A stretch of DNA of 64,000 nucleotides. Source: Marinitoga piezophila KA3. GTDB lineage: Bacteria > Thermotogota > Thermotogae > Petrotogales > Petrotogaceae. Of the stretch, positions 1 to 64,000 are shown in pieces. How positions within the stretch are numbered: position 1 is the first letter of the stretch; the number at the start of each line of letters is the position of its first letter. The notes beneath the pieces were generated by a model. It did not search any database. It was not told the DNA's origin and worked only from the letters and a program-made list of their open reading frames with translations. Position numbers and translations under genes: made by a program. The stretch covers positions 1,922,001-1,986,000 of the forward strand of contig NC_016751.1 of NCBI RefSeq assembly GCF_000255135.1. Reading direction: 5' to 3'.

Positions 1-761
1 TTGGATTGGCAATTGATATATTAAAAGAATATGATGCAGATTATATTGCTTCAGGGCATTATGCAATTAGAGAATTTTCTGAAAAATACAATACAGAGGT
101 AATAAAAAAAGGGATCGATGTGTCCAAGGATCAATCTTATTTTCTTGCATATATGAAAAAAGAAGCAATACCACATATTATTTTTCCGAATGGAACTTAT
201 ACAAAAGATGAGATAAGAAAGATAGCAGAAAAATTAGATATAAATATAGCTAAAAAAGTTGATAGTCAGGAATTGTGCTTTATTCCAGATAACGATTATA
301 GAAGATTTTTAAGAGAAAATGGAATAAATGTATCAACAGGTGAAGTGCTTGATTTGGAAGGGAATATAATAGGAGAACATACTGGTTATACCAATTATAC
401 TATAGGTCAAAGAACAGGAATAAAATATTTCAAAAATCCAAATATAAAAATGCATGTGTATAAAATAATTCCAGAAAAAAATCAAATAATAGTAGCTCCA
501 ACAGAAAAGGTTTACTTTAAAGGGCTTATTAGTACGGATTTTGAATTTTTGGTTGATTTTAACGAAATTGAAGCAAGATGTAGAATAAGAAAAAGAAATG
601 AGGAAAAAGATGCATATATAAGAAAAATAGGCGAAAATAAAGTGGAAGTTATATTTAAAGAACCTATTTTTGCTGTAACTCCTGGCCAATTTGCCGTTGT
701 TTATGATAATGAAGGAGTGATTTTAGGAGCAGGTAAAATAGAACAATATCTGGAGGTATGA
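1..761 (+). CDS. mnmA: tRNA-uridine 2-sulfurtransferase MnmA, 3' part
   Basis: This is the C-terminal about 250 residues of MnmA, which makes 2-thiouridine at the wobble position (U34) of tRNAs for Lys, Glu and Gln. The frame is open back to base 1 and reads FGLAID before the first in-frame TTG, so the true start lies upstream of the window. Visible family features are ADYIASGHYA, the SKDQSYFL segment of the central domain, and the second catalytic cysteine in DSQELCFIP. The N-terminal PP-loop and first catalytic cysteine are outside the window. The stop is followed after one base by coaD, so the two are probably co-transcribed. The family assignment is firm; only the extent is unknown. Confidence 0.93.
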   Translation, partial: GLAIDILKEYDADYIASGHYAIREFSEKYNTEVIKKGIDVSKDQSYFLAYMKKEAIPHIIFPNGTYTKDEIRKIAEKLDINIAKKVDSQELCFIPDNDYRRFLRENGINVSTGEVLDLEGNIIGEHTGYTNYTIGQRTGIKYFKNPNIKMHVYKIIPEKNQIIVAPTEKVYFKGLISTDFEFLVDFNEIEARCRIRKRNEEKDAYIRKIGENKVEVIFKEPIFAVTPGQFAVVYDNEGVILGAGKIEQYLEV

Positions 762-762
762 A

Positions 763-1251
763 ATGTTGAAAGCTATATATCCTGGAAGTTTTGATCCCAT
801 TACATATGGTCATATAAATATAATACAAAGAGCAGCGAAAATATTTGATGAATTATATGTTGTGGTTATGCATAATATAAATAAAAAATATTTTTTTGAT
901 TGTGAAGAGAGAATGCAATTAACACGAGAATCATTAAAAGATTATAAAAATATAAAGGTTGAATGTTATGAAGGACTATTAGTAGATTATGCAAAACAGA
1001 AAAATATAAATGTTATTATAAGAGGATTAAGAGCAGTTTCGGATTTTGAATTTGAATTGCAATTGGCAAATTCAAACCGTTCTTTGAATAAAGATATAGA
1101 AATCCTTTTTTTAATGACAGATACAGAATACTCATTTGTATCTTCAACAATTGTAAAAGAGGTTGCGAGATTTAATGGAAATATCTCTCAGTGGGTACCT
1201 AAAAATGTTGAAGAAGCAATATTTAAAAAAATTAGTAATAACAATGTTTAA
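763..1251 (+). CDS. coaD: Phosphopantetheine adenylyltransferase
   Basis: CoaD transfers AMP from ATP to 4'-phosphopantetheine to give dephospho-CoA, the penultimate step of coenzyme A synthesis. The 162 residues match the usual bacterial length of about 160. The N-terminus has GSFDPITYGH, which holds the nucleotidyltransferase T/HxGH motif, and the C-terminal half has IIRGLRAVSDFEFE and the SSTIVKEVA segment that closes over ATP. A ribosome-binding site (ggaggt) sits inside the end of mnmA, and the ATG follows the mnmA stop by one base. Cytoplasmic. Confidence 0.97.
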   Translation: MLKAIYPGSFDPITYGHINIIQRAAKIFDELYVVVMHNINKKYFFDCEERMQLTRESLKDYKNIKVECYEGLLVDYAKQKNINVIIRGLRAVSDFEFELQLANSNRSLNKDIEILFLMTDTEYSFVSSTIVKEVARFNGNISQWVPKNVEEAIFKKISNNNV

Positions 1252-1315
1252 AAAAAGAAAAATAATTGTGTTAAAATAGTTCAGGAAAATAAGATAATAC
1301 TGGGAGGGAATATAA

Positions 1316-1915
1316 ATGGCTATAAGTGCTGCAGAAGTAAAAAAATTAAGAGATGCTACAGGCGCAGGTATGATGGATTGTAAAAAAGCTTTAGAAGAAG
1401 CTAATGGAGATTTTGACAAAGCAGTTGAAATCTTAAGAAAAAAGGGTGCTGCAAAAGCTGCTAAAAAAGCAGGAAGATCAACAGGTGAAGGAATTATTTA
1501 TTCATACATTCACCACAATGAAAGAATTGGTGTATTATTAGAATTGAACTGTGAAACAGATTTTGTTGCAAGAACTGATGAATTCCATGAATTAGCAAAA
1601 CAGATTTCATTACAGATTGCTTCAATGAATCCAAAATGGTTAAAGAAAGAAGATGTTCCTGAAGAAATAATTGCAAAAGAAAAGGAAATTTATGCAGAAG
1701 AAATGAAAAATTCAGGAAAACCAGAACATGTAATTGAAAAAATCGTTGAAAACAAATTAAATAAATTCTTCGAAACAAATTGTTTATTAGAACAGGAATT
1801 TGTATTTGCAGATGAAAAAGGTACAAAGATTAAAGACCTCATTACAAATGCAATTGCAAAAATAGGAGAAAACATAAAAGTATCAAGATTTGTAAGATAC
1901 GAAATAGGTGAATAA
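1316..1915 (+). CDS. tsf: Elongation factor Ts
   Basis: EF-Ts is the nucleotide-exchange factor that reloads EF-Tu with GTP. The N-terminal UBA-like region contains [22 protein letters not shown], and the core has the family segment [15 protein letters not shown]. At 199 residues it is the short form of EF-Ts common in Thermotogota and cyanobacteria, lacking part of the second core subdomain. The ATG has a good upstream gggagg. It is followed by a strong terminator at 1921-1948. No rpsB lies directly upstream, unlike in many bacteria where rpsB-tsf are paired. Confidence 0.97.
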
Positions 1916-1920
1916 TATAT

Positions 1921-1948
1921 AGGGTGGTCTTTGTCCACCCTTTTTTTT
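1921..1948 (+). terminator. Rho-independent terminator after tsf
   Basis: GGGTGG, a 7-base loop and CCACCC are followed by eight T. It separates tsf from pyrH. Confidence 0.9.
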
Positions 1949-1968
1949 GAGAAAAAGGGGGAAGGAGT

Positions 1969-2667
1969 ATGTATAAGCGAATATTATTAAAGCTCAGTGG
2001 TGAAGTGTTATCCGGTGAGGATAAAAAAGGTTTTGATGAAAAGGCGCTTGAGTATCTTTCTAATGAAATAAAAAAGGTTGTTCAACATGGAATTAAGCTT
2101 GGAATGGTAATTGGAGCAGGAAATTTATTTAGAGGAAGAGAGTTGCAGGATGTAACTAATAGTATAGGTGACCATATTGGAATGTTAGGGACAGTAATAA
2201 ATGCCCTTTATTTAAAAGATTACTTTGAGAAAAAAGGAATTAAAACTGTAGTTGTATCTCAAATTGTTAATCTTCCATCTGTAAGAATTATACATTATGA
2301 CGATATAGAATTATACTTTAATGCTGGATATGTGGTAATTTTTGCAGGTGGAACATCAAATCCATTCTTTACAACAGATACCGCAGCTGCATTAAGAGCA
2401 GTTGAAATGAAAGCAGATGTTTTGATAAAGGCTACAAAGGTTGATGGTATTTATGATAGAGATCCTAAAAAGTTTAAAGATGCGAAAAAATATAGTAGAA
2501 TTACTTATGATGATGCAATAAATCTTGGGCTTAAAATAATGGATACAGAGGCGTTTTCCATATGTAAAAGATATCATATGCCTATAATAGTATTAAATTT
2601 CTTTAAAGAAGGTAATTTACTTGAAGCATTATCAAACAATAGAGTTGGCACATTTGTCAAACCCTGA
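1969..2667 (+). CDS. pyrH: UMP kinase
   Basis: PyrH phosphorylates UMP to UDP and belongs to the amino-acid-kinase fold. The 232 residues are the usual length. The N-terminal KRILLKLSGE is the phosphate-binding strand/loop; GAGNLFRG and AGGTSNPFFTTDTAA are nucleotide and substrate contacts, and KATKVDGIYDRDP is the family's ATP-site motif. The start is preceded by ggaaggag. It lies between tsf and eno; a terminator precedes it and no clear promoter was found, so its expression may depend on read-through. Confidence 0.97.
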   Translation: MYKRILLKLSGEVLSGEDKKGFDEKALEYLSNEIKKVVQHGIKLGMVIGAGNLFRGRELQDVTNSIGDHIGMLGTVINALYLKDYFEKKGIKTVVVSQIVNLPSVRIIHYDDIELYFNAGYVVIFAGGTSNPFFTTDTAAALRAVEMKADVLIKATKVDGIYDRDPKKFKDAKKYSRITYDDAINLGLKIMDTEAFSICKRYHMPIIVLNFFKEGNLLEALSNNRVGTFVKP

Positions 2668-2693
2668 TAAATAAATGCATTTTTTATAATTGA

Positions 2694-4001
<1,308 letters not shown>

Positions 4002-4014
4002 TTTATTAAAAATC

Positions 4015-4042
4015 AAGGCAGCCTGTTAAGGCTGCCTTTTTC
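4015..4042. terminator. Bidirectional terminator between eno and the sensor gene
   Basis: GGCAGCC/GGCTGCC stem with a 6-base loop, an A-rich 5' flank and a T-run on the 3' side, so it can serve both convergent units. Confidence 0.88.
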
Positions 4043-4044
4043 AT

Positions 4045-5745
4045 TTAATACATATCTTTAAAATCTTCCCATTCAGTATTTAAAATAAGTTCAATCTCAG
4101 AAAAAAGTTTCTTTTTTCTGCTTGGATATTTTGAAAGTTTTGAATACATGAATTTTGGAAAGTTTTCATTGAATTCCCCGATTATTGTTAGATAATCTAT
4201 TAATTCTTTGTTATAATTAAAATCAAAAGTATTTAAGAAAATTAGATTATTTTTGTATTTAAATATATAACTCCTGAAAAATAGAGGATCTTTTAGGTAA
4301 ATATATTCATTCTGGAATTTTGCAATTAAAATAGAAGAAAATTCATATGAAAGATAATAATCATAAAAACTTTCAAAATCATAAATCTTTCCTATTTTTT
4401 TCTCAAGTGAATTTAACATAAAAATGATACCGTCTTTAAAGAGATTATATTCCAATTGACTCATGGGATTTTCTTTTATGATTATAAATCCATCGGTATC
4501 AACGAATTTTCGATTAAATTCATATATATAAGTATTTTTTGATTCCATGATTAGAGAGATTGATTCATTGCTTATAGTATAATTTGGCGAATTAAATAAA
4601 ATCCATGAAAGATAATTTATATTAAATGCAGATTTTTTAAATAATGAAATAAAGATAATATCGCCATATATGTCAGAAATTTTATAAATTATATCTGATA
4701 TATCCTTTGGATAATATATTTCTTTAAATAATAAACCTTCTAATTTTTTAATATTATTAAGAGTCGGCATTAATTCATTATAAGAATTTAACTCTAAAAT
4801 CTCTGTAAGATTTAATAATTCTTTTGAAATATATTGACTATATCTAAAATATGATTTAAGCCATACATTTAAAATAGCAACAAAAAATATAGTAATAGCC
4901 ATAACATATATAATTGAGAATGTAAAAAATCTGGATTTGTTATATACAGTGATTAAATATGTTGAATTTGAAAAATCTACATTTTTAATAAAATAGGCAA
5001 TACCATTGTAATTTAAGACTATATTTTCTAAATTTTTTCCCAGAAAAATCTTAGAGTATATAAAATATGGAAGTTTTTTTGAAGGATACATAAGATTTGT
5101 TTCTGAATCAACAATTATCATATCCATTTCTTCTGTATTTTCGATTAATGTATTTAACAAAGAAAAATCAAAATTAAATTCAAAAATAATATATCCAATG
5201 GGTGTTTGAGATGTATCATATAATATAGAGGAGATATAAAATTTTAATTTTCCGTTTTTCTCAAATAGATTTGAAAAAACAAAATCAGAAGAGGTTTTTT
5301 CAAGTTTTTCAAGCGAATTATTAAAAGCGGTATAGTTTGAAATACTTTTTGTTTCCTGGAAAATAAAGTTTTTATTAAAATCTGTAATATAGATATTACC
5401 TGTAAAATTTATTATACTTTTTTTCTCTTTAATATATAGATCAAGATTTTTGTATAATCTTGAGTAGTTTTCATAATCGATAATAATTTCATTTGATTTC
5501 ATATTTGAGAGTATTTTTGCGTAACTACTTATTTTTATATCATTTTTAAATGTATTTATGAAATTTATATATCTGTTTTTATATTCTTTTATAAAATTTA
5601 TACCAATAACAGAAGAACGGTTGACGATGTTTTCAACCGTTCTATTTATAAACTGAATATTTGAATATAATATTATTAAATATGTTGCTGCAAAAAATAT
5701 TAAACTTACTATAAAAAAGTTTTTAAAAAGTTTTGAATCTTCCAT
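4045..5745 (-). CDS. Two-pass membrane sensor protein with a divergent cytoplasmic region
   Basis: I do not recognise a named family. The 566 residues have a membrane segment at about 10-31, an extracytoplasmic region of about 240 residues, and a second membrane segment at about 273-296. That is the layout of Cache-type sensors, and the outer part (for example TPIGYIIFEFNFDF and MDMIIVDSETNLMYPS) looks like a double-Cache fold. The cytoplasmic part (about 300-566) has no H-box, GGDEF, EAL, HD-GYP or chemoreceptor hairpin that I can see. Residues about 345-480 read like a GAF-type domain, and the tail ends with SKLSKYPSRKKK, loosely like the end of a GGDEF domain. It is the last gene after the M42 cluster, 25 bases downstream, so it may be in the same transcript. 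Function unknown. Confidence 0.7.
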   Translation of the reverse strand: MEDSKLFKNFFIVSLIFFAATYLIILYSNIQFINRTVENIVNRSSVIGINFIKEYKNRYINFINTFKNDIKISSYAKILSNMKSNEIIIDYENYSRLYKNLDLYIKEKKSIINFTGNIYITDFNKNFIFQETKSISNYTAFNNSLEKLEKTSSDFVFSNLFEKNGKLKFYISSILYDTSQTPIGYIIFEFNFDFSLLNTLIENTEEMDMIIVDSETNLMYPSKKLPYFIYSKIFLGKNLENIVLNYNGIAYFIKNVDFSNSTYLITVYNKSRFFTFSIIYVMAITIFFVAILNVWLKSYFRYSQYISKELLNLTEILELNSYNELMPTLNNIKKLEGLLFKEIYYPKDISDIIYKISDIYGDIIFISLFKKSAFNINYLSWILFNSPNYTISNESISLIMESKNTYIYEFNRKFVDTDGFIIIKENPMSQLEYNLFKDGIIFMLNSLEKKIGKIYDFESFYDYYLSYEFSSILIAKFQNEYIYLKDPLFFRSYIFKYKNNLIFLNTFDFNYNKELIDYLTIIGEFNENFPKFMYSKLSKYPSRKKKLFSEIELILNTEWEDFKDMY

Positions 5746-5770
5746 TTAATCACCAGATTTAAGAGTATTT

Positions 5771-6775
5771 TTACAAACTATTATTAGCCAATGCAACAAG
5801 GAATTTTACTGTTTCTTCAACATCAAACATTGAAACCATTTCATGAGGTGTATGTATATATCTTGTAGGAATTGAAATTGTACCTGATGGAATTCCTGAT
5901 TTTGTTAATTGATAACCGGCAGCATTTGTTCCCCCAAAAATTAAAACTTCCATCTGATGTTTAATATTTTCCTTTTTAGCTATTTTCTTAAGGTGTTCAA
6001 CTACCACTCTGTCACTTACTGTAGCAGAATCTTTAACCTTTATTGTTGGACCTTCGTCCAGCTTCATAGAAATTCTTTTAAAGTACTTTGGTGTATCAGA
6101 AGATGCTGTAACATCAACAGCAATTGCCATATCCACATCATAATTAAATCCAGCAACAGAAGCTCCAATTAATCCCACTTCTTCCTGAACTGAAAATACA
6201 AATATTACATTATTTTCTGGTTTATCAAGCTTTTTAATAGTTTCAATTAATGCTACACAACCAATTCTATCATCAAGAGATTTTGAAACTACCTTATCTC
6301 CAAGATCATTAAAATGTGCATAATATGTTCCAAATGTTCCAATTGGTGTTTTTTCTTCAGCCTCTTCTCTTGATTTAAAGCCAAGATCAACATATAATAC
6401 ATCAAAAGTGAGATTTGTTTGATTTTTTGAATATTCTTCAACAGTTTCTCCTTCAAATCCAACAACACCCACATAACCGTTAAACTGAACCATTGCTCCA
6501 ATTAATACCCTTGGATTTACCCCGCCAACAGGTTCTATCCTTAAGAAACCATCATCTGTAATATGAGTAACAACAAGTCCTATTTCATCCATATGTGCAT
6601 CAAATAAAATTGTTTTATCTCCTGTTCCCTTTTTTATAGCAATTAAATTTCCAAGTTTGTCAACATCTATTTCATCTACATAATCCTTTATTTCTTCAAT
6701 AATAGCTTCTCTTATTTTATCTTCTCTTCCACTTGGTGAAGTTATTTCAGTTAATTTTTTTATTAATTCTTTCAT
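5771..6775 (-). CDS. M42 family metallopeptidase, copy 1 (TET-type aminopeptidase)
   Basis: M42 enzymes are cytoplasmic dinuclear-metal aminopeptidases that usually form dodecameric tetrahedra and trim short peptides. At 334 residues it is full length. The metal ligands and catalytic residues are visible: H61 and D63 in DAHMDEIG, SLDDRIG, the catalytic pair in QEEVGLIG, DVTAS, and the final histidine in TRYIHTPHEM. It is the third of three tandem paralogues and its start overlaps the preceding gene's stop by one base. Exact substrate preference (acidic, hydrophobic or basic N-terminal residue) cannot be read from sequence by eye. Confidence 0.95.
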   Translation of the reverse strand: MKELIKKLTEITSPSGREDKIREAIIEEIKDYVDEIDVDKLGNLIAIKKGTGDKTILFDAHMDEIGLVVTHITDDGFLRIEPVGGVNPRVLIGAMVQFNGYVGVVGFEGETVEEYSKNQTNLTFDVLYVDLGFKSREEAEEKTPIGTFGTYYAHFNDLGDKVVSKSLDDRIGCVALIETIKKLDKPENNVIFVFSVQEEVGLIGASVAGFNYDVDMAIAVDVTASSDTPKYFKRISMKLDEGPTIKVKDSATVSDRVVVEHLKKIAKKENIKHQMEVLIFGGTNAAGYQLTKSGIPSGTISIPTRYIHTPHEMVSMFDVEETVKFLVALANNSL

Positions 6776-7809
6776 TAAATAATCCTCCCTTCAAAGATTA
6801 AAAGTTCAACAAGTTTATAAGCATTTATATAATCATTTACATCTATGATTGTATTTGGCGAGTGAATATATCTTGAAGGAACAGCCAATATACCAGAAGG
6901 AATACCATCCAATGTAGTGGCAAGTCTTCTTGCGTCTGTTCCACCAGCAGTCCTCATCTTAAATTGTAACTTTATATTATTTTCTTTTGCCAGAGAAACA
7001 ATCTTTTCAAATATTTCTTTTGATAAAACAACTCCAGAATGCATAAAGAATGTAGCAGGTCCATTTCCAAGATGAGTAGCCCATTTATCCTCATCGAGCA
7101 ATGGAAAATCCCCTGCCGTTGTACCTTCAAGAACAAGAGCAACATCAGGTTTTATCTGATAAGCTGCAACACCGCTTCCCCTGAGTCCAACCTCTTCCTG
7201 AACAACAAAAGCGAAATATGTATCATATTGAGGTTTTCCTTCTTTTTCAATCTTATCAATAAGGTTTAACATTAACGCACAACCTGCTCTGTCATCAAAA
7301 GCCTTTGAAACAGCTCTGTCTCCTTCTATATAAAATTTTGTATCAAAAGTTACCATATCTCCAACCTTTATTTTTTTCTTTGCTTCTTCTTTGCTTAAAC
7401 CAGTATAAACCTTAAATTGTGAATAGTCAGGTTTTGCTTTTCTTTCTTCAGGCTTCTGAAGATGTATGGGTTTTACCTGTATTACTCCAGGTATTTCGCC
7501 ATTAACCAACAATCTTTGTGAAAATACAACTCTTGGGTCAACTCCACCTACCGGAGAAATATGAAAAGTTCCATCATCATTAACCTTTGTAACCATAAAA
7601 CCAACTTCATCCATATGAGCAAGAACCATAATCTTTTTTGAAGAATCCTTGCCGGAAACCTTAGCTATAAGATTTCCCATAACATCTATATGATATTCAT
7701 CAACTTTATCTTTAATTTTTTCGATTATATATTCTCTTACTTTATCTTCTTTTCCGGAAATTCCTGGTAATTCAGTTATTTCTGGAAGATATTTTAGAAG
7801 TTCATTCAT
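6775..7809 (-). CDS. M42 family metallopeptidase, copy 2
   Basis: This is the second M42 paralogue. Metal and catalytic motifs are complete: VLAHMDEVGFMVT, KAFDDRAGCA, QEEVGLRG, LEGTTAGD, and SRYIHSPN at the C-terminus. I place the start at the ATG at 7809 (344 residues) rather than an in-frame GTG at 7818, because the ribosome-binding sequence gaaggtg overlaps that GTG and is correctly spaced for the ATG. With this start it overlaps the end of copy 3 by eight bases, so the three are translationally coupled. The paralogues differ widely in sequence, which suggests complementary specificity or mixed complexes. Confidence 0.94.
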   Translation of the reverse strand: MNELLKYLPEITELPGISGKEDKVREYIIEKIKDKVDEYHIDVMGNLIAKVSGKDSSKKIMVLAHMDEVGFMVTKVNDDGTFHISPVGGVDPRVVFSQRLLVNGEIPGVIQVKPIHLQKPEERKAKPDYSQFKVYTGLSKEEAKKKIKVGDMVTFDTKFYIEGDRAVSKAFDDRAGCALMLNLIDKIEKEGKPQYDTYFAFVVQEEVGLRGSGVAAYQIKPDVALVLEGTTAGDFPLLDEDKWATHLGNGPATFFMHSGVVLSKEIFEKIVSLAKENNIKLQFKMRTAGGTDARRLATTLDGIPSGILAVPSRYIHSPNTIIDVNDYINAYKLVELLIFEGRII

Positions 7810-8836
7810 TATTTTCACCTTCTTCTAAATAATTAGCAATATAATTTGCTATTAATATAGCTGACGTATCTATATCAGAAGGATCTACAACCTCTGCGGA
7901 AGAATGCATATTTAATATTGGTATTGAAATAAGAATAGTTTTAACTCCTTCTTTTACTATCTGTACAATATCAGATTCTGTTCCACTTCTCATTGGAGCA
8001 GGTTCAAGTTGATGATTAATTCCATATTTCTTTGCTGTATCAATCATTTTTTGAGTCTCTTCATTATGCATACTTGGGCCAAGCGCGATAGCTGGACCTT
8101 TGCCCATTTCAACCTTTTCATAATATGGAGGTATATCGCTACCAAAGGTAACGTCTATAACTATTCCAATTTCAGGAGCAATATCCTCAGCAGTTCTTTT
8201 TGCTCCTTTCAAACCAATTTCTTCACCCTGATTAAAGAGGAAATATATGCTTTTTCCTTCAAGATTAAATTTCTTTAATTCTTCAAGTGTTTTTAATAAT
8301 ACAACACATCCAACTCTGTTATCTAAAGCTTTACCGGAAATTTTTCCGTTTAATTCTATAGCTTCAATATCTACAGTTCCAATATCTCCAACCTCAATGT
8401 CTTTGGTTCCACCAGAAATCGAAAAATCTATATAGATATTATCAAAATCTGGCGAAGAAGAACGATGTTGAGGTTTTTGAAGATGCGGAGCTAACATTCC
8501 AACGACACCAATTTTTTCTCCATTTTCTGTTTTGAATTTTACGCGTTTTGAAATTAATGTTCTTGGATCCACACCTCCAATAGTGTGAACCATTGCAAAT
8601 TGCTCATCGACAATTTTGGTAATAACGATACCAATTTCGTCCATGTGTGCAAATAATGCAAATCTTTTTTCTCCATTACCAAGCTTTAAACCAAGAGAAC
8701 CCTTTCCTGCATCAAAAATCTCTACATCTGTAGAGATTTTTTTTGCATATTCTATAATTTTTTCCTTAACAGGATTCTCATACATGGATACCCCGAAAGC
8801 GTTGCTCAAATCCTTTAAAATCTCTCCTGTTTTCAT
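7802..8836 (-). CDS. M42 family metallopeptidase, copy 3
   Basis: This is the first M42 gene of the transcript, 344 residues. It carries FAHMDEIGIVIT, KALDNRVGCVV (asparagine in place of the second aspartate of the DD pair seen in the other two copies), NQGEEIGLKG, VIDVTFGSD and NMHSSAEVVD. The catalytic glutamates and metal ligands appear intact; the D-to-N change is next to the bridging aspartate, not the ligand itself. A gagggat ribosome-binding site precedes the ATG. It sits directly downstream of minC with a 12-base gap. Confidence 0.94.
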   Translation of the reverse strand: MKTGEILKDLSNAFGVSMYENPVKEKIIEYAKKISTDVEIFDAGKGSLGLKLGNGEKRFALFAHMDEIGIVITKIVDEQFAMVHTIGGVDPRTLISKRVKFKTENGEKIGVVGMLAPHLQKPQHRSSSPDFDNIYIDFSISGGTKDIEVGDIGTVDIEAIELNGKISGKALDNRVGCVVLLKTLEELKKFNLEGKSIYFLFNQGEEIGLKGAKRTAEDIAPEIGIVIDVTFGSDIPPYYEKVEMGKGPAIALGPSMHNEETQKMIDTAKKYGINHQLEPAPMRSGTESDIVQIVKEGVKTILISIPILNMHSSAEVVDPSDIDTSAILIANYIANYLEEGENNE

Positions 8837-8848
8837 TTTATCCCTCCA

Positions 8849-9460
8849 TTATAATTCAATAGGTTCCACACTAATTTGATCATCATCGTAATGTATAGAA
8901 ACCGGACCCTGAGGCCAGGCATAATTATTTAAAACTATTCCTGATATTTCAACAAGTGGAGAATCCATTTCTGCTGCTACAATAAAGGTATTCTTTTTTT
9001 GAGTCATACCCACTCTAACAGTGCCTTTTACCTTTCCGAATACAATAACGCTTCCCCCGGCTCTAATTTCTGCCCCCTGATTTACATTGCCAAATATTAT
9101 TATATCACCGGGATTATCTAAAATCTGTCCTGAACGTACATGTTTTTTATAAATATTTGTAGCACTTAATCTAAATTCTTTCTTCTTCTTTTTTACCTCG
9201 GGAAGGTCTTCAAAATATGCACCTAATAATTGTAGCTTTTTTTCTTTTGCGATTTTACCTATTTTAGGAACAATAGAATACATTTCTGGATTTTTAATTA
9301 ATACATAAAAACCGTCACCTTCTGAGAAAAAATTGCTTAATTTATCCAAGTTAACAGAAAGTTCTTCTAGAAGTTGCTTTTGAGTAACGTTTGATTCCAT
9401 GAAAAAAATGATGTCTCCATCGATAAACTTAGGATAGACAAACTCTTTATTTGACGTCAT
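8849..9460 (-). CDS. minC: Septum site-determining protein MinC
   Basis: MinC inhibits FtsZ polymerisation away from midcell and is positioned by MinD. The 203 residues comprise an N-terminal FtsZ-inhibiting domain (about 1-100) and a C-terminal right-handed beta-helix. The helix is recognised by the repeating glycine turns LDNPGDIIIFGNVNQGAEIRAGG split over about 115-140 and VIVFGKVKGTVRVG, followed by the tail that binds MinD. It is first in the minus-strand unit with the M42 genes; the combination of minC with M42 peptidases is also known from Thermotoga. minD is not in the window. Confidence 0.92.
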   Translation of the reverse strand: MTSNKEFVYPKFIDGDIIFFMESNVTQKQLLEELSVNLDKLSNFFSEGDGFYVLIKNPEMYSIVPKIGKIAKEKKLQLLGAYFEDLPEVKKKKKEFRLSATNIYKKHVRSGQILDNPGDIIIFGNVNQGAEIRAGGSVIVFGKVKGTVRVGMTQKKNTFIVAAEMDSPLVEISGIVLNNYAWPQGPVSIHYDDDQISVEPIEL

Positions 9461-9682
9461 ATAAAAACCTCCCGTAAAAAATAATTAATCTCTATATACT
9501 ATAATAACATATAAATGAAGCTAATTCCAATTTATTATTCTTAATATAAGATTGATAATCCTTAATTATTGCCTGAATTTAGCTTTTATTGCTGATTTTT
9601 TTATTAGAAAAATAGTGAAAAATATTGTAAAATATATTATGGTTTCTGAAAAATAAATTCATTAATCCATTGGAGGTGCATT
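9461..9682. promoter_or_regulatory. Divergent intergenic region minC / methylmalonyl-CoA mutase
   Basis: The 222 bases are AT-rich and must hold promoters for both directions. For the mcm operon a weak candidate is TTAGAA (9604-9609), an 18-base spacer and TAAAAT (9628-9633). For minC a weak candidate -10 (TAGTAT) reads on the minus strand near 9497-9502. I saw no cobalamin-riboswitch B12 box ahead of the B12-dependent mutase. Confidence 0.35.
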
Positions 9683-11365
9683 ATGTACTCAGAGGAATAT
9701 TTGAAGAAAATTAACGAGAAAAAAACAGACTGGGAAGAAACAACGTTAAAAAAGACGCTTGAAAAATTTCCAGAAAGGAAGGAACAATTTAAAACAACTT
9801 ATGGTGAAGAATTAAAACGCCTTTATACTCCTGAAGACATTAAGGATATAGATTACCTTGAAGATATAGGATTTCCAGGAGAATATCCTTTTACACGTGG
9901 TGTTCAACCAACAATGTACAGAGGAAGATTCTGGACAATGAGACAGTATGCAGGATTTGCTACTGCTGAAGAATCAAATAAGAGATATAAATATTTATTG
10001 GAACAGGGACAGACAGGATTATCAGTAGCTTTTGATTTGCCAACACAAATAGGATATGATTCTGATCATTCTATGTCAGAAGGAGAAGTTGGTAAAGTTG
10101 GTGTTGCAATAGATTCATTAAAAGATATGGAAATTCTCTTTGATGGAATTCCGCTTGATAAAGTTAGTGTTTCAATGACAATTAATTCAACAGCTTCAAT
10201 ATTATTATCAATGTTAATAGCTGTTGCAGAAAAGCAGGGAGTTCCTCAGGAAAAACTCAGAGGTACAATTCAAAACGATATTTTAAAAGAATATATTGCA
10301 AGGGGAACATATGTATTTCCACCAGAACCTTCAATGAAGATTATTGTAGATATATTTGAATACGGTTCAAAAAATCTTCCAAAGTTTAATTTAATCAGTA
10401 TAAGTGGTTATCATATAAGAGAAGCAGGTGCAAATGCTGTGCAGGAAGTTGCATTTACACTTGCAGATGGTCTTGCATATGTTGAAGCGGCTATAAAAGC
10501 AGGGCTTGATCCAAATGTATTTGGTAAAAACCTCTCATTCTTCTTCAATGCTCACAATAATTTCATAGAAGAAATTGCTAAGTTTAGAGCAGCAAGAAGA
10601 TTATGGGCAAAATTGATGAAAAATAAATTTGGAGTAACCAACCCTGCAGCATTAAGGCTTAAATTCCACACTCAAACTGCTGGTTCAACATTAACAGCAC
10701 AGCAACCATTAAACAACATAATTAGGGTTACATTACAGGCGCTATCAGCTGTGCTTGGCGGTACTCAGTCATTACATACAAATTCATATGATGAAGCGTT
10801 GGGATTACCTACAGAATTATCAGCAACAATTGCATTAAGAACTCAACAGATTATTGCGTATGAATCTGGAGTTACAGAAACAATAGATCCGTTTGCAGGT
10901 TCTTATGTGATAGAAGCTCTTACAAGCGATATAGAAAAGAGAGCAATGGAATATATAGATAGAATTGAAAAAATGGGCGGTATGGTAAGAGCAGTAGAAG
11001 AAGGATATATACAGAAAGAAATATTAAATTCAGCATATGAATCACAATTAGCTGTAGAAAATGGTGATCAGGTAATAGTTGGTGTAAATAAATTTACTGT
11101 TGAAGAAACAGGTAAAAACGAAGCAATATTAAAAGTTGATCCAGAAGTTGAAGAAAGACAAAAAGAAAAATTAAAGAAATTAAGAAAAGAAAGAGATAAT
11201 GAAGCAGTTAAAAAGAATCTTGAAAAGCTCAGAAATGCAGCAGAAAGCAAAGAAAATGTTATGCCATATATTTTAGAAGCAGTAAAATCATATGCTACAC
11301 TTGGGGAAATTACAGATGTTTTAAGAGAAGTATATGGCGAATATCATGAAGCTGTAATATTATAA
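9683..11365 (+). CDS. Methylmalonyl-CoA mutase, large (catalytic TIM-barrel) subunit
   Basis: This subunit catalyses the B12-dependent rearrangement between succinyl-CoA and (R)-methylmalonyl-CoA. It is 560 residues and lacks the C-terminal B12-binding domain, which is supplied by the next gene. Substrate-binding features include [19 protein letters not shown] split across about 73-91, [26 protein letters not shown] with the conserved active-site histidine, and [15 protein letters not shown]. The end carries a charged helix (about 485-525) before the C-terminal tail. The ATG follows ttggaggtg. Split two-gene mutases of this kind are common in Archaea and thermophilic bacteria. Confidence 0.95.
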
Positions 11366-11396
11366 TTTATATAAATAATAAGAGGAGGACATAAAA

Positions 11397-11795
11397 ATGG
11401 AAAAAATCAGGGTTTTGGTAGGAAAACCAGGATTAGATGGTCATGATAGAGGTGCAAAAGTAGTTGCAAGAGCTTTAAGAGATGCAGGTATGGAAGTAAT
11501 ATATACAGGTATAAGACAAACACCTGAAGATATAGTAAATACAGCAATGGAAGAAGATGTTGATATTATAGGTCTTTCTATTTTATCTGGAGCGCACATG
11601 AAATTATGTGAAAAGGTCTTAAACTTATTAAAAGAAAAAAATGCAGATATACCGGTATTTCTTGGAGGAATTATTCCTGAAGACGATATACCGGCATTAA
11701 AAGAAATGGGAATAAAAGAAGTGTTTGGTCCAGGTACATCATTAGAAGTAATTATTAGCAAGGTGAGGGAAATTGCAAATTCAAAAAAAGCTTGA
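11397..11795 (+). CDS. Methylmalonyl-CoA mutase, small (cobalamin-binding) subunit
   Basis: The 132-residue B12-binding domain carries the base-off cobalamin motif DxHxxG as D14-G-H16-D-R-G19, followed by the downstream SILSGAH and GGIIPEDD segments that cradle the nucleotide loop. It should pair with the catalytic subunit encoded 31 bases upstream. A strong gaggagga precedes the ATG. Its end overlaps the start of meaB by 23 bases, indicating coupled translation. Confidence 0.95.
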
Positions 11796-12705
11796 AAACC
11801 TGATTGAAAACTTTAAAAATGGTGAGAAATATGCGCTTGCAAAGATAATTTCACTTGTTGAAAATAATATAAATTACGCCTGGGAAATAATAGAACAATT
11901 ACCAGAACCTTCAAAGGATACTCAAATTATTGGAATAACGGGAAGTCCAGGTGCAGGAAAAAGCACATATGTTTCCAAACTTGTTAATGAATGGGCAAAA
12001 GAAGGATTAAAGGTAGGAGTTCTGGCAATAGATCCTTCGAGTCCTTTTACAGGTGGAGCCTTTCTTGGCGACAGAATAAGAATGAGAAATATTTCAAGCA
12101 AGGAAAATGTTTATATTCGAAGTGTTGCTTCAAGAGGCAGTGTTGGAGGACTTTGTGATTCAGTTTATGATATAGTTGATGTAATGAAATCATTTGGTTT
12201 TGACAAAATAATCATAGAAACAGTTGGTGCAGGGCAGTCAGAAATAGAGATAATATTCGTTGCAGATACCATAATGCTGGTATTATCTCCAAATACTGGC
12301 GATGAAATACAGATGTTTAAAGCAGGAATAATGGAAATAGCAGATGCATATGTAATAAATAAAATGGATTTGCCAGAATCAAATAAATTTATGATACAAT
12401 TAAAAAATACACTTGCTCTTGAAAATGAGTCGAAATCAAGAACAATACTTCCTGTAAGTTCTATCAGAAATGAAGGAATAAAGGAGAGCATTAGCTGGAT
12501 AAATAAACACTTTGAAGAGTTAAAACTCTCTGGAGAATACGAATATAGAAAAAAAAGAAGAATGAAAAGAAGAGTAAGGAGTTCAATAATAAGAAATATT
12601 GACAATATGATAGAAAACTATAGTTTTAATTTTGAAAATATGGTAGAATTAAAAAAAGAAATACTAAAATCTATCTGTGAGGTGGATGAAAATGAAAAAG
12701 ATTGA
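11773..12705 (+). CDS. meaB: Methylmalonyl-CoA mutase-associated GTPase MeaB (ArgK family)
   Basis: MeaB is the G3E-type GTPase that protects methylmalonyl-CoA mutase and gates adenosylcobalamin loading. The 310 residues have a Walker [10 protein letters not shown] at 57-65, a [15 protein letters not shown] switch region, the ETVGAGQSE Walker B region, and NKMD for guanine recognition. It starts at TTG (11773) inside the preceding gene, with aaggtgaggg just upstream as ribosome-binding site. Its position within the mcm operon supports the mutase-chaperone role over the older arginine/ornithine kinase label. Confidence 0.95.
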
Positions 12706-13090
12706 TCATATTGGTATAGCTGTAAAATCAATTGATAAAGCATTAAATCTCTATAAAAATCTTCTTGAATTAGAAGTTACTGGTGAAGAAGTTTTAGAAG
12801 ATAGAGGGCTTAGAGTGGTTTTTGTTCAGGTTGGTGAGACAAGAATTGAATTGTTAGAACCATTAAATGAAAACTCTGAAATTTCTGGATTTCTTGCTAA
12901 AAGAGGAGAAGGTATTCATCATATAGCATATGCTGTTGATAATGTTCAGGAAATGATAAATAAATCAAAAGAGTTGGGAATAAAACCGCTTAGCGATGAG
13001 CCAAAAGATGGAGCACACAATACAAAGGTTGCATTTTTACATCCAAAAACAACCAATGGAGTGCTTACAGAATTAGTTGAACATAGATAA
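12692..13090 (+). CDS. mce: Methylmalonyl-CoA epimerase
   Basis: The epimerase interconverts (R)- and (S)-methylmalonyl-CoA, linking the mutase to the carboxyltransferase. It is a vicinal-oxygen-chelate protein of 132 residues, with metal-ligand segments [25 protein letters not shown] and GEGIHHIAYAVDN, and the C-terminal glutamate in LTELVEH. The start is the ATG at 12692; an upstream in-frame GTG at 12677 would overlap the ribosome-binding site gaggtgg. It overlaps the meaB stop by 14 bases. Confidence 0.94.
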   Translation: MKKIDHIGIAVKSIDKALNLYKNLLELEVTGEEVLEDRGLRVVFVQVGETRIELLEPLNENSEISGFLAKRGEGIHHIAYAVDNVQEMINKSKELGIKPLSDEPKDGAHNTKVAFLHPKTTNGVLTELVEHR

Positions 13091-13114
13091 TTACCTCGAA
13101 AGGAGTGTTGTTTA

Positions 13115-14665
13115 ATGGACGAAAAATTCCAGGAAATTTACGAAGAATTCCTGAAAAGAAGAGAAAAGCTCTACGAAGGTGGCGGAAAAGAAAGAATCGA
13201 GAAACAACATAAATTGGGTAAATTAACCGCCAGAGAGAGAATCGAGTTACTAGTAGATGAAGGTTCATTTGTAGAAACAGATTTATTTGTAAAACATAGA
13301 AGTACAAATTTTGGATTGGATAAAAAGTCATTTCCATATGATGGTGTTGTAACAGGAATTGGAACAATAAACGGTAAAAAAGTTGCTATTTATTCACAGG
13401 ATTTTACAGTTCAGGGTGGTTCTCTTGGTGAAATGCATGCCAAGAAAATAATGAAACTCCAGGATATGGCAATGAAATATGGAATGCCAATAATAGGTAT
13501 TAATGATTCCGGAGGAGCAAGAATTCAGGAAGGTGTAGATTCTTTATATGGTTATGGTGGAATATTTTATAGAAATACACTTGCATCTGGTGTAATACCA
13601 CAGATTACTGTTATTGCCGGTCCATGTGCAGGTGGTGCAGTATATTCACCAGCAATAACAGATTTTATAATTATGGTTGAAAACACATCGCAGATGTTTA
13701 TTACAGGTCCTCAGGTAATAAAAGCGGTAACAGGAGAAAGTGTTGATAAAGAAGCATTGGGTGGGGCTATGACTCACAATGCAAAAAGTGGTGTAGCACA
13801 CTTTGTAGCTTCTTCAGATCAGGAAGCAACAGAAATAATAAAAAAACTACTATCATATATACCTTCAAATAATCTTGAAACACCAGAGGAAACAGATTTT
13901 GACAGCGTGGAACTACCTGAAAAAATATATGATATTGTTTCTCCTAATCCTAAAAAAGGATATGATGTAAGGGATATAATAAATTTAGTAATGGATGAAG
14001 GAACATTTTTTGAAGTACACAAATACTTTGCACCGAATATTGTAGTTGGGTTTGCAAGATTAGGTGGAAAAAGTGTAGGAATTATAGCAAATCAGCCTAA
14101 GGTTCTTGCAGGTTCATTGGATATAAACTCATCAGATAAAGCTGCAAGATTTATTAGATTCTGTGACGCATTTAATATTCCAATTGTAACATTTGTTGAT
14201 ACTCCGGGATTCTTGCCAGGGGTAAGTCAGGAACACGGTGGAATAATCAGACATGGAGCTAAATTATTATATGCATATAGTGAAGCAACAGTGCCAAAAT
14301 TAACAGTTATCTTAAGAAAAGCATATGGTGGAGCATATATTGCAATGGCTTCACAGCATATAGGTTCAGACTTTGTCTATGCATGGCCAACAGCAGAAAT
14401 AGCCGTTATGGGATCTGAAGGTGCTGCAAATATTATCTTCAGGAAAGATATACAGAATGCAGAAAATCCTGAACAGGTAAGAAAAGAAAAGATTGAAGAA
14501 TATAAAAAAGAATTTGCAAATCCATATGTAGCAGCATCAAGAGGTTATATTGAAGATGTAATAGATCCAAAAGATACAAGAAAAATATTAATTCAATCAT
14601 TGTTTGTTGCAGAAACCAAGGCAGAAGCAAGACCGAATAAAAAACATGGAAATATTCCATTATAA
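13115..14665 (+). CDS. mmdA: Methylmalonyl-CoA decarboxylase / propionyl-CoA carboxylase carboxyltransferase subunit
   Basis: This 516-residue carboxyltransferase moves CO2 between (S)-methylmalonyl-CoA and protein-bound biotin. Crotonase-fold oxyanion motifs are clear: INDSGGARIQEGVDSL, AGPCAGGAVYSPA and, in the C-terminal half, TPGFLPGVSQEHGGIIRHG and RKAYGGAYIAM. The neighbours, an OadG-like protein and a biotin carrier, match the sodium-pump decarboxylases such as Veillonella MmdABCD, so the decarboxylase role is favoured over an ATP-driven carboxylase. No biotin carboxylase and no beta subunit are nearby. Confidence 0.93.
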   Translation: MDEKFQEIYEEFLKRREKLYEGGGKERIEKQHKLGKLTARERIELLVDEGSFVETDLFVKHRSTNFGLDKKSFPYDGVVTGIGTINGKKVAIYSQDFTVQGGSLGEMHAKKIMKLQDMAMKYGMPIIGINDSGGARIQEGVDSLYGYGGIFYRNTLASGVIPQITVIAGPCAGGAVYSPAITDFIIMVENTSQMFITGPQVIKAVTGESVDKEALGGAMTHNAKSGVAHFVASSDQEATEIIKKLLSYIPSNNLETPEETDFDSVELPEKIYDIVSPNPKKGYDVRDIINLVMDEGTFFEVHKYFAPNIVVGFARLGGKSVGIIANQPKVLAGSLDINSSDKAARFIRFCDAFNIPIVTFVDTPGFLPGVSQEHGGIIRHGAKLLYAYSEATVPKLTVILRKAYGGAYIAMASQHIGSDFVYAWPTAEIAVMGSEGAANIIFRKDIQNAENPEQVRKEKIEEYKKEFANPYVAASRGYIEDVIDPKDTRKILIQSLFVAETKAEARPNKKHGNIPL

Positions 14666-14677
14666 GTTGGTGATATT

Positions 14678-15052
14678 ATGAGTGATGTATTGGGAATAAC
14701 AATAGTGGGCATTATTATAGTATTTTTAGTTCTTGCAATCCTGAGTGGTTTCTTTATTCTATTTAAATATTTTTCTAAAGGGAACAATAGAGAAGTAAAA
14801 CGTGAAATTAATATACCACATACAAATCCAAAACCTGTAACAGCTCCAGCAGCAATAAAGTCTGAAGAATTTGATGAAGATGAAGAAGTAGTTGCAGCTA
14901 TTATGGGAGCTATTACAGCCATGTTAGGGCATAATAGATTTAAAATAAATAATATTAAAGTAAATAAAAATAATTTAAAATCAAGAACCGTAAGCATGTG
15001 GGGAAAATTACCAGCCGCTACAGTTTGGCGAGTAAAAAAGATCGGGAGGTAG
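14678..15052 (+). CDS. OadG-like gamma subunit of a sodium-pump decarboxylase
   Basis: A small single-pass membrane protein of 124 residues with a hydrophobic helix at about 5-28, an alanine/proline linker, then EEVVAAIMGAITAML, the short amphipathic motif found in OadG/MmdD subunits, which assemble the carboxyltransferase on the membrane decarboxylase. It starts 12 bases after mmdA with a ttggtga ribosome-binding site and is followed by the biotin-carrier gene with a 7-base gap. The family call rests on context plus topology and the short C-terminal motif. Confidence 0.82.
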   Translation: MSDVLGITIVGIIIVFLVLAILSGFFILFKYFSKGNNREVKREINIPHTNPKPVTAPAAIKSEEFDEDEEVVAAIMGAITAMLGHNRFKINNIKVNKNNLKSRTVSMWGKLPAATVWRVKKIGR

Positions 15053-15059
15053 AATAGAG

Positions 15060-15476
15060 ATGATTAGAAAATTCAATGTAAAGGTAAATGGAAAATCATA
15101 CGAGGTTGAAGTTGAAGAATTAGGAGTAGAAAGCTCATCACAGACAGTTTCACAACCAGTAGCTCCAGCACCAAAACCAGCAACAGCACCTGCTCCAGCA
15201 CCTAAACCACAACCAGCTCCACAGCCAGCACCATCAAAACCTGCTTCAACAGCACCAGCTGGTAAAAATGTAGTTAAAGCTCCATTACCAGGAGTTGTTG
15301 TTGATATAAATGTTGCAGAAGGTGCAAGGGTTACAAAAGGGCAAAAGTTATTGGTTATTGAAGCAATGAAAATGGAAAACGAAATATTAAGTGATTATGA
15401 TGGAGTTGTTGAAAGCATACTTGTTAAAAAAGGAGATAGCATAGAAGGAGATCAGGATTTAATAATTATTTCATAA
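15060..15476 (+). CDS. mmdC: Biotin carboxyl carrier subunit of methylmalonyl-CoA decarboxylase
   Basis: The 138 residues have a short N-terminal beta segment, an alanine/proline hinge (about 34-67) that lets the biotin arm swing, and a biotinyl domain (about 70-138). The biotinylation site is EAMKMEN with lysine 104. PLPGVV and the mirrored DYDGVV are the two half-motifs of the barrel. It closes the mcm/mmd operon. No terminator of the normal kind follows; instead there is an inverted repeat reaching the next gene's ribosome-binding site. Confidence 0.95.
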   Translation: MIRKFNVKVNGKSYEVEVEELGVESSSQTVSQPVAPAPKPATAPAPAPKPQPAPQPAPSKPASTAPAGKNVVKAPLPGVVVDINVAEGARVTKGQKLLVIEAMKMENEILSDYDGVVESILVKKGDSIEGDQDLIIIS

Positions 15477-15495
15477 GATTTTAAACTTTTGTTAA

Positions 15496-15540
15496 CCCCT
15501 TTCTATTACAATTAAAGTAGTTTTCGCAAAAAGAAAGGGG
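15496..15540 (+). promoter_or_regulatory. Inverted repeat that would sequester the ribosome-binding site of the zinc-ribbon gene
   Basis: CCCCTTTCT (15496-15504) is perfectly complementary to AGAAAGGGG (15532-15540), with a 27-base loop. The right arm is the purine-rich ribosome-binding site of the gene that starts at 15552. The right arm is followed by GATGTAAATAA, not by T, so it is not a normal terminator. The pairing is seen in the sequence; a regulatory role is inference. Confidence 0.5.
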
Positions 15541-15551
15541 GATGTAAATAA

Positions 15552-15884
15552 GTGAGCGTCTTCTTTACATATAAATGCGATCTTTGTGGATATGAATTTA
15601 CACTGGAACAGGAAGAGCAACATGCAGAGGAAGAGTTTTCGCATTATAAATGCAAAAGATGTAGAGAAATATTTTCTTTTAAGGTAAAGTCAAGTTATTG
15701 GACAGGTTCTGTGGAAAAGTATAATCCTGTATGTCCAAAGTGTGAAAGTGGTGAATATTTAGAAAAGATAGATATAAGCAGTTCTATTCCGTGTCCAAAA
15801 TGTAATAACAATACGAGAATTATAAAATTTGGGACAAGAGTAAATACAGATGAATTATTAAAAAAAGAGCGAGAACTTTTATAA
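15552..15884 (+). CDS. Double zinc-ribbon protein of unknown function
   Basis: I do not recognise a named family. The 110 residues carry four CxxC knuckles, C9/C12, C34/C37, C61/C64 and C81/C84, which would build two zinc ribbons. Between the first pair lies an acidic, histidine-containing stretch. No membrane segment or catalytic motif is visible. It starts with GTG; the ribosome-binding site gaaagggg lies 10 bases upstream and within a hairpin arm. A terminator overlapping its stop codon makes it a single-gene unit. Possible roles include nucleic-acid or protein binding. Confidence 0.75.
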   Translation: MSVFFTYKCDLCGYEFTLEQEEQHAEEEFSHYKCKRCREIFSFKVKSSYWTGSVEKYNPVCPKCESGEYLEKIDISSSIPCPKCNNNTRIIKFGTRVNTDELLKKERELL

Positions 15885-15898
15885 TCTCGCTCTTTTTT
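15864..15898 (+). terminator. Terminator after the zinc-ribbon gene
   Basis: GAGCGAGA / TCTCGCTC stem (15867-15874 with 15885-15892), followed by six T; the stop codon lies within the loop side. Confidence 0.88.
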
Positions 15899-15920
15899 AT
15901 CAAAATAAGGGGGGAACAAT

Positions 15921-16652
15921 ATGGATTTAGGATTAAAAGATAAAATAGTGTTGGTTACAGCAGGGAGTTCTGGCATAGGAAAAGCAGTAGCAAAAGGATT
16001 TGAATTGGAAAATGCTAAACCGGTTGTAGTATCAAGAAATGAAGAAAAATTAAAAAATACAGGATTACCTTATATAAAATGTGATTTATCCAAAAAAGAA
16101 GAAATAGATTTTATGATGAAGGAATTTGAAGAAAAATATGGTGTTCCTGATGTAATATTTTTAAATGCCGGAGGTCCAAAATCCGGATATTTTGAGGAAA
16201 CTTCAGAAAAGGAATGGTATTATGCATTTGAACAAAATTTTATGAGTACTGTGAGAATATTGAATTATTTTTTGCCTAAAATGAAAGAAAAAAATTGGGG
16301 AAGAGTTGTTTTTTTAACTTCGTTATCTGTAAAAACACCTATAGAAAATCTGTATGTTTCAAATAGTATTAGATTGGGAATAACAGGTTTAATGAAGACA
16401 TTATCATTAGAATACGGAAAGTATAATATAACCTTTAATGCTGTTGCACCAGGTTGGACAAAAACAGAAAGGGTAAAGGAATTGGTAAACAAGGAAAAGG
16501 AAATTCAAATAGCAAATAACATACCTTTAAAAAGAATGGCAGAACCTGAAGAAATTGCAAATGCAGTAATCTTCCTTTCCTCAGAAAAAGCATCTTATAT
16601 AAATGGTCAAACATTATTAGTTGATGGTGGATTGGCAAAGTTTCCATTATAA
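15921..16652 (+). CDS. SDR-family oxidoreductase with an altered active site
   Basis: A 243-residue short-chain dehydrogenase/reductase. The Rossmann signature TAGSSGIG (13-20), LNAGG (81-85) and the catalytic serine region FLTSLS (131-136) are present. The usual YxxxK is Y145-V-S-N-S149, so the catalytic lysine is a serine, with arginine two residues later (SNSIRLG). This matches a known SDR subgroup with an SNxxR motif in place of YxxxK, whose substrates are poorly known. The C-terminal INGQTLLVDGG is typical. Substrate cannot be assigned. It is a single-gene unit between two terminators. Confidence 0.88.
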   Translation: MDLGLKDKIVLVTAGSSGIGKAVAKGFELENAKPVVVSRNEEKLKNTGLPYIKCDLSKKEEIDFMMKEFEEKYGVPDVIFLNAGGPKSGYFEETSEKEWYYAFEQNFMSTVRILNYFLPKMKEKNWGRVVFLTSLSVKTPIENLYVSNSIRLGITGLMKTLSLEYGKYNITFNAVAPGWTKTERVKELVNKEKEIQIANNIPLKRMAEPEEIANAVIFLSSEKASYINGQTLLVDGGLAKFPL

Positions 16653-16655
16653 AAT

Positions 16656-16686
16656 AAAAATGCTGGTCAAAAGACCAGCATTTTTT
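16656..16686. terminator. Bidirectional terminator between the SDR gene and ileS
   Basis: TGCTGGTC / GACCAGCA stem with an AAAA loop, flanked by A-run and T-run on the two sides. Confidence 0.9.
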
Positions 16687-16692
16687 ATTTTA

Positions 16693-19446
16693 TTATTTAT
16701 TTAATTCTTCTAAAACAGCAATACATCTTGGACAAGCGTCAGGGTACTTTTCGTTATTTCCAACTTCTGGATGTATTTTCCAACATCTTTCACATTTCTT
16801 TCCTTCTGCTTTTACAACTTTAACTTTTGCAAATTCACCTTCATAACCTTCATCAACACTTCCCAATTCAAATTGTGAAGTAATAAATAAATCAGCAACG
16901 AAGTATGGATCGTAAGAAGCCAAAATTTCTTTTAATTCTTCTGATTTTGGTTCAACAATGATTTTGGCATCAAGTGGATGTCCAATGAATTTTTCTCTTC
17001 TCTTTTCTTCAAGTGCTTTTGTTACGTCTTCTCTCAACTGGAATATTTTATTCCATTTTTCTTCAAGTTCTTTATCAAAGTATTTTTCGTTTACTTCTGG
17101 CCATTCTTCAAGCTGAACAGTTTCATATTTTTTAGTTGGTAAATAAGAATATATTTCTTCTGTTGTAAATGCAAGTAATGGAACCATCAATTTTGTTAAA
17201 GCTACAAGAGCTTCATACATTACAGTTTGTGCGGATCTTCTTAATCTTGATTTTGGTAATTCTGTATAAATTCTGTCTTTAATTATATCAAGGTACATAG
17301 AACTCATTTCTACTGTACAGAAATTATTGATTAAATGATGAACCCTGAAGAATTCATAATTTTCATAGGCTTCAGTTACCTTTTTAATTAACTGATGAAT
17401 CTTCATCATTGCCCATTTATCCAATTCTTCCATTTCTTCGTATGGAACAGCATCTACTTCAGGATCAAAGTCAGAGGTATTACCCAATAAGAATCTTATT
17501 GTATTTCTATATTTTCTATATACTTCTGTTTGTTGTTTTAAAATTTCAAATGAAACCTTTATATCACCTCTATAGTCACTTGAAGCAACCCAGAGTCTTA
17601 AAATGTCTGCACCATATTTATCTATAACATCAAATGGGCTTATAACATTACCGAGGGATTTTGACATCTTTCTTCCATCTTTATCCTTTATAAAACCATG
17701 AGTTAATACAGCTTTAAATGGTGCTTTGCCATTTTTTGCAACTGAAAGGAATAATGAACTCTGGAACCAACCTCTATGCTGGTCTGTACCTTCAAGATAA
17801 AGATCAACAGGATATTTACCAAGGTCTTCCCTTACATTTACTACAGCATCCCATGATGAACCTGAGTCGATCCATACATCAAGAATATCTTCTTCTTTTT
17901 TGAAATGTGTTCCTCCGCATTTTGGACATTTATAGCCTTCTGGTAAGAAATCCTCTACAGGTCTTTCATACCATGCATTTGTACCTTCTTTTTCAACTAT
18001 TTCTATTACTTTATCCAATACTTCTGGATCGAGGAATGTTTCACCACAATCTTCACAGTATAATGCAGGTATTGGAATACCCCATGCTCTCTGTCTTGAA
18101 ATACACCAATCAGGTCTGTCCTGAACCATGGCGGTGATTCTATTTTCTCCCCATTCTGGAATCCATTCTACATTTTTAATTTCATCGAGAGCTTTTTGTC
18201 TGAGATTATTAGAGTCTACAGAGATGAACCATTGTTCTGTAGCTCTGAAGATAACAGGGTTTTTACATCTCCAACAATGTGGATAAGAGTGAGTAATATC
18301 TGCTCTTGCAATTAAATGACCAGATTCTTTTAAATCTTCAATAATAATCTTATTTGCTTTCCATATATGTAAGCCAGCATATTTGCCAGCTTCATTTGTA
18401 AATACGCCTTCATGGTTTACTGGAGACAATACAGGAAGTTTGTATCTTAAACCAGTTTGATAGTCATCAGCACCATGTCCAGGAGCTGTATGAACACACC
18501 CTGTACCATCTTCAAGAGTTACATAATCAGCCAATACAATTAATGATTCTCTATCCATAAATGGATGTTTAGCCTTTTTGTATTCGAGATCTTTTCCCTT
18601 GAATTTTTCAAGTACTTCATATTTTTCAATACCTGCAACCTTCATTAAATTTTCCACTAATGCTTCTGCAAGAATCCATTTTTCTTCACCAACAGAGATT
18701 TTTACATAATCATATTCAGGGTGAAGGGCAATTGCAACATTAGCAGGTAATGTCCATGGTGTTGTTGTCCAGATTACAATATATGTACCTGGTTCATCTT
18801 CCATTTCAAACTTTACATATATTGATGGGGATGTATGGTCATGATATTCTATTTCTGCTTCGGCTAATGCTGTTTCACAACTTGGACACCAATATATAGG
18901 TTTTTTGCTTCTAAAAATATTTCCGTCTTCAGTAAGTTTTTTTACTATTCCAAGTACTTTTGCTTCATAAGCAGGTTCAAGAGTTACATAAGGGTGTTCC
19001 CAATCTCCTCTAACTCCCAATCTTTTAAATTCTTCTTTTTGAATTTTTACGAAATCAAGAGCGTATTTTTCACATAATTTTCTTATTTCTAATTTTGACA
19101 TTTGTTTTGCTTTGTCGCCAAGTTCTGTTGTAACCTTATGTTCTATTGGTAATCCATGAGTATCCCAGCCAGGGACATAAGGAGCTTTAAACCCCTGCAT
19201 AGTTTTATATTTAATAATTATATCCTTTAAAATCTTATTTAATACGTGTCCAATATGAATATGACCATTTGCATATGGAGGTCCATCGTGCAAAATATAC
19301 ACAGGAGCCTTTTCTCTTTCTTTTCTTACATAATGTTCGAGATCCATTTCTTCCCATTTTTTTAATGTTTCTGGTTCTTTCTTTTTTAAGTTTGCCTTCA
19401 TACTAAAAGGCGTCTTTGGTAAGTTCAAAGTATCCTTATAATCCAA
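16693..19446 (-). CDS. ileS: Isoleucyl-tRNA synthetase
   Basis: IleRS charges tRNA-Ile. It is full length at 917 residues. The HIGH motif reads HIHIGH near residue 61, the editing domain includes [13 protein letters not shown], and the KMSKS loop is [10 protein letters not shown]. The C-terminal zinc-binding segment has CERCW and CPRC, as in bacterial-type IleRS. The start codon is TTG with ggaggtg upstream. It lies 15 bases downstream of a response-regulator gene and has no leader of its own, so no T-box can precede it; it is presumably transcribed with the two-component genes. Confidence 0.97.
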
Positions 19447-19461
19447 TTTAACACACCTCCA

Positions 19462-19818
19462 TCACATATTTAAAAGTCTATTTATTGTTTCTTTAAATTC
19501 AGTAAGATCAAGTGATTTTACAACATATGCATCTGCAGCCCATGAAGCCATATCGCTTTTGTAATGACTATAAGCTGTCATTAAAACGATCTTTTTATCC
19601 GGGTATTTTTTTCTAATTTCGCTTGCAAGTTCAAGGCCATTCATTTCTGGCATTTCAATATCAAGAGATATAACATCGAAATTCTGATCATTTGAAAGAA
19701 TTTCAAGAGCTTTTTTTGCGCCATTTGCCTCTACAACTTCAAAACCGGAATCTTCCAATTCTTCCTTTAATAATAATCTTATATTATCTTCGTCGTCAAC
19801 GATTAAAATTCTTGCCAT
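19462..19818 (-). CDS. Single-domain response regulator (CheY/Spo0F-like receiver)
   Basis: The 118 residues are a lone receiver domain: acidic pocket D8/D9, phosphoacceptor D53 in SLDIEMPEMNG, T81 and K101. There is no output domain, so it must act by binding a partner or in a phosphorelay. It lies 15 bases downstream of a histidine kinase and 15 upstream of ileS, with a clean gggagggg ribosome-binding site. Pairing with the adjacent kinase is inferred from operon position. Confidence 0.93.
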   Translation of the reverse strand: MARILIVDDEDNIRLLLKEELEDSGFEVVEANGAKKALEILSNDQNFDVISLDIEMPEMNGLELASEIRKKYPDKKIVLMTAYSHYKSDMASWAADAYVVKSLDLTEFKETINRLLNM

Positions 19819-19833
19819 TTTAACCCCTCCCTT

Positions 19834-22587
19834 TTAATTTAAAGGAATTTCAAATCTAAATACAGTAGATTGTTCATCTGATTTTACTAAATAAAGTTTA
19901 CCTTTATGTTCTTCTTCTATTATCTTTTTACATATAGGCAATCCTAAACCTGTTCCCTGAACTTTTGTGGTAAAAAACGGAGAGAATATCTTTTGTTGTA
20001 CATCTTCTGGTATTGGATCACCATTATTTTCAATTTCAAAAAATGCGTAATTGTTTTCATATCCTGTTTTTATTTTAATATAATCACCATCATTAGTGGC
20101 CTCTATGGCATTTTTTATTAAATTAATAAGTACCTGTTTTACTCTGCTTCTATCACATTTTACCTCTATTTTATCAAACATTTTCTCAAATTTCAAATCT
20201 AAATTTTTTTGACTTAAAAAATCATGGTACATTATTATTATTTCATCTATCATTTCATTCATATCAACAATTTCAAATGTCGGTATTCTACTACCTCTAC
20301 TAAATTCTAAAATTTCAGAAACAATGCTTTCAAGACGCTCTAACTCATCTTTTATAATATTTGAATACTGTTTTATTTTTTCAGGGTTATCCAGTTTTTT
20401 CATCATCCTATTTACAAAACCGCCTATAATAGTCAAAGGATTTTTTATTTCATGAGCCACTCTTGCTGTCATTTCACCAATTGCCGCTAATTTTTCTCTT
20501 CTTGCAATTTCCTTTTCCATTTTATAATTTTCAGTAACATCATCAAAAGTAACAATAACTCCTTCGATTACATCTAAATCTCTGTTCCATAAAGGTGAAA
20601 GTTGAATATCGAAAACTTTTTCTTCATCGCCTGTGGAGATTATATATTTTGGCATTTTCATTTCTTCACGGGTGAAAAAAATGCTTTCAATTGAATTAAC
20701 AACATCTGCTCCAAGTTTTTCATATAAAATATCAGTTGTCTCTCCTATTACATGCTCGCGAGGCTTATCAAAAAAAACTTCTGCCTTTTTATTCCATTCT
20801 AATATTTTACCTTTTCTGTCAATAACAATAACAGCCATGGCGAGATTTTGGAGTATATTTTCATTAAAACGTCTATAAAAATCTATAAGATTTTTTTGTT
20901 CTTCAAGTGACTTTGTTTTTTCCTTTAATTCTTCGTAATTTTCAATGGTTTCTATAGATAACCCTATACTATCCTGGAATAATCTTAAAATTTCAATATC
21001 CGTAGCAGAAATTTCCTGTCCTGTGAATTTATTATCTGCAATAACAATACCTTTTGTTTCCCATTTTCCTGTAATTGGAATAATAACAAATTCATCATAC
21101 TGAATAATATCATATAAGTATTGCAATTCATCTTTTTTAAATTTTAGCATTTGCGGAACAACATGAATAATATGTTTTTTGGTTACGGCTCTTTCTAAAA
21201 TTGTCTGTCCCTTATAAACAATAACCTTGTTTTTAACACTTTCGGTTAATTTATTATTAGTCGGTAATTGTATTGCCTCTTCTCTTAAATATTGAACAAT
21301 ATCACCATATTTTAAAGCTCTTTTATTGGCGTTTTTCCATATTGCTTCAACATCGTCATCATCTGCGGGACCAATCCATATTTTAGGTATTAAAATTCCT
21401 CGAACTCTATCTCTTTCTAAATATAAAGCCCTGTTAAATTTTAAACCTCTAACGCTTGTTAACCCCATAAGCATAATTTTTATAGCATTAGTCTTATCGA
21501 AAGTTGTTCTAACAGCCTGACTGATTTTATGAAGTGAATTAAGTTTATCAAGATGGTCTCGTTGCACTTTTATAAGATTTTCATGATTTTGTTTTAATGT
21601 AATAAGTTTTTCTATTTCGTCTTTTAATTTATCATATAAATATATCCTGCTTAAAGCCAGACCAAGACGTCTTGTGATATTTCTTAATGAAGATAAATCA
21701 AATTCATCAAAATGTTTATAAGGTCTGAATCCGTATCCTTCCTCACGATTATATACACTTATCACTCCATATTCAATGTTATCAATTAATATAGGAGCGT
21801 ATAATGCTGAAAGTAACTCTTTAGCTATAGGAATTTTAAACTCTTTAAATCTTTTTCTTCCAACAACAAGAAAAGGTTTTTTATTTTTTATTGCCATTCC
21901 TTCAAGAGAAGATTCGGTATCAAGCATCATATCTGAAATAACTTCTTCTTTAAATCCAGTATATTCTTTTAATATAAGTTTATTTCCCTCATATTTCCAG
22001 AAAATAACCCCCTCAGCATGAAGCATATCTTGAATTGTTTTTAATATTTCTTTCATTAATTTTTTTTCATCAAGGATATTTTCAAATAAATCAGTTATTT
22101 TTTCCACGTAATCAAGTCTGTTTCTTGTTTCTTCAAGTACAAGAAACTCCATGGTCATTTTCAGAATAACGCTATAGCTTATAGTTTCTTCGTGAAATTT
22201 TTCCAATTCTTTTTCTGAAAAGTGCTTTGGGACACCGAAAGCACCTATTAAAGAATCATTTATATTAATAGGAATTAAAAAAATTTCATTATATTTTAAA
22301 CAATGCAATTCTTCAAAATCACCTACAGTTATTTTAAAAATCTGATTTTTTAAAAGAGACTCATATAATCCCTTATTATCAGAAAAATAAATTTTAAATT
22401 TTTCAATTGCCTGACAATCATTTGATGCACCAAGAAGTTTTATTAGATTTCTTGGCGGTTCATGGATAAATATAAAAATATCTGTATTGAACTTTTCAGC
22501 CAGACTTTTTGCAGTATTATTCAATATGGTTTTTAAAAGTTTAGTAGGAGGTTCATTTGAAAAACTTCTGAGTAAGTTATTAAGCAT
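19834..22587 (-). CDS. Soluble GAF/PAS sensor histidine kinase
   Basis: A 917-residue cytoplasmic kinase with no membrane segment. Order: an N-terminal GAF-like region (about 10-160), a second GAF domain (about 165-320), a coiled linker, a third GAF-like region (about 345-560), a PAS domain (about 575-690), the dimerisation/phosphoacceptor helix with H712 in ARVAHEIKNPL, and a HATPase domain with NLIKNAIEA, ENNGDPIP and GTGLGLPICKKI. Multiple GAF/PAS domains imply sensing of small internal ligands or redox state. It is the first gene of a unit with a lone receiver and ileS. Ligand unknown. Confidence 0.93.
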   Translation of the reverse strand: MLNNLLRSFSNEPPTKLLKTILNNTAKSLAEKFNTDIFIFIHEPPRNLIKLLGASNDCQAIEKFKIYFSDNKGLYESLLKNQIFKITVGDFEELHCLKYNEIFLIPININDSLIGAFGVPKHFSEKELEKFHEETISYSVILKMTMEFLVLEETRNRLDYVEKITDLFENILDEKKLMKEILKTIQDMLHAEGVIFWKYEGNKLILKEYTGFKEEVISDMMLDTESSLEGMAIKNKKPFLVVGRKRFKEFKIPIAKELLSALYAPILIDNIEYGVISVYNREEGYGFRPYKHFDEFDLSSLRNITRRLGLALSRIYLYDKLKDEIEKLITLKQNHENLIKVQRDHLDKLNSLHKISQAVRTTFDKTNAIKIMLMGLTSVRGLKFNRALYLERDRVRGILIPKIWIGPADDDDVEAIWKNANKRALKYGDIVQYLREEAIQLPTNNKLTESVKNKVIVYKGQTILERAVTKKHIIHVVPQMLKFKKDELQYLYDIIQYDEFVIIPITGKWETKGIVIADNKFTGQEISATDIEILRLFQDSIGLSIETIENYEELKEKTKSLEEQKNLIDFYRRFNENILQNLAMAVIVIDRKGKILEWNKKAEVFFDKPREHVIGETTDILYEKLGADVVNSIESIFFTREEMKMPKYIISTGDEEKVFDIQLSPLWNRDLDVIEGVIVTFDDVTENYKMEKEIARREKLAAIGEMTARVAHEIKNPLTIIGGFVNRMMKKLDNPEKIKQYSNIIKDELERLESIVSEILEFSRGSRIPTFEIVDMNEMIDEIIIMYHDFLSQKNLDLKFEKMFDKIEVKCDRSRVKQVLINLIKNAIEATNDGDYIKIKTGYENNYAFFEIENNGDPIPEDVQQKIFSPFFTTKVQGTGLGLPICKKIIEEEHKGKLYLVKSDEQSTVFRFEIPLN

Positions 22588-22640
22588 ATAATCACTCCCG
22601 GATTTTATAAATTAAGGGACAAATTAAACTCTCTGTCTTT

Positions 22641-22669
22641 ATTATACTATAAAAAAAGCAATTTTTTAA
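22641..22669 (-). promoter_or_regulatory. Candidate promoter of the histidine kinase-ileS unit
   Basis: Reading the minus strand: TTAAAA (22664-22669), a 17-base spacer and a perfect TATAAT (22641-22646). The -35 is poor. Confidence 0.4.
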
Positions 22670-22697
22670 CAATAAAAATCATAAATTAAAATTATTT

Positions 22698-22706
22698 TGA
22701 TATAAT
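22698..22706 (+). promoter_or_regulatory. Extended -10 promoter for the YitT-type gene
   Basis: TGATATAAT, a perfect extended -10 (TGN plus TATAAT), lies 31 bases upstream of the GTG start. No convincing -35 is seen, as is usual when an extended -10 is present. Confidence 0.55.
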
Positions 22707-22736
22707 TAATTGTATTTTTTATTGGAGGTGATTTTA

Positions 22737-23585
22737 GTGAAAAAAGAAGTTTTAAAAGAGGTATTGTTAATAACAATAGGTACATTTATAAATGCTCTTG
22801 GTTGGACATTGTTTCTAATTCCCTGGAAAATAGTTGGTGGGGGATTAAATGGTGTTGGTACAATGATTTATTACATTACCGGTATTCCAGTTGGTTTAAG
22901 TTATCTCGCCATGAACGTAATTCTTATTTTCATTGCAATGAGAATTATAGGCAAATCCTTTGGTTTTAAAACTATATATGGAATTGCTGCTTCTTCATTT
23001 TTCATTACCTTGCTGCAGAACTATTTTCATTCTCCTATTATAAATGATCAATTTTTATCAGTGGTTATTGGCGGAATACTACTTGGAAGTGGTGTAGGTA
23101 TAGTTTTTCTTGCAGGAGGAACCACTGGTGGAACAGAAATTATTATTATGATTATAAATAAATATAAAAATCTCAGTCCAGGACGAACACTATTTTTATT
23201 TGATGTATTGATTATAGGTAGTTCATTTTTTGTATTTGGTTCATTTGAAAAAATTATATATGGTTATGTGACGATGGCTATTGCTGGGTATGCAACAGAT
23301 CTTGTGCTTGAAGGTGAAAAATCTTCTGTTCAGCTCTTCATATTCAGCAATAATTATAAAGCTATAGCAGATGAAATTACATCAACTCTTGGAAGAGGGG
23401 TAACAATCTTACCTGGCATGGGTTGGTATACAAAAGAAAATAAAAATGTTATTCTTACAATAGTAAGAAGACGCGAATTGCCAACTGTATTAAAAATAAT
23501 AAAAAATAACGATAAAAATGCATTTGTTTCCATGACTTCTGCAACAGGTGTTTATGGTTTTGGATTTGAAAAATTGAGAGTTTAA
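22737..23585 (+). CDS. YitT-family (DUF161/DUF2179) membrane protein
   Basis: The 282-residue protein has five or six hydrophobic segments in its first 200 residues, with the glycine-rich motif GGGLNGVGTMIYYITGIPVG (about 34-53) and AGGTTGGTEII typical of the YitT family. A soluble C-terminal domain (about 205-282) of the DUF2179 type follows, containing TLGRGVTILPGMGWYT. The start is placed at GTG 22737, correctly spaced from ggaggtg; an upstream in-frame start at 22710 would precede that site. The family's transport function is not established. Confidence 0.9.
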   Translation: MKKEVLKEVLLITIGTFINALGWTLFLIPWKIVGGGLNGVGTMIYYITGIPVGLSYLAMNVILIFIAMRIIGKSFGFKTIYGIAASSFFITLLQNYFHSPIINDQFLSVVIGGILLGSGVGIVFLAGGTTGGTEIIIMIINKYKNLSPGRTLFLFDVLIIGSSFFVFGSFEKIIYGYVTMAIAGYATDLVLEGEKSSVQLFIFSNNYKAIADEITSTLGRGVTILPGMGWYTKENKNVILTIVRRRELPTVLKIIKNNDKNAFVSMTSATGVYGFGFEKLRV

Positions 23586-23588
23586 ATA

Positions 23589-23597
23589 TGATATAAT
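23589..23597 (+). promoter_or_regulatory. Extended -10 promoter for thiI
   Basis: TGATATAAT begins four bases after the stop of the YitT-type gene and 34 bases upstream of the next ATG. It is the same nine bases as at 22698. Confidence 0.5.
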
Positions 23598-23630
23598 TAA
23601 TATGAAATAAAATTAAGGAGGAATATTTTA

Positions 23631-24854
23631 ATGTACGATTTTGTTGTTATAAAATATAGTGAAATAGGAACGAAAGGGAAAAATAGAAATGTGTTTGAGA
23701 ATAAATTAATGAATAATATAGTACTTCAATTGAATCATGAAGTAAATGCAAAGAAGATTTATGGTAGAATCATAATTATTCCAAAGGATAATAAAAAAAT
23801 AAATGATGAAATGTTAAATAGAATAAAAAAGGTTTTTGGTATAAAGTCAATATCTCCAGCTGTAAAGGTTGAAAAGGATTATGAAGATATAAAAAATAAA
23901 ATAATAAGTTTATTAAAAGAAAAAAATATAGAATCAGGTACATTTAAGGTTGATACGAGACGTGTTGATAAAATGTTTCCTATTAGAAGCTTTGATTTAA
24001 ATAAAGATATTGGTGCAGAAATACTTGAAAAATTTCCTGGGATGAAGGTTGATGTTCATAATCCTGATTATTTAATAAGAATTGAAATAAGACATGAAAT
24101 GGCATTTGTGTATTTTGAAAATCTTGAATGTCATGCTGGATATCCTGTAGGTGCAGGAGGAAAAGCAAGTATTTTATTATCTGGTGGTATTGATAGTCCT
24201 GTGGCTGCATGGATGATGATGAAACGTGGAATGAAAATGAATGCTATTTCTTTCTATAGTCCGCCTAATAATAGTGAAAAAACTGTTATGAAATTAGTGG
24301 AGTTGAGTAAAGTTTTAAGTACGTATTATCCATTTAAATTCTATCATTATATAATTCCTTTCACTGAAGTTCAAAAGGCTATAAAGAATATTAACGTTGA
24401 ATCATATTCGTTGATTTTGCAGAGAAGATCAATGATGAGAATTGCAACAATTATTGCTAAAAAAAGTGGTTCTCAGGCATTAATTACAGGTGAAAATATA
24501 GGTCAGGTGGCTTCACAAACACTGGAAAATATGATATCCATTTCAGACGCAACTGATATGTTGATTTTAAGGCCATTATTGGCTTTTGAGAAGCTTGATA
24601 TTGTTAATAAATCAAAGGAAATTGGAACTTATGACATTTCTATATGGCCATATAATGATAGCTGTGTGGCATTTTTACCTAAAAAACCAGCTACAAAATC
24701 ATTTCCGGACAAAATGAAAAAATACGAAGAAAGAATAGAAAATCTTGAAATTTTAGAAGAAGAAGCAATAAAAAATAGCATTGTATATGTTATTAAAAAC
24801 GGGGAAGTAGAGGAAAAATACATCTTTCATGAGAGAGAGGTGGTGGATAAGTGA
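23631..24854 (+). CDS. thiI: tRNA 4-thiouridine synthetase ThiI
   Basis: ThiI installs 4-thiouridine at tRNA position 8 and, in some bacteria, helps make the thiazole of thiamine. The 407 residues comprise an N-terminal ferredoxin-like plus THUMP region (about 1-165, KYSEIGTKGKNR near the start) and a PP-loop ATPase with SGGIDSP at 184-190. It ends without a rhodanese domain, so the sulfur relay must be of the short type found in Bacillus. The stop overlaps the GTG of plsC by four bases. Confidence 0.95.
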   Translation: MYDFVVIKYSEIGTKGKNRNVFENKLMNNIVLQLNHEVNAKKIYGRIIIIPKDNKKINDEMLNRIKKVFGIKSISPAVKVEKDYEDIKNKIISLLKEKNIESGTFKVDTRRVDKMFPIRSFDLNKDIGAEILEKFPGMKVDVHNPDYLIRIEIRHEMAFVYFENLECHAGYPVGAGGKASILLSGGIDSPVAAWMMMKRGMKMNAISFYSPPNNSEKTVMKLVELSKVLSTYYPFKFYHYIIPFTEVQKAIKNINVESYSLILQRRSMMRIATIIAKKSGSQALITGENIGQVASQTLENMISISDATDMLILRPLLAFEKLDIVNKSKEIGTYDISIWPYNDSCVAFLPKKPATKSFPDKMKKYEERIENLEILEEEAIKNSIVYVIKNGEVEEKYIFHEREVVDK

Positions 24855-25624
24855 ATAAAATAGGGCTGTTTTTTAAAAGGATTTTATTAACAATATGGTT
24901 TTATCTGGGATTAATATGGTATGTTGGAATTTATGGTACCTGGGTTATAATCAGATCTAAAATCATAGAAAAAACAAAAGGAAAAGAAAAGGCAGAAGAA
25001 TATATTATAAATGTTTTAAAAAAATTTGGGAAAAATGCATTTAAGTTAATGGGAGTTAAGGTATATGTAGAAAGTGAATTTGATCTGTCTCAAATGGGCG
25101 ATGAAGCGTATATGATAGTGGCAAATCATCAAAGTTTACTTGATATTCCTCTTATAATAGGATATGTATTCCCAACAGCGTTTATAGCAAAGAAAGAGCT
25201 TTCTAAAGTTCCTATTGTTTCATTTTTTATTAAGGCATTGGGATCTGTATTTATTGAAAGAGGGAATGCAACTCAAAGTGCAAAAGCATTAAGAGAACTG
25301 CGAAAAAAATTAATAGATGGCCAGAAACTTGTTTTATTTCCAGAAGGGACAAGAACCTTAGATGGTGAAGTTAAGCCATTTAAACGTGGCTCATTGATGA
25401 TTCCATACAGATATAAGGTAAAAATATTACCTGTTGCAATTGATGGAGCCTATGAAATTGCTAAAAAGGGACGTTTATATATTACACCACACCCAATAAA
25501 CATCACTATATTTAAGCCTGTAAATCCTGAAGAATTTGGTAGCGAAGCTGAATTAAGGGATTATATATATAAATTAATTGCCTCAAAAGTGAATAAAAAG
25601 GAAGAATTTGAGGAAGTGGTTTAA
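24851..25624 (+). CDS. plsC: 1-acyl-sn-glycerol-3-phosphate acyltransferase
   Basis: PlsC makes phosphatidic acid by acylating position 2 of lysophosphatidate. The 257 residues have a hydrophobic N-terminal helix (about 10-35), the catalytic NHxxxxD as H93 and D98 in NHQSLLD, the substrate motif FPEGTRT, and IPVAIDGAYE-like block IV (LPVAIDGAYE). It starts with GTG overlapping thiI and ends overlapping the next gene (TAATG), so the thiI-plsC-BFN-prenyltransferase genes are tightly coupled. Membrane associated. Confidence 0.94.
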   Translation: MNKIGLFFKRILLTIWFYLGLIWYVGIYGTWVIIRSKIIEKTKGKEKAEEYIINVLKKFGKNAFKLMGVKVYVESEFDLSQMGDEAYMIVANHQSLLDIPLIIGYVFPTAFIAKKELSKVPIVSFFIKALGSVFIERGNATQSAKALRELRKKLIDGQKLVLFPEGTRTLDGEVKPFKRGSLMIPYRYKVKILPVAIDGAYEIAKKGRLYITPHPINITIFKPVNPEEFGSEAELRDYIYKLIASKVNKKEEFEEVV

Positions 25625-26172
25625 TGTTTAAAAAGGTAGATGTAATTACAATGGGGTTAGATAAAGTATCCAACTCTCCGGTAATCTTTTTAAGAATAGA
25701 AAATACAAATATAGGAATTCCAATATGGATAGGAGCCTGTGAAGCAACTTATCTTGCATTATCTATAAACGAGCAAAAAACGCCAAGACCGCTTACACAT
25801 GATTTATTTTTAAAATTTTTAGAGAATGAGGGATATACAGTTGAAAGAGTAGAAATAATAAATATGGAGAAAGACATATATTATGCCAATATAGTTTTTG
25901 AAAAAGATGGTGATGAATTAATATATGATTCAAGACCTTCAGATGCAATAATAATGGCTGTAAAAACGAGAGTTCCAATATATATTAAAGATTCTATAAT
26001 CATAGAAAATGGCATAGATATATCCTTTATTCCAATTGGTGAACGTGATGATGAAGAAACAGATGAAGAGAGAGAAAAAAGAAAGGAATTTAAAGAATTT
26101 ATAGAGAATTTTGATATTGATATGATAAAAAAACATTTCTTTGATGAAGGGAAGAAAGAAGATGGAGATTAA
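25624..26172 (+). CDS. Bifunctional nuclease (BFN, DUF151) domain protein
   Basis: The 182 residues match the BFN/DUF151 family: PIWIGACEA and the second conserved block SRPSDAIIMAVKTRVPIYI. An acidic/charged tail follows (about 140-182). Members of the family were reported to have DNase/RNase activity in plants and are widespread and conserved in Thermotogota, but the bacterial role is not settled. It overlaps plsC at the start and the polyprenyl synthase gene at the end. Confidence 0.88.
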   Translation: MFKKVDVITMGLDKVSNSPVIFLRIENTNIGIPIWIGACEATYLALSINEQKTPRPLTHDLFLKFLENEGYTVERVEIINMEKDIYYANIVFEKDGDELIYDSRPSDAIIMAVKTRVPIYIKDSIIIENGIDISFIPIGERDDEETDEEREKRKEFKEFIENFDIDMIKKHFFDEGKKEDGD

Positions 26173-27013
26173 AGAGTTTAAAGAGATTTTTGAAAAAAAG
26201 GCAGAAGAGATTTTTTCTGAACTAAATTTGCTTGAAGAAATAGAAAAACCTTTTAAATATTCTTTTTTTGCTGGAGGAAAAAGATTAAGGCCATGGATAA
26301 TATATAATATTGGACGATATTATAATATAGAAGAGGAAAAATTGCTTAGAATAGGTTTTGCTGTAGAAATATTACATACTGCATCGTTAATTCATGATGA
26401 TTTACCGGCAATAGATAATAGTAATTATAGGCGTGGAAAATTAACCAATCACAAGCAATTTTCAGAATGGCAGGCCATACTTACAGGGGATGCAGGATTT
26501 GTTATTCCATTTAAGGTGTTTTCCAATAATTTTTCTATAGATGAATCATATAAATTAACAGGATTTTTCAGTGAAATTATGTTAGATCTTATACAAGGAG
26601 AAGCTCTTGATGTAGCATTTGAAAGAGGCATGATATTACCATCGCAAAAATCTGTTGAAGAAATGTATAGAAAAAAAACATCGGCGTTATTTGAATTTTC
26701 GTTTGGTGTAATTCCTTATTTAAAGGATCTTAAAGAGGAATATCAATTAATGAAAAAAGCAGGTAAAAACTTTGGACTTGCATTTCAAATATATGATGAT
26801 TTAAAAGATAAATATGGCAAATTCGAAGAGGTTGGAAAAGATTTAAATAATGACGAAAACAAAATTACTTTAATAGCACTATATTCAGACGAAAAAGCTA
26901 AAAATTATGCTGAATTTCTTTTCAAAGAGGCAAATGATATATTATTGAAATTAGGTCTTAAAGATTTTTCAAATGAGATATTAAAAATAAAACAGCTAAT
27001 TGAAAGGAAGTAA
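26162..27013 (+). CDS. ispA: Polyprenyl diphosphate synthase (farnesyl/geranylgeranyl type)
   Basis: A trans-prenyltransferase of 283 residues that condenses isopentenyl diphosphate with an allylic diphosphate. FARM motif: LIHDDLPAID followed by RRGK; second aspartate-rich motif: IYDDLKDKYG. The GGKRLRPW motif near the N-terminus binds diphosphate. The start is taken as ATG 26162, after gaagggaagaaag; an earlier in-frame ATG at 26141 lies upstream of that site. The residues before the FARM motif that set chain length cannot be interpreted confidently by eye, so C15 versus C20 product is open. Confidence 0.9.
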   Translation: MEIKEFKEIFEKKAEEIFSELNLLEEIEKPFKYSFFAGGKRLRPWIIYNIGRYYNIEEEKLLRIGFAVEILHTASLIHDDLPAIDNSNYRRGKLTNHKQFSEWQAILTGDAGFVIPFKVFSNNFSIDESYKLTGFFSEIMLDLIQGEALDVAFERGMILPSQKSVEEMYRKKTSALFEFSFGVIPYLKDLKEEYQLMKKAGKNFGLAFQIYDDLKDKYGKFEEVGKDLNNDENKITLIALYSDEKAKNYAEFLFKEANDILLKLGLKDFSNEILKIKQLIERK

Positions 27014-27015
27014 AA

Positions 27016-29556
27016 ATGGCCAAAAAAGAGAAGAAAAAAAAGGAAGAAAAGGAAGAAAAAAAGGAAGGAAAAAAGAAAAAAATAGATTTTTCCAAGATAA
27101 CTGGAATAATAAAAAAAATAAATATAAAACAATTAATAGCAGATATAAAAAACTTCAAGCAACTACCTAAAAAGAAGAAAATCACGTTGCTTGGAGGTTT
27201 TTTGGTTTTTATTATATTTATAATCTCTTTAATCTTAATTCCAACATTTAGAACAAAAAAATTACAGGTTGAAGATGAAGCTAAGTCTGCATCTGTATCC
27301 AATCTCTTTTTATATGTTCCGCCTGGAGCATTTCAATATAGAAAAACCTTTACTATAAAGGCATTGAAGGAAAATTCTGCAGAATATCAGAATCTTAAAA
27401 CCTTTGGTAATTTTTATGGTCCAATATATGAAATAATACCAGATGATAATAAAGAAGAATCTTCGTTAAAACCCATAAAAATAAAATATAGAATACCATT
27501 GGATTTATATTATGGAGATAATTTTAATAATTTTGCGATTATGTATGCCTCAAATGATGATCCGCCAATAATAAAAAAATTACCAGGATGCGAAATATTT
27601 AAAGACGAAAGTCTTGGGCAATATATAGTTCAGGCAAATGTATTCCATTTTTCAAAATTTGGATTGTATGTAGATTCAAATCCAAAAGAGGTTTCATATG
27701 GTATAAAAACATTAATAGAAAAACCGCCATCATTGGAACCTGATCTTTTGCTGGTGCCTGGAGTTGACAATGATTTTCTTGGATATATTCCAAACACACA
27801 AACTATTAATAACCTTTATGGTGAAAATGTATGGAGCTTGTATTTCCCAAATAGAACAATATGGTATTATAAATACCCAATTCTTGAATCCAAACCAAAA
27901 AATTATATGGATTCATATTTTGGATTTTATATAAGAACTGGAAGTAATAGTTTTTTAGAGTTTGAAGCAGAAAGATTTGCCGCAGAATTAAAAGCAAAAC
28001 AGAATAAACAATTTGATATTATTGCTCAGGGGATAGGAGCATTAATTGTAAGATATGCATTAGAAACACATCCTGAAATAAAAAATGTTAGAACTTTAAC
28101 CTTATTTTCACCACCAAATAAAGGAATGAATATAGTTAATCCTATATATTACAACATCATATACAAGAAGAATCCTGAGGTTATGGAGCTCTCTTATGGT
28201 ATAAACAAAGAGGATTATAATTCATTATTTTTAAATATTAGCTCCAAAATCGAAATGTATGCATCATATTATAAAGATTTGCTTCCGGATTCAAAGTTTA
28301 TAAGAAAATTAAATAATATGAAAACAAGAAAAGATATTGACTATTATGTAATAATGGGAACAAAACCAGATTTAAATGCTTATTTAAAAAATTCAAAGTT
28401 AAAAGATTTTTATCCAGAATTAATTGATGGTATAGGAGATGGGCTTGTTACATTAAAAAGTGCCGAATTAAAAAACGCCAGGATGTTTACATTTGATTTA
28501 TCCTATGACAAACTATATTCTGACAACAATGTTTTAAAAACTGTTCAAAAATTATTGTCAAAAGATATAAAAACGGTAAAAATCCCTCAAATAAAAGACG
28601 ATGATTTTGTTGAATCACAAAAAGAGTTAGAAGAAAAGAAAAAAGAAATGGAATTAAAAACAGAAAAAGAATCACTGGCAAATATATTTGTAAAATCCAG
28701 CTCCTATATGAAACTTCACATGATAGATTTAGAAGAACAATTGTTATATATTTCTAAATTAACTTATGGAAAAATATATATGCTTGGAGATAATGCCTTT
28801 GTGGTTTCAGATAATGGGGTATATGATCTTGATGGAAGGAATATATTAAATAAAAAAATACTTGGAAGCATAGAATATAAAAAACGTTTATATGTAACTA
28901 CAATAGATGGGGTTTATGCTATAGATGCCAGTTCAAATGAATTTATGAAAATAAAAAATATAGATTTTGAAGTCCATAATAACGTTTATTACCTTCCGGA
29001 AATCAGGAAATATATATATGTTGATTATCAGGATGGTCTTGCAAAAGTATATGAAAATAATGAACTTATATCTGAAAAGACCCCTTTTGACTCTATAAAA
29101 GTAATAAATAATGACTTTTATATAATTTTAGGAAATAAGGTCTTAAAAAGAAAAGAAGATAAATGGGTTACAGTAGTTACCAGAGCTGGTATAGAAGATT
29201 TAACAAGAAAACCTATAGGTAATATAATTGATTATTATTCAAGATCATATTATATTTTCCTGCTTACATCTGATTATAGATTGGTGGTATATGATACTAA
29301 AAACTCAAAAGTTCAATTTGTTGGAGATGGCGATGTAGGCAAGATGAAGTTACTTGAAAATAACAATAGATTATGGATATTTGATAGAAATTTTGCAACA
29401 TATATAGATTTAAAAAACAAGGTGTTTCCAGGTGTTTATGATTCAATTACAGATTTTGAAATTATAGATATAATAGGAATAGAAAAAGATACGTTTTTGC
29501 TTCTTATAAAAAAAGACGGGGGATTTGAATTATGGAAAGCAAAAGTAAAGTTTTAA
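27016..29556 (+). CDS. Membrane-anchored ZU5-like / lipase-fold / propeller-like protein, probably a pseudoenzyme
   Basis: I do not recognise a named family for the whole 846 residues. Visible parts: a lysine/glutamate-rich N-terminus (1-55), one membrane helix (about 56-78), a ZU5-like beta-sandwich (about 90-215, with YVPPGAF, IYEIIPDD and FHFSKFGLYV), an alpha/beta-hydrolase lipase-like domain (about 220-515), a charged linker, and a C-terminal beta-rich repeat region (about 570-846) resembling a propeller. In the lipase domain, LLLVPGVDND, VRYALETHPEI and TLFSPPNKGMN align with the usual pattern. However, the nucleophile elbow reads AQGIG, with G339 where serine is expected. The acidic GDGLV (474-478) is kept. 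It overlaps the next gene by 25 bases. Confidence 0.75.
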   Translation: MAKKEKKKKEEKEEKKEGKKKKIDFSKITGIIKKINIKQLIADIKNFKQLPKKKKITLLGGFLVFIIFIISLILIPTFRTKKLQVEDEAKSASVSNLFLYVPPGAFQYRKTFTIKALKENSAEYQNLKTFGNFYGPIYEIIPDDNKEESSLKPIKIKYRIPLDLYYGDNFNNFAIMYASNDDPPIIKKLPGCEIFKDESLGQYIVQANVFHFSKFGLYVDSNPKEVSYGIKTLIEKPPSLEPDLLLVPGVDNDFLGYIPNTQTINNLYGENVWSLYFPNRTIWYYKYPILESKPKNYMDSYFGFYIRTGSNSFLEFEAERFAAELKAKQNKQFDIIAQGIGALIVRYALETHPEIKNVRTLTLFSPPNKGMNIVNPIYYNIIYKKNPEVMELSYGINKEDYNSLFLNISSKIEMYASYYKDLLPDSKFIRKLNNMKTRKDIDYYVIMGTKPDLNAYLKNSKLKDFYPELIDGIGDGLVTLKSAELKNARMFTFDLSYDKLYSDNNVLKTVQKLLSKDIKTVKIPQIKDDDFVESQKELEEKKKEMELKTEKESLANIFVKSSSYMKLHMIDLEEQLLYISKLTYGKIYMLGDNAFVVSDNGVYDLDGRNILNKKILGSIEYKKRLYVTTIDGVYAIDASSNEFMKIKNIDFEVHNNVYYLPEIRKYIYVDYQDGLAKVYENNELISEKTPFDSIKVINNDFYIILGNKVLKRKEDKWVTVVTRAGIEDLTRKPIGNIIDYYSRSYYIFLLTSDYRLVVYDTKNSKVQFVGDGDVGKMKLLENNNRLWIFDRNFATYIDLKNKVFPGVYDSITDFEIIDIIGIEKDTFLLLIKKDGGFELWKAKVKF

Positions 29557-30824
29557 TATTATTAATTTTTATAATTTTGAATATAGTGATTTTTTCCCAG
29601 ACACTTCTTGAAAAGGCTGAAGTGTATTATTTTAATGGGAAAAGCTCTTTTCAGTCTGGCGAATACAAAGCTGCAGAAAGATATTTTCAGGAAGCTTTAA
29701 GTTTAACAGCTGAAATAGAGATAAAATATCCTGATATTAGATATATGCTTGGATGGACAAAATTCTATTTAAAAAAATATACTGAAGCTGAAAAATATTT
29801 AAAATATTATCCCAATGATGAAAAAGTTCAATTAGCTTTGAAAAGTATAAGAGAAGGTAATATAGAAGAAGATTTACATTTTAAAAGTGCAAACATAACC
29901 ACCGAAGAAGCAACTGGAACAGAAGAAGAAAAGATAAAAATTCCAATTACTGCTTATATTATAGCCTCTGCCATTATACTTTTAATTATTTTATTATTAG
30001 TAGGTTTATCATATTTCTTTGTATTTAGAAAATACTCATTAGGTGCTAAAGGTGCAAAGGTTGAAAAAGAAGAAGAAGAAACTATTGAAGAAGTTGAAGT
30101 TGAAGAAGAAGTAATTCCTGTAGAAGAAATACTTGAAGTAAAGGTTGATGAATTAGAGGAATTATGGCAGGAATATGAAAAGATGAAACAAAAAATGGAT
30201 ATTGATGAAGAAGAAATATCCAATGAATCAGTTTTGCCAGAAGCTGAACCGCAAAATGCACCACCACCGCCACCTCCACCACCTGCACCACAAATTCAGG
30301 ACAATACAGAGGAAAATCTGGAAGAATTAGATGTGGATAATCTGCTTGAAGAAAGCGAACCGCCTCAAAATGTTGAGGAAAATATAGAAGAAGAAAATAT
30401 GACAGAGGAAAATATAGAAGAAAATATAGAGGAGCAAGTAGAGGAAAAGAACATAGATATAGAGGATTTAATCGAAGAAAAAAATCAGGAAACAGGTGAA
30501 GAAGAAAATACAGAAGCTGAAAATGAAACTGATACTGATGAGGGCGATAATACAATTGATGAAGTTATAGAAAAAGATAAAGTAAAAAACTTAGATGAAA
30601 TAGAAACTGTAAAACCACATATGGAAGTTGTCGCGAAATATAATAAAATTATGAAAGAACCAGGTGGGGCAATAGTAGCTTCAAATGTAAAAGGAATAGA
30701 AAGTTTAGAAAATCTGGATGAGGAAGTTGCAAACAAGGGTGGAGTTTATTCAAAAGGAGACTTACATACAATATTCAAGGAAATTTTCGCGGAAAGAAAT
30801 AGAGATGAACTGATGATAGAATAG
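29532..30824 (+). CDS. TPR-containing membrane protein with a long acidic, proline-bearing cytoplasmic tail
   Basis: No named family recognised. The 430 residues start with a signal or membrane segment (about 7-22), then two TPR-like helix pairs (about 24-92, with FQSGEYKAAERYFQEALSL) predicted outside, a second membrane helix (about 139-165), and a long cytoplasmic region dominated by glutamate, with a run of proline near 248. The last 70 residues are less biased and may form a small folded module. The gene overlaps the pseudo-lipase gene, which argues that the two act together at the envelope. Function unknown. Confidence 0.75.
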   Translation: MESKSKVLILLIFIILNIVIFSQTLLEKAEVYYFNGKSSFQSGEYKAAERYFQEALSLTAEIEIKYPDIRYMLGWTKFYLKKYTEAEKYLKYYPNDEKVQLALKSIREGNIEEDLHFKSANITTEEATGTEEEKIKIPITAYIIASAIILLIILLLVGLSYFFVFRKYSLGAKGAKVEKEEEETIEEVEVEEEVIPVEEILEVKVDELEELWQEYEKMKQKMDIDEEEISNESVLPEAEPQNAPPPPPPPPAPQIQDNTEENLEELDVDNLLEESEPPQNVEENIEEENMTEENIEENIEEQVEEKNIDIEDLIEEKNQETGEEENTEAENETDTDEGDNTIDEVIEKDKVKNLDEIETVKPHMEVVAKYNKIMKEPGGAIVASNVKGIESLENLDEEVANKGGVYSKGDLHTIFKEIFAERNRDELMIE

Positions 30825-30840
30825 AAGAAAAATAAAAAAA

Positions 30841-30916
<76 letters not shown>

Positions 30917-30966
30917 AACCGATACAAATTATACCATTTTTAAAAGATGATTTCAAGGGGGTAATT

Positions 30967-31851
30967 ATGAAAGATAGATTATTTAAAAAAGTATTTATAA
31001 TTTCAATTTCAATATATCTTTTAGCTGTAATATTTCTATTACCCGGAGTGTTTTCAGGAAAAATCTTATTAAATCAGGTTATATTGAATTTTGGTTCATT
31101 ACAAATAAGATGGTATGGTTTATTAATTGCAACAGGTGTTTTTTTAAGTTTTTATCTTGCAAATGATACTGCAAAAAAATGGAATATTTCAGAAGATGAC
31201 CTTTCAAATGCTGTGATGATAGGGATTATATTTTCCATTATTGGAGCACGTGCATATTATGTAACATTTAATTGGGATTATTATTCGAAATTACCTTTTA
31301 GTGAAGTATTTAAAACGTGGCATGGTGGAATGGCAATTCATGGTGGAATTCTGGGGGCGTTAATAGCAGTATATTTATATACAAAAATAAAAAAGAATAT
31401 AACATTTAATTTCTTACAGGGATTGGATTTAATGGCACATGTGCTCCCGCTTGGGCAGGCAATAGGAAGATGGGGAAACTTTTTTAATTATGAAGCATAT
31501 GGTTCTCCCACAAATCTTCCATGGAAGATGTATATACCGCCACAATTTAGAATGCCAGGATATGAAAGCTATGAATACTTCCATCCAACCTTTTTGTATG
31601 AATCAACATGGGATTTATTAATATTTTTATTCTTATTCTATTATGCAAGGAATAAAAAAAGGTTTGACGGTGAAATAATATCATTGTATTTGATATTATA
31701 CTCAGCAGGACGTGGAGTAATAGAATTATTAAGAACAGATTCTTTAATGTTCTTAAATATGAAGGTAGCAGTATTAATAAGTATTTTATTTATAATAATA
31801 GGAATATCTTTATACATAATATTATCCAAAAAAGCTAAACAGGAGGGATAA
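30967..31851 (+). CDS. lgt: Prolipoprotein diacylglyceryl transferase
   Basis: Lgt attaches diacylglycerol from phosphatidylglycerol to the lipobox cysteine of prolipoproteins. The 294 residues have seven or so membrane segments and the family signature GQAIGRWGNFFNYEAYG (about 165-181), along with WHGGMAIHGGILGA and the C-terminal GRGVIELLRTD. The first helix extends the N-terminus compared with shorter homologues. The stop is two bases before the cupin gene. Confidence 0.95.
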   Translation: MKDRLFKKVFIISISIYLLAVIFLLPGVFSGKILLNQVILNFGSLQIRWYGLLIATGVFLSFYLANDTAKKWNISEDDLSNAVMIGIIFSIIGARAYYVTFNWDYYSKLPFSEVFKTWHGGMAIHGGILGALIAVYLYTKIKKNITFNFLQGLDLMAHVLPLGQAIGRWGNFFNYEAYGSPTNLPWKMYIPPQFRMPGYESYEYFHPTFLYESTWDLLIFLFLFYYARNKKRFDGEIISLYLILYSAGRGVIELLRTDSLMFLNMKVAVLISILFIIIGISLYIILSKKAKQEG

Positions 31852-31852
31852 A

Positions 31853-32212
31853 ATGGAAAAGGCTTATGTAGGAAAAGCTATGGAAGTAGAGCCAATTACA
31901 TATGATGATGGTGTGAATGTAAAAGGTGCTCACAAAAGAGTGCTCATAGGTAATAAATTGGGTGCACCTAACTTTGTAATGAGACTTTTTACAATAGAAA
32001 AAGGTGGATTTACACCTAAACATACACACAATTGGGAACATGAGGTTTTTGTGGTAAAAGGAAAATTAGAGGTATTCAATGGCGAAGAAACAGTTATCGC
32101 TGAAGAAGGAGATTTTGTATTTGTTCCACCAAATGTAGAACATCAATTTAAAAATATAAATGATGGAGAAAGTCAATTTATTTGTGTAATTCCAAAAAGT
32201 GGAGGAGAATAA
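31853..32212 (+). CDS. Small cupin-domain protein
   Basis: A 119-residue single-domain cupin. The metal-binding pattern is visible as HTHNWEHEVFVVKGKLEV (histidines and glutamate of motif 1) and FVPPNVEHQFKN (histidine of motif 2). Single-domain cupins include isomerases, dioxygenases and ligand-binding proteins; nothing here allows choosing. A good gaggga ribosome-binding site precedes the ATG. It sits between lgt and tatD with almost no gaps. Confidence 0.88.
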   Translation: MEKAYVGKAMEVEPITYDDGVNVKGAHKRVLIGNKLGAPNFVMRLFTIEKGGFTPKHTHNWEHEVFVVKGKLEVFNGEETVIAEEGDFVFVPPNVEHQFKNINDGESQFICVIPKSGGE

Positions 32213-32215
32213 TAA

Positions 32216-32977
32216 GTGAGATTAGTAGATACACATTGTCATTTAAATTTAATAGAAGAAAGAAATGAAATAATAAAGAAATTTGATAATGAAAATATGG
32301 AATTTGTTATAGAGGTTGGAATAGATATAGACAATTCATTTAATACAGTAGAGCTCGCAAATACATATGAAAAAATATATGCCTCTGTTGGTATTCATCC
32401 AAATGATTCATCTAATTTAAGCAATAAAGATTTTGACACAATAAAAATTCTTGCATCAAATGAAAAGGTTATTGCAATTGGTGAAATAGGTCTTGACTAT
32501 TATAGGGAATACACAACAAAAAAAGATCAGTATAAATCTTTTATAAATCAATTAGAAATTGCAAAAGAAATTGGCTTGCCTGTTATTTTACATATCAGGG
32601 AAGCATATGAAGATGCATTTAATCTATTAGTTGAAAATGGGATTCCAGATAAATTAGGTGTAGTTCATTGCTTCTCTTCAGATTGGAAAACGGCAAGAAA
32701 ATTCCTTGATCTGGGATTTTATATTGGAATAGATGGACCAATTACATTTAAAAACAATCATAAGCTTGTAGAAGTTGTAAAAAATACGCCAATTGAAATG
32801 ATATTACCGGAAACAGATTCCCCATTTTTAACCCCTGTTCCATATAGAGGCAAAAGAAACAATCCGTTATATGTAAAATACGTTATTGAAAAAATAGCAG
32901 AAATAAAGGAAATATCAATTGATGAAACATCGGAAATACTATTAAACAATGCTAAAAAAGCATTTTCAATAAAATAA
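32216..32977 (+). CDS. TatD-family metal-dependent hydrolase (DNase)
   Basis: The 253-residue TIM-barrel hydrolase has the expected metal ligands: DTHCHLNL at residues 4-11, GEIGLDYY, LHIREAYEDA, VHCFSSD and PETDSPFLTP. TatD proteins act as 3'-5' DNases in DNA repair or as D-tyrosyl-tRNA deacylase-like hydrolases; DNase is the default. The start is GTG with ggaggag upstream. It is the last gene before a bidirectional terminator. Confidence 0.93.
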   Translation: MRLVDTHCHLNLIEERNEIIKKFDNENMEFVIEVGIDIDNSFNTVELANTYEKIYASVGIHPNDSSNLSNKDFDTIKILASNEKVIAIGEIGLDYYREYTTKKDQYKSFINQLEIAKEIGLPVILHIREAYEDAFNLLVENGIPDKLGVVHCFSSDWKTARKFLDLGFYIGIDGPITFKNNHKLVEVVKNTPIEMILPETDSPFLTPVPYRGKRNNPLYVKYVIEKIAEIKEISIDETSEILLNNAKKAFSIK

Positions 32978-33004
32978 GGCTGGCTTAAAGCCAGCCTTAT
33001 TTTA
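32972..33004. terminator. Bidirectional terminator between tatD and glnA
   Basis: AAGGCTGGC / GCCAGCCTT stem with a 5-base loop, A/T-rich tracts on both sides; overlaps the tatD stop. Confidence 0.9.
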
Positions 33005-33007
33005 TTA

Positions 33008-34360
33008 TTAAAGTTCAAAATACATTTCAAATTCTTTTGAAACAGGAATTGAATAAATAAGATTTGCTTCTTTCATTTTAGTGTCATACCATTTATTAAT
33101 TAATTCTTCAGGGAATGTTTTTAAATAATCTTTGTCATCTTTAAGACCTTTCATTACCAATCTTAAATCAAGAGGGAATACCTTTTCATTTTCTCCTTTA
33201 GAATGGAAGCCTAATTCTACGGGATCAAGCTTCTTTTCTATGCCAGAAATACCTGCTAAAACCATTGCAGAAAGGAAGAAATAAACATTTGCTGAGCCAT
33301 CGCCAGTTCTAAATTCAATTCTTGTATCAGCCTTGCTTAAATATCCAGGAATTCTTACAGCTGCGCTTCTGCTACCTTTTGAAAATGAAGCAGAAATAGG
33401 TGCTTCAAAACCTGGAACAAGTCTTTTGTATGAATTAGTTGAAGGATTTGACCAGGATAACAACGAACCTGTTAAACTGTGATTTAAAATACCGGCAGTA
33501 TAATTTAAAGCCAATTCGCTTAAATTATACAATTCATCACCAACAAACAAGCTCTTTCCATCTTTTTCAAGGTATTGATGAACGTGCATACCATTTCCTG
33601 CCATATTAAACATAGGTTTTGGCATAAAGGTTACATATAATCCGTATCTTTCAGCTATTTTTCTTATTATATATTTTGCCAAAGTAACGTTATCTGCAGC
33701 ATCAACGAGACTCATGAAATTCAATTCAATTTCATGTTGTGCAATACCAACTTCGTGATGGTGGTATTTTACAGGAATACCAGCATTTTCAAGTGATTTA
33801 ACAATTTCATTTCTTAAAGTGAAATGAATATCATAAGGTTCATTTAAATGATATGATGAACCATAAGTTTTTGGCTGATTGTCTTCATAACCGAGTCCTT
33901 CATCATTTTCAAGGAAGTAATATGATTCTGTTTCGCCAGTTTTAAAGGTTATACCGTCAAATATATGAAATTCCAATTCAACTAACATTTTTGCATCATC
34001 TGCAATGCCGCTTTCTTTTATATATTTTAAAGTTTCTTTAGCAATGCTTCTTGGATATTGTGCAAAAAATTTACCGGTTGAAGGACTGATTACATCTGAT
34101 AAAACATGAACAATTTTCATTCCTTCATTTTCTTCGACAAAGATTTTTGATAAATCAGGAATAGCCACCATATCTGAATCAGTAACCTTGGCAAAACCGA
34201 AGTTAGAAGCATCAAAACCGATACCTTCTTTAAAAGTCTTTTCTGAAACATAACTCTTTGGAAGAGTAACGTGCTTTAATCTTCCGAAAATATCAACAAC
34301 CATAATATCTAAAAAATCATACTCTTCAGGAATTTTATCCACTTTAAAAAAGTTAATCAT
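33008..34360 (-). CDS. glnA: Glutamine synthetase, type I
   Basis: GlnA makes glutamine from glutamate, ammonia and ATP in the cytoplasm as a dodecamer. The 450 residues have the catalytic signatures MLVELEFHIF, GIAQHEIELNF, GNGMHVHQYL, NPSTNSYKRLVPGFEAP and RTGDGSANVYFFLSAM. The adenylylation tyrosine motif of the larger GSI-beta type is not visible near the C-terminus, consistent with the GSI-alpha form regulated by feedback. It is a single-gene unit on the minus strand with ggaggtg upstream of its ATG. Confidence 0.96.
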   Translation of the reverse strand: MINFFKVDKIPEEYDFLDIMVVDIFGRLKHVTLPKSYVSEKTFKEGIGFDASNFGFAKVTDSDMVAIPDLSKIFVEENEGMKIVHVLSDVISPSTGKFFAQYPRSIAKETLKYIKESGIADDAKMLVELEFHIFDGITFKTGETESYYFLENDEGLGYEDNQPKTYGSSYHLNEPYDIHFTLRNEIVKSLENAGIPVKYHHHEVGIAQHEIELNFMSLVDAADNVTLAKYIIRKIAERYGLYVTFMPKPMFNMAGNGMHVHQYLEKDGKSLFVGDELYNLSELALNYTAGILNHSLTGSLLSWSNPSTNSYKRLVPGFEAPISASFSKGSRSAAVRIPGYLSKADTRIEFRTGDGSANVYFFLSAMVLAGISGIEKKLDPVELGFHSKGENEKVFPLDLRLVMKGLKDDKDYLKTFPEELINKWYDTKMKEANLIYSIPVSKEFEMYFEL

Positions 34361-34395
34361 AGCTGCACCTCCAATAATATATTTTCACCATGTGT

Positions 34396-34404
34396 ACTAT
34401 ATCA
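34396..34404 (-). promoter_or_regulatory. Extended -10 promoter of glnA
   Basis: On the minus strand TGATATAGT, an extended -10, ends 36 bases before the start codon. No strong -35. Confidence 0.45.
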
Positions 34405-34641
34405 CTTCTTTAATAAAAAACATAATCATTAAAACAGTTACTCAAGGCTATTAAAGCTATTTATAAAATATTACGCGCTATTTTTATCTAATTTTTGATT
34501 TTTACTTATTTAGAAGGTATTACGGAGTTGAGAATATATATGCTTTTATAGAAATTTCTCGCGAGTGGATTATAGAATAGTTTGAAAAAAATAAAAGTTC
34601 ATTCATACGACTTGAGCACTAATCCTCAAAAGCTTTTTTTA

Positions 34642-34834
34642 AAAATAGAAATAATAATAATCGCTCAAACGGTAGAAAATTCTAATCCTCAAAAATTCTC
34701 GTTCCCGCCGGCCGTTGCAGACTCACGTCCATGTTCGTCTTCACTCAAAATCACATCTGTGTGATTTTGTCCGGCTCCACTTCGAATTTTTTCGGGAATT
34801 TTCAAGTTTTCGCTCATATTATTATTTCTATTTT
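34642..34834. repeat. 193-bp nested palindromic element with a GC-rich core
   Basis: An exact 18-bp terminal inverted repeat (34642-34659 with 34817-34834) encloses further matched arms: GAAAATTC/GAATTTTC (34675-34682 with 34796-34803), AAAAATTC/GAATTTTT (34691-34698 with 34784-34791) and GCCGG/CCGGC (34707-34711 with 34771-34775). At the centre is a 10-bp perfect hairpin with a TCTG loop (34746-34769). The core is clearly richer in G+C than the surroundings. This looks like a non-autonomous repeat (MITE- or REP-like). No transposase or target duplication was identified. Confidence 0.65.
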
Positions 34835-35059
34835 CTTATTTCTTATTATATTTTATTATATAAGTAAAACATAAAAGAAAACTGAATAAAAAGATGAACG
34901 AATGCTCGAAGATTGCCCGAAAAAAACTGCGAATGAAGAGGGACAAAAAAACAGGAAGTTTTCTAGAATGATATTTTTAAAGAACTTTTATTTTTTTCAA
35001 TCTACAACGAAATCAAATCATGAACTTATATTTTTCTCAATTATTATAATTTTCAAGAA

Positions 35060-35091
35060 ATAAAAATTCCCGGCAATAAAGCCGGGAATTG
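35060..35091 (-). terminator. Terminator of the nucleotidyltransferase unit
   Basis: AATTCCCGGC / GCCGGGAATT, 10-bp stem and 6-base loop, followed on the minus strand by a T-rich tract. Confidence 0.9.
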
Positions 35092-35098
35092 AATATAT

Positions 35099-36172
35099 TT
35101 ATCTTGGTATTTCTATTTTTGAATAATCACCAACAACAAGTCTTATAGTTTTTGGTTTTCTATCGCTGTGAACCACTGTTGCATTTGCTCCAATTATACT
35201 TGAATCCAATCTTGTTTCAAGATGTGCAATTGTTGCATTATCAAGTATTATAGAATTTTCTATTTCAGCATTTTCAATTGTAACTCCTGTTCCTATACTT
35301 GTATAAGGACCTATATATGAATCTGAAATAAGCACATTATCTCCTATAATTATTGGACCTCTAAGAACGCTATTTAAAATTCTTGCACCCTTTCCAATTA
35401 CCACATTACCGTGAATTGAAGAGTTTTCATAAACAATACCTTCATTTCTGCTATCTTTTAACTGTTCTAATATTTTTCTATTGGCTTCAATCAAATCTTC
35501 TGGTTTTCCTGTATCCTTCCACCAGCCATATATAATATGTGCCCCTACATTTTTTTCATTATCAAGTAGCCATTGAATAGCATCTGTAATTTCCAATTCG
35601 CCTCTCCATGATGGTTTAATATTTTTAATAGCTTCAAAAACAACAGGTTTAAATATATATACACCGATAATTGCTAAATCCGATGGAGGATCCTTTGGTT
35701 TTTCAACAACCTTTATAACCTTATTATCTTTTAAAACAGCAATACCAAATCTTGAAGGATCTTCTACAGGAGTTAAAAGAATAAATGAATCCATATTTTC
35801 ATTATTAAATTCTTCAACGAACTTTTTTAAATCTACAGTTACCAGATTATCACCTAAATACATTAAAAATTCATCATCTTTTAAGAAATCTTCTGAGATA
35901 GCAACAGCATGAGCCAATCCTTTAGGTTCTTCTTGAACGATATATGTTATGTTTAAACCAAGTTGTTCTCCAGTTCCTAAAGTGGCTTCAAAATCCTTTT
36001 TATTATCTGGGTTTACAACAATACCAACTTCTGTAATACCAGCTTCCTTAATCATTTCAAGACTATATACAATAGTTGGTTTGTTTGCAATAGGAATTAA
36101 TGGTTTTGCATTTGTAAATGTTAAAGGTCTTAACCTTGTACCTTTACCAGCACACAATATCAACGCCTTCAT
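35099..36172 (-). CDS. Sugar-1-phosphate nucleotidyltransferase, long RmlA type
   Basis: The 357 residues combine a nucleotidyltransferase domain (about 1-235, ILCAGKGTRLRPLT, YLGDN, VVEKPKDPPSDLAIIGVYIF) with a left-handed beta-helix of hexapeptide repeats (about 240-350, for example IHGNVVIGKGARI and SVLRGPIIIGDN). This arrangement is annotated as long glucose-1-phosphate thymidylyltransferase (RmlA-long), common in Thermotogota and Archaea. Nucleotide (dTTP or UTP) and sugar are uncertain, and an acetyltransferase activity of the helix, as in Sulfolobus, is possible. Its start overlaps the preceding phosphatase gene by four bases. Confidence 0.9.
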   Translation of the reverse strand: MKALILCAGKGTRLRPLTFTNAKPLIPIANKPTIVYSLEMIKEAGITEVGIVVNPDNKKDFEATLGTGEQLGLNITYIVQEEPKGLAHAVAISEDFLKDDEFLMYLGDNLVTVDLKKFVEEFNNENMDSFILLTPVEDPSRFGIAVLKDNKVIKVVEKPKDPPSDLAIIGVYIFKPVVFEAIKNIKPSWRGELEITDAIQWLLDNEKNVGAHIIYGWWKDTGKPEDLIEANRKILEQLKDSRNEGIVYENSSIHGNVVIGKGARILNSVLRGPIIIGDNVLISDSYIGPYTSIGTGVTIENAEIENSIILDNATIAHLETRLDSSIIGANATVVHSDRKPKTIRLVVGDYSKIEIPR

Positions 36173-36933
36173 ATTTGCACCCCCTGTATAATTTTTAATA
36201 ATCTTTCATGTATATATGGATTAGAATAAATAGCTTTTTTATTAAAGATTGTAGCTTTGTTTCCGGAATAATCTGTAATTATTCCTCCAGCTTCTTTTAC
36301 AATAATATATCCTGCAGCAACGTCCCATGAATTTCCTTTTACAGAAATAAATGCATCAAGATTTCCAGTTCCCACATATGCAATTTGTAAAGCAGCAGTA
36401 CCTAACAGTCTCACTCTCATTACATTGTTTTCAAGAGCACGGAAAAATTTATATGTATGACCACGTAAATTTCCTAAAGATATCATAGAACTTTCAATAT
36501 CTTTATTCCAATGAGGAATTACCTTTTTGCCATTTTCATATACTCCTTTTCCTTTTTCAGCATATATTAATTGATTCATAACAGGTGCATATATAACACC
36601 ATATAATGGTTCATCATCTTCAACATATGCAGCGGAAATGCAGAAATTTGGAATTCCTTTTGCAAAATTAACAGTTCCATCTATTGGGTCAATAACCCAG
36701 TATCCTTTAGTTGAAGGTTTTTTGTCAAAACCATCTTCTTCAGCCAAAAATCCTATTTCAGGAAATTTTTTAGTTAATTCATTATATAAGAAATCCTGAA
36801 CTCTAAAATCAAGAGAAGTTACCAGATCAAATTTCGAAGATTTAGTATTAACAGAAAACTCTTCTTCACGCCATTCCAAAAGCTTTCTTCCAGCATTAAA
36901 GACAAGATCCTTTAAATATTCAAACTCTTTCAT
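36169..36933 (-). CDS. suhB: Inositol monophosphatase-family phosphatase
   Basis: A 254-residue magnesium-dependent phosphatase with the family metal sites AEEDGF, DPIDGTVNFAKG and SWDVAAG. In Thermotogota members often act on both inositol-1-phosphate and fructose-1,6-bisphosphate. Because it sits between a sugar nucleotidyltransferase and a radical SAM gene, a role in sugar phosphate or compatible-solute (di-myo-inositol phosphate) metabolism is possible but not shown. Starts overlap on both sides. Confidence 0.92.
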   Translation of the reverse strand: MKEFEYLKDLVFNAGRKLLEWREEEFSVNTKSSKFDLVTSLDFRVQDFLYNELTKKFPEIGFLAEEDGFDKKPSTKGYWVIDPIDGTVNFAKGIPNFCISAAYVEDDEPLYGVIYAPVMNQLIYAEKGKGVYENGKKVIPHWNKDIESSMISLGNLRGHTYKFFRALENNVMRVRLLGTAALQIAYVGTGNLDAFISVKGNSWDVAAGYIIVKEAGGIITDYSGNKATIFNKKAIYSNPYIHERLLKIIQGVQI

Positions 36934-38732
36934 CTTTTCACCTGCTTCATTAATATATTATTTAATCCAGTCTTTATACACACACCACATAAAGAACATT
37001 TATCCCATCTGCAGTCTTCAGTAGTTTTTGCTTCTTCAGCTTTTTTTTCTTCAAATTTTAAAAATTCTTCGGTTATTAAAATGTCCACGATTTTCCATGG
37101 CAATTCATCTGTATTTATTTCATCTAAATAAAGAGATGTATTTATATTATTTTTGTTTATAGCTCTTGCCCATTTTCTAAAATCGAATTCTTCTTCCCAT
37201 TCATCGAAAATGGCACCTTCTTCAAAGGCTGCATCATAAATAACCTTTCCAATTTTACTATCTCCACGAGATAACAATGCTTCAATTAAACTTTCGTAAG
37301 GGTCATGGATGTTTAATCTTGCGAATTTCCTTACTTCATTTAATATTTTTATTTTTTCCTTAACCTCTTTTGGTTGTACAAACCGTTCTTTTTCAAAAGG
37401 AGTATGTGGTTTTGGAATAAAAATCGAGACATTAACAGTAATATCCTTTAATTTGGCCTCTTTTTTTATTTTTCGAGCTAATTCAACAATAGCTTTTACG
37501 TCTTCATCGGTTTCTCCTGGCAATCCAATCATAAAATATAGTTTTATTCTTCTCCAGCCAGCTTCTTTGGCAAATTTAGCGACATTAATAATTTCTTCTT
37601 CACTTAAATTTTTGTTTATTATATCTCTTAATCTCTGTGAACCAGCTTCGGGAGCAAAGGTTAACCCTGTTTTTCGGGCTCCAGAAATCTTACTTCCAAT
37701 TTCTATACCAAATCTATCAACCCTGCTTGAAGGTAAAGAAATTGAAATTCTGTTTTCTTTTAAAAAATCATTTAATTCATCAAGAACACTTTCTAAATCA
37801 CTATAATCCAGAGTACTCAAAGATAATAGTGAAATTTCATTATAACCGGTACTTTCAAGTGTTTTGTAGGATAAATCAATTATGCTCTTGGCTGTCCTTT
37901 CTCTTACAGGTCTATAATAAAAACCCGCGTGACAGAATCTACAGCCTCTATCGCAACCACGCATAACCTCTATTATAGCCCTGTTGTGAATAGTTTTAAT
38001 CTTTGGGACTATTTGATTAACCGGAAATTTCACCGTATTTAAATCTCTAACCTTTCTTACTTTAACTCTATCTTTAAATTTTGGAATATAAAAACCATAA
38101 TTATTTTCTTCAACAGGATAAAATTTTGGCACATAAAATCCTTCCGTTTCGTGAAATTTTTTAAGTTTTTCTTCTCTTGAAACATCACTTGAAATTATTT
38201 TTATAATATCTTCAGAAACCTCTTCGCCATCACCATTAAAAAAAACATCAATAAAATCCCTTAATGGTTCAGGATTTGAAGCGCTCGGTCCTCCGGCAAT
38301 AATTATAGGATCATTTTCGGATCTATCTTTTGACCAGACAGGTATATTTCCAAGTTTTAACGAATGTAATAGATTGGTATAAGATAGCTCATATTGCAAG
38401 GTAATTCCTATTAAATCAAAATCTTTTATAGGAGTAAATGTTTCAAGAGAATATAAAGGAATATTGTGTTTTTTCATCTCTTCAATCATATCTTTCCAGG
38501 GTAAAAAAATCCTTTCAGCATACACATTCTCAAAAGAATTAAATTCATTTAATAATATTTGAAACCCTGTGTGAGACATACCAACTTCATATAGGTCTGG
38601 AAACATAAGACCTATTCTTATTTTATTATTTAAATCTTTTTTTATAATATTATATTCTCCGCCAATATATCTTGCAGGTTTTCTTACTCTATGTAATACA
38701 CCGCTTGAAAATAACCATTTCTGTATATTCAA
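36930..38732 (-). CDS. B12-binding-type radical SAM protein (TIGR03960-like)
   Basis: A 600-residue radical SAM protein. An N-terminal region of about 240 residues (RVRKPARYIGGEYN, LMFPDLYEVGMSHTG, IIAGGPSASNPEP) has the cobalamin-binding-like fold seen in the family. The cluster motif is C260-x3-C264-x2-C267 in RGCDRGCRFCHAG, and GLPGETDEDV follows in the barrel. The C-terminus ends with CRWDKCSLCGVC, possibly another cluster site. The start is placed at TTG 38732, spaced correctly from gggagga; a farther in-frame ATG at 38759 precedes that site. The usual partner DUF2344 domain/protein is not seen adjacent. Substrate unknown, possibly tRNA or rRNA modification. Confidence 0.86.
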   Translation of the reverse strand: MNIQKWLFSSGVLHRVRKPARYIGGEYNIIKKDLNNKIRIGLMFPDLYEVGMSHTGFQILLNEFNSFENVYAERIFLPWKDMIEEMKKHNIPLYSLETFTPIKDFDLIGITLQYELSYTNLLHSLKLGNIPVWSKDRSENDPIIIAGGPSASNPEPLRDFIDVFFNGDGEEVSEDIIKIISSDVSREEKLKKFHETEGFYVPKFYPVEENNYGFYIPKFKDRVKVRKVRDLNTVKFPVNQIVPKIKTIHNRAIIEVMRGCDRGCRFCHAGFYYRPVRERTAKSIIDLSYKTLESTGYNEISLLSLSTLDYSDLESVLDELNDFLKENRISISLPSSRVDRFGIEIGSKISGARKTGLTFAPEAGSQRLRDIINKNLSEEEIINVAKFAKEAGWRRIKLYFMIGLPGETDEDVKAIVELARKIKKEAKLKDITVNVSIFIPKPHTPFEKERFVQPKEVKEKIKILNEVRKFARLNIHDPYESLIEALLSRGDSKIGKVIYDAAFEEGAIFDEWEEEFDFRKWARAINKNNINTSLYLDEINTDELPWKIVDILITEEFLKFEEKKAEEAKTTEDCRWDKCSLCGVCIKTGLNNILMKQVKR

Positions 38733-39051
38733 AATAAATCCTCCCTCTAATCTATTCAAAAACTAAGTATATCATAAATCTTTTAAAGTTTATGAAATTC
38801 TTTTTATTTTTTATATTACTTTTTTGCTGCTTTGTTTAGAATAAATAGATTTCCTTTGAAGTTTGTATATACATAAAACATATATATAAAGAATATTATG
38901 TGTTTTTTTTGGATAAAAAGGTTCGCTATGTTAATAAAATATTTTGATTGTTAATAAAATAAATGAAATTTTTTTCATACTTGACAGTTATATTAAAGTG
39001 TGGTAAAATATAACCAAGATTTTACATTTGTAATATTAAGGGAGGGATTCT
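38733..39051. other. Divergent intergenic region radical SAM gene / livK
   Basis: About 320 bases, AT-rich. It holds the livK promoter at 38981-39009; the rest includes a stretch of A/T runs with no gene, tRNA or hairpin that I can support. Confidence 0.5.
38981..39009 (+). promoter_or_regulatory. Near-consensus promoter of the liv operon
   Basis: TTGACA (38981-38986), a 17-base spacer ending TGG, and TAAAAT (39004-39009). It combines a perfect -35 with an extended -10 (TGGTAAAAT), the best sigma-A promoter in the window. Confidence 0.85.
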
Positions 39052-40158
39052 ATGAAGAAGTTTTTATTGACGATGGTTTTAGTTTTAAGTCTCGTTGTAT
39101 TTGCAAACATTAAAATTGGTGTTGTTTTACCAATGACCGGTGGTATTGCAGCATTTGGTGAAATGAGCTGGCAGGGAATTGAATTAGCACATGAAATGTA
39201 TCCAGAAGTATTGGGTCAGAAAATTGATTTAGTACTTGTTGATAACAGATCCGAAAAAACAGAAGCTGCAAATGCTGTAAGTAGGGTAATTGACAAAGAC
39301 AAGGTTGTAGCAATTATTGGTGAAGTTGCAAGTGCTCATTCATTAGCAGGTGGTGCAGTTGCCGAAAGAAAACATATTCCTATGTTAACTTCTTCATCAA
39401 CAAATCCATTAGTTACAACAGGTAAAAAATATGTTTCACGTGTATGTTTTATCGACCCATATCAAGGTGCTGCAGCAGCAATATTCGCATTTGATAATTT
39501 AAAAGCAAAGAAAGCAGCAGTATTTATTGATGTTGAACAGGATTACAGTGTTGGTTTAGCTAATTTCTTCAAAAAGAAATTTAAAGAACTTGGCGGAAAT
39601 TACTTTATTGAATTCTTTAAAACAGGTGACCAGGAATTTAGTGCTCAATTAACAGATGCATTAAATAAAAATCCAGATGTATTATATATCACAGGATATT
39701 ATCCAGAAATTTCATTATTTGCAAGACAGGCAAGAATGTTAGGATACAATGGTCCAATACTTGCTGGTGACGGTGCAGAAGCAGAAGAATTAATAAAAAT
39801 CGGTGGAGATGCAGTAGAAGGATTATATTACACAACACATTTCCATCCAGATGGTGCAGCAACAGAAATGACAAAGGTATTTGTTGAAAAGTTTATAGAA
39901 AAATTTGGAACAAAACCAGGTGCTATGCATGCTTTGGGATTTGATGCATACTTAGTTATGAGAAAAGCTATTGAGATGGCCGGGAAAGCAGATCCAAAAG
40001 CTATTGCTAAAGCAATTAGAGAAGTTAAAAACTTCCCTGGTGCAACAGGTATGATTACTATTAACAAAAATGGTGATGCTGAAAAATCAGTTGTAGTTGA
40101 TATGGTTAAAAATGGAGAATTTACATATGTAACTACAGTAAATCCTGCTGAAAAATAA
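39052..40158 (+). CDS. livK: Branched-chain amino acid ABC transporter, substrate-binding protein
   Basis: The 368-residue periplasmic-binding protein (type I fold) begins with a signal peptide (about 1-19, MKKFLLTMVLVLSLVVFA) that has no lipobox cysteine. The mature part starts NIKIGVVLPMTGG and contains TSSSTNPLVT and GFDAYLVMRKAIEMA, typical of LivJ/LivK and related amide- or amino-acid binders. It is followed by a terminator before livH, which would favour excess binding protein over membrane parts. The actual ligand cannot be read by eye. Confidence 0.94.
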   Translation: MKKFLLTMVLVLSLVVFANIKIGVVLPMTGGIAAFGEMSWQGIELAHEMYPEVLGQKIDLVLVDNRSEKTEAANAVSRVIDKDKVVAIIGEVASAHSLAGGAVAERKHIPMLTSSSTNPLVTTGKKYVSRVCFIDPYQGAAAAIFAFDNLKAKKAAVFIDVEQDYSVGLANFFKKKFKELGGNYFIEFFKTGDQEFSAQLTDALNKNPDVLYITGYYPEISLFARQARMLGYNGPILAGDGAEAEELIKIGGDAVEGLYYTTHFHPDGAATEMTKVFVEKFIEKFGTKPGAMHALGFDAYLVMRKAIEMAGKADPKAIAKAIREVKNFPGATGMITINKNGDAEKSVVVDMVKNGEFTYVTTVNPAEK

Positions 40159-40172
40159 TTTTAGCTTTAATT

Positions 40173-40195
40173 CCCCGGTCACTCCGGGGTTTTTT
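40173..40195 (+). terminator. Intra-operon terminator between livK and livH
   Basis: CCCCGG / CCGGGG with a 5-base loop followed by six T. Read-through would be needed for livHMGF. Confidence 0.85.
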
Positions 40196-40219
40196 ATTGA
40201 TTGAAATGGAGGTGTTTTT

Positions 40220-41128
40220 GTGAGTGGTTCAATTTTTCTTCAAAATTTATTTAATGGCTTAATGTTTGGAGGATTATATGCATTATTAGCCGTTGGATAT
40301 ACAATGGTCTATGGGATTTTAAGACTTATAAATTTTGCCCATGGTGACATTATGATGATGGGTGTTTATTTTGCGTTTTATGCATCATTGGTAGGTTCTC
40401 CCCTATGGCTCTCCGTAATTATTGGTGTTTTAGGAGCTGCATTTCTTGGTTTCCTTATAGATAGAATTGCATATAAACCTTTGAGAAACGCTCCTAGAAT
40501 TTCCGCGTTAATCACAGCAATTGGTATGAGTTTCTTTTTAGAAAGTATAGCTGTTGTTGTTTTTGGTGCAGTTCCAAAATCATTTACAGCAGTTTTTAAT
40601 GAAAATAACAAATGGATATTAAATAAAACATTTACAATTGGAGGGGCAAGAATACCAGTTTTAACCTTTATGGTTTTCATAATAACAGCTGTATTGTTCT
40701 TAATCCTTTTCTGGATAGTATATAAAACAAAAATTGGTATGGCTATGAGGGCAATTTCCTCAGATATACCTACAACATCATTAATGGGTATTAATGTGGA
40801 TATGGTAATTGGTTTTACATTTGCATTGGGTTCAGCAATGGCAGCAGCTGGAGGTATTATGTGGGCTATGAGATATCCTAACGTATTTCCATATATGGGA
40901 TTTATGCCCGGTCTTAAAGCATTTATTGCAGCTGTTCTTGGTGGAATAGGTTCTATTCCTGGTGCTGTTGTTGGTGGATTTTTATTAGGAATTATGGAAA
41001 TATTCCTTGTTGCATTAATGCCATCTGCAGCAGGTTACAGGGACGCCTTTGCTTTTATTATCCTTATTATCATTCTTTTAATAAAACCCGATGGATTATT
41101 GGGTAAAAAATCTGTGGTAAAGGTGTGA
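40220..41128 (+). CDS. livH: Branched-chain amino acid ABC transporter permease LivH
   Basis: The 302-residue inner-membrane permease has about eight hydrophobic segments. Family motifs include NGLMFGGLYALLAVGYTMVY, split near the N-terminus, LINFAHGDIMMMG and the ABC-interacting loop LMGINVDMVI, followed by KAFIAAVLGGIGSIPGA. The start is GTG preceded by ggaggtg. It overlaps nothing, but livM follows after four bases. Confidence 0.95.
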   Translation: MSGSIFLQNLFNGLMFGGLYALLAVGYTMVYGILRLINFAHGDIMMMGVYFAFYASLVGSPLWLSVIIGVLGAAFLGFLIDRIAYKPLRNAPRISALITAIGMSFFLESIAVVVFGAVPKSFTAVFNENNKWILNKTFTIGGARIPVLTFMVFIITAVLFLILFWIVYKTKIGMAMRAISSDIPTTSLMGINVDMVIGFTFALGSAMAAAGGIMWAMRYPNVFPYMGFMPGLKAFIAAVLGGIGSIPGAVVGGFLLGIMEIFLVALMPSAAGYRDAFAFIILIIILLIKPDGLLGKKSVVKV

Positions 41129-41132
41129 TAGC

Positions 41133-42224
41133 ATGAGTATGAAAAAATTAAACTGGATATTAAATATAATAGCTATTGTTATATTTACGCTTTTTTTATC
41201 TTATGCCAATAATAGCTTTGATGATTACACATTAAGAATTATTACTTTAATACCTATTTATGCAATAATGGCAGTTAGTTTGAATTTAATAAATGGTATT
41301 ACAGGTATATTCTCATTGGGACATGCTGGATTTGTGTTATTAGGTGCTTATACATCAGCATTATTAACCCTTGAACCAATGCAAAAGGAAATGTCTTATA
41401 TAATTATGCCAATTCAGCCATGGTTATTAAATCTTCATTCAGGATTTTTGGTAGCAACAATTGCTGGAGGAGTAATTGCAGCTGTATTTGCATTTCTAAT
41501 TGGATGGCCTACTTTGAAATTATCAGGTGATTACCTTGCAATTGCAAGTTTGGGTTTTGCTGAAATAGCAAGGGTTGCAGCAAATAATATGATTAGCGTT
41601 ACCAATGGTCCTCTTGGATTAAAAGGACTTCCTAATTACACAAATGTATATTGGGCATGGGGTTGGTTATTGGTTACATTAATCGCTATTATCAGTCTTG
41701 TTAAGAGTTCATATGGAAGGGCTTTGATTGCTATAAGAGAAGACTCAATAGCTGCAGAATCAATGGGTATAAATGTATTTAAACATGAGTTATTGGCCTT
41801 TGTTTTTGGTGCATTCTTTGCAGGTATTTCAGGAGCATTATATGCTCATTGGCTTACAACAATTGATCCAAGGATTACAACATTTGGTCCGTTATTGACA
41901 TTCTATGTATTAATAATGGTTGTTCTTGGAGGTTTAGGAAGTATTACAGGTTCTGTTATAGGTGCAGGAGTATTTGCTCTTATGTTTGAATATTTAAGAG
42001 CTTTAGAAGAACCATTTGATATTTTTGGTATGCATGTTCCAGGTATTCCCGGAATGAGAATGCTTGTTATTTCTGCAATATTTATCTTCCTGATGATATT
42101 CTGGCAGAAGGGTATTATGGGAAGAAGCGAACTTACATGGGAGAGAATATTAAAATTCTTGAAAATAGAAGTGAAAAAACCTTCCTTAGCAGAGGTTTAT
42201 TTAGGTAAAGAAGGTGATGAATGA
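41133..42224 (+). CDS. livM: Branched-chain amino acid ABC transporter permease LivM
   Basis: The second permease, 363 residues, with the LivM motifs LNLINGITGIFSLGHAGF and ESMGINVFKHELLAF for contact with the ATPases, and VVLGGLGSITGSVIGA near the end. A longer cytoplasmic tail (about 325-363) follows the last membrane helix. Its TGA overlaps the livG start (ATGATG). Confidence 0.95.
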   Translation: MSMKKLNWILNIIAIVIFTLFLSYANNSFDDYTLRIITLIPIYAIMAVSLNLINGITGIFSLGHAGFVLLGAYTSALLTLEPMQKEMSYIIMPIQPWLLNLHSGFLVATIAGGVIAAVFAFLIGWPTLKLSGDYLAIASLGFAEIARVAANNMISVTNGPLGLKGLPNYTNVYWAWGWLLVTLIAIISLVKSSYGRALIAIREDSIAAESMGINVFKHELLAFVFGAFFAGISGALYAHWLTTIDPRITTFGPLLTFYVLIMVVLGGLGSITGSVIGAGVFALMFEYLRALEEPFDIFGMHVPGIPGMRMLVISAIFIFLMIFWQKGIMGRSELTWERILKFLKIEVKKPSLAEVYLGKEGDE

Positions 42225-43066
42225 TGAAAAAAATTCTTGAAATGAATCACATAACAATGCAATTTGGAGGGCTTATAGCAGTTAACGATTTTCATAATCA
42301 ATTATATGAAGGAGAATTATTGGGCTTAATAGGTCCTAATGGAGCCGGTAAGACAACAGCATTTAATGTTATTACAGGTATCTATATCCCTACAAAAGGC
42401 AAGGTAATTTTTGATGGTATTGATATCACGCCATTTAGACCACATGAAATTACGCATCTTGGAATTGCCAGGACATTTCAGAACATTAGATTATTTCAGG
42501 ATATGACAGTTTTAGAAAATGTTATAGTTGCTCAACATCATATGCTTTCAAATAGCGATGTGGATAAAATAATGAAAAAGCATGGTAAAAAGCCAAAGGG
42601 TAGTTCGCCAATGTGGTTTATAAAGGCTCTTACAAAAATTGGATATTTAAGTAAAGAAAAAGAAATGATAAAAGAAGGATTGTTATTATTAGAAAAGGTT
42701 GGATTATTACATCTTGCAGAGGAAAAAGCATCAGCATTACCTTATGGGTTACAGAGAAAATTAGAAATTGCACGTGCTCTGGCAACGCATCCAAAAGTAT
42801 TGTTATTGGATGAACCAGCAGCAGGTATGAATCCACAGGAATCTGAAGAATTAATGCATTTTATTAGAAAAATAAGAGATGAGTTTAATCTTTCCATACT
42901 TTTAATAGAACACGATATGAAGGTTGTTATGGGAGTGTGTGAAAGAATACTTGTTCTCGATTATGGTGCAATAATTGCTGAAGGTAAGCCTGAAGAGATT
43001 CAAAAGAATCCAAGGGTTATTGAGGCATACCTTGGAGAGGAGTGGAAGAATGCAAAAGCAGAATAA
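42221..43066 (+). CDS. livG: Branched-chain amino acid ABC transporter ATP-binding protein LivG
   Basis: The 281-residue ATPase has Walker A GPNGAGKTT, the Q-loop segment FQNIRLFQDMTVLENV typical of LivG, a signature LPYGLQRKLEIARAL and Walker B VLLLDEPAAGMNP. An insert near residues 105-145 carries extra lysines. It overlaps livF by 17 bases. Confidence 0.95.
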   Translation: MMKKILEMNHITMQFGGLIAVNDFHNQLYEGELLGLIGPNGAGKTTAFNVITGIYIPTKGKVIFDGIDITPFRPHEITHLGIARTFQNIRLFQDMTVLENVIVAQHHMLSNSDVDKIMKKHGKKPKGSSPMWFIKALTKIGYLSKEKEMIKEGLLLLEKVGLLHLAEEKASALPYGLQRKLEIARALATHPKVLLLDEPAAGMNPQESEELMHFIRKIRDEFNLSILLIEHDMKVVMGVCERILVLDYGAIIAEGKPEEIQKNPRVIEAYLGEEWKNAKAE

Positions 43067-43784
43067 TAATGAAATAGTACTTGAAATTAAAGATTTAAAC
43101 ATATATTATGGAGCTATACATGCTGTAAAAGGAATTAACATAAAGGTTCCAAAAGGGAAGATTATAACCCTTATTGGTGCCAATGGTGCCGGAAAAACCT
43201 CAACCCTTTCAGCTATTGCCGGGCTTGTAAAACCAAAAAGCGGTGAAATACTCTATAAGGGAAATAATATTGCAGGAAAAAGTTCACATGAAATTACAAG
43301 AATGGGTATAGCTCTTGTTCCAGAAGGACGTAGAATATTCCCGAATTTAACAGTATATGAAAATCTTATGATGGGTGCATATAATAGAAAAGATAAAGAA
43401 GGTATAGAAAGAGACTTAGAATGGGTATATAATTTATTCCCGCGATTAAAGGAACGTTTAAAACAATTAGGAGGAACATTATCAGGTGGAGAACAGCAAA
43501 TGCTTGCTATTAGTAGAGCAATTATGAGTAAACCTGAAATTATAATGATGGATGAACCATCGTTAGGATTAGCACCTGTACTTGTTTCTGAAGTGTTTGA
43601 TATTATAAAGGTTATAAATGAAAATGGAGGAACTATCTTATTAATTGAGCAAAATGCTGCTCAGGCATTAAGAGTATCCCATTATGGGTATGTGCTTGAA
43701 ACAGGAAATATTATACTTGAAAATGATTCAGATTTATTATTGAAGGATGAAAGTGTACAAAAAGCCTATCTTGGAATGGCCTGA
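43050..43784 (+). CDS. livF: Branched-chain amino acid ABC transporter ATP-binding protein LivF
   Basis: The second ATPase, 244 residues from the ATG at 43050, chosen because ggagaggag is correctly spaced upstream; an earlier in-frame start at 42975 would add a non-homologous extension inside livG. Motifs: GANGAGKTS, VPEGRRIFPNLTVYENL, LSGGEQQMLAISRA and IMMDEPSLGLAP. Complete for the family. Confidence 0.95.
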   Translation: MQKQNNNEIVLEIKDLNIYYGAIHAVKGINIKVPKGKIITLIGANGAGKTSTLSAIAGLVKPKSGEILYKGNNIAGKSSHEITRMGIALVPEGRRIFPNLTVYENLMMGAYNRKDKEGIERDLEWVYNLFPRLKERLKQLGGTLSGGEQQMLAISRAIMSKPEIIMMDEPSLGLAPVLVSEVFDIIKVINENGGTILLIEQNAAQALRVSHYGYVLETGNIILENDSDLLLKDESVQKAYLGMA

Positions 43785-43832
43785 CAACTATTGATACGCC
43801 GTCATAGTTGCACCTCATAATGCTTAAAAATC

Positions 43833-43860
43833 AAAGGCTCCCCTTACGGGAGCCTTTGTG
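43833..43860. terminator. Convergent terminator between livF and queT
   Basis: AAAGGCTCCC / GGGAGCCTTT, 10-bp stem with a 5-base loop. The T-rich tract is better on the minus strand, so it mainly ends queT. Confidence 0.8.
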
Positions 43861-43862
43861 CA

Positions 43863-44336
43863 TTATTCTGTAGCTTTATTAAAGTTTAATATTCCTCTTT
43901 TTTCTAAGAGAATTAAAAGAGGTAATCCAAGTGCATAACATGCTATTGCTTCTCCAATACCAATCCATAATACAGTTGACCAATATGGAACATGTGCAAG
44001 AGGAGCAACATAAGCAGAAACACCAAATGCATTAACAATTACAGGTGGCAATGGTGCAAGATATTTATTTGGCATTTTATAGGTTAAATATGCGGCTACT
44101 AAAGTCAAAGCGCTGCCAAGAAAGATATCAATTGCGCCAAATCCACCAAAAATATTAGCTAACATAGCTCCAATATACAATGCAGGAATAAAAATAGGAT
44201 TTAAAAAAGGTAAAACGGTTAAAGCTTCTGAAATCCTTACCTGCATAGGACCGTAACTAATAGGTTGTAATACCACAGTTAATGCGACATATAATGCCGC
44301 AACTACACCTGCCAATACCATGTTTTTAGTTTTCAA
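43863..44336 (-). CDS. queT: QueT-type ECF transporter S-component (queuosine precursor uptake)
   Basis: A 157-residue integral membrane protein with about five or six helices. The QueT signature PMQVRISEALTVLPF (about 28-42) is present. In this family it serves as the substrate-binding subunit of an energy-coupling-factor transporter for a queuosine precursor. The start is set at TTG 44336, spaced from the aaggaggtg sequence; the GTG at 44345 lies inside that site. A class I preQ1 riboswitch overlaps the ribosome-binding site, which independently supports the substrate. No ECF ATPases are nearby. Confidence 0.93.
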   Translation of the reverse strand: MKTKNMVLAGVVAALYVALTVVLQPISYGPMQVRISEALTVLPFLNPIFIPALYIGAMLANIFGGFGAIDIFLGSALTLVAAYLTYKMPNKYLAPLPPVIVNAFGVSAYVAPLAHVPYWSTVLWIGIGEAIACYALGLPLLILLEKRGILNFNKATE

Positions 44337-44345
44337 AGAAAACAC

Positions 44346-44380
44346 CTCCTTGTTTTGTTAAGGCGGGTGCCGCGACCGCC
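44346..44380 (-). promoter_or_regulatory. preQ1-I riboswitch controlling queT translation
   Basis: On the minus strand the RNA folds as GGCGG-(loop TCGCGGCAC)-CCGCC followed by TTAACAAAACAAGGAGG. This reproduces the class I (Tte-type) preQ1 aptamer: a 5-bp P1, a C-containing binding loop, and an A-rich tail ending in the ribosome-binding sequence that folds back to form the pseudoknot. Ligand binding would hide the AAGGAGG and shut off queT. The match to the known aptamer is from memory of that RNA and is close along its full length. Confidence 0.9.
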
Positions 44381-44428
44381 ATGAATAGCAAAGAATTTTA
44401 ACATATTATTTTTAAAAAAATATTTCTT

Positions 44429-44623
44429 TTAAAAGAAAATAGCAACAATTATAAACAATACAATAGCTATGACAAGTGAGATGAAAGCGTGTTTATCATT
44501 TTTTTGTATAACAGATTCTTTTTTTAAGTAACCTTTTCTTAATTCCTTAGCAGAACTATTAAATAAATACATAGAGTTAATTATTAAAATTACACCAGCG
44601 TAGAATAATATATTGGCAATCAT
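44429..44623 (-). CDS. Small two-helix membrane protein, unknown
   Basis: A 64-residue protein with two hydrophobic helices (about 1-20 and 47-64) joined by a lysine-rich loop (KELRKGYLKKE). It has a good aaggagga ribosome-binding site nine bases before its ATG, which is why I accept it. Family not recognised. It is divergent from dnaB and 49 bases upstream of the riboswitch of queT. Confidence 0.65.
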   Translation of the reverse strand: MIANILFYAGVILIINSMYLFNSSAKELRKGYLKKESVIQKNDKHAFISLVIAIVLFIIVAIFF

Positions 44624-44637
44624 TCACTTATTCCTCC

Positions 44638-44666
44638 TTGTAAATTTTACAATTAAGTATTATAAT
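44638..44666 (+). promoter_or_regulatory. Promoter of dnaB
   Basis: TTGTAA (44638-44643), a 17-base spacer and a perfect TATAAT (44661-44666), 33 bases before the TTG start. Confidence 0.7.
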
Positions 44667-44698
44667 TATATCATGAGTTGTAAAAGGAGGTATTAACA

Positions 44699-46099
44699 TT
44701 GAATAAAGAATTAACTCCACCCCATAGTCAGGAAGCAGAAGAGGCGCTTTTAGGTAGTATTTTTCTTGACCCGCAAATATTACCGGATATTCTGGAAGAA
44801 ATACGTTCACATGATTTTTATAATCAACAACATCAAATTATATTTAAAATTATAGAGGATTTATTTGATAGAGGATTGCCTGTTGATGCAATTTCTGTTA
44901 TGGAAAGTTTAAGAAATGCAAATTTGCTTGAAAGAGCAGGTGGAGAAGATAAACTTATTTATCTGGCTGAAGTTGTTCCAACACCTGCAAATGCTTTATA
45001 TTATGCAAAAATCGTAAAGGATAAGTCATTATTAAGAAGCCTTATAACTGCAAGTTCAGAAATAGTTGAAGCAACAAAAACAATTGGTGAAGCGGAAGAA
45101 ATTCTTGATTTTGCAGAAAAAAAGATATTTGAAATAGCGGAATCACGAGCAACGAGAACATATGATTCAGTTCCGAACATAATTCACGATGTTTTTGAAA
45201 AACTTGATGAATTAAAAAAACGTGCTTCAGTTGAACCAAATGCTCTCGTTACAGGTCTACCTACAGGGTTCATTTCTTTAGATCGCCTTACCTCGGGATT
45301 TCATAAATCTGATTTAATCATTATCGCAGCTCGTCCATCAATGGGTAAAACAACATTTGCATTAAATGTGGCAAGTAATCTTGCAATAAAATATAAAATC
45401 CCAATAGCAATGTTTAACCTTGAAATGTCGAAAGAACAGCTTGTGCAAAGAATATTATGTGCTGAAGCACATGTGGATTTACAAAAAGTTAGAACAGGTA
45501 TGTTAAACAATGAAGATTGGAATAAATTGGTTAATGCCGCACATAAATTATCCCAATCAAAAATAGTGGTTGATGATGAGCCGGGGCTTGATCCAAGAAC
45601 ATTAAGAGCAAAAGCGAGGAGAATGAAAAGAGAATATGGAATAGAAGCAATCTTTATAGATTATCTTCAATTGATGTCATCTAAATCAAGAAGTGGTGAA
45701 AGCAGACAACAGGAAATTTCGGAAATTTCACGTTCATTGAAATTGCTGGCAAGAGAATTAAATGTAGTTATAGTTGCTCTTTCTCAGCTTTCAAGAGCAG
45801 TAGAGCAGAGAGAAGATAAAAGACCGCGTTTAAGTGATTTAAGGGAATCAGGGGCTATAGAGCAGGATGCCGATATGGTAATGTTTTTATACAGAGATGC
45901 ATATTATAAAAGGAAGAAGGATAATAAAAAAGAGAATCAGGATGATAATGGAGAAAATCTTATATTAAATCACCCACATGAGTCAGAGTTAATTATAGGA
46001 AAACAGAGAAATGGTCCAGTTGGGACAATAAAATTAATGTTCGATCCAAAAATAACATTATTTTATGAAAAAGATAATTTACATAACGAACCGTATTAG
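44699..46099 (+). CDS. dnaB: Replicative DNA helicase DnaB
   Basis: DnaB unwinds DNA ahead of the replisome as a hexamer. The 466 residues have the N-terminal helical domain (EAEEALLGSIFLDP near the start), a linker, and the RecA-like motor with Walker A ARPSMGKTTFALN (lysine 217), FNLEMSKEQLVQR, Walker B FIDYLQLM and ALSQLSRAVEQREDKRP. No intein interrupts it. The start is TTG with aaaaggagg upstream. A charged insert near 405-422 precedes the C-terminal KQRNGPVGTI. rnr follows after 11 bases. Confidence 0.97.
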   Translation: MNKELTPPHSQEAEEALLGSIFLDPQILPDILEEIRSHDFYNQQHQIIFKIIEDLFDRGLPVDAISVMESLRNANLLERAGGEDKLIYLAEVVPTPANALYYAKIVKDKSLLRSLITASSEIVEATKTIGEAEEILDFAEKKIFEIAESRATRTYDSVPNIIHDVFEKLDELKKRASVEPNALVTGLPTGFISLDRLTSGFHKSDLIIIAARPSMGKTTFALNVASNLAIKYKIPIAMFNLEMSKEQLVQRILCAEAHVDLQKVRTGMLNNEDWNKLVNAAHKLSQSKIVVDDEPGLDPRTLRAKARRMKREYGIEAIFIDYLQLMSSKSRSGESRQQEISEISRSLKLLARELNVVIVALSQLSRAVEQREDKRPRLSDLRESGAIEQDADMVMFLYRDAYYKRKKDNKKENQDDNGENLILNHPHESELIIGKQRNGPVGTIKLMFDPKITLFYEKDNLHNEPY

Positions 46100-46110
46100 G
46101 AGGAAGAAAA

Positions 46111-48315
46111 ATGGTAAAAAATATACAAAAAAAAGTTATACAGTTAATTGAAAAAAAGCCATTACTACAAAAAGAAATATATAATAAATTAAAGGCTAAA
46201 ACAAAGGAAGAAAGAAAAAAGGTAAGAGATGCGTTAAAAGAAATGATGGATAACGGAGAAATCTACAAAAATTCTAAAAACAAATATTGTTTACCAGGAA
46301 AAAATATGAAAATAGGAATTATAGAATTTACAAGAAGAGGAAGTATGGCATTTGTAACCATAAAAGGTGGAGAAGAAATAGCCATAACTCTTGAAAATGC
46401 TAAAGACGCAATGCATAAAGATACAGTATTGGTGGAAATAATTGGAACATGGCGAGACTTGCCAAAAGGAAAAGTTGTAAGAGTATTAAAAAGAGGAATG
46501 AAAAAGGTTGTAGGAATATTTGAAAAGAAAAAATTATTTGGTTTTATTATTCCTATAGATCAAAAAATAAACACAGATTTTTATGTAGCTCCTGAAAACT
46601 TTAATGATGCTAAACCAGGACAGGTTGTAGAAGCTGAAATAATAAAATATGGTGGTAAAAATCCTGAGGTAAAGATAACAAAAATAATAGGTGACACAAA
46701 TGATCCAAAAGTAGATTTACCAATAGTTATTATAAAACATGAGCTTCCTGAGCCTGGAGTATTTCCAAAAAATGTAATGAATGAAGCTTTAAAGATACCA
46801 AATACAGTACAGGATAAGGATTTAAAAGGTAGAAAAGATTTTAGAGATGAAATTATCTTTACAATAGATGGAGATACTGCAAAAGACTTTGATGATGCAG
46901 TTCAAATAAAGAAATTAGATAATGGAAATTATTTATTAGGTGTTCATATTGCTGATGTTTCTCATTATGTAAAGGAAAATTCCAACCTTGACAAAGAAGC
47001 ATTTAAAAGAGGAACAAGTGTTTATTTAATAGATACTGTAATTCCAATGTTGCCTCATGAGCTTTCAGATTGGATATGTTCTCTTGTTGAAAATGAAGAT
47101 AGACTCACCATGTCATTGCTTATGGAAATAGATGAAAATGGTGATGTTGTAGATTTTAATGTATATAACGGAGTTATCAGGAGTAAAAAAAGGCTTACAT
47201 ATAGCAAAGTAAATAAACTATTATCAAATGAAGCAGATGAGGAACTTGAAAAGGAAATAGGCTGGTTGAGACCACAATTAGAAATGATGAAAGAATTAAT
47301 GGAGATAATCAGGGAAAACAGGAGAAGAAGAGGAGCTATTCTTGATATTGAAGGTGGAGAAGTAAAATTTATATTTGATGAAAATGGCAACGTAAAGGAT
47401 ATAATTCCTGTTGAAAGAGGCATTTCAGAAGTAATAATTGAAGAATTTATGATTAAAGCTAATGAAACTATAGCCTCTATATTTGATTCGCAGGGATTGC
47501 CGTTTATATATAGAATTCACGAAGAACCTGATCCGGATATGCTTTTACAACTAAAAAATTATCTTGAAATTATAGGTTTGAGATACAGATTTCCAAAGAA
47601 TATACATCCAAAATTATTACAGGATTTATTGGAACATCTTAAAGATCATCCATTGAAAAAAAGTATACAGAAATTATTGGTTCGCTCTTTAAAAAGAGCA
47701 GTATATTCAGATTTAAATGTAGGACACTTTGGTCTTGCATCTGAAAATTATACGCATTTTACATCACCAATAAGAAGATATCCTGATTTGATTGTACATA
47801 GATTATTGAAAAAATATCTAAAAGGAAAAGGAACGCTTTCAAAAAAAGATATAGAGAAATATACAGAAAAGCTTCCTGAAATAGCTTCTCACAGTTCAAA
47901 AAGAGAAAGAGTAGCAAATGAAGCGGAATGGGATCTTGCGGATATGAAAAAGGTAGAGTATATTTTAGACCATATGAATGAAATCTTTGAAGTATACATA
48001 ACTAATGTAACCAAATTTGGTTTGTTTGTGGAAATACCGGATAAATTTATACAGGGTCTTGTTCATGTATCCTCTATGGATGATTATTATGTTTATAATG
48101 AAAAATTAAATGTTCTTGTTGGAGATAGAAAAAAGAAAGTTTATAAATTAGGAGATAAAATAAAGGTAAGGGTAAAAAATGCAAATAAATTAACAGCGGA
48201 AATAGATTTTGAAATAGTTGATAAAACAGATGAAGAAATGGAAAAAGAATTAAAAGGGAAATATCCAAATGCAAAGATAAAAGTAAAAAGAAAAAAGAAG
48301 AAAAATAAAAAGTAA
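46111..48315 (+). CDS. rnr: Ribonuclease R (RNB-family 3'-5' exoribonuclease)
   Basis: RNase R degrades structured RNA. The 734 residues contain an N-terminal winged-helix region (about 1-65), cold-shock/OB domains, the RNB catalytic centre with FTIDGDTAKDFDDAV, SDLNVGHFGLASENYTHFTSPIRRYPDLIVHR split over several blocks, and an S1 domain (about 630-715, VYITNVTKFGLFVEI). It ends in a lysine-rich tail (KVKRKKKKNKK) as is usual for RNase R. It follows dnaB in one unit. Confidence 0.96.
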   Translation: MVKNIQKKVIQLIEKKPLLQKEIYNKLKAKTKEERKKVRDALKEMMDNGEIYKNSKNKYCLPGKNMKIGIIEFTRRGSMAFVTIKGGEEIAITLENAKDAMHKDTVLVEIIGTWRDLPKGKVVRVLKRGMKKVVGIFEKKKLFGFIIPIDQKINTDFYVAPENFNDAKPGQVVEAEIIKYGGKNPEVKITKIIGDTNDPKVDLPIVIIKHELPEPGVFPKNVMNEALKIPNTVQDKDLKGRKDFRDEIIFTIDGDTAKDFDDAVQIKKLDNGNYLLGVHIADVSHYVKENSNLDKEAFKRGTSVYLIDTVIPMLPHELSDWICSLVENEDRLTMSLLMEIDENGDVVDFNVYNGVIRSKKRLTYSKVNKLLSNEADEELEKEIGWLRPQLEMMKELMEIIRENRRRRGAILDIEGGEVKFIFDENGNVKDIIPVERGISEVIIEEFMIKANETIASIFDSQGLPFIYRIHEEPDPDMLLQLKNYLEIIGLRYRFPKNIHPKLLQDLLEHLKDHPLKKSIQKLLVRSLKRAVYSDLNVGHFGLASENYTHFTSPIRRYPDLIVHRLLKKYLKGKGTLSKKDIEKYTEKLPEIASHSSKRERVANEAEWDLADMKKVEYILDHMNEIFEVYITNVTKFGLFVEIPDKFIQGLVHVSSMDDYYVYNEKLNVLVGDRKKKVYKLGDKIKVRVKNANKLTAEIDFEIVDKTDEEMEKELKGKYPNAKIKVKRKKKKNKK

Positions 48316-48329
48316 TAATAAAAAAGAGA

Positions 48330-48387
48330 GCCGCACGGCAGACGTTACCGTTGCGGCGGCCCCTATACCCCCCTAGGTATTTTTTTC
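48330..48387 (+). terminator. GC-rich hairpin region after rnr, possible composite terminator
   Basis: GCCGCACGG (48330-48338) pairs with CCGTTGCGGC (48348-48357) with one bulge. A cytosine-rich stretch and a short TACC/GGTA stem then lead to seven T at 48380-48386. The first hairpin lacks a T-run directly after it, so this is not a textbook terminator. It is strikingly GC-rich for this chromosome. Confidence 0.4.
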
Positions 48388-48493
48388 ATTACATATTATA
48401 CCATAAAAATACAAAAAAGTAACACTTCTATACGGTAAAATGAAAAATTGTAACAAAAAATATGGGGTTAATAATAAATACATATTATTATCA

Positions 48494-48502
48494 TGGTATA
48501 AT
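48494..48502 (+). promoter_or_regulatory. Extended -10 promoter of the ferritin gene
   Basis: TGGTATAAT lies 34 bases upstream of the ferritin ATG. The same nine bases appear inverted at 48395-48403, which could be an antisense -10. Confidence 0.5.
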
Positions 48503-48536
48503 TAATTAGGATTCAAAACTAAATGGGAGGGATAGT

Positions 48537-49046
48537 ATGATTTCAAAAGTTATGGAAGAAGCTATAAATAAACAAATTAACGAAGAAATGTTCTCTGCAT
48601 ATTTATATTTATCAATGTCAGCATATTTTGAAAAAATAGGATTAAAAGGTTTTGCAAACTGGATGAAGGTTCAGTATGAAGAAGAAATGTTTCATGCAAT
48701 GAAGTTTTATAATTATTTACTTTCAAGAGGTGGAGAAGTAAAATTATATACTATAAAAGAACCTAAAAAGGACTGGGAATCACCATTAAATGCATTTGAG
48801 GAAACATTGGAACATGAAAAGCATATAACAAAATGTATAAATGAGTTAGTTGATTTAGCAGAAAAAGAGAAAGATAGAGCTACATTTAATTTCTTACAAT
48901 GGTATATTGATGAACAGGTTGAAGAAGAAGCAAATGATGAAGAAATAATAGCTAAATTAAAAATGATTAAAGATAGTCCAAATGGATTATTTATGCTTGA
49001 TAGAGAATTAGCAGGAAGAACATTTAATGAACCTGCCGCAGAATAA
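48537..49046 (+). CDS. ftnA: Ferritin (iron storage)
   Basis: A 169-residue non-haem ferritin that oxidises and stores iron in a 24-mer shell. The four-helix bundle and the ferroxidase ligands are visible in EEMFSAYLYLSMSAYFE, YEEEMFHAMKFYNYLLSRGG and FLQWYIDEQVEEEANDEEI. A gggaggg ribosome-binding site precedes the ATG. It is a single-gene unit between an extended -10 promoter and a palindromic terminator. I saw no obvious Fur- or PerR-type box. Confidence 0.95.
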   Translation: MISKVMEEAINKQINEEMFSAYLYLSMSAYFEKIGLKGFANWMKVQYEEEMFHAMKFYNYLLSRGGEVKLYTIKEPKKDWESPLNAFEETLEHEKHITKCINELVDLAEKEKDRATFNFLQWYIDEQVEEEANDEEIIAKLKMIKDSPNGLFMLDRELAGRTFNEPAAE

Positions 49047-49048
49047 AA

Positions 49049-49076
49049 TAAAAGGGGGATATCCCCCTTTTATTTA
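49049..49076. terminator. Bidirectional terminator after ferritin
   Basis: AAAAGGGGGAT / ATCCCCCTTTT self-complementary stem with T-rich flanks, shared with the convergent hypothetical gene. Confidence 0.82.
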
Positions 49077-49080
49077 TATA

Positions 49081-49506
49081 TTATGGTATATCAATTATTA
49101 AAAGATATAAATTTTCATGATTTGTATTATTTTTTATATTTTCAAAAAAAGAATAATCGTCTATATGTTCAAAATCTCTACCATCATGAAAGACAAGCTT
49201 CCATTCTTCGGGATAAGCATAACTCCCTCTTTCATATCTTTCAAGATTTTCCTTTAAAGTATTAAAAATAAAATCATCTTCAGGGACCTTTCCTTCAAAA
49301 CGCTTAATCATATTTTCAGATGCATTGTATAAACCTTTATATAAAGAAATTAATTCCTGGACGGTATCTTCAAATAATTTGCTTTCACTTGCATATGAAA
49401 TACATGAAGATACATTATGATCACCATATCTTCCAGCGTATTTAGAAGCTTTTTTAATAGCATCTTCTTCAGAGTCTGCAATAACAATAAGACTATAAGT
49501 ATACAT
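49081..49506 (-). CDS. Hypothetical protein, unknown function
   Basis: A 141-residue soluble, acidic protein that I do not recognise. It begins YTYSLIVIADSEEDAIKKAS, an opening beta-alpha unit reminiscent of small regulatory ferredoxin-like folds, and ends with a strand NLYLLIIDIP. It has a strong aaggaggg ribosome-binding site. It lies immediately downstream of the hydrogenase operon but after that operon's terminator, with no room for a separate promoter, so it may be expressed by read-through. Confidence 0.72.
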   Translation of the reverse strand: MYTYSLIVIADSEEDAIKKASKYAGRYGDHNVSSCISYASESKLFEDTVQELISLYKGLYNASENMIKRFEGKVPEDDFIFNTLKENLERYERGSYAYPEEWKLVFHDGRDFEHIDDYSFFENIKNNTNHENLYLLIIDIP

Positions 49507-49529
49507 CCAATCCCTCCTTAATATTTATA

Positions 49530-49556
49530 AAAAGCGGGGTAGAAATCCCCGCTTTT
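49530..49556 (-). terminator. Terminator after hydA
   Basis: AAAAGCGGGG / CCCCGCTTTT with a 7-base loop, followed on the minus strand by TTT and an AT-rich tract. Confidence 0.85.
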
Positions 49557-49562
49557 ATTATA

Positions 49563-51296
49563 TCATAACCATTCTCTTTCAAAATATCTTGTATGTAATA
49601 ATTTATGTGATTTTTCACTGAGAGGTTTTTCAAGGAATTCATCGTATAATTTTTTAATAGATGGATTTTCATGTGATTTTCTAATAGGTTTGCTTTTATC
49701 GATTTTATTAATAGCTTCCATTCTCTTTTTGATGATATTAAAGTCTCCGTGATGATAAGGTTGTCCTCCACCACCAACACATCCGCCAGGACATGCCATT
49801 ACTTCAATAAGATGTACCTCAACTTTACCTTCTCTGATATCTTCTAACAATTTTCTAACATTACCTAAACCATGAGCAACACCAATTCTGATTTTTTGAC
49901 CTTTAATATCAACTTCAGCAATTCTTACTCCTTCATAACCTCTTAAAGCTTCAAAATCAACATCTTTTAATTCTTCTCCTGTAATCCATTCATAAGCAGT
50001 TCTTAATGCAGCTTCTGCAACACCACCTGTTCTACCGAATATATCAGCAGCACCTGTTGACTCGCCTAATGGATTATCGTATTCACCTTCGGGTAAATTC
50101 TGGAAGTTAATACCTGATTCTCTGATCATATCTGCCAATTCTCTTGTAGTAATTACATAATCAACATCTTTATAACCTGAATCTCTCATTTCTTCCCTGT
50201 TTGCTTCATATTTTTTAGCAAGACATGGCATAACTGAAACTACAACTATATCCTTTGGATCAATTCCTGCTTTTTGTGCATAATATGTTTTTGCTATTGC
50301 ACCAAACATTTGCTGAGGTGATTTAGCACTTGATGGCATTTCTAATAAATCAGGGAACTGATGTTCTAAGAATTTAACCCAGCCTGGACAACAACTTGTA
50401 AGCATAGGCATATATCCACCATTTTCAAGTCTTTCTTTAAATTCAGAAGCTTCTTCCATTATAGTTAAATCAGCACTAAAATTAGTATCAAATACTTTAT
50501 CAAAACCTAAAACCTTTAATGCAGAAACAAGTTTCCCTGTTGAAATTGTTCCAGGTTCATAACCAAATTCTTCACCAAGAGCAACCCTTACTGCAGGAGC
50601 TGTTTGAACTACAACATGTTTTGTTGGATCCTCAATTACATCCCAGACCTGATCAATATATGATTTTTCAACAAGAGCTCCTGTTGGACATACTGCAACA
50701 CATTGACCACAGAAAGTACATGCGGTATTTTCCAAATTCCAGTCAAAAGTTGGTTTCACAACAGCATCAAATCCTCTATTAACTGCTGATAATACACCAA
50801 CTGTCTGGAATTCATTACATACAGTTTCACATCTTCTACACATAATACATTTATTTGGATCTCTTATAATAGCAGCTGATTCGTCAATTCTGTGAGTTGA
50901 CATCTTACCCATAAAAGGATTTGAAACAATATTTAATTCGTGAGCAAGGCTCTGTAATTCACAGTCACCATTTTTAGGACATTTTAAACAATCCTGAGGA
51001 TGATCTGATAATAAAAGTTGAACAGCAGTTCTTCTTGCCTGAATAGCTCTTCTTGAATGTGTTTTAACAACCATTCCATCAAAAACTGGAGTAGCACATG
51101 CTGGAGCAAGGTTTCTTCTTCCTTCTACTTCAACCATACAAACCCTACATGAGGCAGGTTTATTTTCAATTCCTATATCTTCAAGTTTCATATAACATAA
51201 TGTTGGAACATATGCACCTATTGAATTAATAGCATCTAAAACTGTATAATTTTCAGGAACTTCAACCTCTTTACAATTTATAGTAATTTTTGGCAT
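49563..51296 (-). CDS. hydA: [FeFe]-hydrogenase catalytic subunit HydA
   Basis: HydA carries the H-cluster that forms H2. The 577 residues start with a plant-type [2Fe-2S] domain (CRVCMVEVEGRRNLAPAC), a histidine-ligated [4Fe-4S] region (HPQDCLKCPKNGDCELQ), two [4Fe-4S] ferredoxin motifs (CIMCRRCETVC, CTFCGQCVAVCPTGA), and the catalytic domain with TSCCPGWVKF, MPCLAKKYE and ACPGGCVGGGGQP. With HydB and HydC it should form the electron-bifurcating enzyme that oxidises NADH and ferredoxin together. It is shorter than the approximately 645-residue Thermotoga maritima protein and ends without an extra C-terminal [2Fe-2S] domain. Confidence 0.96.
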   Translation of the reverse strand: MPKITINCKEVEVPENYTVLDAINSIGAYVPTLCYMKLEDIGIENKPASCRVCMVEVEGRRNLAPACATPVFDGMVVKTHSRRAIQARRTAVQLLLSDHPQDCLKCPKNGDCELQSLAHELNIVSNPFMGKMSTHRIDESAAIIRDPNKCIMCRRCETVCNEFQTVGVLSAVNRGFDAVVKPTFDWNLENTACTFCGQCVAVCPTGALVEKSYIDQVWDVIEDPTKHVVVQTAPAVRVALGEEFGYEPGTISTGKLVSALKVLGFDKVFDTNFSADLTIMEEASEFKERLENGGYMPMLTSCCPGWVKFLEHQFPDLLEMPSSAKSPQQMFGAIAKTYYAQKAGIDPKDIVVVSVMPCLAKKYEANREEMRDSGYKDVDYVITTRELADMIRESGINFQNLPEGEYDNPLGESTGAADIFGRTGGVAEAALRTAYEWITGEELKDVDFEALRGYEGVRIAEVDIKGQKIRIGVAHGLGNVRKLLEDIREGKVEVHLIEVMACPGGCVGGGGQPYHHGDFNIIKKRMEAINKIDKSKPIRKSHENPSIKKLYDEFLEKPLSEKSHKLLHTRYFEREWL

Positions 51297-51312
51297 ATTG
51301 CATCCTCCTTCC

Positions 51313-53103
51313 TTATATCTTTTCTATAGCGCCGAATCTACATGTTGCATAACAGGCGCCGCATTTAATACATTTTTCCTGATCTATTTCATGTGGTTTC
51401 TTAATTTCACCACTAATTGCATTTACAGGACAAACTCTCGCACATGCTGTACATCCCACACATTTATCCTTATCAATTACATATGTAATTAAATTCTTAC
51501 ATACTCCAGCTGGACATGTTTTATCAAGAACATGTGCTTCATATTCATCTCTGAAATAATGCAGAGTGGATAATATTGGATTAGGTGATGTTTGACCTAA
51601 ACCACATAATGCAGAATCTTTTATAGTTTTTCCTAAAGTTTCAAGTGTATTTAAATCTTCTATTGTTGCTCTACCAGAAGTAATCTTTTCTAATATTTCA
51701 AGTAATCTTACGTTACCTATTCTACATGGAGTACATTTACCACATGATTCTTCAACGGAGAATTCAAGATAGAACTTTGCAACATCAGGCATACATGTAT
51801 TTTCGTCCATAACAATCATACCACCTGAACCCATCATAGAACCCAATGCAGTTAATGTATCAAAATCAATTGGAGTATCGAGATATGCTTCAGGAATACA
51901 TCCTCCTGATGGTCCACCTGTTTGAACAGCTTTAAATTTCTTGTTATCTCTAATTCCACCACCAATATCAAAAATAACCTCTCTTAATGTTGTACCCATT
52001 GGAACTTCAACAAGTCCAACATTGTTAACCTTACCTGCTAGTGCAAAAACCTTTGTTCCAGGAGATTTTTCTGTTCCAAGACTTCTAAACCATTTTGCAC
52101 CCTTTAAAATAATAGGAGCAATATTTGCAAGTGTTTCAACATTATTTATAATAGTTGGTTTGCCCCATAAACCTTTTTGGGCAGGGAAAGGAGGTTTTGT
52201 TCTTGGTTCTCCTCTGTATCCTTCAATTGAAGCTAATAAAGCAGTTTCTTCACCACAAACAAAAGCTCCAGCACCAAGTCTTATTTCGAGATCAAATGAA
52301 AAATCAGTTCCTAAAATATTTTCACCCAATAGTCCATATTCTCTTGCCTGATTAATAGCATTTTGAAGTCTTTTAACTGCAAGGGGATATTCTGCTCTTA
52401 TGTAAATATATCCCTGATTTGCTCCTATTGCGTAACCTGCAATAGCCATTCCTTCAATAACTGAATGTGGATCACCTTCTAAAACGGATCTATCCATAAA
52501 TGCTCCCGGGTCACCTTCGTCTGCATTACATACAACATACTTTACATCGCTTTTTGCTTTTTGGGCAAATCCCCATTTTAATCCTGTTGGGAATCCTCCT
52601 CCACCTCTTCCTCTAAGACCGGATTCTCTAACTTCTTCAACAACTTCTTCTGGAGTCATTGATAATGCTTTTGCTAAAGCCTGATAACCATCATTTGCAA
52701 TATATTCATCAATATCATCAGGATCAATTAAACCGGCGTTTCTTAAAGCAACCCTGATTTGTTTTTTATAAAATGGCATTTTCTTTGATTCGTCGATTTT
52801 TTCCTTTTCTGTAGGTTCCACGTATAACAATCTTTCAACTTTTCTACCTTTTATAATATGTTCATTAACCAATTCTTCTGCATCTTCCGGTGTAACTCTA
52901 ACATAAAATGTATTATCAGGTAAGAACTTTACAATAGGTCCCTGTTCACAGAATCCAAAACAACCTGTTCTAACAACCTGAACATCATTTTCAAGATTTT
53001 TTTCCTTTATAATCTTTTCAAGATTATCCTTTATAAGTTCACTTTTAGAAGATGTACAACCTGTACCTCCACAGATTAATATGTGATATTTATATGATGG
53101 CAT
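51313..53103 (-). CDS. hydB: Bifurcating hydrogenase NADH/flavin subunit HydB
   Basis: The 596-residue subunit has an N-terminal thioredoxin-like [2Fe-2S] domain (CGGTGCTSS and GCFGFCEQGP), an NuoF-like core binding FMN and NADH (GLRGRGGGGFPTG, CNADEGDPGAFMDR), a [4Fe-4S] site (ESCGKCTPCRIG) and two C-terminal ferredoxin clusters (CVGCTACARVCP, CIKCGACYATC). This is the domain order of the Thermotoga HydB bifurcating subunit. It lies between the [2Fe-2S] protein and hydA. Confidence 0.96.
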   Translation of the reverse strand: MPSYKYHILICGGTGCTSSKSELIKDNLEKIIKEKNLENDVQVVRTGCFGFCEQGPIVKFLPDNTFYVRVTPEDAEELVNEHIIKGRKVERLLYVEPTEKEKIDESKKMPFYKKQIRVALRNAGLIDPDDIDEYIANDGYQALAKALSMTPEEVVEEVRESGLRGRGGGGFPTGLKWGFAQKAKSDVKYVVCNADEGDPGAFMDRSVLEGDPHSVIEGMAIAGYAIGANQGYIYIRAEYPLAVKRLQNAINQAREYGLLGENILGTDFSFDLEIRLGAGAFVCGEETALLASIEGYRGEPRTKPPFPAQKGLWGKPTIINNVETLANIAPIILKGAKWFRSLGTEKSPGTKVFALAGKVNNVGLVEVPMGTTLREVIFDIGGGIRDNKKFKAVQTGGPSGGCIPEAYLDTPIDFDTLTALGSMMGSGGMIVMDENTCMPDVAKFYLEFSVEESCGKCTPCRIGNVRLLEILEKITSGRATIEDLNTLETLGKTIKDSALCGLGQTSPNPILSTLHYFRDEYEAHVLDKTCPAGVCKNLITYVIDKDKCVGCTACARVCPVNAISGEIKKPHEIDQEKCIKCGACYATCRFGAIEKI

Positions 53104-53115
53104 TATATTCCCTCC

Positions 53116-53514
53116 TTACTCGTTAATGGATTTGTGTGTTTCTCCTATTATTGAATCCTGAAGCAATTCTCCGTTTAATATATGTTTTTCAATTAATTCA
53201 ACAGCTCTTTCTTCGTTGATTTTTCCATATAATATAGGTTCCTTTCCCGGTTCAGAAACTTCAACAGTAGGTTCTGCATGACAATACCCCATACAACCAG
53301 TTTGAATAATTCTAATATTATCAAGTCCTTTTTCCTCAACAATTTCAACCAATTTGTTAAATGTTTCTTTTGCGCCAGCTGCAATTCCGCATGTTCCCAT
53401 TGCAACCTTTAAAGTTATTATATTGTCTTTATCAGCAATTTTTCTTAAATTCAATTTATTTTTTGCAGCTTCCTTCTGTTTTAATAAATCTTCAAGGCTT
53501 TTAATTTTAGGCAT
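53116..53514 (-). CDS. Thioredoxin-like [2Fe-2S] ferredoxin protein of the hydrogenase operon
   Basis: A 132-residue protein with the thioredoxin-like [2Fe-2S] pattern: AMGTCGIAAGAKET and, further on, TGCMGYCHAEPTVEV. It resembles the N-terminal domain of HydB and stand-alone proteins found in hydrogenase operons of several thermophilic anaerobes. A first part (about 1-28) is a charged helix. It may be an accessory electron carrier or substitute for the [2Fe-2S] domain that HydA lacks at its C-terminus; this is inference. Confidence 0.88.
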   Translation of the reverse strand: MPKIKSLEDLLKQKEAAKNKLNLRKIADKDNIITLKVAMGTCGIAAGAKETFNKLVEIVEEKGLDNIRIIQTGCMGYCHAEPTVEVSEPGKEPILYGKINEERAVELIEKHILNGELLQDSIIGETHKSINE

Positions 53515-53526
53515 ATATTTCCCTCC

Positions 53527-54027
53527 TTAACCTCTTTCACGGTATTCTTTTATTAATTTCTTTACATCGTTTTTCGTTAATCTTCCATGAACTTCGTCAC
53601 CAATCATAACAACTGGTGCAAGACCACATGCTCCTACACATCTAACAGCATGAAGACTGAATAATCCATCTTCTGTTGTTTCGTTTTCTTTAATGCCTAA
53701 TTGTTTTTTAAATTCTTCTAAAATATCTCCTGATCCTCTAACATAACATGCTGTTCCTAAACATACACTTATAGGATATTTTCCCTTTGGTTTCATTGAA
53801 AAAAAGTTATAAAACGTTACTACTCCATAAACATCAGAAGCATGAACGTCTAATTTTTTAGCGATTAATTTTTGAACCTCAATTGGTAAATAACCAATTA
53901 TTTCCTGTGCTCTATGTAGCACATGGATTAGATAACTTCTCTTTGTAACTTTGTCCTTCCCTTCGAGTTCCAGAGAGTCAATATATTCTTCTACTTCTTT
54001 TAACTTACTTTCAAGTTCTACGGACAT
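53527..54027 (-). CDS. hydC: Bifurcating hydrogenase subunit HydC (NuoE-like)
   Basis: The 166-residue NuoE-type subunit holds one [2Fe-2S] cluster with cysteines in VCLGTACYVRG and RCVGACGLAPVV. A helical N-terminus (KRSYLIHVLHRAQEIIGYLP) is typical. It is the first gene of the operon hydC-[2Fe-2S]-hydB-hydA, with ggaggg upstream of the ATG. Confidence 0.95.
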   Translation of the reverse strand: MSVELESKLKEVEEYIDSLELEGKDKVTKRSYLIHVLHRAQEIIGYLPIEVQKLIAKKLDVHASDVYGVVTFYNFFSMKPKGKYPISVCLGTACYVRGSGDILEEFKKQLGIKENETTEDGLFSLHAVRCVGACGLAPVVMIGDEVHGRLTKNDVKKLIKEYRERG

Positions 54028-54533
54028 TCCGTTCCCTCCTCAAGATAAAGTTTTTATTTATATGTTTTATGAATATATATAAACTTTATAGCTATTTTTT
54101 TCACAAATTATATTTAAGTTATAGTTAAAAATAATTAAATTCTGACTAAAATTATCTTATATTATTATTTTTTTCACAATCCGGAGTTAAGATGGAGAAA
54201 TAAATATCTTCAACTATATTATAAAATAATTTGATTTAATTTACAGGCAATTTTATTACATTAGCAAAACGAAAGTGTTAAATAAATGTTTTTCTATTTG
54301 TGAAATGTTAAATCATGATTAATGAATATCGAATAAAAGATTTAGAAACATGTGTAATTTACAAAAAAGTAATCATTATATATAATATACTCAATATATA
54401 CAAATGGTATATATAACCTGTTATTTTGTATGGTTGAAGAAGATAAAATAATATAAAAAACTTTTTTAATTTAATAGCAATTAAAAGATGTTATAATAAA
54501 CAATACAAAAAACAAATTTAAGGAGGGGTATAA
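54028..54533. promoter_or_regulatory. Divergent control region of the hydrogenase operon
   Basis: About 500 bases, very AT-rich, without a gene. It contains an exact 14-base direct repeat TATTTTTTTCACAA (54093-54106 and 54166-54179), which on the minus strand reads TTGTGAAAAAAATA in the direction of hydC, and another TTTGTGAAA on the plus strand at 54297-54305. These resemble half-sites of Rex-type redox repressors. Candidate -10 boxes are abundant in this AT background, so I cannot pick the hyd promoter. Confidence 0.4.
54489..54497 (+). promoter_or_regulatory. Extended -10 promoter of the 91-residue gene
   Basis: TGTTATAAT lies 36 bases before the ATG of the next gene; -35 not clear. Confidence 0.5.
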
Positions 54534-54809
54534 ATGCCTATTAATTATGGAAATGATACAGGTAAGGGTTTTTATAAAGAAGAAGATTTAAGAATATTTT
54601 TAAAAGCAGTTGAAAGTTCGATTATTAAGGCTCCTGTAAAAAATGAAGGCAGGGTTTTAATAAGTGATTTATGGGTAATTTCATCATTGCCAAAGGATTT
54701 GATTATAGAGGTTATTGAAACATATAAAGAAGAATTAACTGTACCAGAGGATATAAAAGAGATTTTTGATGATCGGGCAAATAAAATATTATGGAAAAAG
54801 GAAGAATGA
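54534..54809 (+). CDS. Hypothetical 91-residue protein, unknown
   Basis: A small soluble protein with an aggagggg ribosome-binding site and an extended -10 promoter. It reads as a helix-rich protein: YKEEDLRIFLKAVES, ISDLWVISSLPKDLIIEVIET. I do not recognise a family and see no metal or catalytic motif. The groESL promoter and CIRCE lie between it and groES, so it is probably a separate unit. Confidence 0.75.
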   Translation: MPINYGNDTGKGFYKEEDLRIFLKAVESSIIKAPVKNEGRVLISDLWVISSLPKDLIIEVIETYKEELTVPEDIKEIFDDRANKILWKKEE

Positions 54810-54873
54810 TTAGAATTTTAATTATAATCACGATTAATTGAAAATAAAAAGGAATAAACGCTTATAATAATGC

Positions 54874-54902
54874 TTGAAATTTTTTTCAAGAAGGAGTATC
54901 AT
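54874..54902 (+). promoter_or_regulatory. Promoter of groESL
   Basis: TTGAAA (54874-54879), a 17-base spacer and TATCAT (54897-54902). The predicted start lies just before the CIRCE element. Confidence 0.7.
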
Positions 54903-54913
54903 ACAAATAGAAA

Positions 54914-54940
54914 TTAGCACTCGGATAACTTGACTGCTAA
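54914..54940 (+). promoter_or_regulatory. CIRCE operator (HrcA site)
   Basis: TTAGCACTC, nine bases, GACTGCTAA. The left arm is the exact consensus; the right arm has one change (GACTGCTAA for GAGTGCTAA). It is placed right after the predicted transcription start, as is typical for HrcA repression of heat-shock genes. hrcA itself is not in the window. Confidence 0.92.
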
Positions 54941-54975
54941 AAAAATAAAAAATATGGACAAGGAGGGTGATTGGT

Positions 54976-56879
<1,904 letters not shown>

Positions 56880-56888
56880 TAAATAAAT

Positions 56889-56920
56889 AAAACTGCCCCG
56901 AATTTCGGGGCAGTTTTTTT
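56889..56920 (+). terminator. Terminator after groEL
   Basis: AACTGCCCCG / CGGGGCAGTT stem followed by a run of T. Confidence 0.92.
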
Positions 56921-57037
56921 ATAAAAAAATATATCAATATTTATATTTTATTAATTAGAAACAAAAAATATAGGTTAATAAGTGTATTCTGATATTAATA
57001 ATAAAATACGCCAGGAATAATAAAATGATAATCATAC

Positions 57038-57077
57038 GCATACTCGTGCATACTCATGCATACTCATGCATACTTAT
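57038..57077 (+). repeat. Four-unit 10-bp tandem repeat
   Basis: Units GCATACTCGT, GCATACTCAT, GCATACTCAT and GCATACTTAT are arranged head to tail in the gap between groEL and the dipeptidase gene. A 10-bp period places each unit on about the same face of the helix. The rest of 56921-57200 is plain AT-rich sequence. Confidence 0.8.
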
Positions 57078-57149
57078 AAAATAATATAATAAATGACCAT
57101 GAGTATTATTTTTGATTTAATAAGTTTATTTTTATTCCTTTTTGGGATT

Positions 57150-57177
57150 TTGAGTTAATTATAATTAATTGTATAAT
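57150..57177 (+). promoter_or_regulatory. Candidate promoter of the dipeptidase-carrier unit
   Basis: TTGAGT (57150-57155), a 16-base spacer and a perfect TATAAT (57172-57177), 23 bases before the start codon. Confidence 0.5.
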
Positions 57178-57200
57178 AAGCTGGGCAAAGGAGGTGTGTT

Positions 57201-58547
57201 ATGTTAGAAAATATTGAAAAATTAATATCTGCAAACAAAAGTGATTTTATTCACGACTTGGAGGAGGTTATAAAAATTCCAAGTGTAAATGAAGAAGAAT
57301 CAGAAGAATTTCCTTTTGGAAAAAATATTGATAATGTATTGAAAAAAACACTTGAAATTTGTGAAAGAATGGGGTTTAAAACATTTTATAATCCTTATTA
57401 TGGATATGCGGAAATTGGAGAAGGAAAAGAATTAATAGGTGTTCTGGGGCATCTTGATGTAGTGCCGGCTGGTGATTTAAATAACTGGGAAACAGATCCA
57501 TTTTCTCTTGAAATAAAAGATGGTATATTATATGGTCGTGGAGTTCAGGATGACAAAGGTCCTATGCTGGCTGCAATTTACGCTGTTAAGATTTTAAAGG
57601 ATATGGGTTATGAATTTAAGAAGAGAATAAGATTTATTTTTGGTACCGATGAAGAATTGTTATGGAGAGGTATTGAAAAATATAAAGAAAAAGAAGAAAT
57701 TCCAACAATATCCTTTACTCCTGATTCGCAATTTCCTTTAGTATATGCTGAAAAAGGTTTATTACAACTTAAAATATCTGGAAATGAAAAATGTGATTTA
57801 AATATATCTGGTGGAAGCGCTTTAAATGCAGTTCCAGATGAAATGGAATATTCTGGCAAAGATCAGGAAAAATTACAAAATGAACTCGAAGATGCAGGAT
57901 ATGAATATACTGTAAAAAATGGAAAATTAGTTGTATTAGGAAAATCTGCTCATGCCAAAGATACAGAAAAAGGGGTTAATGCTATCATAAGATTAATTAT
58001 AACATTAAATAAAATAGGTTATAGATCAAATATGATAGATTTTATTGTCAATGAAGTTGGTGAAGATCCATATGCAACGAAGATTTTTGGTGAATGTAAA
58101 GATGAAGATTCTGGATATTTAAAGTTTAATATTGGAAAGATTGAATTTAAAGGAAATAAACAGGAAATAGGCGTTGATATAAGAATTCCCGTTACAGTAG
58201 AAAAAGAATTTGTAATGGAAAAATTAAAGGAAAAAGCACAGAAATATAATTTAATAATTGAAGAAATTGATTGGTTAGCACCTGTATATTTTTCAAAAGA
58301 GCACTTTTTGTATCAGATTCTTTTAAATACATATAGAGAAGAAACAGGAGATTATAAATCATTGCCAATATCCTCAGGTGGTGCAACATATGCAAGAGCG
58401 TTAAAAAATTGTATAGCCTTTGGTGCGACATTTCCAGATTCCGCTAAAACTGAGCATCAGCCAAATGAAAGTATTAAATTAGATGATTTACTCAAAGCAA
58501 TAAAAATATATGCAAAAGCAATATATAAAATTTGTGAGGAGGTATAA
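57201..58547 (+). CDS. pepV: M20-family dipeptidase (PepV/Sapep type)
   Basis: A 448-residue zinc dipeptidase. Metal-site motifs are GHLDVVPAG (H84, D86), GRGVQDDKGPM, TDEELLW, FTPDSQFP and the final histidine in AKTEHQPNES. The lid domain between about 185 and 330 is typical of PepV. The stop is one base before the transporter's start codon, so peptide hydrolysis and transport of the product are probably coupled. ggaggtg precedes the ATG. Confidence 0.9.
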   Translation: MLENIEKLISANKSDFIHDLEEVIKIPSVNEEESEEFPFGKNIDNVLKKTLEICERMGFKTFYNPYYGYAEIGEGKELIGVLGHLDVVPAGDLNNWETDPFSLEIKDGILYGRGVQDDKGPMLAAIYAVKILKDMGYEFKKRIRFIFGTDEELLWRGIEKYKEKEEIPTISFTPDSQFPLVYAEKGLLQLKISGNEKCDLNISGGSALNAVPDEMEYSGKDQEKLQNELEDAGYEYTVKNGKLVVLGKSAHAKDTEKGVNAIIRLIITLNKIGYRSNMIDFIVNEVGEDPYATKIFGECKDEDSGYLKFNIGKIEFKGNKQEIGVDIRIPVTVEKEFVMEKLKEKAQKYNLIIEEIDWLAPVYFSKEHFLYQILLNTYREETGDYKSLPISSGGATYARALKNCIAFGATFPDSAKTEHQPNESIKLDDLLKAIKIYAKAIYKICEEV

Positions 58548-58548
58548 A

Positions 58549-60036
58549 ATGGAAAGAAAAAAGGGTTTTAAAATGCCAACTGCTTATACGATTTTATTCT
58601 CCATTATCGTTATTGTAGCAATATTTACATGGATTATTCCAGCAGGGCAATATGATTATGTTGATCCAAACGCATCAAAGCCACAACCTATTCCTGGAAC
58701 GTATCATAGAATAGAACAGAATCCTCAGGGATTATGGGAAATTTTTAATGCACCTATTAAAGGTTTTTATGATGCTGTTGATATTGCGTTATTTGTTATT
58801 GTAATAGGTGGCTTTTTGTCTGTAGTAATGAAAACAGGTGCTATTGATGCTGGAATTGCAAGTGTACTGAAAAAATTAAATGGAAGAGAAAAGCTGTTAA
58901 TACCAATATTAATGGTATTATTTGGTCTTGGAGGAACAACATATGGAATGGCAGAAGAAACAATAGCCTTTTATCCTTTAATTATACCGGTATTTATTGC
59001 AGCGGGTTTTGATGCTTTAACAGCTGTTGCGACAATAGCCTTGGGAGCTGGGCTTGGTGTTCTCGGTTCAACTGTTAACCCTTTTGCTACAGGAATAGCT
59101 TCCGGCTTTGCCAATATTTCTATTGGAGATGGTATAGGATTAAGGTTGATTATTTTAATAGCTTCTGAAATTATAGGAATTATATATGTAATGAGATATG
59201 CGGATAAGGTAAAAAAAGATCCAACAAAATCATTAGTATATCATTTAAAAGAAGAGCATGAAGAACATTTCAATAATGAAAATACAAATCTTGAAGTTGA
59301 ATTAACAAAGGAAAGAAAAAAGGTATTATGGATATTTGGGTTAACATTTATTGTAATGGTATTGGGTGTAATTCCTTGGGCATGGAAATTTGATATCCAT
59401 ATATTTGAAAACTTTAATAACTTTTTAATGAATATACCTGTTTTGGGAAAAATAATAGGACATCCTATACCATTGGGTGACTGGTGGTTTGGAGAAATTA
59501 CAATGTTATTCTTTGTAGCAAGTTTAATTATTGCAAGGATTTATAAAATGAGTGAAAGCGAATACATAGATATTTTTGTAAGTGGCGCAAGGGATTTATT
59601 GGGTGTTGCATTAATTATAGGTGTTTCAAGAGGTATTACAGTTGTTATGAATGATGGTGGAATGACAGCAACTATATTGCATTGGGGAGAAGAAACACTT
59701 GCTAAACTTGGTTCTGTAGCATTTGTAAATATTGCATATTTATTCTATTTACCTATGTCATTCCTTGTTCCATCAACTTCAGGTCTTGCAACATTAACAA
59801 TGCCAATTATGGCACCATTAGCAGATTTTGCCGGTGTTGGAAGAGATCTTGTTATAACAGCGTATCAATCAGCATCAGGAGTTATAAATCTATTTACCCC
59901 AACAAGTGCTGTAATAATGGGTGCATTGGCTATAGCAAAGGTTCCATATGAAATATACTTCAAATTTGTATGGAAGTTACTTATAATAGTTTCATTAGTG
60001 GTAATGGCAGCATTAACAATAGCTGTATATATATAA
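58549..60036 (+). CDS. YfcC-family (C4-dicarboxylate/arginine-type) membrane carrier
   Basis: A 495-residue membrane carrier with about 12 hydrophobic segments. It opens with MPTAYTILFSII and TWIIPAGQYDYV, and has LGGTTYGMAEETIAFYPL and LGSTVNPFATGIASGFA, all characteristic of the YfcC/ArcD-like group. The start is ATG 58549 after gtgaggagg, one base after the dipeptidase stop; an earlier in-frame start lies inside pepV. The cargo could be an amino acid or dicarboxylate; the dipeptidase partner favours an amino acid or peptide product. Confidence 0.9.
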   Translation: MERKKGFKMPTAYTILFSIIVIVAIFTWIIPAGQYDYVDPNASKPQPIPGTYHRIEQNPQGLWEIFNAPIKGFYDAVDIALFVIVIGGFLSVVMKTGAIDAGIASVLKKLNGREKLLIPILMVLFGLGGTTYGMAEETIAFYPLIIPVFIAAGFDALTAVATIALGAGLGVLGSTVNPFATGIASGFANISIGDGIGLRLIILIASEIIGIIYVMRYADKVKKDPTKSLVYHLKEEHEEHFNNENTNLEVELTKERKKVLWIFGLTFIVMVLGVIPWAWKFDIHIFENFNNFLMNIPVLGKIIGHPIPLGDWWFGEITMLFFVASLIIARIYKMSESEYIDIFVSGARDLLGVALIIGVSRGITVVMNDGGMTATILHWGEETLAKLGSVAFVNIAYLFYLPMSFLVPSTSGLATLTMPIMAPLADFAGVGRDLVITAYQSASGVINLFTPTSAVIMGALAIAKVPYEIYFKFVWKLLIIVSLVVMAALTIAVYI

Positions 60037-60065
60037 TGATATTTAATATATAGAGTTAAAGTAGA

Positions 60066-60104
60066 AAAATCACACACGAATTTATTTTCGTGTGTGATTT
60101 TTTT
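60066..60104 (+). terminator. Terminator after the YfcC-type carrier
   Basis: AATCACACACGAA / TTCGTGTGTGATT, 13-bp stem with a 6-base loop and following T-run. Confidence 0.92.
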
Positions 60105-60133
60105 GTATATTTGTTTTAAAAAAGGAAAAAATT

Positions 60134-60142
60134 TGATATACT
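60134..60142 (+). promoter_or_regulatory. Extended -10 promoter of the flagellar-type unit
   Basis: TGATATACT, an extended -10, 32 bases upstream of the ATG at 60175. Confidence 0.4.
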
Positions 60143-60174
60143 ATACTTTGAGAATAATAAAGGAGGAATGGATT

Positions 60175-60843
60175 ATGCCAGAAGAAGAAAATGTAAAAAA
60201 GCCAAGTAGATTTAAGAGATTATTCGGTTTATTTTTTTGGTCAATATTTATAACAGGTATTGTAATCACAATAATATATATAAATTTTGAATTTGGAAGA
60301 TTAAAAACATTAAATTTAAGTATAAAGGAAGACTGGAAAAGTTTTGTAGCATATATGCTACAAAAAGTGCCTGTATTAAAAGATAAAGTAAAATATGAAT
60401 ATTTAGATGTAGGAAATGCATACGTTATCCAAGAAAAATTACTTGAAGATAGAATGAAAGAAATAGATATAAAAAATGAAAAATTAAAATCACAAATTGA
60501 AGAGTTGAATAAATTATCAGTTCAACTTAGCAATGAAGCAAGTGAACTTGCTATTGCAAAACAAAAGCTGGAAGAAGAAAAAAAGAAATTTGAAAAAGAA
60601 AAGGAAATGTTTGAAGATTATAAATATAGAATAAAAAAATTATCCGAATGGTTCGCCTCCTCTACACCATCTCAAATAGCGTTAGCGCTTTCCAGAGATG
60701 AAGTAAGCATAGATTTAATAGTCAATGCGTTATTAATGCTGCCTTCTGATACAGCAGCAGAAATAGTGCAAGCATTAGCACAGGTAAATCCAACAAAAGC
60801 TGCAAATGTTATTTCAAAGATAGGGGAGGTGAAAAGTCAATAG
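60175..60843 (+). CDS. MotE-like flagellar membrane/coiled-coil protein
   Basis: A 222-residue protein with a membrane helix at about 18-36, a coiled coil at about 85-158, and a C-terminal helical domain (about 160-216) containing STPSQIALALSRDEVSIDLI and LLMLPSDTAAEIVQALAQ. This layout and the alternating residues resemble MotE/FlbB and the MgtE-N-like domain found between fliJ and fliK in flagellar operons. The start is ATG 60175 with aaggagga upstream; the longer in-frame extension to 60094 includes the terminator. Its stop overlaps the run into the next gene by a short gap. Confidence 0.75.
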   Translation: MPEEENVKKPSRFKRLFGLFFWSIFITGIVITIIYINFEFGRLKTLNLSIKEDWKSFVAYMLQKVPVLKDKVKYEYLDVGNAYVIQEKLLEDRMKEIDIKNEKLKSQIEELNKLSVQLSNEASELAIAKQKLEEEKKKFEKEKEMFEDYKYRIKKLSEWFASSTPSQIALALSRDEVSIDLIVNALLMLPSDTAAEIVQALAQVNPTKAANVISKIGEVKSQ

Positions 60844-60853
60844 GAGGGAAAAA

Positions 60854-63800
60854 ATGATATCCGGTCTTCCTTTATTATTCTCGATAAAAAAAGAGAAAAA
60901 GGCATTATTCGCCAATGAAAATAATGAAATAAAATCCGCAAATAAAACTTTCTACAAACTATTTGTGGAAAATAAAAATTCTTCATTAAATCACGCTTCA
61001 AAAATAAATTCTTTCGTTAAAAAAGAAGCTTTCCGGGATAATGAAAAATCCAGGATTCTTAAATCATTAAATATAAAAAAGATAAATATAAAAAAAATAA
61101 ATGGCTATGAAACTGGAAATAGCCATTTAAAGTCTTTTGCCATAAAGAAGGTTAAATTAACAAAACTGGAGAAAAGCTTAAAAAATGACAATTTGAAAAT
61201 AGAAAATAAAGAAAATGTTGATTATAAGAAGATAATAGAAATACTGAAAAGTGTAGAAGAAAATATAAAATATTTAAAGATAGAACCAGAAAAAATAAAT
61301 AAAAAAGCTTTAATAGAGATAAAAAAAGAAATAGATAATATAAAAAAAGCAATATTTTCTTTAGAAAAAAAGACTGAAGATAAAAGTGGATTAAATGAAA
61401 AGTTAAAACAGATAGTAGAAATATTTGAAAAAGATATAAAAAATATAGAAAACTCAAAGCAAATAAGAAAAATATATATAAAGGATTCTGATTTAATAAA
61501 ATTTTCAGAGAATAAAGAAACTCAGAAATTCAGCAGAGAGATTAATATAAAAAAGGAAGAATTAAAAAGTGACAATAAGAGTGATAATAAACTGGAAGTA
61601 ATAAATAAATCAATTGAAATGTTAAAAAATAAAATTGATGAACTGGATAAATTATCAGAAAAAATGAACAAAGTGATTGTTGAAAACAAGAGTAATAATT
61701 TAATAAATAAGAAAGAAAGTAAAATAAACGAAGCAAATAAAGAAAAATTAATTAAGGAATTAAAGCAAATACACAAAAAATTACAAAATATGAATTCAAA
61801 AGAAGACAAAAATGAAATTAATGAAGTAAAAAGAATTATAATTGCTTTAATAAATAAAATATCTGATAGAAACAAATCCAATGAAATTAAAGAAATAAAA
61901 AACGAGTTAAGCAAAGCATTGGAAAAAATAAAACTAATAAATATTGAAATTGAAAATAAGAAATCAGAGATAATAGAAAGTAAGAAGATAGAGGTAATTA
62001 ATAATAATGAATTTAATGAAAATCAGATAAAAGATAAAATAAGAAAAATTTTAATAAAATCAGATTTGAAATTAACTGAAATCAATAAAGGAAATCCTGA
62101 TACCAAACACAAAGAAAAAATAATGAAAATAGCAGAGGAAATAATTAATACAGTAGAATCTTATACTAAAACAAAAATATCAAATAAAGATGAAATCAAA
62201 GAGAAAGTTTATAAAAAAATTAAAGAATCTGGGATAAATAATCTTAATATCAATAAATTAAATGAAGATAATGAAAAGCTTTTAGAAAGCTTAATAAATC
62301 TCTTTGATTTTCATAAAGTGAAAAAAGAAATAAAAAATCCAGAAATAAAGAAAATAATAAATGAAACCGCTGGAAAAATATTTAATATATTAAAAAATAA
62401 TCATAATATAAAATATGAAGATAAAAACATAAAAAAAATAGAATATTTAATATTAGAAGCGGTAAAAAATAACAAAGAAAATTCAGAAGAAAAGGAAACG
62501 GCAAAGATAATTACCGAAAGTATAATTAAAGAATTAAACATAAATCCATTTCAGAAAAATGAAGGTAAAACTAAAGACTTAAAAATAAAAATTGAAAAAG
62601 AAATTGAATCCATGATAAAAAAGATAAATAAACAAATAAAAGAAGGCGATGTCAAAGAGCTCAATATAGATAAAAAAACAACAGAAAATCATAATGAAAA
62701 ATTAAATTTTACAAAAGAAGATGTAAAAAAGGTTATAAGATTTATATTATCTTATAAAGAAAAAGATGAAATATTATCCAAAGATACCAGAGAAGAAATA
62801 AAGGAAATAAAGAAAATAATTATAGATAATCAGAATAAAAAAAGTGAATCACCAATTGGACAAAAAAAAGAAAAAGATCTTAGTAATATTACTCGAAGAG
62901 AGAATAATTTAAATGAACTACAAAATAAAATAGAAAAATTAATAAAAGATATTTTTCATGATGTTGAACAATCTAAATTAACTCCTGAAACATATCCAGA
63001 AGAACTTAAAAAATTAATAAAAGATATTCAAAAAGTTTTCTTTAAATCGCCTGAAAAAAATGAAAAAATCAAATCCTCTCATAATATAAATAATATAAAA
63101 AGAGAAAATGGAGGAAAGATAGAAAAGCGTATAAACAACAAAATAGATCAAAATAATAAAAACAATGAGTTTGAAAGGATACGTATAAATAGAAATAATA
63201 CTGAAAAGTTCAAATATCTGGAAAATAAAGAAGTGGATAATGCGGAATTTATTAAAAATGAAAAAGTTCCAGAAATCTTAAAGGCTAAATCTGTAAAATA
63301 CAAAAAATTAAAAAATACGTTGAATCTAAAAAAAGGTAATAATTATAAAGTTTCAATAAAAAATACCTTTGATAGTAAACAGAAAGTATTGCAGATAAAA
63401 GATAAAAATATCAATATAAAAATATTAATTAATAACAATAAACAAGCCGTAGCATTATTGAAAAGTATAGAATTAAACAAAGCTCATATAAAAAAACCAC
63501 AGAATAATATAGACGTAAATCTATTAAAACACAAAATACAGACTTTTATGGAAAATAACAAAAAACATGTTGAAAAAATATATTCTTCAGAAAAATCAGA
63601 AGGATATATATTAAAAAACAATATCTCTGGAAATAATATCAAGGATTTAAAAGGAGTATTATCGAAAAATAAAATGGATTATACATTAGTTAAAAATTAT
63701 AAAGACATAAAAGTTCTGATTAAATACAGTAAAGAAGGAATAGATGAAGCAAGGGAAATACTAAAAACAGTAGAAAATATTAAGATAAAGAAAAATAACA

Positions 63801-64000
63801 AAATATCCTATATACCAGAAAATAAAATAGAAAATTTTAGAAATTTAAAAAGGGATAAAAAAGTAGAATTAAAATCTCCAATATTTGAGAAAAAAGTGGA
63901 ATATTTACATCCGCATTTGTTAAAACAAACATCAGCGCAGGAAACAAGGCAGTTAACAAACAATAATGTTCCAAAAACAATTACAATAAATGAATTACAA
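60854..64000 (+). CDS. Giant lysine/asparagine-rich protein, 5' part (possible FliK-position protein)
   Basis: Beginning at ATG 60854, after taggaggg, one frame stays open to the last base: 1,049 codons with no stop. It is dominated by Lys, Asn, Ile and Glu. Most of it reads as low-complexity helices and short coiled coils. Towards the right edge, NINIKILINNNKQAV and KDIKVLIKYSKEGIDEA appear to be two copies of a related beta-alpha unit. The gene lies just after the MotE-like gene, where flagellar hook-length control protein FliK usually sits; FliK proteins are normally far shorter. Its C-terminus lies outside the window, so the identity is inference. Confidence 0.7.
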   Translation, partial: MISGLPLLFSIKKEKKALFANENNEIKSANKTFYKLFVENKNSSLNHASKINSFVKKEAFRDNEKSRILKSLNIKKINIKKINGYETGNSHLKSFAIKKVKLTKLEKSLKNDNLKIENKENVDYKKIIEILKSVEENIKYLKIEPEKINKKALIEIKKEIDNIKKAIFSLEKKTEDKSGLNEKLKQIVEIFEKDIKNIENSKQIRKIYIKDSDLIKFSENKETQKFSREINIKKEELKSDNKSDNKLEVINKSIEMLKNKIDELDKLSEKMNKVIVENKSNNLINKKESKINEANKEKLIKELKQIHKKLQNMNSKEDKNEINEVKRIIIALINKISDRNKSNEIKEIKNELSKALEKIKLINIEIENKKSEIIESKKIEVINNNEFNENQIKDKIRKILIKSDLKLTEINKGNPDTKHKEKIMKIAEEIINTVESYTKTKISNKDEIKEKVYKKIKESGINNLNINKLNEDNEKLLESLINLFDFHKVKKEIKNPEIKKIINETAGKIFNILKNNHNIKYEDKNIKKIEYLILEAVKNNKENSEEKETAKIITESIIKELNINPFQKNEGKTKDLKIKIEKEIESMIKKINKQIKEGDVKELNIDKKTTENHNEKLNFTKEDVKKVIRFILSYKEKDEILSKDTREEIKEIKKIIIDNQNKKSESPIGQKKEKDLSNITRRENNLNELQNKIEKLIKDIFHDVEQSKLTPETYPEELKKLIKDIQKVFFKSPEKNEKIKSSHNINNIKRENGGKIEKRINNKIDQNNKNNEFERIRINRNNTEKFKYLENKEVDNAEFIKNEKVPEILKAKSVKYKKLKNTLNLKKGNNYKVSIKNTFDSKQKVLQIKDKNINIKILINNNKQAVALLKSIELNKAHIKKPQNNIDVNLLKHKIQTFMENNKKHVEKIYSSEKSEGYILKNNISGNNIKDLKGVLSKNKMDYTLVKNYKDIKVLIKYSKEGIDEAREILKTVENIKIKKNNKISYIPENKIENFRNLKRDKKVELKSPIFEKKVEYLHPHLLKQTSAQETRQLTNNNVPKTITINELQ

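Follow-up and report, generated by a model that had tools for sequence, protein, structure and literature searches.

Several of the parts found at this locus have described counterparts. Neuroligins are catalytically dead α/β-hydrolases that serve as binding modules. Like the larger of the two proteins considered here (ORF1), they keep the hydrolase fold, have lost the nucleophile, and are extracytoplasmic and membrane-anchored, but they belong to another subfamily and to other organisms. Lipase BlEst2 (6wpy) and its Palm_thioest/DUF7379 relatives share with ORF1 the fold of residues 227–516 and a DG motif containing an aspartate, whereas ORF1 has none of the Ser, His and HG of these lipases and carries its lipase fold between a ZU5 domain and a propeller on a membrane anchor. 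The ZU5, GAIN and FIIND domains of ankyrin, PIDD, adhesion GPCRs, NLRP1 and CARD8 have in common with ORF1 a β-sandwich and, in the Marinitoga and Thermotoga proteins, an H-F-S or H-L-S turn. ORF1 differs from them in being bacterial and periplasmic, in having a lipase fold rather than a UPA domain or receptor next to the sandwich, and in that its motif is incomplete in several clades and its cleavage putative. Self-cleavage takes place at HF/S in PIDD, following its ZU5 domains, and at SF/S in CARD8 and NLRP1, the fragments staying associated (PMC3210808); GAIN domains self-cleave at HL/S or HL/T (PMC11697300). In bacterial surface proteins ZU5 domains have been proposed to act as autopeptidases (Zhang et al., 2012; PMC3482391), and these likewise lie close to the N-terminus of large exported proteins, which may have propellers too. 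In contrast to those surface proteins and polymorphic toxins (PMC3482391), neither a toxin nor an immunity gene nor RHS repeats were seen at ORF1, which is single-copy, phylum-wide and accompanied by a TPR partner.

There is precedent for each component, be it a dead hydrolase, a bacterial ZU5 domain, a propeller or a TPR protein. What appears to be new is their assembly behind a single anchor, together with a TPR partner that is inherited alongside, as part of a block of lipid genes that most of the phylum keeps. A literature search found no description of this combination, and a search under TM0162/TM0163, locus names that we guessed from position, returned nothing.

The window, by which we mean the whole stretch of 64,000 nucleotides that was analysed, comes from the Marinitoga piezophila KA3 genome (2,244,793 bases in two contigs). 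Two co-directional open reading frames lie on its forward strand, ORF1 at 27016–29556 (846 aa) and ORF2 at 29532–30824 (430 aa), and they overlap by 25 bases, as the initial annotation had it. Upstream are thiI and then, on the same strand at 24851–27013 and in a conserved neighbourhood, genes for a plsC-type acyltransferase, a bifunctional nuclease (BFN) domain protein and an ispA-type prenyl synthase; lgt lies downstream.

ORF1 was modelled with AlphaFold2 using an alignment of 17 sequences. The full model has a mean pLDDT of 81 and a pTM of 0.55, and for this reason we regard the folds of the domains as reliable and their arrangement as uncertain. A basic N-terminal cytoplasmic part, assigned by charge count and of low pLDDT in the model (residues 1–55; 27016–27180, + strand), precedes the single transmembrane anchor claimed at the outset, which hydropathy places at about residues 56–74 (27181–27237, + strand) and the model as a helix at 52–74. 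The next domain is a ZU5-type β-sandwich (approximately residues 80–222; 27247–27681, + strand). When residues 78–227 were folded separately the pLDDT was 85.8 and the best match was the ankyrin ZU5 domain (4d8o; Foldseek E 1.9e-5; Z 11.0, r.m.s.d. 3.5, 136 residues). The top six Foldseek matches, which are all of those with E below 0.001, are ankyrin ZU5 domains, and the GAIN domains of adhesion GPCRs and the FIIND domains rank after them. The Pfam ZU5 model gave no match in 15 family members at E up to 1.

Residues 227–516 (27694–28563, + strand) adopt a lipase fold and superpose on BlEst2 with a Z score of 21.0 and an r.m.s.d. of 3.1 over 223 aligned residues. The domain scores 27.4 bits against Pfam Palm_thioest, barely above the cut-off of 26.8, and 12.8 bits against DUF7379, below that family's 33-bit cut-off; a sequence search of the domain against solved structures gave no match, and a profile search with the whole of ORF1 gave matches at chance level only. 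The C-terminal part (approximately residues 565–846; 28708–29553, + strand) is a β-propeller according to the model and the fold search; about 27 strands are predicted and the propeller therefore probably has seven blades. ZU5-like, lipase-like and propeller-like domains had all been read from the sequence in the initial annotation, and each is now backed by structure prediction and fold search, the first and last being right in view of the ankyrin ZU5 and propeller matches.

The elbow of the lipase domain reads AQGIG, and Gly339 (28030–28032, + strand) stands in the alignments at the position of the nucleophilic serine. Asp475 of the GDG motif (28438–28440, + strand), an aspartate of the catalytic type, is kept. 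From GDGLV (474–478) through residue 520 the sequence contains no histidine, and Ser496-Tyr497 (28501–28506, + strand) falls in the column of the catalytic histidine. As a control, intact lipases from Thermotogota, including L134 of T. maritima, were aligned with the ORF1 family; their Ser, Asp and His align exactly to ORF1 positions 339, 475 and 497, and their HG oxyanion and TPH motifs become PG and TPN in the dead family. These intact-triad relatives are separate, shorter lipases, and the profile of the dead domain matches them in a search of a small set. The two catalytic losses noted earlier in ORF1 extend to its family. At the nucleophile column 57 of 74 homologues have Gly and a single one (L039) has Ser, which is without the histidine at the corresponding position; the aligned homologues have Phe, Tyr, Trp, Ala or similar residues and no His at the histidine column, while the DG-motif aspartate is kept in those that cover it. 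No homologue of the ORF1 family was found to have an intact Ser-His-Asp triad at the aligned columns. The lipase domain thus reads as catalytically dead throughout the Thermotogota. Outside the phylum the searches gave a single weak candidate relative, the KSB1 metagenome protein L087, with the elbow AQGVGG and the histidine kept.

The remaining homologues have Glu (ten) or Asp (six) at the elbow. Haloalkane dehalogenases and epoxide hydrolases of the α/β-hydrolase fold use Asp, and the domain might in the same way still be an enzyme through the acidic elbow residue in some clades or through Asp475. We regard this as highly improbable given the predominance of glycine at the column, the loss of the histidine partner and the replacement of both HG and TPH. 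A lipase-shaped domain that has lost its cutting residues probably binds instead, and our preferred reading is that this domain would no longer hydrolyse esters and most likely binds or senses a component of the envelope. Conservation was examined in 30 sequences below 60% identity, with five catalytic-face loops making up 51 of 298 positions. These loops hold 18 of the 37 highly conserved positions of the domain (hypergeometric P 1.5e-6, the lipase fold having guided the choice of loops). Strong conservation of the former active-site loops agrees with a retained pocket, but it is no proof by itself of ligand binding because the Gly-rich loops around the elbow are kept on structural grounds in all lipases, active ones included.

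ORF2 encodes a protein with a signal-like N-terminus, TPRs at residues 29–103, an anchor at 139–157 and an acidic tail. Its TPR nature is confirmed by Pfam TPR_2, which matches in two stretches with 31.3 bits over a cut-off of 27. The initial annotation gave it two membrane helices, and hydropathy does find two hydrophobic segments, at 7–25 and 139–157, the first of which, to judge by its residues, looks more like a signal peptide than a second anchor. The predicted topology would then anchor ORF1 to the inner membrane through a single helix, with the ZU5, dead lipase and propeller domains in the periplasm, and ORF2 as a single-pass inner-membrane protein with periplasmic TPRs and a cytoplasmic acidic tail.

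Through the propeller and TPRs the two proteins might alternatively serve as an outer-membrane or secretion chaperone resembling BamB/BamD or YfgM that escorts envelope proteins, for which the lipase fold would be merely a spacer. The propeller matches do include BamB and YncE types, and BamD and YbgF models hit the TPRs weakly, far below their cut-offs. However, ORF1 565–846 matches propellers of many families with Z scores of about 16–18, and because the eukaryotic WD40 propellers score the same the match is one of fold and not of family; the TPR similarity is equally generic. The supposed spacer is, moreover, the best conserved part of the protein, with a mean majority-residue fraction of 0.52 compared with 0.34 for the propeller. 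We therefore consider a chaperone unlikely. The explanation that we favour, and think somewhat better than an even chance, is a single envelope complex of both proteins in which the dead lipase domain would be the binding or sensing head; the propeller and TPRs would most likely make contacts with proteins, and a signal may pass through the complex in one direction or the other.

Profile searches over 103 Thermotogota genomes found ORF1 homologues in 78; both genes are present in 77 genomes, neither in 25, the lipase gene alone in one and the partner alone in none. The lipase-only genome (G065) is 71% complete and its lipase is a 271-aa open frame. The partner lies directly downstream in about 52 of the 68 full-length lipase loci (51 by clustering and one with a partner fragment). 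In G041 and in 16 genomes of family f10 both genes are kept with the partner encoded elsewhere in the genome, and their co-retention there is consequently not due to linkage. The pair is jointly missing from family f2, from four f10 genomes of genus g32 and from two genomes of genus g25 (G052 and G055), a genus in which G057 and G061 keep it. Two more genomes that have neither gene, G013 and G089, are possibly incomplete. Family f2 we take to be the Kosmotogaceae, with G023 fitting Kosmotoga olearia. The plsC-BFN-ispA series of f2 and of G052/G055 is complete as far as ispA, where it stops, and in G052/G055 the genes that follow ispA resemble those 3′ of the pair in f5 relatives. Altogether, at least three joint losses are likely. 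Divergence beyond recognition in f2, as opposed to gene loss, was considered and set aside, as the profile searches fail there and the ispA neighbourhood ends without the pair. The two genes are one evolutionary module. The two-protein unit proposed in the initial annotation is in this respect well founded in co-occurrence and adjacency, and it is from these gene data that we infer a physical complex of the ORF1 and ORF2 proteins.

The gene immediately 5′ of the pair is ispA in 49 loci, a BFN gene lies one or two genes upstream in 54, and plsC lies two or three genes upstream in 48; the pair normally closes a plsC-BFN-ispA membrane-lipid operon. The next gene downstream in Thermotoga-type genomes encodes a protein resembling undecaprenyl-phosphate translocases (PF04018); in some other genomes its place is taken by lgt or by a gene of glycosyl transferase family 4. 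Mainly because genes for membrane lipids and lipid carriers recur nearby, the ligand of the dead lipase domain is plausibly a lipid or an acylated molecule. The initial annotation had noticed neither this operon setting nor the clean joint losses nor a motif in the ZU5 turn described below. Most of the deep-branching Thermotogota keep this pair, a lipase-fold protein without catalysis and a TPR protein, and keep it tied to membrane-lipid genes; the pair offers a definite way into the envelope of these bacteria, which is poorly understood, and its lipase-fold member is an example of a phylum-wide pseudoenzyme.

Two other correlates of the pair were considered and rejected. A link to rod shape fails in that true MreB is present in the pair-less Kosmotoga-type and f10-g32 genomes and absent from the pair-bearing family f5. 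A link to the toga proteins fails in that homologues of OmpA and OmpB occur in Kosmotoga olearia and Mesotoga (PMC3387000), both of which apparently belong to the pair-less family. The pair is not essential to the envelope, since it is absent from the Kosmotogaceae, which have toga proteins.

In the model, H211-F212-S213 of ORF1 (27646–27654, + strand) sits in the turn that joins strands 202–209 and 214–219, the last two of the ZU5 sandwich, with a possible self-cleavage site between F212 and S213; the T. maritima equivalent is H-L-S. If the domain cuts there, the last strand, the dead lipase and the propeller would be held non-covalently, as are the halves of GAIN domains, and the outer part could then come off by force or by a protease. 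The sandwich falls in the ZU5/GAIN/FIIND fold group, and 48 of 74 sequences have H-x-S/T before the last strand (HFS in 10, HLS or HLT in 12), resembling the HF/S of PIDD (PMC3210808) and the HL/S of GAIN (PMC11697300). The others have Q-[IL]-[ST] (8), FPG (8) or [VI]-[VI]-P (10), so that His and Ser vanish together in two clades, a point in favour of cleavage. However, the middle residue is often Thr, Ser, Ala or Gly, as opposed to the buried Phe or Leu of known sites, and the motif may be structural. Cleavage cannot be universal because Petrotoga-type proteins have Gln for His and two clades are without the site. With a good fit in Marinitoga and Thermotoga and a poor one in other clades, self-cleavage of the ZU5 domain is possible in some lineages, but as an account of the protein a self-cleaving tether is doubtful. 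It would be compatible with the binding complex as an extra step. More speculative still, and by analogy with the GAIN module of adhesion GPCRs, a self-cleaving ZU5 domain on its membrane anchor may hold a dead-lipase/propeller head non-covalently by the last strand and, with the TPR partner and its cytoplasmic tail, report the lipid or mechanical state of the envelope. ORF1 offers a simple test case for self-cleavage of the GAIN kind in a core protein of bacteria.

The cytoplasmic ends of the two proteins had been described as nearly opposite in charge, and it was suggested that they pair through them. The actual charges are about +15 for the ORF1 N-terminus and about −63 for the ORF2 tail, which is not nearly opposite. 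Marinitoga does combine a basic N-terminus with an acidic tail, but in a set of 50 gene pairs the part ahead of the anchor carries a net charge of −1 to +20 (median +5), small in most relatives, and the tail one of −6 to −73 (median −20.5), with weak correlation between them (Spearman −0.26, p 0.06, the sequences being non-independent). Pairing by charge is thus not conserved and seems very unlikely. The acidic sign of the tail is conserved, and a strongly basic N-terminus is confined to close relatives.

At the elbow, the nucleophile position of the lipase-fold domain, the residue is aspartate in some clades and glutamate in the Fervidobacterium-type genomes (homologous loci L047, L053, L058, L061 and L063, L099–L107), and these acidic residues are a clade-specific replacement of the nucleophile. 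A weak candidate for a distant relative outside the Thermotogota comes from a KSB1 metagenome (L087:6497–8500). The elbow of this protein is a glycine (AQGVGG), yet its histidine is retained, and it carries a C-terminal extension of its own.

We note that the pseudo-lipase is present as two ORFs in two genomes of genus g3 (L050:5404–7763 and L068:1135–3448), with the break near residues 475–505, which is either a real gene split or a sequencing error. Many stops interrupt both genes of the pair, the pseudo-lipase and its TPR partner, in genome G002 (L070), which is 87% complete; these are probably attributable to poor sequence.

Upstream of the pair, the gene order thiI–plsC–BFN–ispA (23631–27013 of the window; loci L164–L168) is common to Marinitoga and the Kosmotoga-type genomes, which lack the pair. 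Family f5 shares the plsC–BFN–ispA order with both, which indicates that the lipid-gene block has been retained where the pair was lost. Downstream, the pair is followed in Thermotoga-type genomes by an undecaprenyl-phosphate translocase-like gene (PF04018; 170078–170872 of the T. maritima record, L113, and L112:2943–3752), which overlaps the end of the TPR partner by a few bases.

Elsewhere in the window (16693–22587), a class I tRNA synthetase gene has as its neighbours a solitary response regulator and a histidine kinase of the PAS/GAF type, on the minus strand. The two large ORFs of this region are of equal length (917 residues each), but this is a coincidence and they are unrelated.
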